From the NCBI RefSeq assembly GCF_009649225.1, contig NZ_WJPP01000001.1:434001-498000 (forward strand): a stretch of DNA of 64,000 nucleotides. The letters run 5' to 3'. Under the pieces are notes generated by a model. That model did no database searches. It was not told where the DNA came from and was given only the letters and a program-made list of their open reading frames with translations. This document shows positions 1-64,000 of the stretch, piece by piece; within the stretch, counting starts at the first letter, position 1; the number at the start of each line of letters is the position of its first letter. Made by a program: the position numbers and the translations under genes. The DNA comes from Spiribacter salilacus (GTDB lineage Bacteria > Pseudomonadota > Gammaproteobacteria > Nitrococcales > Nitrococcaceae).

Positions 1-597
1 CTTTAGCTCAACCAATGCACGTCGCTGACCTTGCGCTAACTCTCTGGCTTCTTGATAGGCATTAATTGCTGCCTCCCGCTCACCCAGCGCTCGATTTAAA
101 TCGCCTTTGAGTTCAAGATAACGCCCCGCTAGCAAGCCCTCCGGTAGTGGATCAAGCAAAGCGAGCGCCTCGGCATCTTCACCGGCCGCCATCAGCGCCT
201 CAGCTCGGCGTAAACGAACCAAGTCAGAGAAAACACCATCAGCTGCCTGTGCACTGACTTGGCTCAAGGTATCGGCAGCGGCTTGCGCTTCATCTGCACG
301 CATTTGATGGGCCGCAATGGCAAGCCCTGAGAATGCTAGATACGGACTGCGGGCGTGCTGATCTTGTAAGCTCGAGAACTGCTCCAGAGCAGCGTTAGCA
401 TCCTGATCGCGTAAATTGGCCAAGACGGCGGCGTACTCACTGGCCGCCGCTGCTTGCTGCCTGGACTCCCAAGCACCCCACTGCTGCCAACCAATGACAA
501 TGGCAATAGCGGCACCTGCGCCAATTAAGACCGCTCGGCCATTTCTTCGCCACCAATCGCGAATCTCTTCGAGTTGTTCCTCGTCCTCATACGCCAT
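1..597 (-). CDS. yfgM: YfgM-like membrane-anchored TPR protein (partial, runs off left edge)
   Basis: The reading frame is open from an ATG at 597 to the window edge, giving 199 codons. The N-terminus is short and acidic ([12 protein letters not shown]), then WWRRNG, one membrane helix (about residues 21-38) and an Ala-rich TPR-like periplasmic part. This is the layout of the YfgM/UPF0070 family, whose E. coli member associates with the SecYEG translocon and helps periplasmic chaperones. The start lies inside the last codons of hisS (11-nt overlap), so the two are probably co-translated. In relatives bamB and der follow; here der is 18 kb away, and whether bamB follows cannot be seen. Confidence 0.85.
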
Positions 598-1897
598 CGC
601 GCAGTCTCCGTTCGTCTGTTGGTTGAGCAAAGCGCTCGCTCAAATCCTGTATCAAATCCTGCTGCGTAATCGTAACCTGTCCTTGCTCAGCTCGCAGCGA
701 TTTTACGGTAACAGATTCATTGGCTACTTCAGCTTCACCCAGAATCAAAGCAAGTTGTGCACCGCTTCGATCCGCTCGCCTAAGCTGAGCTTTCATTGAG
801 CCGCCACCGGTAACAAGCTGCAATCTTAGCCACGGCAAAGCTGACCGAATCGACTCTGCAAGCCCAGTCGCTTGCACCGCATAATCGGGGGTGCCGATTA
901 CTAGGGTACAGTGGGGTGTTTCTGTAGCCGGCGCATGACCCGCGTCAGTCACCAGCGCCACTAGGCGCTCTACCCCTGCTGCAAAGCCAATAGCTGGTGT
1001 GGGTTTACCCCCAATCATCTCTACCAATGCGTCGTATCGCCCCCCCGCAAGGACCGTTCCTTGCGCGCCCAGGTTGTCGCTAATCCACTCAAAAACGGTG
1101 CCGCCATAGTAATCGAGCCCACGTACCAACCGGGGGTTAATGACAAACTCAACACCGGCCGCCTGCAGGTGCGCTTGCAAACCTGCAAAATGCGCTCCAT
1201 CGGCTTCATCCAGATAGTCGTGTAAGTCTGGCGCATCTTTAATAATTGCCTGCACAGCGGGATTTTTGCTATCCAAGATTCTTAAGGGATTGGTGTATAA
1301 GCGCCGCTGTGCTTCAGCATCAAGCGTATCGTGATGTTGCTCCAAATACTGAATGAGCGCTGCTCGATAGCGCCCTCGCGACTCGCTATTACCTAGGTTG
1401 TTGATCTCTAAACGGAGATTTTGAATGCCCAAGCCGTTAATCAGAATTCGACGTGTCAGTGCAATCAGTTCGGCATCAAGGTCAGGCCCCGGCAGGCCAA
1501 ACGCCTCCGCACCGATTTGGTGAAACTGCCGATAGCGTCCTTTTTGCGGGCGCTCATGTCGAAACATAGGGCCGGCATACCACAAACGCGGTTGCGCATT
1601 ATGCAAAAGCCCCTGCTGCAGCGCCGCTCGTAAACAACCCGCTGTCCCTTCAGGCCGTAGCGTCAAGCTGTCGCCATTGCGATCGTCGAAGGTATACATC
1701 TCCTTTTCGACGATATCGGTGACCTCACCAATTGCTCGCTTAAACAGGGCGGTTTTTTCAACGACTGGAAGACGAATCTCTTGATATCCATAGCGGATAA
1801 GTTCCTGCCGGAAAACCGATTCAACCCAGTGCCAACAAGGCGTTTCATCGGGAAGAATATCACTAAAGCCACGAATGCTCTGAATGGCGTCGCTCAC
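587..1897 (-). CDS. hisS: Histidyl-tRNA synthetase
   Basis: Class II aminoacyl-tRNA synthetase that charges tRNA-His in the cytoplasm; 436 residues, normal for the family. Visible signatures are the motif 2 region ([10 protein letters not shown], about residue 120), the HisRS-specific signature [14 protein letters not shown] near residue 257 and motif 3 ([11 protein letters not shown]) near 305, followed by an anticodon-binding domain. It starts with GTG, preceded by AGAGG at a suitable distance. It sits between rodZ and yfgM, the usual gammaproteobacterial order, except that ispG, often found between rodZ and hisS, is absent here. A tRNA-His gene lies at 36.6 kb. Confidence 0.97.
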
Positions 1898-1924
1898 GCG
1901 AACCTCTTACGGTTTACTAGGAGT

Positions 1925-2776
<852 letters not shown>

Positions 2777-2781
2777 TTGTA

Positions 2782-3534
2782 TTACCACGCATTAATATCA
2801 ATCGCCTGCTTAGAACTCGGAAAATCATTTTCCAGTCTTGACCGATAGCGTGCACGTCCCTGTACATCCCCACTCGCTTTAGCGATGCGATATCCTAACA
2901 AAAGCTGTTGCGGTGATTCGCGTTTTAACGCAGTGTAGCGCGAAAAATAGGACTGCGCGGCGTTTAGTTCACCGAAAGCCAGCTCAACTTCGGCTAATCC
3001 AAACAGCGCGGGTGGGTAATTCGCTTGCTCTGCAATCGCTCGCTGCCAATAACCTCTTGCCTGATCCCATTGATCAGCTTCAAACAGACAGCGCCCTGCG
3101 TTGCTAAGGACTAGGGCTGGTTGGGGATACAAACGATCCGCCACAACGCGTTCAAAAATCTCAATCGCTTCATCCACTTGAGATTGACGACAAAGATACC
3201 CCGCATAATTATTCAGTACAGACGAATGACTGGGATTCTGCGCAAGCGCCTGCTCATAATGCCACCGCTCTGCATCACCGTTGTTTAGTCGCGCCTCAAC
3301 TTCGGCCGCCACCAAATGGGCATTCACCGCTTGTGGGTTTTGCTCCAACGCCTTATCAACCTTTTCCTTTGCTAAGGCTAAATCGTCATTTTCTAGGTGA
3401 TGAACAGCAATTTGAGCATTGATTTCAGCGGCTTTCAGCGCATCAGGAGTGGATAGTGATTTTGATGGAGACGTCGTGCAGCCCATGGCCAACAGAAGAC
3501 CGATAGCGCATAAAACACCGCTCAGGCGTATCAA
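2782..3534 (-). CDS. pilW: Type IV pilus biogenesis lipoprotein PilW/PilF (TPR)
   Basis: 250 residues with a lipoprotein signal peptide (lipobox LAMGC, Cys at about 19) and several TPR repeats from about residue 35 onward ([24 protein letters not shown]). Known family members are outer-membrane pilotins that help the PilQ secretin assemble. The upstream gene rlmN ends in TGA and this gene begins with the overlapping TTG (TTGA), an unusual start codon that suggests translational coupling; no in-frame ATG lies before the signal peptide. No other pilus genes are in the window. Confidence 0.88.
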
Positions 3535-4634
3535 CTACGACTCGCTGTGGCGCCACCGCGCCCCCGATTACGCAGGTTAATCACCTGCCCCACCAGCTGA
3601 CCACAAGCACCGTCAATATCTTGGCCACGCGTACGCCGAATGGTGGTAATGAATCCAGCCCGCTGAAGGCGATCGGCAAACCGCATAATTCGATCACGAG
3701 GCGAGCAACGGTAATCCGACCCAGGAAAGGGATTAAAAGGAATCAAATTGATTTTGGAGGGTACATCCCGCAACAGCTCAATTAGCTGATCGGCATGCTC
3801 ACGATGATCGTTCACGCCATCGAGCATGACATATTCCCAGTAGATGCAACGATGCGGTGTACGGTCACAATAATGCTTGCACGCAGGAATCAGCTCCGCA
3901 AGGGGGTATTTTTGGTTGATTGGAACAATTTCGTCTCGCAACGCGTCGTTAGGCGCATGCAAAGAAACCGCCAAACTGATATTGCTTTGCTCAGCCAATC
4001 GATACAATGCGGGCACCAAACCGACCGTGGACAAAGTGACACGTCGCCGTGACAGCCCCCATGCGAAAGGATCCACCATTAAATTGGTGGCCGCTACCAC
4101 ATTGCGAAAATTAGCCAGCGGCTCACCCATCCCCATCATCACAACATTTGTTACACGCCGTCCGCGCCCCTCTTGCTCGAGCGCTTGCGTGGCATAATGA
4201 AGCTGCCCAATAATTTCACCGGCACTCAGGTTGCGATTAAACCCCTGCTTGCCTGTCGAGCAAAATTTGCAGTCGAGCGCACAACCCACCTGCGACGAAA
4301 CGCATAATGTGCCGCGATCTCGCTCGGGAATGTAAACCGTTTCAACCGCATTGCCACCGCCTGAAGTCAGCAGCCATTTGCGGGTACCATCAGCCGACTC
4401 ACGATCAAAAATGGCTTCAGGCAAACGCACGTTGGCGTGCTCAAGAATGCGCGCACGCAAACTTTTCGCCAAATCCGTCATCTGCTCAAAATCATAAACG
4501 CGTCGCTGATGGAGCCACTGCCGTAATTGCCGCCCGCGAAAGGGCTTCTCACCCCATTCCGCGAGCAGCAAATCCAGCCCCGGCCCGTCAAGACCGAGCA
4601 GGTCAATCGAATCAGGCGCGGCTGTGGAGTTCAT
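3531..4634 (-). CDS. rlmN: 23S rRNA/tRNA adenine-C2 methyltransferase RlmN
   Basis: Radical-SAM enzyme that methylates C2 of A2503 in 23S rRNA and A37 of some tRNAs. The 4Fe-4S motif CALDCKFC and the second catalytic cysteine in DIDGACGQL near the C-terminus are both present. The reading frame extends further upstream, but the homologous part begins at MNSTAAPDS, so I take ATG 4634 (ATG 4637 is also possible), giving 367 residues. The start overlaps the end of ndk by 23 nt and the stop overlaps the pilW start. Confidence 0.95.
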
Positions 4635-5040
4635 CATCACCAAAGAAAAAGGCGATTTCCTCACGCGCGGTATCGACCGCATCAGAACCATGAACCGCGT
4701 TGGCATCAACCGTTTCTGCCAGATCATGGCGGATTGTGCCAGCCGCCGCCTCTGCAGGGTTGGTTGCGCCCATGATTTCACGGTTTTTCAAAATGGCCGA
4801 CTCACCCTCAAGAACCTGCACCATCACTGGGCCCGAAATCATAAATGACACTAGATCGGCAAAAAATGGCCGCTCACGATGAACACCATAAAATGATTCG
4901 GCTTGCTCACGGGTCAGATGCATCATGCGCGCGGCAATAATCTGCAAGCCCGCCGTTTCAAAGCGACGGTAAATTTCACCAATGTAATTATTGGCCACGG
5001 CATCGGGTTTGATAATAGAAAGCGTACGCTCGCTGGACAT
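4612..5040 (-). CDS. ndk: Nucleoside diphosphate kinase
   Basis: Transfers the gamma phosphate between NTPs and NDPs through a phosphohistidine. 142 residues; the N-terminal [12 protein letters not shown] strand and the catalytic His in NAVHGSD (about residue 117) are intact. AGGAGCG stands before the ATG. A likely promoter lies just upstream (5077-5105), so ndk-rlmN-pilW-rodZ-hisS can be transcribed apart from the isc genes. Confidence 0.97.
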
Positions 5041-5076
5041 TCAAAGCGCTCCTGTTAAATAAGAAAAACGGCGCTC

Positions 5077-5105
5077 AGTCTACCCAGCCAAAACACCCCG
5101 GGCAA
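5077..5105 (-). promoter_or_regulatory. Candidate sigma-70 promoter of ndk
   Basis: On the minus strand TTGCCC (5100-5105) and TAGACT (5077-5082) are separated by 17 bp, about 40 bases before the ndk ATG, in the gap after iscA. Prediction from consensus match only. Confidence 0.4.
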
Positions 5106-5116
5106 TTGCCATCCGA

Positions 5117-5443
5117 CTATTGGACTGAGAAACTTTCTCCGCAACCACATTCTGCAGTCACGTTTGGATTCCGAAAGGCAAACCGCTCGTTTAAACCCTC
5201 CCGAATAAAATCGAGCTCCATCCCCTCAAGAAATGGCAAGCTCTTCTGATCAATCACAACCGCAACGCCATGCTGCTCTACTAACGTATCGTTGTCATCA
5301 ACCGCTTCAGCATAGTCAACGGTATACATAAAGCCGGAGCAGCCAGAAGTACGCACCCCTAAGCGTAGGCCGACCCCACTGCCGTGCTCAGCCAATGCCT
5401 CTCGGATATGACTCGCTGCCCGTTCAGTCACCTGTATGCTCAT
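5117..5443 (-). CDS. iscA: A-type Fe-S carrier IscA
   Basis: 108 residues with the three conserved cysteines of A-type carriers: TSGCSGF near residue 35 and ECGCGESF near the C-terminus. Such proteins take iron or Fe-S clusters from the scaffold and pass them to apo-enzymes. The start ATG overlaps the stop of the IscU-like gene by four bases (ATGA), so both belong to the same operon with iscS. Confidence 0.95.
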   Translation of the reverse strand: MSIQVTERAASHIREALAEHGSGVGLRLGVRTSGCSGFMYTVDYAEAVDDNDTLVEQHGVAVVIDQKSLPFLEGMELDFIREGLNERFAFRNPNVTAECGCGESFSVQ

Positions 5444-5766
5444 GTTTCATCTCCTAGTGCTAGGCGCAGTGCATCTTCAATACACAACGCATCTCCTCTG
5501 CGTTCAACCGGCATTCCCGTTGCCTCAGCAAGCCAAAGTCCTGTAACGGAACTGGCCTCATCTATCGTACGACCGGTTAACCACTCCGCTAACCAGGCGG
5601 CGGCTTCAATAGTGGAATGCTCTGCAAAAACTTCAAACCGCACTTCTAAACCACCACTTGCCTGAGTTCGCAACCAACAATCGACCCGGCAGCCAATCTG
5701 CAATGACCCCGCACTTGCGTGCTGGAACCCCACCGCCTCTAACGGTGCGCCAAGGTAGTCACTCAT
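5440..5766 (-). CDS. Degenerate IscU/NifU-like scaffold protein
   Basis: 108 residues, between iscS and iscA where iscU normally lies. The C-terminal two thirds follows the IscU pattern: a strand (LEVRFEVFAEHS), a helix with AAWLAEWLTGRTIDEA, then GDALCIEDALRLAL, matching the last cysteine region of IscU. A cysteine pair (GCRVDC) lies near the first ligand position, but the middle ligand cysteine (YGCGS in IscU) is replaced by FAEHS. It also lacks the usual N-terminal segment of about 30 residues. I chose ATG 5766, directly after the iscS stop, over a TTG at 5781. The role as a scaffold is inferred from position and fold. Confidence 0.65.
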   Translation of the reverse strand: MSDYLGAPLEAVGFQHASAGSLQIGCRVDCWLRTQASGGLEVRFEVFAEHSTIEAAAWLAEWLTGRTIDEASSVTGLWLAEATGMPVERRGDALCIEDALRLALGDET

Positions 5767-5767
5767 T

Positions 5768-6985
5768 TCAAGCCACTTCAAGCGGGGTTGTCATACCATA
5801 TACCTTATGGATACCCTCACCAGCTTCCAGTTCCCGCCAAATTGGTGAAATACCACGCAGCGTCGCAACAGCATCACCAATGCGCTGCACTGCCATATCA
5901 ACCTCAGCGTTGGTTGAGAACCGACCAATGCTCATTCTAACCGTCGCATGAGCCAATGCATTCGGCCGCCCCATTGCACGAAGCACATGCGATGGACCCT
6001 GCTGGCTGCCGCAGGCCGAGCCATGACTAACTGCCAAGCCATCTAGTGCGTGTGCTAGCGCGGCCCCATGCACGCCTGGAAAGCTAAGGCTAAGAATGTG
6101 GGGCGCCAGCATCCCTTGGCCATTTATGACAACTTGACCAAGTGTCGACAACCCCTCCATTAACCGTGCTCTTAATGCATTTTGGCGATCTCGCTCAGCC
6201 TGATCGTCTGCAAAAGAATAAGCGGCGGCCATGCCTTTAATCAAAGGCACCGGTAATGTACCGGGGCGCCGCCCCGCCTGCTGCCCCCCACCATGCAATA
6301 AGGGCTCTAAGGCTAGGCTTGGGCAAGCATACAAGCCCCCGATCCCCTTCGGTCCATAGAACTTGTGGCCAGAAAAGGATAAAAAATCAATCTCATCGGC
6401 GCTAACGTCCACCGGTATACGGCCAACCGCCTGTGTGGCATCTACATGCAGCCGAGCGCCCACAGCACGAACCATTGGCGCAAGCGTCTTTAGGTCTTGA
6501 ATTACCCCTGTTTCATTGTTAACCAGTGCAAGCGAAACTAAGGCGACATCCTCATCTAAAGCATCCTTGAGTACGCTTGGCAATAACTCACCTGACGGCG
6601 CCACGGGCAAAATGACCGCAGAAAAACCCCATTTTTCAGCAGCAAGTGCGGGTTCAATGGCGGCCGAATGGTCCGTGGCCAAGACGAGAATGCGCCGACG
6701 ATCAGGAGCCCGGCTCAGCAAGGCTAGAGCGCTCCCAAGAATTGCCAGGTTATTGGCCTCGGTCGCCCCACTCGTCCAAATGAGCCCCGCCGGGTCTGCG
6801 TTAATTAGCTGCCCAATCGACTCGGCGGCCGCATCAACCTGACTGGCTGCTGCGGTGCCAAGCGCATGCGCACTGGAGGGGTTAGCAGCGCCTTCTAGCG
6901 ACAGCGCGCACGCATTCATGACCGCTTGAACCCGTGGGTCCAGCGGCGTTGTTGCGGCATAGTCTAAATACGGCTCACTTGTCAT
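5768..6985 (-). CDS. iscS: Cysteine desulfurase IscS
   Basis: PLP enzyme that removes sulfur from cysteine as a persulfide for Fe-S clusters and tRNA thiolation. 405 residues from [17 protein letters not shown]. The PLP lysine is in [12 protein letters not shown] and the persulfide cysteine in [11 protein letters not shown] chose ATG 6985, which overlaps the end of cysE by 11 nt. The order cysE-iscS-(IscU-like)-iscA puts cysteine synthesis and use in one transcript. iscR, hscA, hscB and fdx are not in the window. Confidence 0.95.
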
Positions 6986-7739
6986 CCATTCCACACGATT
7001 TAATGTCTGGGATGCGAGTGGTATCAACCTCTACCCCCAGCTCTCGCAGTGCTGCACACATCTCGTGTAATCGCGCGTCGGTGTGGTGCACGTGATCTAA
7101 AATGGCATTAATTGCGTTCGCAACGGGGTCTGGCATATCCCGGGTTGCGCCATAGGCCTCAAAACCAATCCGGCGGGCCGTTTCTGCGCGACGCTGATCC
7201 TCATCACTTAGCGCTGCAGGCTCTGATGCAATGCGCGCCACACGCGCGGGAATACCGACCATCGTGGCCTGGGCAGGCACGTCTTTAACCACCACCGCGT
7301 TTGAGCCAATACGTGCGCCAACGCCCACCTCAATTGGGCCTAGCACTTTGGCCCCAGCACCCACAACAACGTCACCCAACAATGTGGGGTGGCGTTTACC
7401 TTTTTCCCATGAGGTACCACCCAGTGTTACCCCTTGATACAGGGTGCAGTCATCACCCACCTCAGCGGTCTCACCGATGACCACACCCATGCCATGGTCA
7501 ATAAAAAACCGCCGCCCAATTTTAGCGCCAGGATGGATTTCGATACCGGTAAACCAGCGTGACACCTGTGCTAAAAATTTTGCTAGCCAGCGAACGCGAT
7601 GCCGCCACAACCAGTGCGTCACGCGGTGCATTAATAACGCATGCACGCCCGGGTAAGTGGTTAAGACATCAAGATAACCCCTCGCCGCGGGGTCTCGGTC
7701 AAAAACACAGCGAAGGTCTTCTTTGATCCTATGCAGCAT
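6975..7739 (-). CDS. cysE: Serine O-acetyltransferase
   Basis: First step of cysteine synthesis: serine plus acetyl-CoA to O-acetylserine. 254 residues, with a left-handed beta-helix of hexapeptide repeats (about 65-170; [47 protein letters not shown]) typical of CysE/EpsC. The gap to trmJ is only a few bases and the end overlaps iscS, which supports sulfur supply for the desulfurase as the reason for the cluster. Confidence 0.94.
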
Positions 7740-7744
7740 GTTGC

Positions 7745-8491
7745 TTACTCACGTTGATGACCCTTCAGTATAACTAATCTTTTCAACAGACCGTGAAGCA
7801 TGTCTACCTCAGCAACACTCGGCCTTGTGCGGTTAATGTAAGCGCGCAGGCGCAACCGGAGCGTTTCATGCGGCTGATCTCCCGCCATCTCCCCCATCGT
7901 CACCAGCTCATCAAAAAGGTTATGCAGTGCCTCTAAATGCCGCCCAGTTGCCAAGCTTTCTCTAGATCCGACTACCTCAGCTTCAGCGCTGACTGGGGTT
8001 AAACTCTGCGCACAAAAGAGCTCATAGGCCATAATCTGTACGGCGGCTGCTAAATTAAGCGCTGGATAGTCTGGGTTAGCCGGAATATGCACAAGCCGAT
8101 GACAGCACCCAAGCTCTTCGTTCGTCAGACCAGTACGCTCACGCCCAAACAAAATCACGGTTGGCCCCTGCTCTGCCACAACCATCGCGGCCGCTTCTTT
8201 AGGGGTTAGGGCAGGCACACCATCACGCCTTGGCCTTGCCGTCAGACCCAAAACCAACGTTGAATCCACCACGGCACTTTGAATATCCGCATAAGAATGG
8301 GAATTGGCCAAAACATCGTCGGCATGCGCTGCCATGGCAATCGCCTGAGCATCAAGGTTGCATTGCGGGTCAACCAGCGTTAACTGCGATAAGGCCATGG
8401 TTTTCATTGCTCTTGCCGCCGCGCCGATATTCGCAGGATGGCTGGTACCCACCAGCACAATGCGACAGTTTGCGTTTAGTTTTGAAGTCAC
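7745..8491 (-). CDS. trmJ: tRNA (cytidine/uridine-2'-O)-methyltransferase TrmJ
   Basis: SPOUT methyltransferase that modifies position 32 in tRNA anticodon loops. 248 residues. The N-terminus [20 protein letters not shown] and the knot motifs [16 protein letters not shown] and [19 protein letters not shown] are clear. I set the start at GTG 8491, which has GGAGGG five bases upstream; the frame is open further but without family similarity. It is divergent from suhB. Confidence 0.93.
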
Positions 8492-8552
8492 GTTCCCTCC
8501 GCTTGATGCATTACTGGTATCATTGTGCGTTAAACAGATTCGGAATGCGCAC

Positions 8553-9350
8553 ATGCACCCCATGGTAAATATCGCCGTTCGCGCCGTACGCAGCGCGGGC
8601 AACATCATTGTCCGAAATATGGACCGTCTAGACCGCCTGCATATTGAGCGCAAGGGCGATAATGACTTTGTTAGCGAAGTCGATCGTATGGCTGAAGATG
8701 AAATTCGCGCCATTCTACAGCAGGCCTACCCTGACCATGCGATTGTTGGCGAAGAAGGCGGTGGCAGCGATCAGGCCGAGTATGTGTGGTTGGTCGATCC
8801 GCTAGACGGCACAACTAACTTTCTTCGTGGGTTTCCGCATTTTGCCGTCTCGATCGCGCTAACTCATCGTGGTGTGCTTGATGTGGGGGTGATCTACGAC
8901 CCCGTACGCCAAGAACTATGGACTGCCAAACGTGGCGGGGGCTGTACATTTGAGGGGCGCAAAATGCGCATTGCTCCGCGCACGAGCATTGATGATGCAC
9001 TGCTTGGAACCGGGTTTCCTTTTCGTCTGCCAGAATACCATCAAGCCTATTTAGGCATGTTCGGGTCTGTACTCGAGAGAGCTGGCGATGTGCGTCGCGC
9101 AGGCGCTGCCGCGCTCGATTTAGCCTATGTGGCTTGCGGTCGGCTTGATGGATTCTGGGAAATTGGGCTCAAGCCATGGGACATGGGTGCTGGTGCGCTA
9201 ATGATTCGAGAAGCGGGCGGCATCGTCGGCGATTTCTCTGGCGGAGACCACTACCTTGAAACCGGCAACATTGTTGCCGGTAGCCCAAAGTTGTTTGCTG
9301 ATCTAGTGCGAACAATCGGCCCACATCGCGTTTCTGGCATACAACGCTAA
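8553..9350 (+). CDS. suhB: Inositol-1-monophosphatase family protein SuhB
   Basis: 265 residues beginning MHPMVNIAVRAVRSAG, almost the same as E. coli SuhB, which fixes the start at 8553. Metal-binding motifs GEEGG, WLVDPLDGTTNF and WDMGAGALMIREAGG are present. SuhB hydrolyses inositol phosphates in vitro, and in E. coli it also acts in the rRNA antitermination complex. The stop overlaps the end of the convergent phosphoesterase gene by four bases, so no terminator fits between them. Confidence 0.95.
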   Translation: MHPMVNIAVRAVRSAGNIIVRNMDRLDRLHIERKGDNDFVSEVDRMAEDEIRAILQQAYPDHAIVGEEGGGSDQAEYVWLVDPLDGTTNFLRGFPHFAVSIALTHRGVLDVGVIYDPVRQELWTAKRGGGCTFEGRKMRIAPRTSIDDALLGTGFPFRLPEYHQAYLGMFGSVLERAGDVRRAGAAALDLAYVACGRLDGFWEIGLKPWDMGAGALMIREAGGIVGDFSGGDHYLETGNIVAGSPKLFADLVRTIGPHRVSGIQR

Positions 9351-10159
9351 GCGGCGCGATTATCACTCCGCTCGTCTGCACGGTTCATGACGGCATCACG
9401 CATTTCATTCCAGCGCAGCAATTCAAGCTCACCGGCGTGCGATTCAACCAGCGCTGTGCAGCTTTCTACCCAGTCGCCATCATTGCAGTATCGAATGCCC
9501 TCAACTTCTCTGAGCTCGGCATGATGAATATGACCACAAACAAGGCCATCGACCTCTGCCTCACGCGCCTCGCGAATCAACGCCTGCTCGTAGTTAGCAA
9601 TATACTGCATAGCGTTTTTAACCCGGTGTTTTAGGTGTGCGGCCAAAGACCAGTAAGGCCGTCCTAACGCCTGCCGAATGCGATTTGTCCAATGATTCGC
9701 CCGAATCAACCAGCCGTACATTCGCCCCCCGAGCATCGCAATGAATGGGCTGCATTGGACAACGGTATCGAACTCATCTCCATGTAAAATCAATAAGCGC
9801 TTGCCGTTTGCGCAGGTGTGGATGTGGCGCAGCTGAATACTGACCCCTTCAATCGTCATTCCGGCATATTCACGCATTAACTCATCGTGGTTACCTGGAA
9901 TGTAAATCACCTTGGTGCCGCCTCTTGCACGCGCCAGTACATCCTGAATCACGGCATTGTGGCTATCAGGCCAGTGCAGCCCGCGACGACGCATTTCCCA
10001 AATATCAATAATGTCGCCCACCAAATACAAAGTGTCACACTCCACCGAACGCAAGAATTCGAGGAGCTCTTCTGCGCGAGCACCACGAAAACCTAAATGC
10101 GTATCAGAGATAAAGATGGAGCGGTAGCGGAGCGGTTTCAGAAACTGAACATCAGTCAT
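9347..10159 (-). CDS. LpxH-type metallophosphoesterase (UDP-2,3-diacylglucosamine diphosphatase family)
   Basis: 270-residue calcineurin-like phosphoesterase. Metal ligands are seen in order: ISDTHLG, VGDIIDIWE, PGNHDE, LHGDEFD and CGHIHHAE. The family (COG2908) includes LpxH, which cleaves UDP-2,3-diacylglucosamine in lipid A synthesis. This longer form resembles LpxH-like paralogues rather than E. coli LpxH, so the substrate is not certain. It is downstream of secF on the same strand with an 80-base gap. Confidence 0.8.
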   Translation of the reverse strand: MTDVQFLKPLRYRSIFISDTHLGFRGARAEELLEFLRSVECDTLYLVGDIIDIWEMRRRGLHWPDSHNAVIQDVLARARGGTKVIYIPGNHDELMREYAGMTIEGVSIQLRHIHTCANGKRLLILHGDEFDTVVQCSPFIAMLGGRMYGWLIRANHWTNRIRQALGRPYWSLAAHLKHRVKNAMQYIANYEQALIREAREAEVDGLVCGHIHHAELREVEGIRYCNDGDWVESCTALVESHAGELELLRWNEMRDAVMNRADERSDNRAA

Positions 10160-10240
10160 GATTCACTTTCCCATTGCCACGTTTCACCGAAGGGTACGCG
10201 TGTAATGTGAATATCTCGTGACCTTCTCGTATAAATCTGA

Positions 10241-11176
10241 TTACGGCGTTTCCTCTTCCAAGTCTTCGCCTTCCTTAACTGGCGGCACAAGATCTTCACG
10301 GCTCACGCCGAGTGCCAGGGCGGCTGACCCAGCAACATAAATCGAAGAATAAGTACCCACGACCACACCGATAATCAATGCTAAGGCAAAGCCGCGTATC
10401 AGCTCGCCTCCCAACACAAACAAGGCAATTAAAACCAGCAAGGTGGTTAAACTAGTTACCAATGTTCGGGGCAGCATTTGATTAATCGATCGGTTCACCA
10501 ACTCAATTGAGGAGCCCTTACGAACACGCACGAAGTTCTCACGAACCCGGTCAAAGACCACAATCGTGTCATTTAACGAATAGCCGATCACCGCCAGCAG
10601 TGCAGCCAGCACAGTCAGGTCAAACGTCATTCCAATGAGCGCGTATATGCCAAGTGTAATCACCACGTCATGCGCTACCGCGGCCACCGCACCAATCGCA
10701 AAACGGTACTCAAACCGAAAGGCCACATAAATCAAAATGCCGCCAAGTGCGTAAAGCAACGCAAGCCCGCCTTTTTCTGCTAGCTCGGCACCCACCTGCG
10801 GCCCAACAAACTCAACGCGCCGCAGCTCTGCATTAGGCTCTGCGGCCCGAAGGACGCCCAAGATTTCGTTACTCACCGCATCACCGGCACCCACATCAGA
10901 TGGCAGACGGATTAATACATCGCGGGCTGTGCCAAAGGTTTGAACCACCGCCTGATCAAAACCGGCCGACTCTAACGTTTGCCGTACCTCGGCTAAGTCG
11001 ACCGCTTGCGGGTAGCCCACTTCAACCAATGTGCCGCCAGTAAAGTCCAACCCAAAATCAAGCCCGCGGAAGAATAAAACCGCCACGGCTAACACAATGA
11101 AACCCACGGTAATTAGCGCGGCGCGCACTCGATGCGCCATAAAGTCAATTTGAGTTTCGCGTTTGAAAAAGTCCAT
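10241..11176 (-). CDS. secF: Sec translocase accessory protein SecF
   Basis: 311 residues with six membrane segments and the SecF signature (GLDFGLDFTGGTLVEVGYP near residue 40; VIGYSLNDTIVVFDRVREN near 210). SecDF uses proton flow to pull exported proteins through the membrane. The start is ATG 11176 (MDFFKRETQ) behind GGAGGATCC. It follows secD with a gap of 10 bases and has an acidic tail. Confidence 0.97.
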   Translation of the reverse strand: MDFFKRETQIDFMAHRVRAALITVGFIVLAVAVLFFRGLDFGLDFTGGTLVEVGYPQAVDLAEVRQTLESAGFDQAVVQTFGTARDVLIRLPSDVGAGDAVSNEILGVLRAAEPNAELRRVEFVGPQVGAELAEKGGLALLYALGGILIYVAFRFEYRFAIGAVAAVAHDVVITLGIYALIGMTFDLTVLAALLAVIGYSLNDTIVVFDRVRENFVRVRKGSSIELVNRSINQMLPRTLVTSLTTLLVLIALFVLGGELIRGFALALIIGVVVGTYSSIYVAGSAALALGVSREDLVPPVKEGEDLEEETP

Positions 11177-11186
11177 GGATCCTCCG

Positions 11187-13049
11187 TTAGATCGCCAGCT
11201 TGGCGCCACGACGGCTACCGTAAATAGCATTGACGACCACTCGCGTTCCAAAGATCGCGGTAAACATTGAGCTCACGATACCGATGGACAAAGTGACTGC
11301 AAAACCCTTAACCGGGCCCGTGCCAAAAGCAAAAAGAACCACGGCCGCAATTAAAGTGGTGACATTGGCATCTGCAATCGTTGATAACGCTTTCCCATAT
11401 CCAGCCTCAATGGCTTTTTGAGCACTCGAGCCCGATCGGAGTTCCTCACGAATGCGTTCATAGATCAGCACATTGGCATCTACAGCCATACCCACAGTCA
11501 ACACAATCCCCGCAATACCTGGCAGCGTGAGTGTTGCTTGCAGCATCGATAGCACGGCCATAATCAAAACCAGGTTTAACAACAAAGCCAGATTAGCGAT
11601 GAGGCCAAAAACCCGGTAATACATCACCATAAATAAGATCACCAGCAGAAAGGCGACGCCCACTGCGGCCATACCCTGATTGATATTCTCTTGGCCTAGG
11701 CTTGGCCCAATTGTACGTTCCTCGATAATTTGCACGGGTGCTGCCAACGACCCGGCCCGCAACAACAAGGCTAGGTTGCGAGCTTCCATTGGGTTATCAA
11801 GCCCAGTAATTCGAAAGCGGCTACCGAGCTGCTCTTGAATGCGCGCGATATTAATCACTTCTTCAACTTGCACCTGCTCACGCACAATCTCGTCGTTAAC
11901 CCGGCGGGCCTGAATTTCCGTTTCCTTAAAAAGCACAGCCATGTGATCGCCCACCCGGCCACCGGTTACTCGGTTCATCACATTACCGCCCGCACCGCTC
12001 AGGCGAATATTGACCTCTGCACGGCCTGTCTGGGTATCAATCCCTGACTGGGCATCGGTAATGGCATCACCGGTAATGATGATTTGCCGCTCAAGCAGCA
12101 CATAACCACCTTGGCGCTCTGGGAATAGCTCGGTTCCCGGTGGAGGGATATCGCCGGGGCGGCCCCGATAAGGGAAGTTCGCCTCATCCACCATCCGAAA
12201 CTCAAGCGTTGCCGTAGCGCCAATAATCTCTTTGGCACGCGCGGTATCCTGTACGCCGGGCAGTTGAACCACAATCCGGTCGGCGCCTTGCCGCTGAATA
12301 ACAGGCTCCGCCACGCCAAGCTCGTTAACTCGATTGCGCAACGTGATGATGTTTTGCTCTACGGCAAAATTACGAATTTCCCGCAACTCATCTTCACTAA
12401 TGGCAATACTCAGCGCGGGTTGGCCATTAACTTCTACCTGTTCAAATACAAGCTCAGGGTACTCTGGCGTGATTTGTGCCTCTGCTGCATCCCGCGCATC
12501 TGCCCCCTCAAACACCAAAGAAAATGCGGTTGCCGTTGCGTCATCTCCAACCTGATGGGCAATGGATGACTGCCGCAGTGAGCGACTCATTTCATTGCCA
12601 TAACGCTCGATGGCTTGGGTGGTAACGGCATCGACGTCAACCTGCATCAGAAAATGCACACCGCCTCGCAGGTCAAGGCCAAGATACATCGGCTGCCCGC
12701 CTAATGACCGTAGCCACGCCGGCGTAGCAGCAGCCAAGTTGAGCGCAACGGTATAATCACGCCCTAGCGCTACTGCCAATTCATCGGCAGCAACTGCCTG
12801 ATCGCTGGCCTGATCCAGACGCACCAAAACATGCGAGTCGGTGGCCTCTACCGCCTTAACGTCTATCTCTAAAGAATCGAGCAGCGCCAGCACTTCACCC
12901 TGAGTTGCGGGCGTCGGCGCGGTGCCATCAGCAGAGGAAATCTGCAGCGCTGCATCTTGGCCAAACAAATTGGGTAACGCGTAAATGGCGCCACCCGCAA
13001 CCACGAGCACGAGTAACAGGTAACGCCAAAGCGGATTTTTATTAATCAT
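11187..13049 (-). CDS. secD: Sec translocase accessory protein SecD
   Basis: 620 residues: one N-terminal membrane helix, a large periplasmic P1 domain (PMYLGLDLRGGVHFLMQVD near residue 120), and five C-terminal helices with the conserved GMAVDANVLIYERIREE motif. The ATG overlaps the yajC stop by four bases. Works with SecF and YajC next to SecYEG. Confidence 0.97.
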   Translation of the reverse strand: MINKNPLWRYLLLVLVVAGGAIYALPNLFGQDAALQISSADGTAPTPATQGEVLALLDSLEIDVKAVEATDSHVLVRLDQASDQAVAADELAVALGRDYTVALNLAAATPAWLRSLGGQPMYLGLDLRGGVHFLMQVDVDAVTTQAIERYGNEMSRSLRQSSIAHQVGDDATATAFSLVFEGADARDAAEAQITPEYPELVFEQVEVNGQPALSIAISEDELREIRNFAVEQNIITLRNRVNELGVAEPVIQRQGADRIVVQLPGVQDTARAKEIIGATATLEFRMVDEANFPYRGRPGDIPPPGTELFPERQGGYVLLERQIIITGDAITDAQSGIDTQTGRAEVNIRLSGAGGNVMNRVTGGRVGDHMAVLFKETEIQARRVNDEIVREQVQVEEVINIARIQEQLGSRFRITGLDNPMEARNLALLLRAGSLAAPVQIIEERTIGPSLGQENINQGMAAVGVAFLLVILFMVMYYRVFGLIANLALLLNLVLIMAVLSMLQATLTLPGIAGIVLTVGMAVDANVLIYERIREELRSGSSAQKAIEAGYGKALSTIADANVTTLIAAVVLFAFGTGPVKGFAVTLSIGIVSSMFTAIFGTRVVVNAIYGSRRGAKLAI

Positions 13050-13384
13050 TCAGGCTGATCAAGCTTCTGTTTCATTGTGCCTTTAGGCAAAACCTGAGCC
13101 ACGGCGTTTCTTTGTAACCGCACTTCTAACGCGTCTGCAAGCTCTACGCTAAGGAAGTTATCGCCAACCTCAGTAATCCGCCCTACCAAACCACCGTTGG
13201 TCAGCACCTCATCACCCTTTGTGAGCTCCTGCACCAGCTTCTTATGCTCTTTGGCCCGCTTTTGCTGCGGACGGATTAGCAGAAAGTAAAAAATCAAAAT
13301 CAGCGCAAGCGGAAATAATAAAGCGGTAATACCGCCACCTGCTTCACCCGATTGAGCCATCGCTGTGCTAATAAAGAAATCCAT
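13046..13384 (-). CDS. yajC: Sec translocase subunit YajC
   Basis: 112 residues with a single N-terminal membrane helix (ITALLFPLALILIFYFLLI) followed by RPQQKRAKEHK and a small cytoplasmic domain (GDEVLTNGGLVGRI). Typical YajC size and the usual place between tgt and secD. Confidence 0.95.
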   Translation of the reverse strand: MDFFISTAMAQSGEAGGGITALLFPLALILIFYFLLIRPQQKRAKEHKKLVQELTKGDEVLTNGGLVGRITEVGDNFLSVELADALEVRLQRNAVAQVLPKGTMKQKLDQPE

Positions 13385-13414
13385 GCAACACCCCTTGGTT
13401 TTAAAAGCTCGACA

Positions 13415-15557
<2,143 letters not shown>

Positions 15558-15567
15558 CGATGCCTGC

Positions 15568-15573
15568 TATACT
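15568..15573 (+). promoter_or_regulatory. Candidate extended -10 box of tRNA-Leu(CAA)
   Basis: TGCTATACT, an extended -10 element with no good -35, ends 12 bases before the tRNA. It sits in the short gap shared with queA. Confidence 0.4.
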
Positions 15574-15585
15574 CCTAAAAAATTT

Positions 15586-15672
15586 GCCGGGGTGGCGAAA
15601 CTGGTAGACGCGCCGGATTCAAAATCCGGTTCTCGAAAGAGAGTGCGGGTTCGACTCCCGCCCCCGGCACCA
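15586..15672 (+). tRNA. tRNA-Leu (anticodon CAA)
   Basis: 87 nt with a long variable arm, acceptor GCCGGGG/CCCCGGC, T-loop GGTTCGACTCC and encoded CCA. The anticodon loop reads TTCAAAA with CAA at 34-36. Confidence 0.97.
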
Positions 15673-15692
15673 CTCTTTATTTTAAGCGCGCT

Positions 15693-15845
15693 TTAATCAG
15701 CGTTTTCAGCAGCCTTGCCTTCTAAAGCTTGGCCTAGGCCTTGGATATCTTTGCCTAACCCTTCCATGGTGTTACAACCCACCAGCAACAACGCCACCAA
15801 AACCACTCCCGCCAAAGATAAACGTTGTACTAAACGGCTTTGCAT
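15693..15845 (-). CDS. Entericidin-family small lipoprotein
   Basis: 50 codons from ATG 15845, preceded by TAGGAGA. The product has a lipoprotein signal peptide (LLVGC, Cys 24) followed by NTMEGLGKDIQGLGQALEGK and a short Ala-rich tail. The pattern N-T-x-x-G-x-G-x-D-I-x-x-x-G-x-A matches the EcnA/EcnB entericidin family of outer-membrane lipoproteins, linked in enteric bacteria to programmed lysis or stress. It stands alone between a tRNA and the transferase pair; no antidote partner is adjacent. Function here is inferred from family only. Confidence 0.85.
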   Translation of the reverse strand: MQSRLVQRLSLAGVVLVALLLVGCNTMEGLGKDIQGLGQALEGKAAENAD

Positions 15846-15874
15846 TTTCTTGATCTCCTAATCATTCAAAAAAT

Positions 15875-16528
15875 TCAGTCTTCATCATACCCAGTGCGCG
15901 TCGCTTTGTGCCAAAAAAATGCAGACCCCTGTTGCTGCTGCCAAGCCTTTAAGTCACTGAGCGTATCCAAATCAGCTGCGGGGGCCAGCTCCACTAAATT
16001 CAAACCAGCCGCTCGACACTGCTTCTGCGTTGCATTCATGACGCCCGCACTTCCCCAGGGAATCTTCTGAAAAACAACCGGTAAAGGCCGACTCAACCCG
16101 ATAAGTGTGTAGCCGCCATCACCCGCTGGCGCCACAACTACATCTGCCCTGTTCTTAAGCTGCTGGATGGCGTTGCTAAAATGCGCAGCCGTCAGCTCAA
16201 CTGCGTCTGCGCCGATTAACAGCACCGCATCGGCGCTGCAGAGTTCCTGCTTCGCTACGGCATACAAACGCTGTCCTAAATGCCCTGGCCGTTGTGCTTT
16301 TAATTTAGCTTGGTAGCGCCGCGTCAAACCCCGCAAAAAGGGATGCCGCTGCGGCGTGTACCAAACTGTTAGCCGCGCCGAGCCAAATTTAGCTGCGGTT
16401 TCCACCACTGATTGACACATCTGCTGATAAAAAAAACGGGCTGCACGGTGACCCACGCTCGCTGCCAAGCGAGTTTTCACCCGTCCGGCCACTGGTGCCT
16501 TCGCAAACACACCAATGGCAACTTTCAT
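15875..16528 (-). CDS. DUF2064/TIGR04282-type transferase (glycosyltransferase A fold)
   Basis: 217 residues starting MKVAIGVFAKAPVAGRVKTRL, the nucleotide-binding start of the TIGR04282 family (rSAM/selenodomain-associated transferase 1). The acidic motifs LLIGADAVEL and VVAPAGDGGYTLIG are present. The ATG overlaps the stop of the next upstream gene by four bases. The two genes commonly occur as a pair. Substrate is unknown; the family resembles nucleotidyl and glycosyl transferases. Confidence 0.82.
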   Translation of the reverse strand: MKVAIGVFAKAPVAGRVKTRLAASVGHRAARFFYQQMCQSVVETAAKFGSARLTVWYTPQRHPFLRGLTRRYQAKLKAQRPGHLGQRLYAVAKQELCSADAVLLIGADAVELTAAHFSNAIQQLKNRADVVVAPAGDGGYTLIGLSRPLPVVFQKIPWGSAGVMNATQKQCRAAGLNLVELAPAADLDTLSDLKAWQQQQGSAFFWHKATRTGYDED

Positions 16529-17250
16529 CCCTTTTGCTCCGGGCGGTACTGGGCAGCTAGCACTGACGGCGAAACGCCGCGCCAATATAGCCAGCGTACC
16601 CACCACATACGTAACTGGGTGCGCAAAAGTCCACCAACCTCCCACCGCCGGCCAGAAGTACCCAACTTGCGCTTAAACCGCTGCGGCCGGCCAAATTGCC
16701 GCCGCAGGGCAGCACTCATTGCCACATCCTCCATTAAGGGCTGCTCAAGAAAACCACCTACCGAAACAAACGCTTGACGATGAATCAGCAACCCCTGATC
16801 ACCGGTCGCAATACCGCTCAAGCGAGACCGTAGATTCATAAAAAGCCCAATCACTTTTAACCCTTTCGACTGCCCCTCGATCCACACATCACAACACGCC
16901 CATGCGCGCACATCACCACAGCGTTGCATGATTTCGGTAATCAGCATGGGGGTAACCCTTGAGTCAGCATGCAGAAACCATAACCACTGGGCATCGGTCG
17001 CCTTAGCGCCCGCATTCATTTGCCGAGCGCGTCCTTTAGGGATAACTAATACCTGATCAACCTCGTTACCCAGTCGCGCGACAGTGTCATCAGTGCTTTC
17101 ACCATCAACCACAACAATCTGTGCGCCCTGATCGCGTAGTGGCGCCAACGATAGCAACAGATCACGGATTCCATCGCGCTCGTTAAGCGTTGGAATGACC
17201 ACGGCGAGTTGATTGAGTTTGAGCGGGGGCTCTGGTGGCATTGCTCCCAT
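16525..17250 (-). CDS. Family 2 glycosyltransferase (TIGR04283-type)
   Basis: 241 residues with the GT2 start LAVVIPTLNERDGIRDLL, the Asp motifs IVVVDGESTDDT and WLWFLHADSRV, and C-terminal helices near the membrane (LRTQLRMWWVRWLYWRG). It belongs to the family called rSAM/selenodomain-associated transferase 2 and overlaps its partner by ATGA. In other genomes the pair accompanies a radical-SAM protein; none is seen here. Confidence 0.83.
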   Translation of the reverse strand: MGAMPPEPPLKLNQLAVVIPTLNERDGIRDLLLSLAPLRDQGAQIVVVDGESTDDTVARLGNEVDQVLVIPKGRARQMNAGAKATDAQWLWFLHADSRVTPMLITEIMQRCGDVRAWACCDVWIEGQSKGLKVIGLFMNLRSRLSGIATGDQGLLIHRQAFVSVGGFLEQPLMEDVAMSAALRRQFGRPQRFKRKLGTSGRRWEVGGLLRTQLRMWWVRWLYWRGVSPSVLAAQYRPEQKG

Positions 17251-17259
17251 TCCTAGTGC

Positions 17260-17265
17260 TAGACT
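17260..17265 (+). promoter_or_regulatory. Candidate extended -10 box of the tRNA-Ala/tRNA-Arg unit
   Basis: TGCTAGACT ends 14 bases before tRNA-Ala, inside the gap to the divergent glycosyltransferase. No clear -35. Confidence 0.35.
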
Positions 17266-17279
17266 TTCGCCTTGATTGA

Positions 17280-17355
<76 letters not shown>

Positions 17356-17373
17356 CTCCTTATTTTCCCAATC

Positions 17374-17450
<77 letters not shown>

Positions 17451-17458
17451 TCCCCTTT

Positions 17459-18034
17459 TTATTGCGCCGGTGGTGATGCACCCATCCAATCCAAGGGGAG
17501 CTTCAAATCCCACTGCGCCTGCTCGGCGTTGACTCGCATTAAGCGAAGTATTTCATGACAGTGTGGCCGCGTTAAGGCAAGACCAGCAATCGGCTGAGGT
17601 GGCATTTGCTGATCCGGCTCCGCCGGCAAGTTTTGCCCAAGCACCGCCACGATAATCCCCTCACCTTGGGCTTCGACCCGCGCCTCAGTAATCAAATAAT
17701 GCGTCCATGTCTCGGGCGCAGGCACCGCCTCAGCCGGCGCTCCTGGCTCACCTTCCTGCTCACGCTCCTGATTAGCCTGCGCGGCAAGCTGCGAGCGGGC
17801 ACCGATATGCTCAAGCGCCATCACCGTATCGTGCGCTTCATGACCTTCACCGGCAGGATGGCTTTTCTTTAAGACCGTATTGATGTGGTTAATTAAGCCC
17901 GTTAACGCTCGACGTGATAACCAGCCTACTCGGCCTTCGCCGGAGGCCATGGTCAGCACCATCGCCATGCGATCTTCCAATCCCGAATAATTGAAACGAA
18001 TTTGGTGAACCCGCGGAAAATTCAACTGACTCAT
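17459..18034 (-). CDS. Hypothetical protein downstream of der
   Basis: 191 residues that I do not recognise. No signal peptide and no membrane helix. The N-terminal part (about 1-60; RIRFNYSGLEDRM-like, with GWLSRRALTGLINHI) looks folded; a Glu/Gln/Ala/Pro-rich stretch (about 78-108) looks like a linker; the C-terminal part (WTHYLITEARVEA, LTRPHCHEILRLM) again looks folded. It begins four bases after the der stop, so it is likely co-translated with der. Sequence spacing and codon pattern look like the neighbours, so it is probably native. Confidence 0.75.
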   Translation of the reverse strand: MSQLNFPRVHQIRFNYSGLEDRMAMVLTMASGEGRVGWLSRRALTGLINHINTVLKKSHPAGEGHEAHDTVMALEHIGARSQLAAQANQEREQEGEPGAPAEAVPAPETWTHYLITEARVEAQGEGIIVAVLGQNLPAEPDQQMPPQPIAGLALTRPHCHEILRLMRVNAEQAQWDLKLPLDWMGASPPAQ

Positions 18035-18038
18035 AAGG

Positions 18039-19445
18039 TTATTTTCGCTTTACATGTTTAATCAAACGCGCACGTTTACGCTCTTGTCGCGGCGTTAAGC
18101 GATTGCGCCGACCCGAAAACGGATTGTCTCCCGTTCTTAACTCAAGCCGAATCGGCGTGCCCCATAAGCGCAACATTTTACGATAATGGTTAATTAAATA
18201 CCGCTTATAAGACGCTGGCAACGAGGATGTTTGGTTGCCATGCACCACAATCGTGGGTGGGTTTCGACCCCCTTGGTGTGCATAACGTAACTTGATTCGA
18301 CGCCCCCGCACTAATGGCGGCTGATGCGCTTCGGTGGCTTCTTTAAGAATACGATTAAGCTCAGGCGTGGGTAACTCACGACAAGCCGACTCGTCAACTC
18401 GTACCACTTCCTCAAGTAAGCGGCCAACGCCAGTGCCATGTAACGCGGAAATAAATCGCGGTCGCGCAAAATCTAAAAACCCCAACTTCACATCAAGCTC
18501 ACGTCGAATACGCTCACGGGCATTGGGCTCCAATCCATCCCATTTATTGACCGCAAGCACCAGCCCCCGCCCTGCCTGCATCACATGGCCGATTAAGTGC
18601 GCATCTTGGTCTGAGATCTGTTGCTGTGCGTCTAAAACCATAATCACGACGCGCGCGGCTTCGATGGCCTGTAGCGTTTTAATGATGCTAAATTTTTCAA
18701 CCGTTTCATGCACGCGGCTGCGACGTCGCACGCCGGCCGTATCAATCAGCACAAAGGCCTGTCCATCTCGCTCAAACGGCACTTTAATCGCATCTCGGGT
18801 GGTGCCGGGCATGTCGTATACAAGCACGCGCTCTTCACCAATCAGTCGATTAACCAGCGTGCTTTTGCCTACATTAGGGCGCCCAACAATGGCCACGGGA
18901 ATGCCGCGGGTATCGATCGCCTCGTTGCCCTGGGCCTGACTTTCCTCATCAAACCCCTGATCGGCAAGCACTGCTTCAATCAGTTGGCGCACACCCCGCC
19001 CATGCACAGCCGCAATGGGCCAAGGTTTACCTAGCCCTAAAGAATGGAAGTCTGCGCCAGCCACATCCGGATCAACCCCATCGGTTTTATTCATAACCAG
19101 CCAAACCGCTTTGCCGCGCTCTCGAATTTCACGGGCAAGTGCATCGTCGCCGGGTGTGACTCCAATGCGTGCATCCACAAGCAACAACACGATGTCCGCC
19201 TCATCCAAGGCGCGCATTGCCTGCCGCTGCATGTGATGCCAAGTTGCATCATCTGGCTCGCCAAGCCCGCCAGTATCCACCACCACATAGGGCACCGGGC
19301 CCACTCGCCCCATTCCGTACTGTCGGTCGCGCGTTAGCCCCGGAAAATCGGCAACTAGCGCATCCCGTGTTCGGGTTAATTGATTAAATAAGGTGGATTT
19401 GCCGACATTAGGACGGCCGACCAAAGCAATGACAGGGTTTTTCAT
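18039..19445 (-). CDS. der: Ribosome-associated GTPase Der (EngA)
   Basis: 468 residues with two GTPase domains in tandem, each with G1 ([10 protein letters not shown] near residues 8 and 183), G3 (DTGG/DTAG) and G4 (NKTD/NKWD), followed by a KH-like domain and a basic tail ([21 protein letters not shown] region). Der is needed for 50S subunit assembly. The ATG overlaps the yejF stop by four bases, so der is transcribed with the yej importer here instead of with hisS-yfgM-bamB. Confidence 0.97.
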
Positions 19446-21040
19446 GACGCGATCATAGCAGCCGACAGCAATCGTTGGGTGTATTGCTCACGCGGTGCAT
19501 CAAAAATATCTTTTGTAGACCCGGTTTCTACAACACGGCCACCCTGCATCACCATGACCCGATGGCTCATTGCGCGTACAACTGCTAAATCATGACTGAT
19601 GAATAGATACGCCAAACCATAACGCGCCTGCAGCCCCCGAAGCAGCTCAATCAGCTGACTTTGAACGGATCGATCTAAAGCCGATGTGGGTTCATCTAAA
19701 ATGATCACGCGTGGCTTTAGAACCATGGCACGGGCAATTGCCACACGCTGTCTTTGCCCACCAGACAACTCATGGGGGAAGCGCGGCGCCAGGGCTGCTG
19801 ACAGGCCGACCTCTTCAAGCGCCTCGCACGCTAATTGGTCACGTGTTGCACGATCATGACCCATCTTGTGAACCGCCAGCCCCTCACCAATAATCTGTGC
19901 CACCGACAAGCGCGGGCTCAAACTGCCAAAGGGATCTTGAAATACCACCTGCATCTGGCGGCGCAATGGACGTAAGGCCTTTAAGGAAACACCCATAATA
20001 TCTTGGCCGCCTAATCGAACCTGACCGCTGGCCGCTTGCAAACGTAATAACGCCATCCCAAGTGTTGTTTTGCCAGAGCCACTCTCGCCAACAACCCCCA
20101 GCGTCTCGCCGGCCCTCAGGTTCAGGCTAATATCGTCCACCGCCTTAACATGGCTTGCAACACGCCCAAGCAACCCTTTGCGTTTTGGAAACCACACGCG
20201 CAGGTTATTGGCCTCAAGCGCTACGTCATGACTTGCCACTGCCGCTGGCTGCCCCTTTGGCTCCGCATCAATTAAAAGCCGTGTATAACCGGTTTTAGGC
20301 GCTTGAAAAATGGTCTCGACAGGCCCCTGCTCTAAGATCACGCCATCACGCATAACGGCCACACGATCTGCCACCCGACGCACCACATTGAGATCATGAC
20401 TGATCAAAAGCATAGCCATGCCAAGACGAGACTTTAAATCATCCAGCAAATTCAGGATCTCGGCCTGAATGGTCACATCTAATGCTGTCGTGGGCTCATC
20501 GGCAATCAGCAAACGCGGATTATTTGCGATAGCCATTGCAATCATGACCCGTTGCCGCTGCCCACCGGACAGTTGATGCGGAAATGCCCCGAGGCGCCCG
20601 GCCGCTTCGGGCAGTTGAACAAGCTCAAGCAACTCGACAATGCGCTCACGCGCCGCGGCAGCCCCCATCCCCTGATGAATACGCAGCGTCTCACCAATTT
20701 GCTTTTCTATGCTGTGCAGGGGGTTTAAAGAGGTCATTGGCTCTTGAAAGATCAACCCCATCGCCGCGCCACGAAGCTGACGTAGCCGCGGTGGGGGTGA
20801 GCCCAGCAGCTCTTCACCGTCTAGCTGAATACTGCCACGGGGGTGATGAGCCAGCGGGTACGGCAATAATTGAGGGATGGACAATGCTGTCATTGACTTG
20901 CCCGACCCACTCTCGCCAACCAATGCCAGCGTTTCACCGGCCGACAGGGTAAAACTCACCTCTTTAACGGCCCAATCATCAGGGTTTTGCGCACCAAAAC
21001 TAACCGCCAAGTGCTCAATTGCCAACAAAGGCGCGCTCAT
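19442..21040 (-). CDS. yejF: Peptide ABC importer ATP-binding protein YejF (fused tandem cassettes)
   Basis: 532 residues with two ATPase cassettes. Walker A boxes GESGSGKS (about 41) and GESGSGKT (about 315), two LSGGQRQR signatures, and Walker [13 protein letters not shown] and [12 protein letters not shown] are all intact. YejF powers the YejABEF importer, which in E. coli takes up microcin C and peptides. It overlaps der at its end and yejE at its start. Confidence 0.93.
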
Positions 21041-22077
21041 TTCGGCTTCTCCGCTAGCGCCTTGCGGGGGTCAAACGCATCGCGCGCTGCTTCACCGATA
21101 AAGACTAACAAGGTCAGCATAATCGCAAGAGTAAAAAAGGCGGTTAAGCCCAGCCACGGCGCCTGCAGGTTGGCTTTGCCCTGGGCTAGCAACTCACCTA
21201 GCGACGGTGAACCAGGCGGTAAACCAAACCCCAAAAAATCCAATGAAGTGAGTGTGGTAATTGATCCTGTCAAAATAAAAGGCATAAACGTGACCGTGGC
21301 CACCATGGCATTGGGCAACGCATGTCGAAAAATAATCACCCAATCGGAAACACCCAATGCTTTTGCCGCTTTAACGTAATCAAAATTACGCACACGCAAA
21401 AACTCTGCCCGCACCACCCCAACTAGCTGAGTCCAGCTAAACAGCAGCATAATGCCTAACAGCCACCAAAAATTGGGCTGTACAAAGCCCGCCATAATAA
21501 TTAACAGATACAGCACGGGCAGGCCCGCCCAAATCTCGATAAATCGCTGGCCATACAGATCGGTTCGGCCACCGAAATAACCCTGCATCGCCCCCACGGC
21601 TACACCAATTAGCGAACTTGCAATCGTTAACACAAGCCCAAACAGCACAGAAATACGAAACCCGTAGATTAATCGTGATAACACATCACGAGCCTGATCA
21701 TCCGTACCAAGCCAGTTATCCGCCGATGGCGGTGCTGGCGCAGCACTCTCACTGGCAAAATTAATGGTGCGGTAGTGATAGCGCACCGGTGGCCATAGCA
21801 TCCAGCCATCAGCCTCGATCAACTCGGCAATAAACGGGTCGCGATATTCAGCCTCGGTTGGAAAATCTCCACCAAACGTTGTCTCGGGGTAGCTCACCAG
21901 CACCGGGAAATACCAATCGCCGTCGTAATGCACCAACAGCGGCCTTTCATTGGCAATGAACTCAGCGCCCAGCGAAAGCACAAACAATACCGAGAAAATC
22001 CAAAGCGACCACCAACCGCGTCGATTGCGCTTAAACTGCGCCCAGCGCCGCTGATTAATAGGGTTTAGCCGTGGCAT
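21037..22077 (-). CDS. yejE: Peptide ABC importer permease YejE
   Basis: 346 residues from MPRLNPINQRRWAQFKRNRRGWWSLWIF, closely matching the E. coli YejE start, so I place the start at 22077. Membrane segments and the EAA-like loop (AAKALGVSDWVIIFRHALPNA) are typical of DppC-type permeases. Its stop overlaps the yejF start. Confidence 0.93.
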   Translation of the reverse strand: MPRLNPINQRRWAQFKRNRRGWWSLWIFSVLFVLSLGAEFIANERPLLVHYDGDWYFPVLVSYPETTFGGDFPTEAEYRDPFIAELIEADGWMLWPPVRYHYRTINFASESAAPAPPSADNWLGTDDQARDVLSRLIYGFRISVLFGLVLTIASSLIGVAVGAMQGYFGGRTDLYGQRFIEIWAGLPVLYLLIIMAGFVQPNFWWLLGIMLLFSWTQLVGVVRAEFLRVRNFDYVKAAKALGVSDWVIIFRHALPNAMVATVTFMPFILTGSITTLTSLDFLGFGLPPGSPSLGELLAQGKANLQAPWLGLTAFFTLAIMLTLLVFIGEAARDAFDPRKALAEKPK

Positions 22078-22084
22078 ACTCTGC

Positions 22085-23155
22085 TTAGCCCTCACGCGTC
22101 TCAAAATCAATACGCGGATCAACCAATACGTACATCAAATCGCCCAGTAAGTTCAGCAGCAGCCCAATCAGCGTGAAAATAAAAAGACTGCCAAACACGA
22201 CTGGATAGTCGCGGTTCACCACGGCTTCAAACCCCAGCAAACCCAAACCATCAAGCGAGAAAATCACCTCAATCAACAAAGCCCCCGTAAAAAGGACTCC
22301 CACAAAAGCGGCGGGGAAACCCGCAATCACGATCAGCATTGCGTTGCGAAAGACATGCCCATAAAGCACGCGGCGCTCGCTCACCCCTTTGGCGCGCGCA
22401 GTCATCACATACTGTTTATTGATCTCTTCCAAAAACGCATTTTTAGTCAGCATCGTCAGCCCGGCAAACCCACCGATCACCATCGCAAGGACGGGTAGCG
22501 TCAAATGCCAAAAATAATCCAAGATACGCGCTGGCCAGCTCAACTCGTCCCAATTTTCTGAAACCAAACCTCGCAACGGAAACCACTCAAGGTAGCTACC
22601 GCCTGCCAAGAGCACGATCAGCAGAATGGCAAATAAAAACCCGGGAATTGCATAGCCAACAATAACAATCGCTGAGGTCCATACATCAAAGCTTGAGCCA
22701 TCTCGCACTGCTTTGCGTATACCCAGCGGAATTGAAATCAAATAGGTGAACAGAAGCGTCCACAAACCCAACGAAATCGACACCGGCAGCTTTTCCACAA
22801 TCAGCTCAATCACGCTGCGATCGCGATAAAAACTCTCGCCAAAATCAAAACGTAGGTAATCGCCGAGCATTTTAATAAAGCGCTCATGCGCGGGCCGATC
22901 AAAGCCAAACTGTGCCTCAAGCTCAGCTAAAAACTCAGGATCAAGCCCTCGCCCGCCTCGACTATCACCGGCCACTTCATCAGCGGCTACCCCCGAAAAG
23001 CGTGCCGTTGACTGATCGGCAGTGCCCTGCACTTGCGCCACAATCTGATCCACCGGACCACCCGGGGCAAACTGAACAATGGCAAAATTGATCAGCAAAA
23101 CCCCAAAGAGTGTTGGGATCATCAACAACAAGCGCCGAAGAATGTAGCTGCTCAA
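22085..23155 (-). CDS. yejB: Peptide ABC importer permease YejB
   Basis: 356 residues with the DppB-type start [21 protein letters not shown], a periplasmic insert with [13 protein letters not shown], and the permease loop [21 protein letters not shown]. Its start overlaps the yejA stop by four bases. Confidence 0.93.
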
Positions 23156-24960
23156 CGCTCAACGGCCTTTTCGGGATCTACCCACCACGTATCTAGGGCC
23201 AGCCCATAAGGCGGATTAGCCGGCGGCCGTCCAAATCGATCCCAAAACGCCACGCGAAACTGATCGATATACCAGTTAGGCACGGCATAAAAGCCCCACT
23301 GCAGTACCCGATCTAGCGCCCGTGTGCGGGTAATTAAACTCTCCCGATCCGGCGCATCGATAATACGCTCGATTAGCTCATCGATCACCGGATCACAAAC
23401 GCCCGCCACATTGCGGCTGCCGCTGATTTCCGCCGCTTCACAGCTCCAGAAGTCACGCTGCTCATTACCAGGCGATAAAGACTGCGGCGCCACATGAACG
23501 GTCATATCAAAGTCAAAGTCATTCATCCGATTTTGATACTGTGTTGGGTCAACCGTGCGAACAGAAACCTTTGCGCCAAGACGCTCGAGATTACGCTGGA
23601 ACGGCAAAACCACGCGTTCAAATGACGGGCTAACCAGTAGGATTTCGAAATCCATGGTCTGACCGCTGTCGGCATGGGTCAAAATGCCATCTTGTACTTC
23701 CCAGCCAGCGTCCCGCAGCAACCGCATTGCAATGCGTAGATTGCCTCGAACCCCTTGCCCATTGGTTTGCGGCGGTTGATAAACTTCCGTTAATACTCGG
23801 GGCGGTAGTTGATCTTGAAACGGCGCTAATAAAGCCTGCTCGGCCTCGTTCGGCAACTCGGTAGCAGCAAGCTCCGAGTTTTCAAAGTAGCTCTGCGTGC
23901 GCCGATAGGCCCCGTAAAACAAATTTTCATTCGTCCACTCAAAATCAAACGCATAGCCAATGGCTTCGCGCACCTGCGGATCAGCAAACATGGCCCGGCG
24001 CGTATTAAAGAAAAAGCCCTGCATGCCGGCAGGCTGGCTATGCGGAATTTCCTCTAATAAGAGCTCTCCAGTCTCTACCGCTGGCACGTCGTAGGCGGTG
24101 GCCCAATTGCGCGCTACATTTTCTTGGCGCAAGTCATACTCGCCTGCTTTTAAAGCTTGCAGCGCAACGGTGCCATCACGGTAGTAGTCATAACTGATGC
24201 GATCAATATTATGCCGGCCTCGCTTAACCGGATGATCAGCCGCCCAGTAGTCTTCCACACGCTCATAAACAACGCGCCGCCCGGCGTCAACTTCAGCCAC
24301 CCGATAAGGCCCGCTGCCCACCGGCGGCGTTAGCGTCGTCGCGCTAAAGTCTCGCTCGGCCCAATAATGTTTGGGCAATACGGGCATTTGGCCAATGATC
24401 ATGGGTAGTTCGGCATTGCCCGTTGTCGCGAAGTGAAACTCCACCTCGTCGTCGGCCAGCACTTCAACACGCTCAACGTCTCGATAGTACGCGCGGTACT
24501 GTGGATGACCTTGTTCGCGCAGCGTTTCAAATGTCCACTGCACATCAGCCGCGGTAATGGGCACTCCGTCATGAAAACGGGCGGCCTTACGCAATTTAAA
24601 GCGTACGGCGCTATTATCCGGCGCCACCGTAATCTGCTCCGCAATTAAACCGTATTCAGTAAACGCTTCATCTAATGAACGCTCAGTAAGCGAGTCATAA
24701 ATAAGACCAAGACCTTGGGCGGGCGTACCCCGCAATATAAACGGATGCAAGCTATCGAAGGTAGCAGCAGCAACATTGGCGAGTCGCATTGTGCCGCCCT
24801 TCGGCGCATCCGGATTCACATAGTCAAAATGCGTAAAATCGGCAGGGTATTTCGGTGTACCATGAAGCGCTAGCGCGTGCTCTTCGGCCAACACGGGTAG
24901 GCCAAAAGATAACGCTACCAATAAAACAACGATGATGGATCTAATCAATTTTTTACGCAT
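23152..24960 (-). CDS. yejA: Peptide ABC importer substrate-binding protein YejA
   Basis: 602 residues with a signal peptide (RKKLIRSI, a hydrophobic core, then cleavage after VLA) and the SBP_bac_5 fold ([49 protein letters not shown]). I take ATG 24960 with CAGGA before it; an in-frame ATG lies four codons earlier. First gene of yejABEF, divergent from fabI. Confidence 0.92.
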
Positions 24961-25061
24961 TATTTCCTGCATCCTGCTGTAAACGATAACATTGGCCGCT
25001 TGGCGATCGAAGCGGTTTTAAGTAACGTACTTCGGATTATCACTCGGGCAAAGAGGTTCCC

Positions 25062-25865
25062 ATGGGTTTTCTCACTAACCGTAAAGCATTGATTGTTGGT
25101 GTTGCCAGTAACCGCTCCATCGCATGGGGTATTGCAGAGGCAATGTATAGAGAAGGAGCAGAAGTTGCTCTGACTTATCAAACTGAAAAATTAAAAAGTC
25201 GTGTAGAGCAGTGCGCCGCCGCCTGTGGCAATGGCCCGGTTCTACCGTTGGATGTGAGCGACGATGCACAGATCGACGCTGTATTTGAACATCTTAAAAC
25301 GCACTGGGGTGCATTAGATATTGTGGTGCATGCCGTGGGATTTGCGCCGAGAGAAGAGCTTGAAGGCTCTTTTGTCGATAACACCACTCGCGCTGGATAT
25401 GCACTAACGCACGATATAAGTGCTTATAGCTTTGTTGCATTGGCACGTGCTGCGCGTCCATTAATGCAGGGGCGCGGTGGCAGCTTGCTGACATTGACCT
25501 ATCTGGGCGGAGAACGCGCCCTGCCCAACTACAACGTGATGGGGCCAGCCAAAGCCAGCCTAGAGGCAGCCGTGCGGTACATGGCCAATGATCTTGGGCC
25601 TGAGGGCATTCGCGTTAACGCCATTTCTGCAGGGCCTATTCGAACATTAGCAGCATCAGGTATTGGCGACTTCCGAAAAATGCTCGACCACAACGCCGCC
25701 TCAGCGCCGTTGCGAAGAAACGTTGACATCGAGGAGGTGGGTAATGCCAGCGCGTTTATCTGCTCTAATCTGGCTTCGGGCATTACTGGTGAGGTTTTGC
25801 ATGTCGATGGTGGCTTCCATGCCATTGCACTTTCTGGAAGTGCACTTGGTAGCGCAGAAGATTAG
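25062..25865 (+). CDS. fabI: Enoyl-ACP reductase FabI
   Basis: Last step of each fatty acid elongation cycle, NADH-dependent. 267 residues with the glycine-rich [13 protein letters not shown], the Y-x6-K pair in [15 protein letters not shown], and [21 protein letters not shown] precedes the ATG. The stop overlaps the end of the convergent ppiD gene by four bases. Confidence 0.96.
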
Positions 25866-27745
25866 TTAAATAGATCTTCGTTAACCCGAATCCTCGCCTG
25901 AGCGCGTAGCTCGGCGAGGATGGCTTCAAAAGCAATCTCCCCATCAATCTGCCGAAGCGATTGGACCAACTGCTCCCTCATCGCTTCATCGACATCGTCT
26001 TGATCCCCATCACGCACACCGCTGAGCTGCAAAACGGCCCAGCCGGTTTCTGTTTGAATGGTATCAACTGCTGTGCTGCCCTCAACGCGTGGTAGCCTGA
26101 AAGCCGCGCTTCGCACGCCACTTGGTACATCGGAAGCACCTCGTTGCACCCAACGGGGCTCAGCCACCACTGCGTCTGCCATCAAATCAGCATCAACGGC
26201 GTTAGTTAATGGCTGATCGGCCACTATCCGGCCAGCAATTCGATCAGCGGCTTCTTGAGCCGCCTGACTCGCCAGCTCATTGCGTAGTTTTGACTCTACC
26301 TGCTCACGCACTTCGTCTAATGTTTGCTCACGCGCTTCTCGATACTGACTGACACGCACAACCGCGTATTGCCCACCGCTAAGCTCCAATAACTGAGAGT
26401 TTTCTCTGCGCTCTAGCACAGGCTGGCTGAAGGCCGCACTGAGCACGGCTGGCTCGCTAACAAAACCATCGCCATCTTCGTTACGACTCACCCAATCAGT
26501 GGTGCGAATTGAAACCCCCAATGCATTAGCCGCTGGCTCTAACGAGTCGGGATTCTCAAACGCCAATGTATCAAGCGTATTGCCTTGTTCGAATAACAGC
26601 CGATCTGCCTCAGCAGCGGCTAGCTCATCAGCAATTTCGTTGGCCATCTCATCTAATGGCGCCAGCGAGGATTCTCGAATCTCAGTCACCTCAATGATGT
26701 GCCAGCCGGCTGACGTCTGGACCGGCTGACTGCGCTGCCCTTCTGCTAGCGCCCAGGCCGCATTGGCAAATGCTTCTTCAACATCACCTTGTTGCAATAA
26801 CCCCAGCGCACCGCCATTGCCCGCAGAGCCCCGATCTATGGACAGGTTACTGGCCACCTGCGCAAAGGAATCGCCCTGCTCTAATGCCTCAAGAGCAGCC
26901 GTAATTTCTGCTTCAGTCTCCGTCAAGATATGCCTGATTTGGCGAGCTGACTGCGATTGTGCTGCGGTTTGCATTTGCTGATAACGCGCCGCGATTTGTT
27001 CATCGGTAATATCTACCTGCTGCTCAAGCTCAGCAGGATCGAGTAATACATACTCTAATTGAACCTGTTCTGGCTGCTGATACTGCGCTGCGGTTTCGGC
27101 AAAATAGTCCTCGACTTGGCTTTGCGACAGTGACACATCGTCAACAAACACCGACTGCGGCACTTCGACCCACCCAATGCGTCGCTCTTGCCACTGCAGC
27201 GCAATCACTTGATCAAGTTCACGGCTGTTAACAAACGTGCTAACGCCCAAAGAGCGCGCTACCAAATCAAGAATTAAATCACGGCGCAACTGAGACTCAT
27301 AGGCTTCGGCTGAGAGACGATTCTGCGCTAGCAAATCGCGGTAACGCTCAGAAGAAAACCGACCATCTACCTGAAACAGTGGCTGGGAGCGAAGGGCCTG
27401 CACAACGTCTGCATCACTAACACGAAGCCCATATTCCTCAGAGAAATTAATCAAAAGCTGCCGATCGATCAGCTCATTCAGTGTATCGCGCCGCAGAGCT
27501 GTGCTATCTAGTTGGCTTAAATCAAACTGATCGCCCAATACTTGACGCAGCTCGGATTGGCGTTGCTGCCATGCCTGGTCAAACTGCTGCCGAGAGATTT
27601 CTTCACCATCAACGCTGGCGGCTTCCTGCGCCCCGCCGCCGCCTACATAGTTATACAGGCCAAATAGAGCGAACGGCACAACCAAAATGGCAACGATAAC
27701 GTAGGCAATCCAACCCTGGGTTCGGTCTCTAATCGCTTGCAGCAT
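25862..27745 (-). CDS. ppiD: Periplasmic folding chaperone PpiD (SurA-N/parvulin)
   Basis: 627 residues anchored by one N-terminal helix ([25 protein letters not shown]). Then follow a SurA-N-like chaperone domain, a parvulin PPIase domain ([14 protein letters not shown] about residue 265 to WHIIEVTEI) and a long C-terminal part. PpiD helps proteins leaving the SecYEG channel. It closes the classic tig-clpPX-lon-hupB-ppiD order; a hairpin terminator separates it from the tRNA genes. Confidence 0.93.
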
Positions 27746-27761
27746 AACCTTTTTCCGTAAA

Positions 27762-27787
27762 CCAAAAAGGCGCCAACGGCGCCTTCT
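27762..27787 (-). terminator. Intrinsic terminator between tRNA-Asp and ppiD
   Basis: Perfect 8-bp inverted repeat AAGGCGCC/GGCGCCTT with a 3-base loop (27767-27785), followed on the minus strand by a run of T. It would end the hupB-tRNA-Val-tRNA-Asp transcript just before ppiD. Confidence 0.8.
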
Positions 27788-27802
27788 TGATGATGGGACA
27801 TA

Positions 27803-27879
27803 TGGCGGAGCGGACGGGATTTGAACCCGCGACCTCCGGCGTGACAGGCCGGCATTCTAACCAGCTGAACTACCGCTCC
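27803..27879 (-). tRNA. tRNA-Asp (anticodon GTC)
   Basis: 77 nt on the minus strand; acceptor GGAGCGG with CCGCTCC, anticodon loop CTGTCAC, T-loop GGTTCAAATCC, encoded CCA. Very close to the E. coli tRNA-Asp sequence. Confidence 0.97.
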
Positions 27880-27891
27880 GAATCTTCTTAA

Positions 27892-27967
27892 TGGTGGGTG
27901 GTGAGGGGTTCGAACCCCCGACATTCGCCTTGTAAGGGCGACGCTCTCCCAACTGAGCTAACCACCC
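27892..27967 (-). tRNA. tRNA-Val (anticodon TAC)
   Basis: 76 nt on the minus strand; acceptor GGGTGGT, anticodon loop CTTACAA, GGTTCGAACCC T-arm and encoded CCA. Lies 13 bases downstream of hupB and 12 bases before tRNA-Asp. Confidence 0.97.
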
Positions 27968-27980
27968 AAGAAAGCAATCC

Positions 27981-28253
27981 TTAGTTTACGGCATCCTTAA
28001 GCGCCTTACCAGCCTTAAAGCCAGGAACCTTGGAAGCAGGAATGTTAATCGCAGCACCCGTGCGCGGGTTACGACCACTCCGTGCGGCGCGATCGCGCAC
28101 AGTAAACGTACCAAAGCCTACCAATGTAACCTGGTCACCTTTTTTTAGTGCCCCCTTAACCGCCTCGGCAAAACCATCAACCGCACTTGCAGCTGCTGCT
28201 TTGGAAATACCTGCTGATTCGGCGACGGCATCGATTAATTCTGATTTATTCAT
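27981..28253 (-). CDS. hupB: DNA-binding protein HU (beta type)
   Basis: 90 residues from [15 protein letters not shown] with the DNA-binding arm signature [21 protein letters not shown]. Nucleoid-compacting dimeric protein. I chose ATG 28253 over the upstream MNC start because the family begins MNKSELI. It has its own promoter region downstream of lon. Confidence 0.96.
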
Positions 28254-28373
28254 GCAATTCATCCCTTTTGTGTTGAAGGCAAATAAACTAGGCAGCCCGA
28301 AAAGCTAAACACCCTAGTGTTTCTCACTGTAGCGTTGAAACCCGGTACGCTCAACGCCCAATTACAGGTAAGC

Positions 28374-28402
28374 ATTTAGCCGGCGCATCTCAAGTATGTC
28401 AA
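28374..28402 (-). promoter_or_regulatory. Candidate sigma-70 promoter of hupB
   Basis: On the minus strand a perfect TTGACA (28397-28402) and CTAAAT (28374-28379) are 17 bp apart, about 120 bases before hupB. The leader contains a small inverted repeat (28307-28322, AAACAC/GTGTTT). Confidence 0.55.
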
Positions 28403-28423
28403 TTACCTGAATATGAGTACAGC

Positions 28424-30844
28424 TTAATGCGGACGCGCGATTTCGGGTTTTTTCGCATCCGATGGCGTCGTCTCATCGCGATGCCCATCGGCATCTTCGG
28501 CCAGCGGTGTGGGCTTAGCCGATAGTGCAACATCTAGCACTTCGTCTATCCACTGAACCGGCAAGATGCGAAGTTTACCCTTAATATCGGCGGAGATCTC
28601 TGCCAAATCCTTACGGTTTTCCTCAGGAATCAGCACGGTACCTATACCGCCACGCAGGGCCGCCAGCAGCTTTTCCTTTAGCCCCCCAATAGGCAAAACC
28701 TCGCCCCGCAACGTGATCTCTCCGGTCATTGCCACATTGGCTCGCACCGGGATACCGGTAAGCGCAGAGACTAATGCCGTGCACATCCCCACCCCGGCAC
28801 TCGGTCCATCTTTGGGAATCGCACCCTCAGGCACGTGGATGTGAATATCGTGCGCCTGATGAAAGCCTGGCTCTATCCCTAACGCACGGGCTCGGCTGCG
28901 CACCACGGTCAATGCCGCGTGAATCGATTCTTTCATCACATCGCCAAGCTGCCCGGTATTTTGCAAGCGGCCTTTACCCGGCATTACCGCACTTTCGATG
29001 GTCAGTAATTCACCGCCCACCTCTGTCCACGCCAAGCCAGTGACCCGGCCCACCTGATCTTCGCTCTCAGCGATGCCGTACCGATGACGACGAACGCCCA
29101 AATACTTATCAAGATTACGGGTATCCACTTGCACCGCACGATCTCTTGGTGTGACTAACACATCTTTCACAACACGTCGGGCAACTTTCGCTACCTCACG
29201 CTCAAGTCCACGCACACCCGCCTCTCGCGTGTAAAAACGAACCATGTCGCGCAGCGCATTGTCACTAATTACCAGCTCGCCATCTCGCAAACCATTCGCT
29301 TTTTTCTGCTTAGGTACCAAATAGTTGCGCGCGATATTAACTTTTTCTTCTTCGGTATAACCCGACAAACGAATCACTTCCATACGATCCAGAAGTGGAC
29401 CCGGAATATTCATCGTATTTGCCGTACAAACAAACATGACATCCGAGAGATCGAAGTCGACTTCAAGATAGTGATCATTAAACGTGGCGTTCTGCTCAGG
29501 ATCGAGCACTTCGAGCAAAGCCGAAGCCGGATCACCCCGAAAATCCATCGCCATTTTGTCGATTTCATCAAGCAGGAATAGCGGATTCCGAGCTTCTACC
29601 TTTGCGAGCTTTTGCACAATCTTGCCGGGCAAAGACCCAATGTAGGTGCGCCGATGACCACGAATTTCCGCCTCATCCCGCACACCACCGAGAGACATTC
29701 GCACAAACCGGCGGTTAATTGCACGGGCAATGGATTCGCCTAATGAGGTTTTGCCCACGCCAGGCGGGCCAACTAAGCACAGAATCGGCCCCTTGAGCTT
29801 ACGAACCCTTTGCTGGACCGCTAAGTACTCTAAAATCCGCTCTTTGACCTTCTCTAAGCCATAATGGTCAGCATCCAAAATCGACTCAGCCCGGGCTAAG
29901 TCGTGACGCACGCGTGTTCGGTGATGCCAAGGCAACGCAACCATCCATTCCAGATAATTCCGCACCACCGTGGCCTCGGCAGACATCGAGGGCATCATGC
30001 GCATTTTGGCGAGCTCTTGCTCGGCTTTCTCACGCGCTTCCTTCGGCATTTTGGCCTTTTCTATCTTCTGCTCAAGGTCTTCAATTTCGTTGGGCACATC
30101 GTCAAGCTCACCGAGCTCTTTTTGAATGGCTTTCATTTGCTCATTCAAATAATACTCACGCTGCGATTTTTCCATTTGCTGCTTAACACGCCCGCGAATC
30201 CGCTTTTCGACCTGCAGAATGTCGAGCTCACCATCAATCAGACCGATCAGATGCTCCATGCGCGCAGGCACATCGAGAATCTCCAGTATGGTTTGCTTAT
30301 CGTCCACCTTCAGGCTCATGTGGGCCGCTACCGTGTCGGCCAGGCGACCAAATTCATCAATCCCCTGCAAAGAGGACAAAATCTCCGGCGGAATCTTTTT
30401 GTTCAGCTTCACGTACTGCTCAAACATCGAGAGCAATGAGCGCGCCATCGCGTCCACTTCACGATCGTCTGCAAAGCTAGGCTCAACAACCACATTGGCT
30501 GTGGCAGTATAGAATTCACTCTCAACATCCAAGTCTTTAACCGTGGCTCGCTCAACCCCCTCCACGAGCACCTTCACGGTGCCATCGGGCAGCTTGAGCA
30601 TCTGCAGAATATTAGCCATCGTGCCAACGGCATAGATGTTGTCGGCGGCAGGGTCGTCAACCTCAGCGCTGTGCTGAGCGACCAGCAAAATACGCTTGTC
30701 CTCAGCCATGGCCGATTCCAGCGCGGCAATCGACTTTTCGCGCCCCACAAACAGCGGAATCACCATATGTGGATAAACCACTACGTCTCGCAACGGGAGC
30801 ACGGGCGCGACAAAGCTGCCGGCGCCCTTTTTGATATCGATCAT
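28424..30844 (-). CDS. lon: ATP-dependent protease Lon
   Basis: 806 residues: N-terminal substrate domain ([16 protein letters not shown]), AAA+ module with Walker [14 protein letters not shown], and a C-terminal serine-lysine protease with the catalytic Ser in [11 protein letters not shown]. The start is ATG 30844 behind GAGGAAACT; the open frame further upstream overlaps clpX. Lon degrades misfolded proteins and short-lived regulators, including antitoxins such as HipB in other species. Confidence 0.97.
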
Positions 30845-30851
30845 AGTTTCC

Positions 30852-32132
30852 TCAGTCGGAAGCGGCCGCTGGCTGCTCCGATCCATCGTAGATCAGGTAG
30901 GGGGATGATTCGCCTCGAATCACGGCGTCATCTACAACCACCTTGCTGACATTTTCCAATGAGGGTAGGTCGTACATCGTATTGAGTAACACATGCTCGA
31001 CAAGGGTGCGCAACCCACGCGCCCCCGTATTGCGCTTAATGGCTTTCCGAGCCACTTCACGCAACGCGTCATCGCGAAACTCAAGCTCTACGCCTTCCAT
31101 CTCGAAAAGACGCTGGAATTGTTTAACCAACGCGTTTTTCGGTTCGCGCAAAATCTGGATAAGGGCCTCTTCGTCGAGCTCATTAAGCGTTGCGACCACC
31201 GGCAACCGCCCCACGAATTCAGGAATTAGCCCATAGCGAACCAAGTCTTCTGGCTCGACATCACGAAGGGTATCGCCAACGCCGCGGCGCTGTGCTTCGC
31301 CTTTTATCTCTGCGGAAAACCCAATACCACCGGGCTCAGATCGGCGTTGAATTACCTTCTCAAGCCCAGCAAAAGCACCACCACAAATAAACAGAATATT
31401 ACTGGTATCCACCTGCAAGAATTCTTGTTGTGGATGCTTACGCCCCCCTTGCGGTGGGACAGAGGCTGTAGTGCCTTCGATCAATTTCAGCAAGGCTTGC
31501 TGCACCCCTTCGCCGGAGACATCTCGGGTGATGGACGGATTTTCTGCCTTGCGCGACACTTTGTCGATTTCATCAATATAAACAATACCCTGCTGCGCTT
31601 TATCAACATCGTAGTCACATTTTTGCAGCAGCTTTTGAATGATGTTTTCAACATCTTCGCCCACATAACCGGCTTCGGTTAGCGTGGTGGCGTCGGCAAT
31701 GGTAAACGGCACATCGAGCAACCGCGCTAGCGTCTGTGCAAGCAACGTCTTGCCCGAGCCGGTAGGCCCAATCAGCAAAATATTACTCTTGCTCAGCTCT
31801 ACATCTTCTTTGCCGTGGCTGGCGTGCATCCGCTTGTAGTGGTTATAAACCGCAACAGCCAGCACCTTTTTGGCATGCTCTTGGCCAATTACATGCTCAT
31901 CGAGTGCAAGCTTAAGCTCGTGCGGTTTGGGAAGCCGAGCGTTGCCTTCGCTCGTTTTCTCTTCCATCTCTTCACGAATAATATCGTTACACAGCTCAAC
32001 ACATTCGTCGCAAACAAAGACCGAAGGCCCCGCGATTAGTTTACGAACTTCGTGCTGGCTTTTGCCGCAGAATGAGCAATAAAGCAGCTTTCCGCTCTCA
32101 TCGCCACGACCGCTGTTATCGTTGTCAGTCAT
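30852..32132 (-). CDS. clpX: ClpXP protease ATPase subunit ClpX
   Basis: 426 residues with the N-terminal zinc-binding domain ([19 protein letters not shown]), Walker [13 protein letters not shown], the pore loop GYVGEDV and the sensor regions. Unfolds substrates and feeds them to ClpP. Lies 71 bases after clpP and 7 before lon. Confidence 0.98.
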
Positions 32133-32203
32133 AGACTACCTCTGCAGCTTCGGGTCATTAATACTTTGACCATGCCCGGTTTTGCTTTAACGCGCAACCG
32201 TCT

Positions 32204-32842
32204 TTACGCCTCAACTGGCAAGCTGGACCGATCTGTTAGCACTTTATCGATAATGCCATAGTCACGCGCAGCCTCAGGCGACATAAAGTTATCGCGCTCT
32301 GTGTCGTGCGCAATCGTCTCAACGCTTTGGCCTGTGTGATTGGCTAAAATTTGATTGAGCCGATCTCGCATGCTCAAAATTTCTTTGGCATGAATGTCGA
32401 TGTCGGTTGCCTGGCCTTGGAAGCCACCTAGCGGCTGATGAATCATCACCCGCGAATTTGGCAGCGCAAACCGTTTACCCGGCGCACCTCCAGCCAACAG
32501 AAACGACCCCATGCTTGCTGCCTGACCAATGCACACCGTGCTAATGTCGGGCTTAATGAACTGCATGGTGTCGTAGATGGCAAGCCCTGCGGTAACCACG
32601 CCACCGGGGCTATTAATGTAAAAATGAATATCCTTATCTGGATTTTCTGATTCAAGGAACAAAAGCTGGGCAATTAATAAGTTAGCGCCATGGTCTTCCA
32701 CCGGCCCGACTAAAAAAATCACGCGCTCTTTTAACAGTCGCGAAAAAATGTCGTAGGCACGCTCTCCGCGGGCGGTCTGCTCGACCACCATAGGCACTAG
32801 ACCAGAGGCTACTGTTGGGTCGCCGTGCTGGCTATCGCTCAT
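32204..32842 (-). CDS. clpP: ClpP serine protease subunit
   Basis: 212 residues with the catalytic Ser in [11 protein letters not shown] and His in [15 protein letters not shown]. The start ATG overlaps the tig stop by four bases. Confidence 0.98.
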
Positions 32843-34125
32843 CCGTTTTGCTCCTCGTTTTTCGTCAGGGCGTCTAAACTCATTGTTTCGTCAGACACTT
32901 GTGCTTGCTCAACCACCCAATCAACCACCTGATCTTCCATTACCTGCATCTGCAGTGATTGCATGAGCTCTTGGTTTTGCACGTAATACTGCATGACCTG
33001 CTCAGGCTGCTCGTAGCCAGACGCCACACGGCGCAGGGCCTGCTGCAAACGCTCTGCGTCGAGCTGAATTTGATTGCTCCGCACAATTTCGTTAACAACC
33101 AGGCCCAAAGTCACCCGCCGCCGGGCTTCTTTTTCGTAATGGTCACTTTGCAGTGAATCATCATCGGTGGCGGCTGATTGTTGACGAATCTGCTCTATTT
33201 CTTGGTCCACCAAAGTTTGCGGGAGTTCAATATCATGCTTTTCAAGCAGCGCATCCATAACTTGGCCCTTAAGCCGAGTTCGCACGGCTTGGTCACGTTC
33301 TCGCTCTAAGCTTTCTGCAATGCGATTGCGTACTGCCTCGATGCCACCTTCCATACCTAACTTTTCAGCAAAGGCATCGTCTGCTTCAGGCAGTTCAGGC
33401 GCTTCAACCTGCTTAACCTTCACCACAAACTGCGCCGTCTTACCGGCAATCTGCTCGTCAGGAAACGCCTCAGGAAATTCATAATCCAGCGTTTTCTCAT
33501 CACCCGCTTTCAAACCAATCAGTTGCTCTTCGAAGGGGCCAGGCATTTGACCCTCACCGAGCGGGACAGGCACATCTTCACCGGTGTTGCCCGCAAAATC
33601 TTCACCATCAACCTTGCCCTCAAAATCAATGGTGATTCGATCGCCCTCTGCAGCCGCGCGATCAATTTCAGAATAGTCGGCATGCTGACGCAGCAGTCGC
33701 TGCAGAATTCGATCGATGTCTTCATCGGCGATATCCACCGCAGGACGCGTCAGTTCAATCGACTCTATGCCTTGGATTTCTATGGTGGGAATAATCTCAA
33801 AGCTCGCCTCATACTCAAGGTCTTGGCCAGCCTCAAGGTTAAGCGGTTGGATTTCTGGCGCGCCAGCAGGACGCAGCGCGTTTTCCTCTAATGCTTCCGC
33901 ATACGTACTGCGGACAACCTCATCCAGCACTTCGCCACGCACTTGCGGCCCGTAGCGCTTCTCAACCACCTTAAACGGCACTTTGCCGGGCCTAAACCCC
34001 TGCAGCTTTACTTTGCCGCGCATATCGCGCAACCGGTTTTGAACTGCTTCTTCTACCCGGGATGAGGGCACCTGAACTTTTAGCCGTCGCTTAAGGCCCT
34101 CGGCCGTTTCCACCGATACTTGCAT
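32839..34125 (-). CDS. tig: Trigger factor
   Basis: Ribosome-bound chaperone, 428 residues: ribosome-binding domain with the GFRPGKVP signature (about 43), PPIase FKBP domain ([16 protein letters not shown]) and a helical C-terminal chaperone domain. A tRNA-Leu gene lies 18 bases upstream on the same strand, so tig probably shares its transcript. Confidence 0.97.
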
Positions 34126-34143
34126 TACTCACCTCTAATGAAT

Positions 34144-34232
34144 TGGTGCGAAAGGCGAGACTCGAACTCGCACGGGGGACAAACCCCACTGGGACCTAAA
34201 CCCAGCGCGTCTACCAGTTCCGCCACTTTCGC
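34144..34232 (-). tRNA. tRNA-Leu (anticodon TAG)
   Basis: 89 nt with a long variable arm on the minus strand; acceptor GCGAAAG/CTTTCGC, anticodon loop TTTAGGT, encoded CCA. A TATACT box (34242-34247) lies 9 bases upstream. Confidence 0.96.
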
Positions 34233-34281
34233 GATTCAGGAAGTATAACTGCATGCATCGGGAGCCGTCGATCATCAATCC

Positions 34282-35193
34282 TCATGCAAGCTGATCAAAC
34301 TGCTGCCGAACCCATTGTTGCATGGGATCGTGATGATGCCGGTGATGCCAGTATAAGTAAATGGGCAAACTCTCAGTTTGAAGCTCCACAGGTAAAGGTC
34401 GACTCATCAACGGGTGCTCGCGGGCCAAGCGCGCGCCTAGTCGCGCGGGCAGCGCAAAGACCAAATCACTCTGTGCGCAGGCATCAGGCACATTCAAAAA
34501 ACTCGATAGGCGCAGCACAACATTGCGCGAAAGCCCCAGCGCAGAGAGCCTCTCGTCCATAATCGCCGGCCCTTTTCCGGTAATCGAAACCACACCGTGG
34601 TTTGCTGCTAGGTATCGCTCAACGGTCATTTCACCAGTTGCCAATGAGTTGTTTTGCCCCATTAAGCATTCCAAGTGACTGTTATCCAGTATTCGCCGAT
34701 GAAATTGATCTAGGTGCGCATCCGGCTCCAGCCCGCTAATAGCCAAATGCAAATCGCCATCAGCCAGTCGGCCAAAGAAATCATCAGGATGCGAGTCAAT
34801 ATCTAAATGCATTCCTGGCGCTTTTTGCCGCAGCAATGGTACCAACCCGTTCAAATACACGGCCGCTTCCAAATCCAAGCACCCAATACGGATAGCCGCT
34901 TTAGACAAGGCCGGGTCAAAGCGCATGGGCGTTAATAGATGTTGAATACCAGCCAGCACGTCCGCCAGCGGTTGTTTTAACTGCTGAGCCCGCTCGGTTA
35001 AGACAAAACCATCAGCCCCCCGAATCAGCAGCGGATCCTGAAATACCACCCGCAACCGACTCAGCGCACGACTCACCGCCGGCTGACTCATGCCCAATCG
35101 CTTTGCGGCGTGTGTGACATGACATTCCGTCAGAAGTGCTTCTAGCACTACCAGAAGATTCAAATCGACGGATCTTAAATTCACTTGATGCAT
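34282..35193 (-). CDS. LysR-family transcriptional regulator
   Basis: 303 residues: N-terminal winged HTH (SVDLNLLVVLEALLTECHVTHAAKRLGMSQPAVSRAL) written in the family pattern, linker helix, and a periplasmic-binding-like effector domain. The NodD/LinR-type opening DLNLL is visible. It is divergent from yceI-wrbA, with two palindromes in the 82-base gap, so it probably controls those genes and itself. The inducer is unknown. Confidence 0.9.
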   Translation of the reverse strand: MHQVNLRSVDLNLLVVLEALLTECHVTHAAKRLGMSQPAVSRALSRLRVVFQDPLLIRGADGFVLTERAQQLKQPLADVLAGIQHLLTPMRFDPALSKAAIRIGCLDLEAAVYLNGLVPLLRQKAPGMHLDIDSHPDDFFGRLADGDLHLAISGLEPDAHLDQFHRRILDNSHLECLMGQNNSLATGEMTVERYLAANHGVVSITGKGPAIMDERLSALGLSRNVVLRLSSFLNVPDACAQSDLVFALPARLGARLAREHPLMSRPLPVELQTESLPIYLYWHHRHHHDPMQQWVRQQFDQLA

Positions 35194-35198
35194 AGTTT

Positions 35199-35238
35199 TA
35201 ATGCAAATTATTCATTAGGCGCATTTGCTAAACAATGC
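35199..35238. promoter_or_regulatory. Two candidate LysR operators between the regulator and yceI
   Basis: TAATG-N9-CATTA at 35199-35217 and GCATT-N8-AATGC at 35221-35238. Both contain the ATT/AAT arms and T-N11-A spacing usual for LysR-type sites, placed side by side in the divergent promoter region. Confidence 0.5.
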
Positions 35239-35275
35239 CACACTCTTTCCATCACTTAAATAGGAGTTTTACTGC

Positions 35276-35866
35276 ATGACAATTTCAACACTTTTTCGCT
35301 CCAGTCTCGTCACGCTAGCCCTAGCCGGCGCCGTTACCACCGGGTCAGCAACAGCCGCTGATTACATTATCGACACCGAAGGCGCGCATGCGTCGATTAA
35401 CTTTCGTGTCAATCACTTGGGCTTTAGTTGGCTCACCGGCCGATTTAACGACTTTACCGGCCAGTTTAATTATGACCCTAACAATCCAGAAGCTTCCCAA
35501 ATCAACGTAACGATCGATACGGCTAGCATCGACTCGGCCCATCAAGAACGCGACGAGCACCTGCGCAGCGCTGATTTTCTGCATGTTGAAGCGCACCCCG
35601 AAGCGCGCTTCATCAGCACCTCGTACGAGCCCACTGGCGACAATACCGCCATTATGGAAGGCGATTTCACCTTGAATGGCGTGACCCGCCCCATCACACT
35701 CACCGTCGAAAAAATTGGCCAGGGTACGGATCCTTGGGGCAATGAGCGTGTCGGGTTTTCTGCGGTTGCAGATTTTCAGCTCAAAGATTACGGAATCGAC
35801 TATGAACTCGGCCCCGATAGCGAAACCGTCTATCTAACCCTTGAAGTCGAAGGCATCCGCCAGTAA
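35276..35866 (+). CDS. YceI-family periplasmic lipid-binding protein
   Basis: 196 residues with a Sec signal peptide (cleavage after ATA, about residue 27) and the YceI beta-barrel motifs: [43 protein letters not shown] and [12 protein letters not shown]. The fold binds isoprenoid-like lipids such as quinone precursors. AATAGGAG precedes the ATG. It is followed 22 bases later by wrbA, suggesting a shared role with quinones or oxidative stress. Confidence 0.92.
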
Positions 35867-35888
35867 TTCACACAAAGGAGTATTCCCA

Positions 35889-36477
35889 ATGAGCAAGATC
35901 TTGGTTCTTTACTATTCGATGTACGGGCATATTGAGACGATGGCGCAGCGCGTGGCCGAAGGCGCACGCAGCGTTTCTGGCACCGAAGTGCACATCAAAC
36001 GTGTGCCTGAGACAATGCCCGAAGAGGCATTTAGCGCCGCCGGCGGTAAAACCGATCAAACCGCCGCGGTTGCAAAACCCGAAGAACTGGCCGATTACGA
36101 TGCCATCATTTTTGGCACGCCCACTCGATTTGGCAACATGACCGGTCAAATGCGGACCTTCCTCGATCAAACCGGCGGGCTTTGGGCCAACGGCGCGCTT
36201 GCTGGCAAGGTTGCCAGTGTGTTCACTTCCACCGGCACCGGTGGTGGGCAAGAGCAAACTATTACCTCAACGTGGACAACATTGGCTCACCACGGCATGG
36301 TGATCGTGCCCCTGGGATACACGAACCCGGTACAGTTTGACATCTCAAAAGTCAGTGGCGGAACGCCGTATGGTGCATCAACGCTTGCCGGGGGTGATGG
36401 GTCGCGTCAGCCAGATGATCGCGAGCTAGAAATTGCTCGTCATCAAGGAAAATGGGTGGCCAATATCACTCAGAAAA

Positions 36478-36491
<14 letters not shown>
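35889..36491 (+). CDS. wrbA: NAD(P)H:quinone oxidoreductase WrbA
   Basis: 200 residues from [19 protein letters not shown], with the FMN-binding flavodoxin motifs [16 protein letters not shown] and STGTGGGQE. Two-electron reduction of quinones avoids semiquinone radicals. The start at 35889 has AAAGGAG upstream. The last codons and the stop (36478-36491) lie antisense to the 3' end of tRNA-Lys. Confidence 0.95.
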
Positions 36492-36553
<62 letters not shown>

Positions 36554-36563
36554 ATCAGAAAAA

Positions 36564-36640
36564 TGGGGTGAGCGATGGGACTTGAACCCACGACCACCGG
36601 AGCCACAATCCGGAGCTCTACCAACTGAGCTACGCCCACC
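36564..36640 (-). tRNA. tRNA-His (anticodon GTG)
   Basis: Minus strand; encoded extra G at position -1 (36640) facing discriminator C, as needed by HisRS. Anticodon loop TTGTGGC and encoded CCA. A queuosine substrate for the Tgt encoded in this window. Confidence 0.95.
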
Positions 36641-36673
36641 ATAGAAACCTAACGCCCCGACCTGCCAGTTGGT

Positions 36674-36750
36674 TGGTCGGGGTGGAGGGATTCGAACCCC
36701 CGACATCCTGCTCCCAAAGCAGGCGCGCTACCAGACTGCGCTACACCCCG
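36674..36750 (-). tRNA. tRNA-Pro (anticodon TGG)
   Basis: Minus strand, 77 nt; acceptor CGGGGTG/CACCCCG, anticodon loop TTTGGGA, encoded CCA. First gene of the Pro-His-Lys tRNA unit. Confidence 0.96.
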
Positions 36751-36769
36751 CCTCGACAGCGGAGGCAAA

Positions 36770-36798
36770 ATCATACCGGTGCCCCAACTTGCGGTCAA
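36770..36798 (-). promoter_or_regulatory. Promoter of the tRNA Pro-His-Lys operon
   Basis: Minus strand TTGACC (36793-36798) and TATGAT (36770-36775) with a 17-bp spacer, 19 bases before tRNA-Pro. A TATACT box for rhlE on the plus strand (36805-36810) lies back to back with it. Confidence 0.65.
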
Positions 36799-36836
36799 TC
36801 AGCGTATACTCTCCGCCGAACTTTGGAGAAATACAC

Positions 36837-37958
36837 TTGAATACATTTGATGAACTCGGCCTTCGTGCCGAACTGCTTGAAACTATTAAACAATCTGGAT
36901 ACACCACCCCTACTCCCATCCAAGCCAAGGCCATTCCTTTGGTATTGAGTGGGCAAGACCTTTTGGCTGCCGCGCAGACGGGTACCGGCAAAACCGCCGC
37001 ATTTACCCTGCCTTTGCTGCAGCGCCTTGCGGAAAAAGAAACACCATCAGGACGGCGCCCAACGCGCGTACTGGTGGTTGCACCCACCCGCGAGCTGGCC
37101 GCGCAGATCGGCGAGAACACCCGTATTTATGGTAAGGGCCTGCCGCTGCGATCCGCTGTGGTCTTTGGCGGCGTTGGCATGCAACCACAAGTTGATAAGC
37201 TGCGTCGCGGCGTCGATATACTGATTGCTACTCCCGGGCGGCTACTTGATCATCTACGCCAAGGCACCACCAAGCTCGATCATGTCGAAACGGTTGTTTT
37301 AGATGAAGCCGACCGTATGTTGGATATGGGCTTTGTGCACGACATTAAGCGCCTGCTCAAGCTGCTTCCAGCAAAACGCCAAACTTTGCTATTTTCGGCC
37401 ACTTTCTCAAAAGAGATTCGGCAACTTGCCTCGGGTTTCTTAACGGCACCGGCGGAAGTGGATGTAGCACCCCGCAACAGCGCAACGGAAATGGTCAGCC
37501 AGCGGGTCTACACGCTCGATAAGGCAGCCAAGCGCAAAGTGCTCAGCCGCTTGATTCGCGATGGCGAATGGCAGCAGGTCTTGGTATTTACCAAAACCAA
37601 GCATGGGGCTAACCGTCTCAGCAAACAGCTGGATGAAGATGGATTAAGCTCTACCGCCATTCATGGCAACAAGAGTCAAACCGCTCGCACACGCGCGCTA
37701 AAAGACTTTAAAGACGGCTCAGTCCGGGTGTTAGTGGCAACGGATATCGCGGCGCGCGGCCTAGACATTGATCATCTGCCGCATGTGGTGAACTTTGAGC
37801 TCCCCAATGTGGCCGAAGATTATGTGCATCGCATTGGGCGCACGGGTCGTGCCGGCAATCCTGGTGAGGCGATCTCATTGGTTGCACCGGATGAAATTGG
37901 TTTATTGAAAGGCATTGAGAGGCTGCTGAAACGCCCCTTGGAGCGTGCCAGCGCCTAA
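36837..37958 (+). CDS. rhlE: DEAD-box RNA helicase, RhlE type
   Basis: 373 residues with Q motif ([13 protein letters not shown]), motif [11 protein letters not shown], motif [17 protein letters not shown] (FSATF) and motif [12 protein letters not shown]. RhlE-type helicases act in ribosome assembly and RNA turnover. The only plausible start is TTG 36837, eight bases after GGAG; the longer open frame upstream runs through tRNA-Pro. The basic C-terminal tail of many RhlE proteins is missing, so this is a core-only form. Confidence 0.92.
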
Positions 37959-37999
37959 GGAGGCGCCAGTAATTGCGGGTTCTCGATGAGGCCCGCCCG

Positions 38000-39337
38000 C
38001 TATTGGTAATCCGCTAGGTAGGCTTCTAACCCTCGGGCGCGCTCGGCTGCCGCTGTTAGAATCGACGCAACCATTGCCTCAGGGACTGTAGCGTCCATTT
38101 TTTGGGCGCTAGTGTTAGCAGCAGTTGGGAGCAAATCAATTAATTCCTCCATCACCTCATGCAACGCAGAAACAGCGAAACCCGCCTTAGTGGCTGTCTG
38201 TTCGAAATGCCGAGGCTGAATATCGATGACTTTGTAGCGCCTTGCCCGACCGACTGCCATGGCAAGCCGAAATGCGTTACGTTTTATTTGGCGACGATCA
38301 TTCTGCCATTGCGTTGAGAAAATGTCGTAGAGAGGTGCCAGCGAAAAACGGCCTTGCGGCCTTATGGACAGCGAAAAGTTCTTTGCATGCCCATCGGTAG
38401 CACCTATCATCCAGAAAGCAATTTGTGCTTTCATAAAAGTCTGTCGATCCTGCTGCGCTGAATCACTGGACTTCAGAAGCTCCAGACAATCAACCAATCC
38501 TGGGCCACCATCACTTTGATACTTTGCAATAGGCGCAACGCCAAGCGCCTGACACATATCCTCTTGAGGAAGCCGCAGAAGCCGCCCCGCCTGATCAAAA
38601 AAGCGATCAAACCGCTCCACAACTAACACAGACAGATCATCGCCCAGATTTAAAATATCGGTCCGGGCAACGTCTAGGCCAAGCTCTCGACAAAGCGTCA
38701 TACAGAAATGCTCGTTCTGTACGCTCTGACTCAGATCGACCTCACCATCTGCTGTAAGAACCTTTCCAATTTGCGGCTTAAGGATATGCGTGGTGGGCGT
38801 CACCCCGATCGGCTCTTTCCATTGCCCTTCATGGTAGAGCAGCGCCGTCTTATCTTGAGCGCCCGCTAACGAGATTCGAAACGCATCATCACCCCCTCGC
38901 AAACCCAGCGGTGCGGTTCGCAGTGCCAGAATGCGCTGGCCAATCTCTTCCATACTGAGCGGAATACCCTCGGGTAGCGAAGGTGGGGCAGGCACAACCC
39001 TCTCAGGCAAAAACTGAAGAGCACCTACGCAATCACGCCCAAGCGCAGCTAACAACGAAAAAGCATCGGTTCCATCTGCGTCAACTCGAGCCGCTAACCG
39101 GGTTCGAATGCGGTCATCGTCCGGAAGCAGATTTTCAAAAACAGCGCGGACCGGTGCTCCGGTAAATGGCCGATCAAGCAGTGGCATTGATCGCGATACA
39201 GGTATCGCGTAACGCCAGTTAAGCCAGTCCGCTGCATAATCAAACCGGGTGGCACCATCCGCGCCGCGCTCAAGGTAACCGACAATGCGACCATTTAATG
39301 CAACCGTTAGCCTGGCGGATTGACGCTTTCGCCCCAT
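38000..39337 (-). CDS. hipA: HipA-type serine/threonine kinase toxin
   Basis: 445 residues. N-terminal couple_hipA domain (about 1-105) then the kinase: SLAGAQDKTALL nucleotide loop, HILKP, VVERFDR, catalytic loop GATDGHAKNFSL and metal site LAPLYDI. All key residues seem intact. E. coli HipA phosphorylates glutamyl-tRNA synthetase and causes persistence; targets vary in other HipA groups. Its ATG overlaps the hipB stop (TGATG). It converges on rhlE. Confidence 0.93.
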   Translation of the reverse strand: MGRKRQSARLTVALNGRIVGYLERGADGATRFDYAADWLNWRYAIPVSRSMPLLDRPFTGAPVRAVFENLLPDDDRIRTRLAARVDADGTDAFSLLAALGRDCVGALQFLPERVVPAPPSLPEGIPLSMEEIGQRILALRTAPLGLRGGDDAFRISLAGAQDKTALLYHEGQWKEPIGVTPTTHILKPQIGKVLTADGEVDLSQSVQNEHFCMTLCRELGLDVARTDILNLGDDLSVLVVERFDRFFDQAGRLLRLPQEDMCQALGVAPIAKYQSDGGPGLVDCLELLKSSDSAQQDRQTFMKAQIAFWMIGATDGHAKNFSLSIRPQGRFSLAPLYDIFSTQWQNDRRQIKRNAFRLAMAVGRARRYKVIDIQPRHFEQTATKAGFAVSALHEVMEELIDLLPTAANTSAQKMDATVPEAMVASILTAAAERARGLEAYLADYQ

Positions 39338-39582
39338 CAGAACAAATCCTCAATTCTTGGAATATCCTGACTGTTACGTGAGCGCACTGACACTTCCAAA
39401 CCCAGCGCAAATAAAAGATCGAAAATAACCCGTAGCTCAGAACGCGGCTTACCACCCTCAACAGCTGAAATGGTCTGCTGCCGCAGCCCGGCCTTCTCGG
39501 CAAGTTGCGCTTGCGTAAGGCCCTGACGCTTTCGCTCTCGCTGTAGCGCAGCTCCAAGTTGTACGGCATCCCGAATCGACAT
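39337..39582 (-). CDS. hipB: HipB-type antitoxin (Xre HTH)
   Basis: 81 residues from MSIRDAVQLG with a Cro/C1 HTH (GLTQAQLAEKAGLRQQTIS) and a short acidic C-terminus ending IEDLF. Start ATG 39582 is preceded by GGAGGTG. HipB proteins bind HipA and repress their operon. Two direct repeats that overlap the promoter lie immediately upstream. Confidence 0.93.
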   Translation of the reverse strand: MSIRDAVQLGAALQRERKRQGLTQAQLAEKAGLRQQTISAVEGGKPRSELRVIFDLLFALGLEVSVRSRNSQDIPRIEDLF

Positions 39583-39608
39583 AGTGCACCTCCAATCAGA
39601 AGAATACA

Positions 39609-39652
39609 CGTGATCGCGGATAAAACAAAAATATGCGTGATCGCGGATAAAA
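39609..39652 (-). promoter_or_regulatory. hipBA promoter with two 17-bp operator repeats
   Basis: cgtgatcgcggataaaa occurs exactly twice, at 39609-39625 and 39636-39652, with start points 27 bp apart. On the minus strand each copy begins TTTTATCC, and TATCC is the half-site known from E. coli HipB operators. TTGTTT (-35) and TATTCT (-10) with a 16-bp spacer can be placed so that the proximal copy covers the spacer, which would allow repression by HipB. Confidence 0.7.
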
Positions 39653-39671
39653 TGGCGTAAAAGCTGAAAGA

Positions 39672-39747
39672 TGGCGCGCCCGGCAGGATTCGAACCTGCA
39701 ACCGTCGGCTTAGAAGGCCGATGCTCTATCCGTTGAGCTACGGGCGC
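39672..39747 (-). tRNA. tRNA-Arg (anticodon TCT)
   Basis: 76 nt on the minus strand; acceptor GCGCCCG/CGGGCGC, anticodon loop CTTCTAA, encoded CCA. A TACAAT box lies at 39759-39764. It is immediately upstream of hipBA. Confidence 0.96.
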
Positions 39748-39833
39748 CGCGCGAGCTTATTGTAGCTTACTCGCAAAAAAACGGCGCGTTCAGAACTGGT
39801 ACAAATTCGGCCAACTCGGTAGAGTGCCCGGCC

Positions 39834-40688
39834 ATGAACGCACAACTCATTAATGGCAACGCCATCGCCGCAGATATTCGTGACCACATTCGCCAACGCG
39901 TAAGCGCGCGTATCGCTAGTGGATTAAAGCCACCCGGCCTGGCTGTTGTTTTGGTGGGTAGCGATGCGGCCTCTTCTGTTTACGTGCGCATGAAGCGGAA
40001 AGACTGTGCGGAGGTGGGGTTTGTTTCGCAGGATTACGACTTACCCGCAGATACCACGCAAACGGCACTGCTAGAGCTGATCGACACACTCAATGCCAAT
40101 CCCGAAACTCACGGCATATTGGTCCAGCTACCGCTACCCGCGCACATGGATGCCAATGAGGTAATTGAGCGAATTGATCCGGCCAAAGATGTTGATGGCT
40201 TCCATCCACAGAACGTTGGGCGACTTACACTACGCCTATCTGGACTGCGCTCCTGCACGCCCCACGGCGTGATGACACTACTGGCACGCACCGATACGGT
40301 ATTGGAAGGCGCTAAGGCGGTTGTTATCGGTCAATCGAACATTGTGGGTCGCCCCATGGCGCTTGAGCTACTTAACGCCCGTTGCACGGTCACCATTTGT
40401 CACAGCCGCACCCGTGACTTACAAAAAGAGGTGAGTGATGCCGACATCGTTGTGGCGGCGGTGGGTCGAGCTGAATTCGTCCCCGGCGCTTGGATCAAAC
40501 CCGGCGCCACCGTAATCGATGTGGGCATAAACCGGCTGGAAGATGGCCGCCTTGTTGGCGATGTTGAGTATGCTGCCGCCGCTGAGCGCGCCGCTTGGAT
40601 AACGCCAGTTCCCGGCGGTGTTGGCCCGCTAACGCGCGCTACGCTACTGGAGAATACACTGGCTGCCGCTGAGGCAGGCGAATCCTAA
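39834..40688 (+). CDS. folD: Bifunctional methylene-THF dehydrogenase/cyclohydrolase FolD
   Basis: 284 residues with the active-site [13 protein letters not shown] (Tyr and Lys), [12 protein letters not shown], the NADP site [11 protein letters not shown] and the C-terminal [12 protein letters not shown]. Interconverts one-carbon folates. Ends two bases from the convergent radA. Confidence 0.97.
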
Positions 40689-40690
40689 CG

Positions 40691-42073
40691 CTAGGCATCA
40701 CGGATTAACTCCAACGCCTGCTCAAGCCGATCAACCCCAATCACCTCAATTCCAGCCGGTATGTGGCCGCGACTCGGTCGGTTTTTAACCGGCACGAGTG
40801 CCCGAGAAAACCCATGCCGTGCCGCTTCAGCTAGACGATCTTCTCCATTCGGCACGGGGCGGATTTCGCCAGCTAACCCAACCTCACCAAACATCACCCA
40901 TTCTGCAGGCACCACACGATCACGCAGACTTGAACTCACTGCAGCCAGCACGGGCAGGTCGCTGGCTGTCTCTGCAACGCGAACACCACCAACCACATTC
41001 ACAAAAACATCCTGCCCCGCCGTTGCCAACCCGGCATGGCGTTGCAGTACCGCCAATAACATTCCAAATCGATTACCATCCAGCCCCACCGCCAAGCGGC
41101 GCGGATTGGCTAACGGGCTTTCTGCTACTAGGGCCTGAATCTCCAGCAATAAAGGCCGGCTGCCATCCCGTGTTACCGTAATCACACTGCCCGCCACAGG
41201 CTGCTCATGGCGCGATAAAAAAATTGCAGACGGGTTACGCACTTCCTTGAGGCCCGTCTCCAGCATCGCAAAAACACCCAACTCATTGGCGGCACCAAAA
41301 CGATTCTTTACCGCCCGCAACAGTCGATACCGGCTGCCTGAGTCACTCTCAAAGTACAAAACGGTATCCACCATGTGCTCAAGTACTCGTGGCCCGGCCA
41401 GCTGCCCCTCTTTAGTCACATGCCCCACCAAAAACAACACCGTACCCGTTTGCTTCGCAAAGCGAACTAACTGCGCAGCAGATTCACGCACCTGTGCAAC
41501 TGACCCAGGCGCTGAGCCCAGCGCTTCACTAAAAATGGTTTGAATGGAATCGACCACCATCACGGCAGGGCGTTCTTTTTCCGCCAGCGCCAAAATTGCC
41601 TCAACACCCGTTTCGGCTAGCAGCCGCAGCCCGCCATCCTCGGTAACGCCTAAGCGACTGGCTCGCAAACCCACTTGGCGTAGCGACTCCTCGCCCGTCA
41701 CATACAATGCAGAGTGGTTTTGCGCTAACTTCGCCACTACCTCCAGCAACAAGGTGGACTTACCAATACCGGGGTCGCCGCCCAATAGCACAACACCACC
41801 GGCAACTAGCCCCCCACCGAGCACCCGATCAAACTCCCCTACGCTGGTTGAAAAGCGTGTTTCTTGATCTTGGGGAATTTCAGACAGACGTTTAATACCG
41901 CTATCACCAGCATATTGTGCCCGTTGCGTGCCTTTCGGCGATGCCGGCATGGCGGCGCGTTGCTCCTCTAACGTGTTCCAGGCCCCACATTCAGGACACT
42001 GCCCCGCCCATTTGGCAGATTGCCCACCGCACTCACGGCAAACAAACACGCTGCGTATTGCATTTTTAGCCAC
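40691..42073 (-). CDS. radA: DNA repair ATPase RadA
   Basis: 460 residues: N-terminal zinc finger (FVCRECGG, GQCPECGAWN), RecA-like ATPase with GGDPGIGKSTLL, the KNRFG motif and a Lon-like C-terminal domain. Promotes branch migration in recombination. I chose GTG 42073 (VAKNAIRS) because AGGGGGTG stands just before it; it overlaps the alr stop by one base. Confidence 0.95.
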   Translation of the reverse strand: MAKNAIRSVFVCRECGGQSAKWAGQCPECGAWNTLEEQRAAMPASPKGTQRAQYAGDSGIKRLSEIPQDQETRFSTSVGEFDRVLGGGLVAGGVVLLGGDPGIGKSTLLLEVVAKLAQNHSALYVTGEESLRQVGLRASRLGVTEDGGLRLLAETGVEAILALAEKERPAVMVVDSIQTIFSEALGSAPGSVAQVRESAAQLVRFAKQTGTVLFLVGHVTKEGQLAGPRVLEHMVDTVLYFESDSGSRYRLLRAVKNRFGAANELGVFAMLETGLKEVRNPSAIFLSRHEQPVAGSVITVTRDGSRPLLLEIQALVAESPLANPRRLAVGLDGNRFGMLLAVLQRHAGLATAGQDVFVNVVGGVRVAETASDLPVLAAVSSSLRDRVVPAEWVMFGEVGLAGEIRPVPNGEDRLAEAARHGFSRALVPVKNRPSRGHIPAGIEVIGVDRLEQALELIRDA

Positions 42074-43149
42074 TAAACACCCCCTTTCCAGCGGTAAACA
42101 CGGGGCACCCGTGGTGTAACTTGGCACAGTAATTCATAGCTAATCGTACCTGCGCGGGCAGCCACCTCATCCACCGTCGGTGCATCGCCCCACAAAATTA
42201 CGCGATCGCCAATTCCAGCGGCCGGTACCGTGCGTAAATCGACGCACAACATATCCATCGACACTCGCCCAATCACCGGCACCAGTGCGCCCTGAATGCC
42301 TACCACACTGCCCTCACCACAATGCCTCGGATATCCATCCCCATAGCCAATTGAGACAACGCCCACCGGCATATCCTGCGGACAAACAAAGACACTGCCA
42401 TACCCTACGCCATGGCCTGCAGGCAGGTTTTTAACGGCAATTAATTGCGCTTCTAAGGACATGACGGGCCGCAACCCTGGTGTGCCCAGCGGCGCTGAGC
42501 CAAACAACATAATGCCGGGGCGCACCCAATCGCCATGCGTTTGTGGCCAGCCGATTGTGCCGGCCGAGTTGGCAAGAGAGCTTGGCCAGCCAGACGGTGA
42601 TGTGAGTTCATCAAAGCAGGCCTGTTGTGCATCGGTTGCTGGGTTATCCGGATTATCAGCGCTGGCGAGATGCGACATCCAGTACACATTCCCCACGCCA
42701 GCGGCCCGCTGCAAACGCTCTGCGATCATTCCCGCTTGATCCGGCGCAAACCCAAGCCGGCCCATCCCGGTATCCACTTTCAGCCAGCAATCAATGCGAT
42801 TGGGTAGCATTGCCTGCTCTAGCGCCTCCAACTGCCAGAGACTGTGCACCACTAAATCTAAGCCCCGCGCGGCAGCAATTGGGATTTCTTCAACCCCAAA
42901 CACCCCTTCAAGCAAAACGATTCGCTGCTTTAGCCCGGCTAACCGCAACGGCAGCGCCTCTTCAAGGCAGCTGACCGCAAACGCATCGGCATCGGCGGCT
43001 AATGCATGGGCTACGGGCAATAAACCATGCCCATACGCGTTTGCCTTAAGCACCGCCATTATCTTGGCACCCGTGGCAAGCTGGCGTGCCACCGAAAAGT
43101 TGTGCCGCAACGCGCTCAGATCAACGGTTGCTTGCGTCGGTCTGGTCAC
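42073..43149 (-). CDS. alr: Alanine racemase
   Basis: PLP enzyme supplying D-alanine for peptidoglycan; 358 residues. The PLP lysine is in AVLKANAYGHG (about residue 34) and the second catalytic Tyr is in GYGSVFV/SIGYGDGYPR region. Start overlaps the dnaB stop by four bases. Confidence 0.96.
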   Translation of the reverse strand: MTRPTQATVDLSALRHNFSVARQLATGAKIMAVLKANAYGHGLLPVAHALAADADAFAVSCLEEALPLRLAGLKQRIVLLEGVFGVEEIPIAAARGLDLVVHSLWQLEALEQAMLPNRIDCWLKVDTGMGRLGFAPDQAGMIAERLQRAAGVGNVYWMSHLASADNPDNPATDAQQACFDELTSPSGWPSSLANSAGTIGWPQTHGDWVRPGIMLFGSAPLGTPGLRPVMSLEAQLIAVKNLPAGHGVGYGSVFVCPQDMPVGVVSIGYGDGYPRHCGEGSVVGIQGALVPVIGRVSMDMLCVDLRTVPAAGIGDRVILWGDAPTVDEVAARAGTISYELLCQVTPRVPRVYRWKGGV

Positions 43150-44909
43150 TCCCAGCCCCCGCCCCCATAGCCCGCGCTATCCTGAATAAAATTCTCAAAG
43201 CGCGTGTAATGCCCAAGGAAGGTGAGCCGCACCATTCCCACTGGCCCATTACGCTGCTTACCAATGATGATTTCCGCCGTCCCGGCATCGGGGCTATCTT
43301 CGTTATAAACCTCATCGCGATAGATAAACACGATGACGTCTGCATCTTGTTCAATGGCGCCCGAGTTATGACTAATTACGCCATCGGCTAACCAGCACTC
43401 AGTCTCGGGAACAGTCAGGTCATATACCGTCTCTTCGCCGGCAGTTTCAATGGAGACAATTTCATCCGCAAAAAAAGTGTTCTCCCAGCAATCCAAAAAG
43501 TCACCGACATTTAATGCTTCCACTTTCAGCCATTCAGCATTCGTTCTTAGTCGATGATCACGGGTGCAGCGCAAAGATCTGCCACTCGCGAGATTTATTT
43601 TGACTACTGGTCGTTGACCGACCTCCCAAACCAAATCTGATTTACCAGTAATAACGGTACCTTGATCATTGACCGTAAGAACTTCTGGAGTTTGGCCAAC
43701 AAGCTCTCGAATGGGTTTTCGAGAACCATCGGCTAAAAGAACTCGGGTGTCCCCGGTTACGCATTCGCGTAAATCCGACATAATTGGGCGCTTATTCGGC
43801 CGCTGCTCAAGACTGCGGTTGAGCTGCGAGAGCACAATCACCGGTACGCCGAGCTCCTTGGCCATCCCTTTTAAGGTGCGTGAAATCTGCGAAATTTCGT
43901 TGGTCCGGTTTTCCTTAAAGCCAGGCAACTGCATCAGCTGCAGGTAATCTACTAGCACTAGGCCAAGGCCGTGCTCACGCTTAAGGCGCCGACAACGTGC
44001 GCGCATTTCAGTGGGTGTTAGGCCTGGCGTATCATCAATAAAAAGATTGGCCTGCGAGAGCAGGTTCATGGTGCTGGTCAGACGCGGCCAGTCTTCGTCG
44101 GTTAGCCGGCCCGAGCGAATTTTTTGTAGCTCCACACGCCCCAGCGATGCCAGCATACGCATCGCCAGTGCATCCGCCGGCATTTCCATACTAAATACGG
44201 CAACAGGTGCGCCCTTCTGCAGCGCAGCGCCCTCAGCGATGTTCATGGCCAGCGTTGTTTTACCCATGGAAGGGCGACCCGCAACGATAATCAGATCGCC
44301 ATTTTGCAGGCCTGAGGTCATGCGATCTAAATCGCTAAAGCCTGTGGCTAAACCCGTCACATCGCTATTTTGGTGATAAAGCGTATCGATTCGCTCTACC
44401 ACCGCCGGCAGCACATCGCGCACCCCAACAAAGCCGCTTCGATTGCGACCCGATTGCTCGGCGATGGCAAAGATTTTACGCTCGGCTAAGTCGAGAAGCT
44501 CTGCGGAGTCTTGACCGTCGGGGTTAAAGCCCGTGTCGGCAACGGCGGTGCCCGCCTGAATAAGCTGACGAAGCACCGATTGCTCGCGCACGATATCCGC
44601 GTAGGCCTGAATGTTTGCGGCACTTGGAGTGTCTCTCGCCAGCGCACCAAGGTACGCAAGCCCGCCGGCGTCTTCAAGCTCACCACTCGACTTTAATCGC
44701 TCTGAAAGGGTGACGGCATCCATCGGCTGGCCGGCCTCAGCCAACCAAGCAATTGCCCCAAAAATCAGACGATGATCGCGGCGGTAGAAATCGCCCTCTA
44801 CCACACGGTCCGCCACCTGATCCCAGGCGCCATTCTCAAGCATTAGACCGCCAAGGACAGCCTGCTCAGCTTCCAGAGAATGCGGCGGTACCTTGAGCGA
44901 ATCCACCAT
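43146..44909 (-). CDS. dnaB: Replicative DNA helicase DnaB containing a mini-intein
   Basis: The frame encodes 587 residues, but 133 of these (383-515) are an in-frame intein, leaving a 454-residue helicase of normal length. DnaB parts: N-terminal primase-binding domain (PPHSLEAEQAVLGGLM), Walker A GRPSMGKTTLA (about 211), Walker B VLVDYLQLM (about 321), and after the intein SGAIEQDADVIVFIYRDE and IIIGKQRNGPVG. The intein interrupts the highly conserved loop between the DLRE and SGAIEQDAD segments. Splicing is therefore needed for an active helicase. Follows rplI with an 11-base gap and overlaps alr. Confidence 0.96.
   Translation of the reverse strand: MVDSLKVPPHSLEAEQAVLGGLMLENGAWDQVADRVVEGDFYRRDHRLIFGAIAWLAEAGQPMDAVTLSERLKSSGELEDAGGLAYLGALARDTPSAANIQAYADIVREQSVLRQLIQAGTAVADTGFNPDGQDSAELLDLAERKIFAIAEQSGRNRSGFVGVRDVLPAVVERIDTLYHQNSDVTGLATGFSDLDRMTSGLQNGDLIIVAGRPSMGKTTLAMNIAEGAALQKGAPVAVFSMEMPADALAMRMLASLGRVELQKIRSGRLTDEDWPRLTSTMNLLSQANLFIDDTPGLTPTEMRARCRRLKREHGLGLVLVDYLQLMQLPGFKENRTNEISQISRTLKGMAKELGVPVIVLSQLNRSLEQRPNKRPIMSDLRECVTGDTRVLLADGSRKPIRELVGQTPEVLTVNDQGTVITGKSDLVWEVGQRPVVKINLASGRSLRCTRDHRLRTNAEWLKVEALNVGDFLDCWENTFFADEIVSIETAGEETVYDLTVPETECWLADGVISHNSGAIEQDADVIVFIYRDEVYNEDSPDAGTAEIIIGKQRNGPVGMVRLTFLGHYTRFENFIQDSAGYGGGGWE
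43365..43763 (-). mobile_element. DnaB mini-intein (133 residues, no homing endonuclease)
   Basis: First residue Cys (CVTGDTRVLLADG, block A), block B LRCTRDHRL with the T-x-x-H motif, block F VYDLTVPE and block G GVISHN ending in His-Asn, with Ser as the first C-extein residue. All residues needed for self-splicing are there. About 30 residues separate block B from block F, so there is no LAGLIDADG or HNH endonuclease and the element cannot home by itself. The DNA looks AT-richer than the flanking dnaB sequence. The layout resembles the DnaB inteins of cyanobacteria and Rhodothermus. Confidence 0.95.
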
Positions 44910-44920
44910 GCGCGGGCGGT

Positions 44921-45370
44921 TTAGCTCTCGCCAGTCACGGTGACCGTTACCGTGGCATTCACATCGGCATGCAAATGCACCTGAACCTGAAACTCGCCAA
45001 CCGCGCGAATAGGGCCATCAGGCATCCGGACTTCATGACGATCCACTTCAACACCACCGGCTGTGGCAGCCTCAGCAATTTCAGCAGGGCCAACCGAACC
45101 AAAGAGCTTACCTTCTTCACCGGCATTAGCCGTAATGGTTAACGCCAAGGCTTCCAACTGTGCTGCGCGCCCTTGGGCTGCACTGAGCTCTTCAGCTGCC
45201 TTTTTCTCAAGTTCAGCACGCTTTGCTTCAAAAAACGCAATGTTCTCTTCAGTAGCAGGCTTTGCTTTACCCTGAGGAATTAAGTAGTTACGCCCATAAC
45301 CAGCGCGAACTTTTACCGTATCGCCAAGGCCGCCTAAATTAGCGACTTTTTCAAGCAGAATGACTTCCAT
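44921..45370 (-). CDS. rplI: 50S ribosomal protein L9
   Basis: 149 residues from [30 protein letters not shown], the L9 signature, with the long helix and C-terminal rRNA-binding domain. Start ATG 45370 overlaps the end of the upstream membrane protein by 20 bases. Confidence 0.97.
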
Positions 45371-46223
45371 CTCCAAACCCCGTTCTGTTACGAAAATCGA
45401 CAAATGCATCGGCAAGGCCGATTAATGCCACTGGCCGAATTGCCAATGGCAGCATGACATAAAGCGCGACCAGCCAGCCCACATGCCAACCGCGACGCGC
45501 CACAAGATGATGTGCAAGCGCTAGGGCCTGCAGCAAAAACACACTCACCAGCACTGTTCCAAGGTCAGCAAAAATCCCCGGCCCGGTAAACAGCCCCACC
45601 ACCACTGCGGCTAACGTGAGCATGGCAAACGCCTTGCTTAGCCTCAGCGCGTAAAACTCTTCCCGAAAACCACCGGGATTGTACAACACGGCCTGCCACC
45701 ACCGACCCAGCAGCAGACAGAGCACCGAAATGCCAAGCATATTGGCAATCCATAACCCAGTCAGCCTTGGAGCGAGCTCTGCGGCCGCTTGATTCCAAGC
45801 GGAATCAGCCCCGTTGGTATCCAACAATGTAACGAGCTGGCCGAGAAGATCCTGCCAAAACAGCGCAGGGTCGCCCTGAATCAAATAAAACAACCCCACC
45901 GCAATGGCGGCAATGCCGCCCGCCCATTCCAGCGTGCGCCCTAGCGAGACCGTGCTACGCAGTAACTGCGCCAAAATCATCACAGGCACCCATGTTAGGG
46001 CGATGGGCTGAAGTAGCGCCATCGGCGCACCCAGCAAACCGGCATAAACAGGCAGCAAAATTGCCACCGCCCCTGCCAGCACCAAAACGCCCTCACGAAG
46101 GCCCCGCCGCAACGTAATTAAGGCGATCACTCCGGCGCTTAGCCAGAACAGCAGAGGCATTAGCGCCCCTAACGCGATCACCCCAATGGCGGCAAGCCGG
46201 GTGCGCATGACAAATGCAAGCAT
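45351..46223 (-). CDS. DUF2232 family membrane protein
   Basis: 290 residues, about eight predicted membrane helices ([39 protein letters not shown], and others) and few charged loops. Between rpsR and rplI, where gammaproteobacteria often carry a YybS/DUF2232 protein. Function unknown. Overlaps rplI. Confidence 0.8.
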
Positions 46224-46228
46224 GTTTG

Positions 46229-46453
46229 TCAGTGGCTATCAGTGTAAGGCAGCAACGCCAAATACCGCGCCCGCTTAATGGCGGTGGACAGCTGACGCTG
46301 ATACTTAGCGCGGGTGCCGGTAATACGGCTAGGCACAATCTTACCGGTTTCCGTTACATACTGACGTAAGGTGTTGAGATCTTTGTAATCAATCTCCTTC
46401 ACACCTTCAGCGGTAAAACGACAAAATTTACGGCGACGAAAAAAACGAGACAT
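46229..46453 (-). CDS. rpsR: 30S ribosomal protein S18
   Basis: 74 residues ([44 protein letters not shown]). The start is ATG 46453. It binds S6 and, as the S6:S18 pair, in many bacteria the rpsF leader. Confidence 0.97.
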
Positions 46454-46466
46454 AACGTGTCTTCCT

Positions 46467-46808
46467 CTAACTGTCAGTCGGCAACCGCTCAAGGCGGCCA
46501 ATGCTGATAATAAGTGGGTGTGTATCCGCATCTGGTTGGCGTGATCGCAACAGCATTCCTGCCACTTTGATCTTTGCCCCCACCTCCAGCTCAGTTAGCT
46601 GATCGGCAATGGGCGCCCCAGATGCTCTAATACCTACCCGAAACCTGATCCAGCGCTTAACGCCTGCCTCCTCTTGCTCCGACTCATGCTCAAGCAATGC
46701 ACGGGCAATGGGAATACCGGCAGGTGAGTAGCGCATCTCGGCTGGCTGAAGCAGACAACCGGTGATCACCACTTCGTTGCGCTCACGATGGCTCGTGATC
46801 GTCCTCAA
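46467..46808 (-). CDS. priB: Primosomal replication protein PriB
   Basis: Up to 113 residues with an OB fold ([39 protein letters not shown]). PriB helps PriA reload DnaB at stalled forks. No ATG is available: TTG 46808 lies inside rpsF and has poor spacing from AGAAGAGG, while GTG 46772 lies just after the rpsF stop but would remove residues usually conserved. The start is uncertain. Confidence 0.85.
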
Positions 46809-47217
46809 CCTCTTCTAGCACATCATCATCGTCTTCATCAGACTCATCAGGCATCTCATAGTCATCTTCACGACGTGATGGGCGCTCGCGCTCTTCTTCC
46901 TGACTCTTGGCCAATGGAGAGACTTCGGTAACCGCGCCGCTACGGAGTAGGACCATGTTACGAATGACCGCGTCGTTGAAGCGGAACATCGACTCAAGCT
47001 CTTCGATATCCGACGGCTCGCACTCAACGTTCATCAACACGTAATGGGCTTTGATGAGTTTATTGATTGGGTAAGCAAGCTGACGCCGGCCCCAATCTTC
47101 AAGACGATGAATACTACCGCCGTTGCCTTCTATCAGGCCGCGATAGCGCTCAATCATGGCAGGAACCTGATCGCTTTGATCAGGATGGACCAAAAATACA
47201 ATTTCGTAATGCCGCAT
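46783..47217 (-). CDS. rpsF: 30S ribosomal protein S6 with long acidic tail
   Basis: 144 residues: the S6 fold ([41 protein letters not shown]) ends near residue 100 and is followed by about 45 residues rich in Glu, Asp and Ser. E. coli S6 gains a Glu tail from the ligase RimK; here an acidic tail is encoded. A structured leader and strong promoter precede the gene. Confidence 0.96.
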
Positions 47218-47235
47218 TGTGGCTCCTTACGGTTA

Positions 47236-47274
47236 TTCCGGCTCGGCCGGGAAAAGCCCCCGGCTACGCCGGAA
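47236..47274 (-). promoter_or_regulatory. rpsF leader hairpin resembling the S6:S18 autoregulatory element
   Basis: Read on the minus strand: a 7-bp outer stem (TTCCGGC/GCCGGAA), an internal loop with GTA on one side and CGA (next to a C, giving CCGA) on the other, an inner 6-bp stem (GCCGGG/CCCGGC) and a 7-base loop. It sits about 20 bases before the rpsF ATG. A CCG in a bulge within such a stem is the hallmark of the S6:S18-binding leader found before rpsF in many bacteria. Confidence 0.5.
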
Positions 47275-47284
47275 GCAAGGAGTA

Positions 47285-47304
47285 TTGCCAGGCTACGCTG
47301 GCAA
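47285..47304 (-). promoter_or_regulatory. Second leader hairpin upstream of rpsF
   Basis: Perfect 7-bp stem TTGCCAG/CTGGCAA with a six-base loop CGTAGC, right at the expected 5' end of the rpsF mRNA. It repeats the motif GCGTAGCC also seen in the first hairpin. It may protect the 5' end of the message. Confidence 0.4.
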
Positions 47305-47311
47305 GCCGGCT

Positions 47312-47339
47312 AGTATACTCAATGCGCACCCGGGTTCAA
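47312..47339 (-). promoter_or_regulatory. Promoter of the rpsF operon
   Basis: Minus strand TTGAAC (47334-47339) and TATACT (47312-47317) with a 16-bp spacer. The -35 lies within the last codons of rlmB. Confidence 0.65.
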
Positions 47340-48080
47340 AGGATGGCGTTGCCGCCATGCCTCATAAACCGTTACACCGGTGGCTACCGACACATTTAAA
47401 CTCTCAACAGTGCCTGCCATTGGCAACGCAACCAACACATCACAGTGCTCACGCGTTAAGCGCCGCAAGCCCTTCCCTTCTGCCCCCAGTACCAGGGCAA
47501 GCGGGCCTGTTAAATCGGCCGAATACAGTGACTGCTCGGCCTCATCCGCTGCGCCAATCAACCATATCCCGCGATCTTTAAGCTCACGCAAGCAGCGCGC
47601 TAAGTTAGTGGCTTGGAAAAACGGCATCGTCTCCGCTGCCCCCGCCGCCACCTTCCGCACCACGGGGGTCAAACCCACCGCGCGGTCGCGCGGCACGATC
47701 ACCGCGTCTACCCCGCCGCCATCAGCTGCACGCAAACAGGCGCCTAAGTTGTGTGGATCTTGTACCTGATCAAGCACCAGTAACAAGGGCGGGCCCACCA
47801 TTCGATCAAGAAAGTCATCAAGGTCGCTTGCATCCTGCGGTGGTGCACCCGCGTATCGCAGCACAATGCCTTGATGCGCGACCTCGCCCACCAAGCGCCT
47901 CAGATCTCGCACCTCAACCTCATGCATCGCACAACCGGCCGCTCTAAGCTTCTCTCGCAGGCGCTGAAGTCGGGCGTCGCGCCGGCGCTTATCCAGCCAC
48001 GCTTCGGTAACCCGTGCCGCATCAAACGCCAACGCGGCACGCGCCGAGTGCAACCCATATATCAGATCAATATCACTCAT
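47319..48080 (-). CDS. rlmB: 23S rRNA (guanosine-2251-2'-O)-methyltransferase RlmB
   Basis: 253 residues; SpoU-type knot methylase with LVLDQVQDPHNLGACLRAADG, LVLGAEGKGLRRLTREHCD and IPMAGTVESLNVSVATGV. Methylates G2251 in the P-site loop. Start overlaps the rnr stop by four bases, as in E. coli order. Confidence 0.95.
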   Translation of the reverse strand: MSDIDLIYGLHSARAALAFDAARVTEAWLDKRRRDARLQRLREKLRAAGCAMHEVEVRDLRRLVGEVAHQGIVLRYAGAPPQDASDLDDFLDRMVGPPLLLVLDQVQDPHNLGACLRAADGGGVDAVIVPRDRAVGLTPVVRKVAAGAAETMPFFQATNLARCLRELKDRGIWLIGAADEAEQSLYSADLTGPLALVLGAEGKGLRRLTREHCDVLVALPMAGTVESLNVSVATGVTVYEAWRQRHPLNPGAH

Positions 48081-50371
48081 CGACGACGCCGCTTACGACC
48101 TCCGCGGGGCGGACCGCCGCGCTGCTGCTTGGCCTTAGGCTGAGTTTTTGGCTGAGGCATCGGGGTGCCATCCGGGCCTAACGGATGCGCTATCGGATCG
48201 AAGTCGATCTTCCCGTCATCAACGTTCACCTGCGCTACGCGCACCCGAATCCGATCGGTCAGCCGATATTCTTTACCGGTCCGCTCGCCGGTTAGGCGAT
48301 GGCCAATGGCATCGAAATGAAAGAAGTCTTGCTCAAGGTTAGTAATATGAATCAAACCATCAACGTAAAGCTCATCAAGCTCCACAAACAGCCCAAATCC
48401 GGTCACACCACTAATCACGCCGTTAAATTCCTGCCCCACCCGATCTAGCATAAATCGGCATTTCAACGTCATCATGGCCTCACGCGTCGCTTCTTCTGCG
48501 CGGCGATCGGTCATTGAGCAATGCTCACCGAGCGTAACCAGATAATCTTCGGTATAGCGGAAGGATTCAATCGGCGCTTTGGCTAGCACATGCTTAATGG
48601 CACGGTGCACCACCAAATCCGGATAGCGGCGAATGGGTGAGGTGAAATGCGCATAAGCATCGAGTGCCAGCCCAAAATGCCCGGCATTGTCCGGGCGATA
48701 TTCAGCCGCCATCATAGAGCGCAGCATAATCGTTTCAATTAAATGCCGATCTGGCCGACCCGCCACTTCTTTCATGAGTGCTGAGTAGTCTTTTGGCGTG
48801 GGCTCATCACCCCCCTCAAGCCGCAATCCAGTTTGCTCTAAAAATGTGCGCAGTTTGGTTAGCCGCTCAGGCGCCGGTTTTTCATGCACCCGATACAGTG
48901 CCGGTATTTTATGCCGCCGCAAAAACCGTGCGGTGGCCACATTGGCCTTAATCATGCACTCTTCGATGAGCTTATGGGCATCATTTCGTTGAATCGGGTG
49001 TACGCCCAAAATCTGCCCATCGTCACCAAACTCAACCACTGAGTCGGTACTTTCAAAATCAATCGCACCCCGCGCCTCACGCCCAAGTCGCATGGCTTCA
49101 TAAGCGCCATAAAGATGCTCGATCTGGGTTAACAAGTCTTGATGCTTTTCTCTTAAAGCGGGATCAGCCCCGGTCTGAATGGCATCTACCTGCTCGTACG
49201 TCAGGCGGGCCGCAGAGCGCATCATGCCCTCAAAAAACCGTGAGCGCTTAAGCTCGCCCGCATGATCAATCACCATCTCGGTGACCATGCACAGCCGATC
49301 AACGTGCGGGTTTAACGAACAAAGCCCGTTAGAGAGAATCTCGGGCAGCATCGGCACCACGTTTTGCGGGAAATACACCGAGTTTCCCCGCTCAGCAGCC
49401 TCCGTATCCAGTGCGGTGTCTGGCTGTACATAAGCGGCCACATCAGCAATGGCTACAATCACTTTCCAGCCGCCCTCAACGGGTTCAGCATAAACCGCAT
49501 CATCAAAGTCGCGGGCATCTGCGCCATCAATCGTAATTAGGGGTACTTTGCGATAATCACGCCGGCCTTGCTTGGCCTCTTCTGGCACCACATCGCTAAA
49601 GTGCGCGCTTTCGCTGAGTACTTCTTCTGGCCACTCCACCGGAATGCCATGCGTTCTGGCAGCCACCGCTACCTCATCACCCATCGCAATCTGCGTACCA
49701 AAAACCTCAATGATCCGCCCAATCGGTTGCCGGCGCTCTGAGGGCTGACTGAGTAGTTCCGCCGTCACGAGCTCGCCGTGCCGCGCCCCGCCCCGGTCAC
49801 CCACCGGAATAATCACATCCTGATGCAGGCGTTTGTTGTTTGGTACGACAAAGCCGATGCCGCTTTCTTCAAAAAATCGCCCGGCGATGGTCTTATTGGC
49901 ATGCTCGATAATTTCAACCAGCTCACTGCTCGTACGCCCCTGCTCATCCTCGCCAGTGAGTCGTACAACAACTCGGTCACCATTCAGCAAACGGCGCATT
50001 TCCTTGGGCGGCAGATACACCGGATCTCCAGCACGGTCAGGGTGAACATAGCCTGCCCCATCCGGCGCGGCACGTACGCGGCCACGAATCAGCTCTTCAT
50101 TATCAACAATCATGTAACCGTTGCGGCGATTACGCACTAACTGGCCGTCTCGCTCCATCGCTTTTAGCCGGCGGCGTAGGCCCTCAACGGCTTCTTCGTC
50201 TTCATCAAGACCAAATAGCACAGCCAGCTCTTTGCGGCCCATGGGCTTTGCCTGCGCTTCAAGTTGGTCAAGAATATATTCGCGGCTGGGTACGGGGCTG
50301 CCGTATTTATCACGTTCGCGCTCAAGAAAAGGATCGTTGCCGGGATCAGCGGTTTTTTGCTCTTTAGACAT
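48077..50371 (-). CDS. rnr: Ribonuclease R
   Basis: 764 residues: N-terminal helix-turn-helix and cold-shock domains, the RNB catalytic domain with the acid cluster (IDGADARDFDDAVY), S1 domain near the end (NGVISGVTGFGLFVELDELYVDGL) and a basic tail rich in Gly, Pro, Arg and Lys. 3'-5' exonuclease that degrades structured RNA. Confidence 0.96.
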   Translation of the reverse strand: MSKEQKTADPGNDPFLERERDKYGSPVPSREYILDQLEAQAKPMGRKELAVLFGLDEDEEAVEGLRRRLKAMERDGQLVRNRRNGYMIVDNEELIRGRVRAAPDGAGYVHPDRAGDPVYLPPKEMRRLLNGDRVVVRLTGEDEQGRTSSELVEIIEHANKTIAGRFFEESGIGFVVPNNKRLHQDVIIPVGDRGGARHGELVTAELLSQPSERRQPIGRIIEVFGTQIAMGDEVAVAARTHGIPVEWPEEVLSESAHFSDVVPEEAKQGRRDYRKVPLITIDGADARDFDDAVYAEPVEGGWKVIVAIADVAAYVQPDTALDTEAAERGNSVYFPQNVVPMLPEILSNGLCSLNPHVDRLCMVTEMVIDHAGELKRSRFFEGMMRSAARLTYEQVDAIQTGADPALREKHQDLLTQIEHLYGAYEAMRLGREARGAIDFESTDSVVEFGDDGQILGVHPIQRNDAHKLIEECMIKANVATARFLRRHKIPALYRVHEKPAPERLTKLRTFLEQTGLRLEGGDEPTPKDYSALMKEVAGRPDRHLIETIMLRSMMAAEYRPDNAGHFGLALDAYAHFTSPIRRYPDLVVHRAIKHVLAKAPIESFRYTEDYLVTLGEHCSMTDRRAEEATREAMMTLKCRFMLDRVGQEFNGVISGVTGFGLFVELDELYVDGLIHITNLEQDFFHFDAIGHRLTGERTGKEYRLTDRIRVRVAQVNVDDGKIDFDPIAHPLGPDGTPMPQPKTQPKAKQQRGGPPRGGRKRRRR

Positions 50372-50400
50372 GAGTCACAGGATACGGCATGCACCGTCAT

Positions 50401-50429
50401 TTGACACCTATAACAAGCGGCAGTATTCT
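50401..50429 (+). promoter_or_regulatory. Promoter of tRNA-Leu(CAG)
   Basis: Perfect TTGACA (50401-50406), 17-bp spacer, TATTCT (50424-50429), 14 bases before the tRNA. In the divergent gap upstream of rnr. Confidence 0.75.
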
Positions 50430-50443
50430 CCTGCGGCTCACCT

Positions 50444-50530
50444 GCCCAGGTGGCGGAATTGGTAGACGCGCTAGCTTCAGGTGCTAGTAGGGGAAACCCT
50501 GTGGAGGTTCAAGTCCTCTCCTGGGCACCA
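50444..50530 (+). tRNA. tRNA-Leu (anticodon CAG)
   Basis: 87 nt with long variable arm; acceptor GCCCAGG/CCTGGGC, anticodon loop TTCAGGT, encoded CCA. Confidence 0.97.
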
Positions 50531-50568
50531 TTAGTGGTTTGAATCGTTGCCCTAGGGGCAAATGGCTC

Positions 50569-51420
50569 TTAAGGCCCTGTCAGTGTTACGGTGGTCGCTG
50601 TTACCAGCAAAATCGCAAAAATTACCCCTGATTCAAGCCTAAGTGATCGCCGCAAATGATCCATTGCAGAAGATTCACCCTGCATCAGCGCCGGCGTAAG
50701 CACGCGTTTGTTATATGCCGCAAAGCCAAGCACCACGGCAAATAGTGACACCTTAAGGGCAAATAGCCGACCGTAATCCGTGCTCAGCGCCGCAACCAAC
50801 CCCCCCGTGAGTTGCTGCAGCACCACGATGCCAAACACAGCCAATGCCGGCACAGTCCACACGGCAATGCGCCCAAATTGATGAGCCACTTGGGCTGTTA
50901 TCTCTCGATTGCGATAGCTCACGCGGTAAAGCGGAATAAAAATCCCTATCCAAAACGCTAGCAGTAGAACATGTACAATCACCAGCACACTGAGCAGCCC
51001 GCCCGGTGCAGACGTTGTATGCCCGGTTAAACCAAAACTGATTGCCACCAAAACGCCACCTGCAAGGCTAACGATCTCTGCGCCACGAATGGGCACCAAA
51101 ACAGCAAAAAGCAAACAAAGACCGGCAGCTAACACTGCAAATGAAAGCCCTCGAGGACCCTCCAGCACGAACCCTAGCAGCTCTAAATCACCGGCCGCTG
51201 CCCAATGATTACCCGCCAGAAACACCGCCTCTAAGGCTACCCCCGCGGCTGCTAAACCCAATGCGATGAGTGAACTGATACAAACAGTTACATGCAATGT
51301 TCGCTGCTCTGCAGCCGACCATTGGGGCAAAAGCCGCAAGCATAATACTGACCCAACCGCTAGCAAGGCACTGAGATAAAAACCTGCACGCGCCGCAATC
51401 TCAAGAATCTCAAACATCAA
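50569..51420 (-). CDS. copD: CopD-family copper transport membrane protein
   Basis: 283 residues with eight predicted membrane helices; the C-terminal part with ALKVSLFAVVLGFAAYNKRVLTPAL is the CopD domain, and His in GLTGHTTSAPGG and LVIVHVLLLAFWIGIFIPLY may serve as metal ligands. Acts in the inner membrane with CopC in copper uptake or handling. Start overlaps the copC stop by four bases. Confidence 0.88.
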   Translation of the reverse strand: MMFEILEIAARAGFYLSALLAVGSVLCLRLLPQWSAAEQRTLHVTVCISSLIALGLAAAGVALEAVFLAGNHWAAAGDLELLGFVLEGPRGLSFAVLAAGLCLLFAVLVPIRGAEIVSLAGGVLVAISFGLTGHTTSAPGGLLSVLVIVHVLLLAFWIGIFIPLYRVSYRNREITAQVAHQFGRIAVWTVPALAVFGIVVLQQLTGGLVAALSTDYGRLFALKVSLFAVVLGFAAYNKRVLTPALMQGESSAMDHLRRSLRLESGVIFAILLVTATTVTLTGP

Positions 51421-51770
51421 TCACTAACAACAGTAAAACTAAGTTGCCCGGACAGGGTGTGCCCATCATCAGAAATCCCGCGCCATTCAAATGTGTAATT
51501 ACCTTTTGGAAGTTCAGGGGGATTAACCGTGAGGGTATCGCTTGCTGCGCGCCCTGCTTCCGGTAACACCGAGTAATCGTCACCCGTATCACTCGTTAAA
51601 CTGACACTAATAATCCGCATGGGAGAATCAAATGCAAGCTCAATAACTGCTGGCGATTCTGCTAGCGTTTCTCCCTCTACCGGCGTTGTTTCACGCTTTT
51701 CTGAATGCGTCAGTGCAGCGGTGCTAAACGCTAAGAGCGCAACACAACCTAGCCAAATTAATCTACGCAT
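51417..51770 (-). CDS. copC: CopC-family periplasmic copper-binding protein
   Basis: 117 residues: signal peptide (cleaved near ALT-HSEK), so His is the first mature residue, the typical copper-binding N-terminus. It is a single Ig-like beta-sandwich (IELAFDSPMRIISVSL, YTFEWRGISDDGHTLSG) with the second Asp/His pair in SDDGH. The Met-rich Cu(I) site of some CopC proteins is absent, so it probably binds only Cu(II). Confidence 0.88.
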   Translation of the reverse strand: MRRLIWLGCVALLAFSTAALTHSEKRETTPVEGETLAESPAVIELAFDSPMRIISVSLTSDTGDDYSVLPEAGRAASDTLTVNPPELPKGNYTFEWRGISDDGHTLSGQLSFTVVSD

Positions 51771-51782
51771 TACCTCACCTCA

Positions 51783-52688
51783 TTACAGCCGATTTAAAAT
51801 CCAATCGGGCGCAATACTCGCTTGCGCAATAGCTTGCCCCACATCGCTGCCCGCCATCACGCCAGACTCCACCACCAGCGCGGTTTTAACGCCTGCAACC
51901 AAGCCCCCTAGAATATCGGTGTGCAGCGTATCGCCCACCATCAATACCCGTTGTGGATCGAACTTTGGACCCAACTGCTCAAGCGCCAGTTCATAAATAT
52001 TGGGAAACGGCTTGCCATAAAAAACCGGCATCACGCCGGCACGCTCTGCGATGTCATGCCCGTAATAGCCCGGCTCAATGGATACACCCACGGGCTGGGG
52101 CGCCATCAAATCAGGGTTGGCCACCCAAATTGGGCGCGGCTGACGCTGCAGACTGGCAACTAGGTGTGCCTGTTGTGCTTCTGTCCAACTGCTAGCGCCA
52201 ACAAACAAAAATCCGTCTACCACATCGTAGGTTTCAGGGTCTTCACCCAATCGCGTAAATTGCAGGCCTGAAAATTCTTCGGGCCCGTATTGATCGCCTG
52301 CAGCCACGCCCCAATGCCGCGGTGGCTCGGCGCTTAACGCGCGCAGCAAGGCCTTGCGGCTGGTAATAATGTCATCACTAGCAAAGGTATAACCCAGCCG
52401 TGCTAACCGCGTTTCAATAGCGCTATGCGCAAAACCGGCAGCATTCGACACCACGATGGCCCGTTTACCAGCCGCCTGCAGTGCTGCAATACGCTCAGGG
52501 GCCCCCGGCACCGCTTGCTGCCCCACATTCAACACACCATAAGCATCTAGTAGTACGGCATCAAAATGCTCGCTAATCTCAGCCAGCGTATTGGCCGTAA
52601 GGCATGCACCGGCACGCGGCGCTTTTGGCAGTCGCTGGCTGACTGCCATGTAAGCGGCAAACACATCAGGTTCGATTGGGTGGTTCAT
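51783..52688 (-). CDS. HAD-superfamily class IIA phosphatase (TIGR01459 type)
   Basis: 301 residues with motif I AVLLDAYGVLNVG, motif II IVVSNAAGF and motif IV MVGDTLHTDILGG, and the C2A cap of NagD-like enzymes. In motif I the second Asp of D-x-D is replaced (DAYGVL, as in TIGR01459 members). Phosphatase on sugar or nucleotide phosphates; substrate not known. Confidence 0.85.
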   Translation of the reverse strand: MNHPIEPDVFAAYMAVSQRLPKAPRAGACLTANTLAEISEHFDAVLLDAYGVLNVGQQAVPGAPERIAALQAAGKRAIVVSNAAGFAHSAIETRLARLGYTFASDDIITSRKALLRALSAEPPRHWGVAAGDQYGPEEFSGLQFTRLGEDPETYDVVDGFLFVGASSWTEAQQAHLVASLQRQPRPIWVANPDLMAPQPVGVSIEPGYYGHDIAERAGVMPVFYGKPFPNIYELALEQLGPKFDPQRVLMVGDTLHTDILGGLVAGVKTALVVESGVMAGSDVGQAIAQASIAPDWILNRL

Positions 52689-52703
52689 AGTTACCCCGTC
52701 AAC

Positions 52704-53549
52704 TTAACGTAATAGCAGCGTAGGCACTCGTGCAGAGCGCAACAAATCCGATGTTTTACTGCCCATAAACAACGCACGCATAAAAGAATGCCCGTAAGCA
52801 CCCATAATCAAAATATCCGCCTCGCGCGCGATCAGCTCCTCGGCAATAATCCGCTCTGCATCGCCTGGAATAATTGCAGATTCAGCCTCGTAGCCGGCAG
52901 CTTCTAGCGTCGTCTTTGCCCACTCCAGCTGCTTTTCGGCATCGCGCGCGGGCTTTCCTGACATCACTAATTGCATGGGCAAACCGCGAAAGAGCTTACT
53001 GCCGGCAATCATCTCCACACCACGCCGCGTCATGCTGCCGCCATCAAAGGCAATTAAGGCACGACGTGGCTCTTTAAATTGATCAGTCACGGTCAAAATT
53101 GGCTTACGCAGCGCTCTGACTACCCGTTCGACATTGCGGCCCAAATCACGTTGAGTGGCCTCCGCCGAGCGGCCGCGTCGACCCAACACAAACAGACTCA
53201 CCAATGCCTCTTGCTCGCTCAGCGTGCTTTGTAACTCACCTAGGCGTTGCCTTGTGTCCGTTTGCCTTGCACCAGCGGCCTCGGCCCGCTCACGTAAGGC
53301 ATTCAAAAACACACGGCCCTGCTCACGCGCGCTGCGGCTGCGCGCCTCATCGCTGTCCGATAGCGTATTTAATAGCTGCTCCTGAGCACCAATGCCAATG
53401 GCCCCACTATGATCGGTATCTCTTGCTACCTCAGGGTGGCGATCAATCACATGCAATAGCTCTAAGGGAAGGCCGATACGCTGGGCTGCCCACGCGCCAT
53501 AGTCGGTTACATGCTCGGCAAACTGCGACCGGTCTACACAGGCAAGCAC
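52704..53549 (-). CDS. Tandem universal stress protein
   Basis: 281 residues with two Usp domains. The second has the ATP-binding signature GAYGHSFMRALFMGS; the first has only a weak one (GRRGRSAEATQRDLGRN). I set the start at GTG 53549 because AGAGG stands five bases before it, right after the SulP stop; the longer frame lies within the SulP gene. Coupled to the transporter upstream, suggesting joint regulation. Confidence 0.85.
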   Translation of the reverse strand: MLACVDRSQFAEHVTDYGAWAAQRIGLPLELLHVIDRHPEVARDTDHSGAIGIGAQEQLLNTLSDSDEARSRSAREQGRVFLNALRERAEAAGARQTDTRQRLGELQSTLSEQEALVSLFVLGRRGRSAEATQRDLGRNVERVVRALRKPILTVTDQFKEPRRALIAFDGGSMTRRGVEMIAGSKLFRGLPMQLVMSGKPARDAEKQLEWAKTTLEAAGYEAESAIIPGDAERIIAEELIAREADILIMGAYGHSFMRALFMGSKTSDLLRSARVPTLLLR

Positions 53550-53559
53550 TTTTTCCTCT

Positions 53560-55035
53560 TTAATGGCCAAGTAGAATATCCTCTGCCCCGTCTTTATCGT
53601 GCATCGCAAATTTATCCACTAAGGTGCGACTCGCTTCATTCAAGCCCTCTACGGCTACCTCAGTGCCCTCACGACGAAATTTGATAACCACCTTGTCGAG
53701 AGCACTAATGGCGGTGATATCCCAAAAGTTTGCCCGGCTCACATCAATGACCACCTTGTCGATCACCTCCCGAAAATCAAAGGAATCGACAAATCGATCA
53801 GCAGAGGCAAAAAAGACCTGACCTACCACGTGGTAATGCCGTGCGTGCCCTTGATCATCTGTACGCGAACGAATCACCAACACACGGCCGACCTTATGGG
53901 CAAAGAAAAAGCCAGAGAGCAGTACGCCGGTTAGCACACCCATCGCGAGGTCGTGAGTAACTACTGTGACCACCACCGTACCGAGCATCACCACACTTGA
54001 GCTTTTGGGGTTAGTTCTAAGATCTCGTAGCGACTGCCAATTGAGCGTACCAATCGACACCATAATCATGACAGCCACTAATGCCGCCATGGGAATTTGA
54101 GCCACCAAATCTCCAATAAAAATCAACATAGCCAGCAAGAAAACGCCAGCCGCTAGCGACGACAACCGCCCTCGCCCACCAGATTTGATGTTAATCACCG
54201 ACTGACCAATCATCGCGCAACCTGCCATTCCACCCAAAAAGCCAGAGCCAATGTTCGCCACGCCCTGCCCCACACACTCGCGGTTCTTGTTACTTTTGGT
54301 GTCGGTTAAATCATCGATGAGGGATGCCGTCATTAAAGATTCCAGCAATCCAACCACGGTTAAAGTGAGCGAGACCGGCAAAATAATCCAAAGCGTCTCA
54401 AGTGTTAACGGGATATCAGGCCATAGAAATACCGGTAAGGTATCTGGCAAAGCGCCCATATCACCCACGGTGCGAATCTCTAAATCCAGAAACATCGCTA
54501 GACCCGTGAGCACCACAATCGCCACCAACGGTGAAGGGATAGCCCGTGTGAGATAAGGAAATAGGTAAATAATCGCCAAACCCCCAGCGGTCATCGCGTA
54601 TACGGGCCATCCCACATTAGTCAGTTCAGGAATTTGCGCCAAGAAGATGAGGATTGCCAAGGCATTCACAAAACCCGTAATCACCGAGCGTGAAACAAAC
54701 CGCATTAAAGATCCCATCCGAATCCAGCCCGCGATAATTTGCAGAACACCGGTTAAAATGGTGGCGGCTAACAAATATTCCAGGCCATGGTCGCGCACAA
54801 GCACCACCATCAGCAGCGCCATGGCGCCCGTCGCTGCAGAAATCATGCCTGGCCTGCCGCCTGCAAATGCGGTAACCACGGCAATACAAAACGAGGCGTA
54901 GAGTCCGACTTTTGGATCAACACCCGCGATAATGGAAAAAGCAATCGCTTCTGGAATGAGGGCAAGCGCAACAACCACGCCAGCAATGAGGTCGTTGCGT
55001 GTATTTGAAAACCAAGTATTTTTAATTGAGATCAT
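53560..55035 (-). CDS. SulP-family anion transporter with STAS domain
   Basis: 491 residues from [19 protein letters not shown] with about 11-12 membrane helices ([22 protein letters not shown], the SulP signature) and a C-terminal STAS domain ([23 protein letters not shown]). BicA-like short SulP proteins carry bicarbonate with sodium; others carry sulfate. The substrate cannot be told from sequence. The start is ATG 55035, as the longer frame has no family similarity. Confidence 0.9.
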
Positions 55036-55111
55036 GCGTCCTTTGCCGCCCGAGACCGCGGCTGAATGACGCAGTGCAATATTTAAAGCAGCGCGAATTT
55101 TATCGGATTGA

Positions 55112-56170
55112 ATGATGGTTTGTATACGACGGTTATTTCTACTCCTTGGCATGATCGCCACTCCAGCGATCGCCTCTCCAACTATCAGCGTACTCACCGA
55201 CTCGTTAGAGCACCCCTGGGGGTTGGCTTTCCTGCCTGAGGGCGATGTGCTTGTAACCGAGCGCCCCGGGCGATTGCAGCGCATTGAGCTCGCTACCGGT
55301 CGGCAAACAATCATTCCAGGCACACCCACCGTATCCGCCAGCGGCCAAGGTGGGCTCTTGGACATCGCCTTACATCCTAACTTTGCCGATAACCGCTGGG
55401 TTTATCTCACCTGGGCTGGGCACTGCGAAACCGGCACCGCAACTCACTTGGGCCGTGGGCGATTAGTAGGCAATGCCCTCGAAGACTTTGAGACCTTATT
55501 TGTTGCCACCCCCTGCGTGGACAGCGGGCGGCATTTTGGCTCACGCATTGTTTTTGACACCAACGGTTATCTCTTTATGACCACTGGCGATCGGGGCGAG
55601 CGCGATCGGGCTCAAGACCTCACCGACCATAATGGGGCTGTGCTGCGGTTGAATGATAACGGCAGTATCCCTTCTGATAACCCGTTTGTGGATGACCCAC
55701 GTGGCGCGGATGCGATCTACAGCTACGGACACCGCAATCCCCAAGGCGTGGCCATTTACCCCGACACCGGTGCGCTCTGGATTCATGAACATGGCCCAAG
55801 AGGCGGCGATGAAATCAATCTGCCGGTGCCTGGCGGCAACTTTGGCTGGCCAAAGGTCACTTATGGTCGTGAGTACTGGGGGCCTCAAATTGGCGAGGAA
55901 TCAATCCCCGGCATGGTTGACCCAATTTATCAATGGACCCCATCCATCGCACCCTCTGGTATGGCGTTTTATCGGGGTGATCTTTTTGTTGGCGCGTTAG
56001 TCCAAACCCACCTAGCACACCTTGAGCTCAATGGTGAGACGGTGACGCAGGAGACCCAACTGCTGAGCGAGCTTAATCGTCGGATACGCGCCATCGCCCA
56101 AGGCCCCGATAACTTACTTTATCTGTTGACTGACCAGCGTAACGGAGAGCTGCTACGCTTATCTCCATAG
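55112..56170 (+). CDS. PQQ-dependent soluble sugar dehydrogenase (YliI/Asd type)
   Basis: 352 residues with a signal peptide (cleavage after AIA) and a six-bladed propeller: [24 protein letters not shown] in pieces, [33 protein letters not shown] and [14 protein letters not shown]. The His/Arg/Asp residues that hold PQQ and calcium are kept. Periplasmic oxidation of aldose sugars, if PQQ is available; no pqq genes are in the window. Confidence 0.9.
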
Positions 56171-56199
56171 GTTGAAAAAACAAGGAGTTTAAAACGACC

Positions 56200-57864
56200 G
56201 TGGACGGCGCATTTGCCACCATCTTTTACGAAATTGCCCTGCTAGTGCTGCTAGCGGCAGGGGTGGGTTTTGTTGGCTTATTACTGCGTCAGCCACTTGT
56301 TGTAGCGTTTATCGCCGTGGGCGTGCTGGTTGGCCCCGACGCGCTCGGCCTTGTTTCATCAGAAGAATTTATTGAGACATTAAGCCAGATTTCTATCGCC
56401 GTATTGCTGTTTTTAGTGGGGTTAAAACTTGATGTGAGCTTAGTCCGCAACTTAGGCAAGGTGGCCGTAGCCACTGGCCTGGGCCAAGTTACCTTTACCG
56501 CATTTTTCGGCTTTTTAATTTGCCTCATGCTCGGCATTGACGCGCTCACCGCGCTGTATATCTCGGTTGCCCTGACGTTCTCCTCCACCATCATCATCGT
56601 CAAACTGTTATCAGATAAGCAGGAGATTGGGGCGCTTCACGGCAAAATCGCACTCGGTTTTTTAATTGTTCAAGACATCTTCGTGGTCCTTGCCATGGTT
56701 ACCCTTTCCGCCATTGGTGTGGGCATGAGCGAAGACACAGGTAGCCTCTGGCAAGTCGCACAGGTCTTTTTAGGCGGCATGGCCATGGTTGCCGCCGTTG
56801 TCTTATTCATCCGCTATATTGCAGATCCGCTGCTCGGTCAAATTGCTCGCTCCTCAGAACTTATGGTGATCTTTGCCGTTGGCTGGGCCATCAGTCTAGC
56901 TGCCGCGGGCGATGCCCTAGGCTTTGGCAAAGAACTTGGGGGGTTACTGGCAGGCGTATCACTGGCATCAACCCAATATCGAGAGGCAATTGGCTCCCGG
57001 TTGGCCTCATTGCGTGATTTTCTGCTGCTATTTTTCTTCATTAATCTTGGCGCAAGTCTGCAGCTCTCTACCATGGGCGATCAGGTTGGTCCGGCGATTG
57101 TCTTATCGCTCTTTGTTTTAATCGGTAACCCACTAATCGTGCTCGCAATTATGGGCTACATGGGGTATCGAAAACGCACCGGCTTTCTTGCCGGTTTAAC
57201 GGTTGCCCAAATTTCCGAGTTCTCGCTAATCTTTATGGCAATGGGCATTAGCATCGGGCATGTTGGCCAAGAAGCAATGGGCCTAGTGACCCTCGTAGGT
57301 CTAGTCACCATTGCGCTATCGGTCTACATGATCACCTTCTCGCATAAGCTCTTTGACTGGCTGGAGCCTTGGTTGGGCATTTTTGAGCGACGCCATGCGC
57401 ATCGCGAGGCGGCTGACACCGATGGCGCTGAAGACGCCACTGGCCACGATTTTATTATCTTCGGCCTAGGCCGCTATGGCTGTCGTATCGGCGCCCGACT
57501 TAAAGAGCTGAACTATCGCGTCCTTGGTATCGACTTCGATCCAGAGGCACTCACTCACTGGCGCAGCATGGGCATGGATGCCAGTTACGGTGATGCAACC
57601 GATCCAGAATTCGTCTCCCGTCTTAATCTTGCGGATGTAAAGGCTGTTGTTTCAGCGGTACCACGAGACCGCGGCGCATTAACCGAAGCTGATCCGCAGC
57701 TCACGCTTTTACACGGGCTGCGTTCGGCTAATTATCAAGGGCGTGTCTTTCTTTCCGTGCAAAAAATGGCCGACGCCGATTATCTTCTCCAACAAGGCGC
57801 CAGTGTTGTGCTCCGCCCCTTTGATGACGCTGCCGACTATGCGGTGAGGCAGCTCACGGGTTAA
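56200..57864 (+). CDS. CPA2 cation:proton antiporter with TrkA-N domain (KefB/YbaL-like)
   Basis: 554 residues: 12 or so membrane helices (about 1-385; ISIAVLLFLVGLKLD, FLIVQDIFVV, LAAAGDALGFGKELGGLLAGV) and a cytoplasmic RCK/TrkA-N domain (about 410-554) with FGLGRYGCRIGARL and a following Asp for NAD binding. It ends without a TrkA-C domain. Potassium or sodium/proton exchange controlled by nucleotide. GTG start 56200; ACAAGGAG upstream. Confidence 0.9.
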   Translation: MDGAFATIFYEIALLVLLAAGVGFVGLLLRQPLVVAFIAVGVLVGPDALGLVSSEEFIETLSQISIAVLLFLVGLKLDVSLVRNLGKVAVATGLGQVTFTAFFGFLICLMLGIDALTALYISVALTFSSTIIIVKLLSDKQEIGALHGKIALGFLIVQDIFVVLAMVTLSAIGVGMSEDTGSLWQVAQVFLGGMAMVAAVVLFIRYIADPLLGQIARSSELMVIFAVGWAISLAAAGDALGFGKELGGLLAGVSLASTQYREAIGSRLASLRDFLLLFFFINLGASLQLSTMGDQVGPAIVLSLFVLIGNPLIVLAIMGYMGYRKRTGFLAGLTVAQISEFSLIFMAMGISIGHVGQEAMGLVTLVGLVTIALSVYMITFSHKLFDWLEPWLGIFERRHAHREAADTDGAEDATGHDFIIFGLGRYGCRIGARLKELNYRVLGIDFDPEALTHWRSMGMDASYGDATDPEFVSRLNLADVKAVVSAVPRDRGALTEADPQLTLLHGLRSANYQGRVFLSVQKMADADYLLQQGASVVLRPFDDAADYAVRQLTG

Positions 57865-57906
57865 TTCCTCCGACACATTCTGTCGCTTCCAAGTGTTCCT
57901 CTACTC

Positions 57907-58260
57907 ATGCAGTTAATTTTTACCTTCGACGATATTGTTGTGCCTCAGGGCGGATTCACCAACCGATTTGTGAGCTACTCCAGCCTGACCGGTGCAAACG
58001 TCTCAGGATCACTACAATTAGAAAACAATCTGATTCTTGGCCTGAGCAGCAGCTACTTATCAGATAGCAAGCTCGGCACCGAGGTTGAAGAGTCAAGCGG
58101 GTCATTGAGTGTTGGTTTCGCAACTCCCATTAGCGGGGCAACAGACTTTTCGGCTTCGGTGAATTTTATTCGCAGTGAAGTTGAGGTCTGTAATCTAACG
58201 AACTGTGCTGATGACTCAGAGGCCACAAGTACAGCTATTGCCTACCGCTACGAGTTTTAA
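57907..58260 (+). CDS. Short beta-strand-rich protein, probable remnant of an outer-membrane barrel
   Basis: 117 residues with alternating hydrophobic and polar residues (VSGSLQLENNLILGLSSSYL, GSLSVGFATP, FSASVNFIRSEVEV, TAIAYRYEF). The C-terminus ends in aromatic-x-aromatic-x-Phe, the BAM recognition pattern of outer-membrane barrels. There is no signal peptide and no ribosome binding site, and the frame is open upstream only to the TAA that ends the antiporter. It is most likely the 3' end of a truncated barrel gene; a real short protein is possible but less likely. Confidence 0.45.
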   Translation: MQLIFTFDDIVVPQGGFTNRFVSYSSLTGANVSGSLQLENNLILGLSSSYLSDSKLGTEVEESSGSLSVGFATPISGATDFSASVNFIRSEVEVCNLTNCADDSEATSTAIAYRYEF

Positions 58261-58272
58261 CGTAACGGCCAA

Positions 58273-58548
58273 TCAGTCTGCAGGGTCAAACATCTCCTCA
58301 ATTGACCCTGCCGTTAAAATCCGCTCTGACCATGCCAAAAGCTGATCGGCCTGAGCAAGGTCAACGCGCTCGCGGTAGGTTTCTACCGCCTCCGCACCAA
58401 ACTTCTTTTCTATCAGATGCATAAGGAGCAGTGCCTCGCCTTCTTGGCGGCCTTCTTGGCGGCCTTCTTGGAGGCCTTGCTGGCGGCCTCTCTCACGGCC
58501 TTGCTCCTCCCATGATTTAGTCCACTCTTCCACTCTTTCAGACAACAT
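58273..58548 (-). CDS. Candidate intragenic RpnS-like protein inside the Rpn gene
   Basis: An in-frame ATG at 58548 inside the Rpn gene is preceded by GAGGTG with six bases between, a far better site than that of the full gene. It would give a 91-residue protein (MLSERVEEWTKSWEEQG, then the repeat and the C-terminal domain). In E. coli, Rpn genes are reported to make such C-terminal short forms that block the toxic full-length protein. Translation here is inferred, not shown. Confidence 0.5.
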   Translation of the reverse strand: MLSERVEEWTKSWEEQGRERGRQQGLQEGRQEGRQEGEALLLMHLIEKKFGAEAVETYRERVDLAQADQLLAWSERILTAGSIEEMFDPAD

Positions 58549-59280
58549 ACTGCGCACCTCATGAAGGTCATCTAACGACTTAAAGTGTACCTCGCTCACA
58601 CGGGTCGGTAGCAACACTCTTTTTATCCAAACCGTAAAGTTTCTGCGCAACTCTGTTTGATCAGGCGTCTGAAGCCACTCAATGAGTTTATCCAGAACAG
58701 ACTCTACATCAGATGGGTCACGACTATTTTCAAGGGCAAAAAGGGCAGCTACCAGATTTTTGGCCTTCCCCATTTTTTGATTGCTGTATCGGCGCTCATC
58801 CAATAATAAATATCGCAAATGCGGACGATAGACCTCGAGCCCACCTGGCACACTTTCAATAAGGCTTGCGACATTCGCTGAAGCACTCCATCGTCTGGAG
58901 CCTCGATACAGTACGACTGGCAGCACGGGGGGCAATAATCCGTTGGCCGTCAGTTCATTGCGGCGGCGCAGGTCTTCATAAAGGAGAGACAAGTAGGTGA
59001 GCACACGTAAGGCCATAAAGGGCTCTGAGGTTGTCTGAAACTCCAGCAACAGATACACATAAACCCACCGCTCATCATCAGCCCAGCGCAGACGCCAAAT
59101 CATATCGCCCTGTCGCTCACGCAAATCATCAGTGACGTAACTACCGCTAACTCTCTCGAGGGTGCTTAGGTCAACGCGCTCTACCCACGGCTCCCGCACA
59201 TACCCGCGGATAAGATCCGCAATCATCTCTGGGTGGCTAAACAATAGTTTGTAGCTGTGATCGTGGCCTGACTGTTCCAT
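58273..59280 (-). CDS. Rpn-family recombination-promoting nuclease (PD-(D/E)XK)
   Basis: 335 residues. The N-terminal two thirds match the Rpn/YhgA-like nuclease family (HDHSYKLLFSHPEMIADLIRG in part; GDMIWRLRW then VYLLLEFQTTSEPFMALRVL), with the PD-(D/E)XK acids visible as D in QGDMIW and E-x-Q in LLEFQT. The C-terminal part has a Gly-Gln-Glu-Arg repeat, then a helical domain (LLLMHLIEKKFGAEAVETYRERV). Rpn proteins are toxic DNA endonucleases with reported phage-defence roles. I set ATG 59280; no good ribosome binding site precedes it. Confidence 0.88.
   Translation of the reverse strand: MEQSGHDHSYKLLFSHPEMIADLIRGYVREPWVERVDLSTLERVSGSYVTDDLRERQGDMIWRLRWADDERWVYVYLLLEFQTTSEPFMALRVLTYLSLLYEDLRRRNELTANGLLPPVLPVVLYRGSRRWSASANVASLIESVPGGLEVYRPHLRYLLLDERRYSNQKMGKAKNLVAALFALENSRDPSDVESVLDKLIEWLQTPDQTELRRNFTVWIKRVLLPTRVSEVHFKSLDDLHEVRSMLSERVEEWTKSWEEQGRERGRQQGLQEGRQEGRQEGEALLLMHLIEKKFGAEAVETYRERVDLAQADQLLAWSERILTAGSIEEMFDPAD
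58441..58500 (-). repeat. 12-bp tandem repeat in the Rpn gene
   Basis: Four copies of ttcttggcggcc (two exact at 58441-58464, then two with one or two changes) and a fifth, more degenerate one. They encode the tetrapeptide unit GRQE-like series (GLQEGRQEGRQEG). Tetrapeptide units allow in-frame length change. Confidence 0.85.
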
Positions 59281-59308
59281 GCAGGAGAGGTTATCGAGAC
59301 TAGAGCGA

Positions 59309-59782
59309 TTACTCTGTGACCAACCTCGCAAGATACCGATCAAGCGCATCGGCAAAGCGCTTGTGATCTGTTGTGCTAAAGCTCGGCGGGCCGCCGGTGT
59401 GAACGCCGCTGCTGCGCAGGGTTTCCATAAAGTCGCGCATTTGCAGCTTGGCACGGATATTTTCTTTGGTTTGCGCCTCACCGCGAGGGGTTTGCACAAG
59501 CGCGCCCTTTTCAATCACTTCAGCAGCCAGCGGAATATCGCTCGTGACAACCAAATCGCCAGCGTTTACTCGGCGCACAATCTCATCATCCGCCACATCG
59601 AACCCAGCACCGACCTGAATTTGGCTAATCAGTGGCGAAGGCCGCAATCGGACCGGCTGATTAGCAATAAGTGTTAGGCGAATGCCAACACGCTCGGCGG
59701 CGCGGAATAAAATCTCCCGAATAGCGACGGGGCAGGCATCTGCATCTACCCAAAGCTGCGCTTGGTACGCAGACGCTACCAA
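59309..59782 (-). CDS. YaiI/YqxD family protein (DUF188, UPF0178)
   Basis: About 157 residues. The family start [16 protein letters not shown], then [24 protein letters not shown] and [11 protein letters not shown] are clear. PIN-like fold; function not established. No ATG is available; TTG 59782 or TTG 59809 are candidates, both overlapping the DUF427 gene. Confidence 0.82.
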
Positions 59783-60264
59783 TGCTCGGTGCCCGGCTCG
59801 CCCTTCCAAGGGCCCACAATCTCGTTAGTCACCCAGCCCCCGTAATAACGGCCTGCCTGTGCATGCACCGGCTCACCCGCCACAAAGCAATTGAGCTTTT
59901 CGGGATAGCAAGAAAGCCAACCGGCAATTACCTTAGCTGGTTCGGCCGAGGGGTTGGGGTAATACCAAACCGCCGCTTCAGCCACGCCCTGCGGCCCCAC
60001 TACATCAAAGTAATGCGCATGGCCCTTCCACTCACAAAAGGTATGCGCGGTTGAAGCCTTTAACACGCTCTGATCAAAGGCATCCGGCGGCACATAAAAC
60101 GCGGGTGGGCTGCCGGTTTCACAAACACGAATGGAATGATCAGACTTGGCAATGCAAAGGTTGTCAAACCAAATCTCAACGGGCCGGTTATCGGGCAGAT
60201 GAGCCGGCGGACGCGGATAATCCCATACCGATTCTTGGCCTGCGGCGGGTTTAACTCTTTCCAT
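59776..60264 (-). CDS. DUF427 family protein
   Basis: 162 residues with two DUF427 hallmarks: [10 protein letters not shown] at the start and [16 protein letters not shown] in the middle, then [23 protein letters not shown]. Function unknown. ATG 60264 overlaps the stop of the hydrolase gene (TGATG) and has TAGGAGTG upstream. Confidence 0.85.
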
Positions 60265-61244
60265 CAACACACTCCTACTCGAATTAAATTGGCCACGTAG
60301 TCATGCAGAGCGTCACGATAACCGGTGCGGCCGGATGGGCGATTAGTGTCTGAGGTAATTGCCACGGTCATGGCTAAATCGGGAATGACATAAAGCATTT
60401 GCCCACCATAACCCCAACCATAATAACCGGCATAGCCAGCAAAGGACCGGGTAAACCACCCATAACCATAGCCATCACCGGTCCAGCGCGAATGCGCGCG
60501 CACTTGCCAGCTCTCGGTAACCCAGCCCTCTGGCAGCAATCGCTGACCGTTTGGTGCAACGCCATCGTTACGATACAGCTCACCCAGTGCAATCAGCGCC
60601 TCTGGCCGCATGGCAATTTGATTACCACCAAAAGCCACGCCCTCGGGGCTTGTCATCCAATCTGCAACGCGAATGTCGGCCGGCGCCAGCCATTCATTAG
60701 CGAGGGCATAGCTCGCTTGGCCCGCTTGCGCCTCAAGAATGGCAGATAACACATGCGTATTGCCGGTGGAGTAGCGCATTTGGCCGCCAGGGGCTTGCTC
60801 TACCGGCTGCCCCAGTGCCGAGCGCGTCCAATCGTTACTTGCCACCCAAGCGCCATAGTTTTGCCCCGATGTGCGCCGTAACCCTGATTGCATGCTCAGT
60901 AGATGACTTACCGTGAGGTGGCTGAGCCGTGGATCGGGGTCTGCCGGCAGCGCATCAGGCAGCAAATCAGCAACGCGCGCATTGACATCGCTGATTACAC
61001 CCTTGGCAATTGCCGCCCCCACCATCGCGCCCATCAGTGTTTTAGACACCGACTTCACATTCGCCGCCGCCGTGGGTGACACCCCCCGATAACCGTTGGC
61101 CACCACAACCTCACCGTCTATGGCGATATGCAGGGTGCGCAGCGAATCAAAAGGCATCTCCGGCAGATTAGCGCGGCACTCGGATGCCACTGCCGGTGTG
61201 GCCAGCAAGATCCAACTTAAAAAAATAAATGCGCCGTATTTCAT
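60264..61244 (-). CDS. Beta-lactamase-fold serine hydrolase (periplasmic)
   Basis: 326 residues with a signal peptide (cleavage after VAS) and the class C/AmpH-like S-x-x-K motif in NVKSVSKTLMG (about residue 66). The second motif may be YSTGN (about 165), and GYGYGW follows near the C-terminus. It may be an esterase or D-peptidase; resistance to beta-lactams cannot be predicted. Its start overlaps the DMT permease stop by four bases. Confidence 0.87.
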   Translation of the reverse strand: MKYGAFIFLSWILLATPAVASECRANLPEMPFDSLRTLHIAIDGEVVVANGYRGVSPTAAANVKSVSKTLMGAMVGAAIAKGVISDVNARVADLLPDALPADPDPRLSHLTVSHLLSMQSGLRRTSGQNYGAWVASNDWTRSALGQPVEQAPGGQMRYSTGNTHVLSAILEAQAGQASYALANEWLAPADIRVADWMTSPEGVAFGGNQIAMRPEALIALGELYRNDGVAPNGQRLLPEGWVTESWQVRAHSRWTGDGYGYGWFTRSFAGYAGYYGWGYGGQMLYVIPDLAMTVAITSDTNRPSGRTGYRDALHDYVANLIRVGVC

Positions 61245-62101
61245 TTAAAACTTGTTGCCATTACCGTGACTGTCAGCAAAATCATCACCATACCGAGGAT
61301 TTGAATCGTCGTAAGTATTTCATGCAAAAACACCACACCAAATGCCGCTGCGGTAATGGGCTCTACCATGGCAATAATCGAAGCGATGACCGGTGATATT
61401 TGCCGCAGGCCCACAATATAAAACATAAACGATAGCCCCGCCCCAAACACGCCTAACACCACAAATAGCGGCCAGATTGGTGCGGCAAAAACTCGCGCCA
61501 CCGCGTCGGTACTACTAACCGTTAGTAACACCACACTCAGCACCCCAAATGCGATCACCAAAATAGCTTGCGGGCTACCACGCGGCGCTGCTGATTTAAA
61601 ACCAAAGATAAAAACTGCATAAGAGACACCCGCCATTAAGCCCGCCGCAACGGAAATTGGGGTGACTTGGCTGACACTCAGATCGTAAGCCCCGGTTAGC
61701 AGAATCATGCCGAGCAACACCAACCCAATGGCCCCGATTTTTGACCCGCTTATTGTTTCAAAACCAAAAACCAACGAAACGAGATAAACAAAAACCGGCG
61801 CTGAATACATCAACGTAGCGGCAACGGCTACACTACCCTCGGCAATGCTGAGATAGTAAAAGGTGAAATTGCCGGCAACACCCAACCCTGCCAATGCCGA
61901 GAATAACCAAAGCCGGATGTTGCGAAGGCCGCTACCATCAGGCCTTGCCAACAACCAGGCCACCGCAAAGAAAAGCCCAACCGACCCTCTGAAAAACGCC
62001 GCAACAATCGGATCCCAACCTTGGCCCGTTAGATACCCGCCAATGCCGCCGGACAATCCCCAAAAAAACGCGGCTAATACCACAAGGGCTATACTGCCCA
62101 T
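61241..62101 (-). CDS. DMT-superfamily permease (EamA)
   Basis: 286 residues with ten helices in two EamA repeats (LVVLAAFFWGLSGGIGGYL; LAGLGVAGNFTFYYLSIAEGSVAVAATLMYSAPVFVYL; second repeat with GFAGAG-like and IVGLRQISPVIASIIAMVEPITAA). Substrate unknown. I set ATG 62101 behind AAAGGCGGA; an in-frame ATG at 62155 adds 18 residues but has no ribosome binding site. Confidence 0.88.
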   Translation of the reverse strand: MGSIALVVLAAFFWGLSGGIGGYLTGQGWDPIVAAFFRGSVGLFFAVAWLLARPDGSGLRNIRLWLFSALAGLGVAGNFTFYYLSIAEGSVAVAATLMYSAPVFVYLVSLVFGFETISGSKIGAIGLVLLGMILLTGAYDLSVSQVTPISVAAGLMAGVSYAVFIFGFKSAAPRGSPQAILVIAFGVLSVVLLTVSSTDAVARVFAAPIWPLFVVLGVFGAGLSFMFYIVGLRQISPVIASIIAMVEPITAAAFGVVFLHEILTTIQILGMVMILLTVTVMATSFK

Positions 62102-62202
62102 TCCGCCTTTACCGGCAGACCAACCCCGCAGCGATGGCGCGATGCTATGCAGCATGCCTAAAGGATAACAGCCATGGTGTTTGTTGGGTTATCGTAGGCA
62201 AC

Positions 62203-62757
62203 ATGCGCCGATATTTACTCATAGTCCTGAGTGTTTTTTTGCTGTGTGTTACCACCGCTAGCACGGCATCAGAAACCGCACTTGCCGCCATGAAGCAAGA
62301 CAGCCACGTGCTGCTGCTAAGACATGCCCTTGCACCTGGGTTTGGTGATCCGCCGGAATTTACCATTGGCGATTGCAGCACCCAGCGTAACCTTTCTACT
62401 GAAGGACGCCAGCAAGCCCGCGAATTAGGTAAAACCCTGCACGATGCTGGCTTAGATGACTTGGTTGTTTACTCCAGCCAGTGGTGTCGATGCTGGGATA
62501 CCGCCATAGAAATGCAGATTGGCACCCCGGCAACCCACATCGGCTTAAACAGCTTTTTTCAAAACCGCAGCCAACAAGACGCAATTGTGAACGACCTGCA
62601 GGCTTTACTTGCCTCCCTAGAGGGTGGCCCGAGTGCCGTGCTAGTTACCCACCTCGTCAACATACGTGCCATCACCGGGCAAAGCGTAGGCTCCGGAGAA
62701 GGCATCGTGCTGCGGCTTGAGCCAAATGGCGAATACACCGTTATAGGACGACTATGA
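62203..62757 (+). CDS. Periplasmic histidine-phosphatase family protein
   Basis: 184 residues with a signal peptide (RRYLLIVLSVFLLCVTTAS) and the catalytic His in LLRHALAPG (usually RHG, here RHA). Second His region LVTHLVNIRAITGQ. Substrate unknown; similar to the SixA/lipid phosphatase branch. Its stop overlaps the next gene's start. Confidence 0.85.
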   Translation: MRRYLLIVLSVFLLCVTTASTASETALAAMKQDSHVLLLRHALAPGFGDPPEFTIGDCSTQRNLSTEGRQQARELGKTLHDAGLDDLVVYSSQWCRCWDTAIEMQIGTPATHIGLNSFFQNRSQQDAIVNDLQALLASLEGGPSAVLVTHLVNIRAITGQSVGSGEGIVLRLEPNGEYTVIGRL

Positions 62758-63638
62758 AACCCCAAAACATTACCCTGCTTGATGGCGGCATGGGCCAGGA
62801 GCTGCGTCGCCGCAGCGCTCGCCCCGCCACCCCGCTTTGGTCAGCACAAGTCATGCTAGATGAACCGGAGTTAGTCGTTGCGGTGCATCGCGACTTTATT
62901 GGTGCCGGTGCAGCAGTCATCACCGCCAACACCTATGTAGCCACGCCGCCGCGCTTAGCCCGGGACGGTCAAGAAGCATGGCTCGAGCGCCTTCATACCG
63001 CCGCACTCGACGCCGCGCATCAAGCCTGCAAAGACAGCCCACATCCGGTGCAAATTGCCGGCTGCCTACCGCCGCTGGTTGCCAGCTACCACGCAGGGTT
63101 AGTGCCGGATGATGACACCTGCTTACGGGACTATCGCCGTTTAGTGGCCGCACAAGCGGCACGCGTTGATCTTTTTATTTGCGAAACGATGAGCCTGACA
63201 CGCGAGGCCATGGCCGCCACCCGCGCGGCTAAAGAAAGTGGCCTGCCGGTGTGGACGGCCTTTAGCGTTGATGATCAAAACGGCACTCACTTACGCTCAG
63301 GGGAATCGCTCGCACAAGCGGCTAATGCAGTTGTTGCTGCGGGTGCGGACGCCGTCCTCATTAATTGCTCCACGCCTGAAGCCGTGACCACTGCACTGAG
63401 CATGCTCGCCGAGCTAAACACGCCTTTTGGCGCCTATGCCAACGGCTTTGAAGCCGCCGCCAACCTTCCGGCCGGCGGTACCGTTGATGCGCTCAGCGCG
63501 CGTCAAGAGCTCACCCCCACCGCGTATGCTGATTATGCCGCACGCTGGGTTGCCCAAGGCGCCACCATTATTGGTGGCTGCTGTGAAATCGGCCCGCGGC
63601 ACATCGAAGCCATTAAGGAGCGACTGATCAAGTCGTAA
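62754..63638 (+). CDS. Homocysteine S-methyltransferase family protein
   Basis: 294 residues with DGGMGQELRRR start, the first zinc Cys in LINCSTPEA (about residue 204) and the pair in GGCCEIGP near the end. MmuM-like enzymes make methionine from homocysteine and S-methylmethionine. ATGA overlap with the phosphatase gene. Confidence 0.92.
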   Translation: MKPQNITLLDGGMGQELRRRSARPATPLWSAQVMLDEPELVVAVHRDFIGAGAAVITANTYVATPPRLARDGQEAWLERLHTAALDAAHQACKDSPHPVQIAGCLPPLVASYHAGLVPDDDTCLRDYRRLVAAQAARVDLFICETMSLTREAMAATRAAKESGLPVWTAFSVDDQNGTHLRSGESLAQAANAVVAAGADAVLINCSTPEAVTTALSMLAELNTPFGAYANGFEAAANLPAGGTVDALSARQELTPTAYADYAARWVAQGATIIGGCCEIGPRHIEAIKERLIKS

Positions 63639-64000
63639 TCGCCACCTTCAGTACGCCGTCACGCTGATGGGAGAAAAGATCATAGGCCTCAACAATGTCT
63701 TCCAGCGCGTAGCGGTGAGTAACCAGTGGGCCCAGATCAATGCGATCATGCGCGATGATGTTCATTAGCCGCCGCATTCGCTCCTTACCCCCGGGGCATA
63801 GGGAAGTCACGATTTTATGATCGCCCAAGCCCGCACAAAAAGCGCCCAGCGGAATGCTCAGGTCTTCGGAGTAAACGCCTAAGCTCGATAGGGTGCCCCC
63901 GGGTTTAAGCACACGTAATGCCGCCTCAAAGGTAGACTGCAGCCCCAGCGCCTCAATCGAGGCATCAACACCCCGGCCACCGGTAATTTTCAGAATCTCC
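63628..64000 (-). CDS. Zinc-type alcohol dehydrogenase, C-terminal part (runs off right edge)
   Basis: The last 123 codons or so of a medium-chain dehydrogenase: TGGRGVDASIEALG, ALRVLKPGGTLSSLGVY, and the C-terminal LVTHRYALEDIVEAYDLF. Nearest to NAD(P)-dependent secondary alcohol or formaldehyde-type dehydrogenases; the zinc-binding N-terminus is outside the window. Converges on the homocysteine methyltransferase gene with 11 bases of overlap. Confidence 0.88.
   Translation of the reverse strand, partial: EILKITGGRGVDASIEALGLQSTFEAALRVLKPGGTLSSLGVYSEDLSIPLGAFCAGLGDHKIVTSLCPGGKERMRRLMNIIAHDRIDLGPLVTHRYALEDIVEAYDLFSHQRDGVLKVAITT

Follow-up and report, generated by a model that had tools for sequence, protein, structure and literature searches.

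The window analysed here, a stretch of 64,000 nucleotides from Spiribacter salilacus, carries on its minus strand the gene for the replicative DNA helicase DnaB, and this gene is interrupted in frame by an insert of 133 codons. The features of the gene are as follows.

43146..44909, minus strand: dnaB, precursor of the replicative DNA helicase, 587 residues (454 after the predicted splicing); matches DnaB_C, the DnaB N-terminal domain and TIGR00665.
43365..43763, minus strand: DnaB mini-intein, 133 residues, class 1 by its residues, register RE|SG, in what is taken to be motif H4, the DNA-binding loop; matches PF14890, TIGR01445 and TIGR01443.
43761..43763, minus strand: Cys1 of block A, putative N-terminal splicing nucleophile, conserved in all 22 aligned inteins.
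43554..43565, minus strand: block B, T67-R-D-H70, with T67 and H70 conserved in all 22.
43488..43490, minus strand: Cys92, absent at this place from the 13 other short inteins (<260 residues); full-length relatives have the endonuclease here.
43419..43421, minus strand: Asp115, block F (V-Y-D-L), invariant in 22 of 22.
43395..43397, minus strand: Cys123, block F (E-C-W); Cys in 19, Ser in 14, Asn in 4 and Ala in 1 of 38 same-site inteins.
43365..43370, minus strand: His132-Asn133 of block G, putative C-terminal splicing residues, conserved in all 22.
43362..43364, minus strand: +1 Ser of the C-extein, aligned with Ser383 of DnaB chain 2vye (hand-counted on the alignment).

The precursor matches DnaB_C (E 1.4e-105) and the DnaB N-terminal domain (E 2.6e-34), and the matched region is interrupted at residues 383-515, which are the insert. 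It is flanked by MSDLRE on the left and SGAIEQDAD on the right, and intein-free relatives keep the uninterrupted reading DLRE-SGAIEQ. Taken alone, the insert matches PF14890 (E 4.7e-16; 59.4 bits, cut-off 35.8), TIGR01445 (E 7.5e-16; 58.9 bits, curated cut-off 24.5) and TIGR01443 (E 7.7e-6; 26.0 bits, curated cut-off 15.6). At the level of profile comparison, these Pfam and NCBIfam matches exclude a chance resemblance to inteins. At E<=1e-10, the window's genome (G000 below) gave no DnaB match besides the dnaB at 43146-44909, and no other intein above the TIGR01445 cut-off was found there. The first-pass annotation had described an in-frame 133-residue insert with a full set of splicing residues in dnaB; the profile matches, the exact boundaries 43365-43763 and the residue conservation bear this out.

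Elsewhere in the window, an ORF pair at 38000-39609 resembles, as judged by eye, HipA and a small helix-turn-helix partner, and lies near a tRNA-Arg gene (39672-39747). The pair found no match in regions of up to 20 kb from 20 relatives, not all of which reach this place; it is possibly a lineage-specific insertion. The start of the ORF at 36669-37958 overlaps a tRNA-Pro gene on the opposite strand (36674-36750), so the true start of this ORF is probably downstream.

Comparison of the insert with its relatives provides the basis for assigning its class and fold. Class 1 inteins have Cys, Ser or Thr at position 1, a TxxH motif in block B, Asp in block F, a terminal His-Asn and Cys, Ser or Thr at +1. 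Across 22 aligned inteins of the RE|SG site, C1, T67 and H70, D115, and H132-N133, which we assign to blocks A, B, F and G respectively, are all invariant. Together with the +1 Ser, these residues identify the insert as a class 1 mini-intein. Class 3 inteins, which are without a nucleophile at position 1, carry a WCT triplet distributed over blocks B, F and G. The triplet is also given as a class 3 trait in the part of PMC6195587 available to us. Assignment of the insert to class 3 was ruled out, as Cys1 is present and V-Y-D-L holds Asp115 rather than Cys. The AlphaFold2 model of the insert, computed on the 22-intein alignment, reached a mean pLDDT of 94.6 and a pTM of 0.86 and displays the HINT fold, which the insert is hence predicted to adopt. 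A Foldseek search of this model against the PDB returned the Npu DnaB (4o1r) and Ssp DnaB inteins at the top, with a TM score of 0.94 (4o1r, 6frh and 1mi8).

With 133 residues and no homing endonuclease domain, the insert is a mini-intein. Missing from it are 285 codons that are present in full-length relatives at the same site, and the earlier reading of an endonuclease-free element thus stands. It had also been placed close to the smallest natural inteins, and indeed it ties for the smallest of the 38 distinct inteins at the RE|SG site, while intein chains of similar size exist in the PDB (128 residues for gp41-1, 137 for Spl DnaX and 142 for Npu DnaB, 4o1r).

On the alignment, RE-SG falls at residues 381-384 of DnaB chain 2vye (counted by hand), residues reported to contact DNA in a solved DnaB-DNA complex. 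The interrupted RE-SG is taken to be motif H4, which is described as the DNA-binding loop and as intein site a in the part of PMC6195587 available to us. Because the insert interrupts this loop, the unspliced precursor is unlikely to be a working helicase. The insert does not fit the RESG|S register: it sits at RE|SGA, two residues upstream, with Ala where the +1 residue of that register would be. An offset of two residues from the cyanobacterial site, which the first reading had given for the Synechocystis DnaB intein, is confirmed by the DnaB intein of the Planktothrix phage PaV-LD (RESG|C...HN|S). The Ssp DnaB, Npu DnaB and PaV-LD inteins occupy the same DnaB loop as the insert, are of class 1 and share its fold at the TM score given above. 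Identity between the insert and the Npu DnaB intein is 33%, and block F, which reads HNF in the Npu DnaB and PaV-LD inteins, reads ECW in the insert.

The mycobacterial DnaBi2-type intein is placed likewise in motif H4, site a, in the accessible part of PMC6195587, and the Nocardia farcinica intein is probably of the DnaBi2 kind. The latter is homologous over the whole 418 residues, endonuclease included (38% identity), but stands at the RESG|S position and in a clade separate (100/100) from the RE|SG inteins. The DnaBi1 intein of M. smegmatis is likewise an endonuclease-free intein in DnaB; it differs in occupying the P-loop site and in belonging to class 3, according to the same portion of PMC6195587. 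Gammaproteobacterial DnaB inteins that bear an endonuclease are already in print: in the part of PMC4853749 available to us, a LAGLIDADG-like or homing endonuclease domain is attributed to the dnaB intein of Thiomargarita nelsonii, and one of Beggiatoa 'BOGUAY' is mentioned. That text does not give the insertion position, and the two are likened to the insert by description alone. In the open-access literature (subscription papers and the intein database lay outside this scope) we found no description of a Spiribacter intein or of the RE|SG position.

The same site was then compared across the genus. Besides G000, 13 same-genus genomes were searched, 12 of which gave a dnaB match; G008 (74% complete) gave none and was left out, so that 13 genomes including G000 are counted. 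The site occurs in these genomes in four states.

Full-length intein, 418 residues (five genomes): G001, G003, G009, G010, G011.
Partial intein, 231 residues (one genome): G004.
Mini-intein (three genomes): G000, 133 residues; G013, 133 residues; G005, 145 residues.
Uninterrupted dnaB (four genomes): G002, G006, G007, G012.

The 418-residue forms stand at exactly the site of the insert, and all five contain two acidic motifs, GDGSY and TDGS, which we take to be those of a LAGLIDADG-type endonuclease; judged by these motifs, the same-site relatives would be homing inteins. The endonuclease-bearing RE|SG inteins of these five genomes and of Ectothiorhodospira, Thioalkalivibrio, Vreelandella and Marinospirillum share the codon position and the splicing blocks with the insert at 53-69% identity, and keep about 285 further residues, with GDGSY ... 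TDGS, that the insert has lost. Its description as a remnant holds in the sense of an intein that has lost its endonuclease. In the G004 intein both acidic motifs are gone and about 120 residues match the last 123 of the G010 intein at 72%, which looks as if decay of the endonuclease had started mid-domain. Inteins of intermediate length were observed in G004 (L006, 231 residues), in G052 (L143, 223 residues) and at L047 (249 residues).

The best explanation of these observations, and one that we consider very probable, is that the insert descends from a mobile intein with an endonuclease, which was lost in this lineage, and is now a class 1 mini-intein. The conserved residues argue for self-splicing. 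Cys1 would attack the preceding Glu bond in an N-S shift assisted by T67 and H70, the acyl group would be transferred to the +1 Ser, cyclisation of Asn133 would release the intein, and a final acyl shift would ligate DLRE-SGAIEQ to give a normal DnaB of 454 residues. The genome yielded a single DnaB, and the insert divides its H4 DNA-binding loop, so splicing would have to be efficient for replication to proceed. The ancestor would have been one of the mobile DnaB inteins that occupy this position in many gammaproteobacteria and some other phyla. Deletion of the endonuclease in the G000 lineage would most likely be an event separate from the loss in one or more further lineages of the genus. 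The element would now be immobile and is probably retained since its precise removal is rare. The homing cycle to which such a history belongs is reviewed in PMC1654191.

The number of endonuclease losses was addressed with trees of the host locus and of the inteins. In the locus tree, built from 8 neighbour genes, the first split within the genus separates G000, as sister, from the other members (100/100); G013 falls beside the empty G012, then the full-length G001, then the empty G002, all with 100/100. The inteins of the genus form one clade among the 22 compared (99/99). A single loss, with the 133-residue form passed between the G000 and G013 lineages, is the strongest of the alternatives and still an unlikely one. 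The two forms have the same length, and their deletions are of equal size (855 nt) with nearly equal endpoints; such similarity is also to be expected if only one cut leaves a functional HINT fold. Against a shared origin, the splicing domain of G013 is 83-87% identical to those of the full-length G001, G009 and G011 inteins and 64% identical to that of G000, and the two hosts are distant on the locus tree. With intein DNA, the approximately unbiased (AU) test rejects a clade of G000 and G013 (p-AU 0.036), of all three mini-inteins, G000, G013 and G005 (p-AU 0.0017), and of the mini-inteins with the partial G004 form (p-AU 0.0083). The protein AU test, on 133 columns, gave no rejection for the two 133-residue minis (0.218), for all three minis (0.124) or for these with the partial G004 form (0.149). 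A common origin of the mini-inteins in G000 and G013 is disfavoured by the DNA test, and the protein test is compatible with it. L044, a near-copy of L046, was omitted from the tree of the 22 inteins, from the protein AU tests and from the full-length protein tree. Taken together, the data suggest that the endonuclease was lost at least twice in the genus, in addition to the partial deletion in G004. Three separate losses are only suggested, because the DNA does not reject clades of G000 with G005 (p-AU 0.097) or of G013 with G005 (0.183).

Pairwise substitution rates bear on how the inteins are maintained. Values of dN/dS are 0.05-0.09 for the splicing domain in six pairs among G001, G009, G011 and G013, against 0.02-0.04 for the extein, and 0.08 for the endonuclease in three pairs among G001, G009 and G011. 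These low ratios indicate that both parts are under purifying selection in the genomes compared, the pairs with G013 being imprecise at a dS of 1.36-1.55. For G000, synonymous sites are saturated in all three splicing-domain pairs computed (with G009, G010 and G013). The insert has a G+C content of 46.9% (39.1% at third positions) against 56.7% (59.2%) in its extein; other inteins of the genus are also below their own exteins, G013 and G005 by at most 1 point. Since intein G+C is below extein G+C, a late horizontal arrival of the G000 intein is possible, perhaps already as a mini-intein.

Movement between species is hinted at by the trees of full-length inteins, which pair G001 with G009 (protein 100/95, DNA 94/97), while G009 groups with G011 in the trees of locus and extein. 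The DNA test against a G009 and G011 pair in the intein tree gave p-AU 0.049, a marginal value in a tree where long branches meet, and a recent transfer from a G009-like lineage into G001 was set aside on these grounds. The locus and extein trees are themselves in conflict, as the former places G001 beside G012 and G013 (100/100) and the latter beside G002 (96/94).

The first-pass annotation had proposed that the block F cysteine, with another cysteine nearby, could make splicing redox-sensitive and that the intein may act as a control switch on replication. In its general form, this alternative holds that splicing stalls under oxidation, zinc or the wrong salinity and so pauses replication; we consider it improbable, somewhat more so than a single loss. 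The insert has cysteines at 1, 66, 92 and 123, of which Cys66 is present in 14 of the 22 aligned inteins and Cys92 is an addition. The reading of block F as ECW was correct. The same cysteine is common to other same-site inteins, endonuclease-bearing ones included, and in 19 of 38 relatives the residue is Ser, Asn or Ala. The block F cysteine was consequently discarded as specific evidence for a redox switch, being a trait of the family. Cys92 lies at the endonuclease-deletion point, a place at some distance from the active site in other inteins. The insert is acidic (net charge -9), as proteins of halophiles often are, the host being presumably a halophile. Halo-obligatory mini-inteins are described in the part of PMC8229266 available to us, and in the parts seen of PMC6195587 and PMC7360933 oxidation and zinc each block the DnaBi1 mini-intein of M. 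smegmatis, although that intein is of class 3 and at a different site (PMC6195587). The absence of the intein from sister genomes (4 of the 13 with dnaB), together with its varying size, disfavours a switch that replication needs. We found no support for such control and infer that the insert has no regulatory role.

That the insert is dead, or an assembly error, is the weakest alternative and highly improbable: its sequence comes from one assembly and its splicing is read from residues, but the frame is open in the single dnaB found, every splicing residue is kept, and same-site inteins are present in assemblies of other species.

The class 1 mini-intein belongs to a wider family at the same site. 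Among the loci fetched, 38 distinct inteins (the insert included) stand at RE|SG; they fall into a short group of 14 (133-249 residues, below 260) and a long group of 24 (409-433 residues). Judged from record titles or from relatedness to the window, gammaproteobacteria host 31 of the 38; among the other hosts are Bacteroidota, Chloroflexi, Peregrinibacteria and a viral contig. Two residues downstream, at RESG|S, homologous inteins occur in Nocardia farcinica, in G085 (from the window's class), in phage PaV-LD and in several viral contigs. Full-length inteins of the two registers are homologous throughout, and an unrooted tree of 28 of them (L044 left out of 29) separates the 23 at RE|SG from the five at RESG|S by one branch, with support of 100/100. 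This one branch suggests that the change of insertion position was a single old event.

The residue at the downstream position was compared as well. It is Ala in 36 of 37 RE|SG intein hosts, the exception being L043 (Achromatium), with Ser. At RESG|S, Ser occupies +1 in the PaV-LD mini-intein and in all five full-length inteins of the tree, as the chemistry demands. The background in the window's class, drawn from loci for 30 of 36 genomes searched, comprises 29 readable loci with 23 Ala, 4 Ser and 2 Gly, the thirtieth (L228) being the window's own interrupted gene. Selection of the RE|SG register by the downstream Ala was not retained as a conclusion: the excess over background is small (36/37 against 23/29) and merely compatible with the data. 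The downstream Ala may be a precondition for this register.

Several DnaB genes were observed with two inteins, one breaking the P-loop (GRPSMGK|C) and one at RE|SG: L147 (G028), L141 (G050), L142 (G040), L143 (G052), L173 (G406), L174 (G310) and L034 (Vreelandella massiliensis). At L169 (G368), the frame holds one more intein match farther upstream. An open frame of 24,213 codons in G186 (L180) was rejected as a giant gene, as it consists of a stretch of N; next to it lies the end of a further DnaB intein, with the junction HN|SGAIEQ.

The insert itself is an ordinary element at one stage of the homing cycle. Less usual are the completeness of the allele series in one bacterial genus and the split of two codons between registers. 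The genus provides a compact natural series of empty, full, half-deleted and reduced (133-145 residues) alleles at one DnaB site. Fungal PRP8 inteins, in a different host gene and kingdom, likewise show full, mini and empty states among close species, as described in the part of PMC1508164 available to us. The genus series is a bacterial counterpart of PRP8, and a test bed for the loss of endonucleases and for the minimum size of a splicing domain. More tentatively, and with slightly less than even confidence, we propose that one lineage of intein plus endonuclease moved by exactly two codons within the H4 loop, in either direction between RESG|S and RE|SG, and left full, half-deleted, mini and empty alleles in one genus. 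Where Ala has replaced the downstream Ser, the RE|SG form would rely on the Ser within RESG, and could thereby enter DnaB genes of the SGA type, which are common in gammaproteobacteria. If this is true, the homing cycle would be directly testable in a bacterium, and the two-register pattern poses the question of how a site-specific mobile element shifts its insertion point by two codons.
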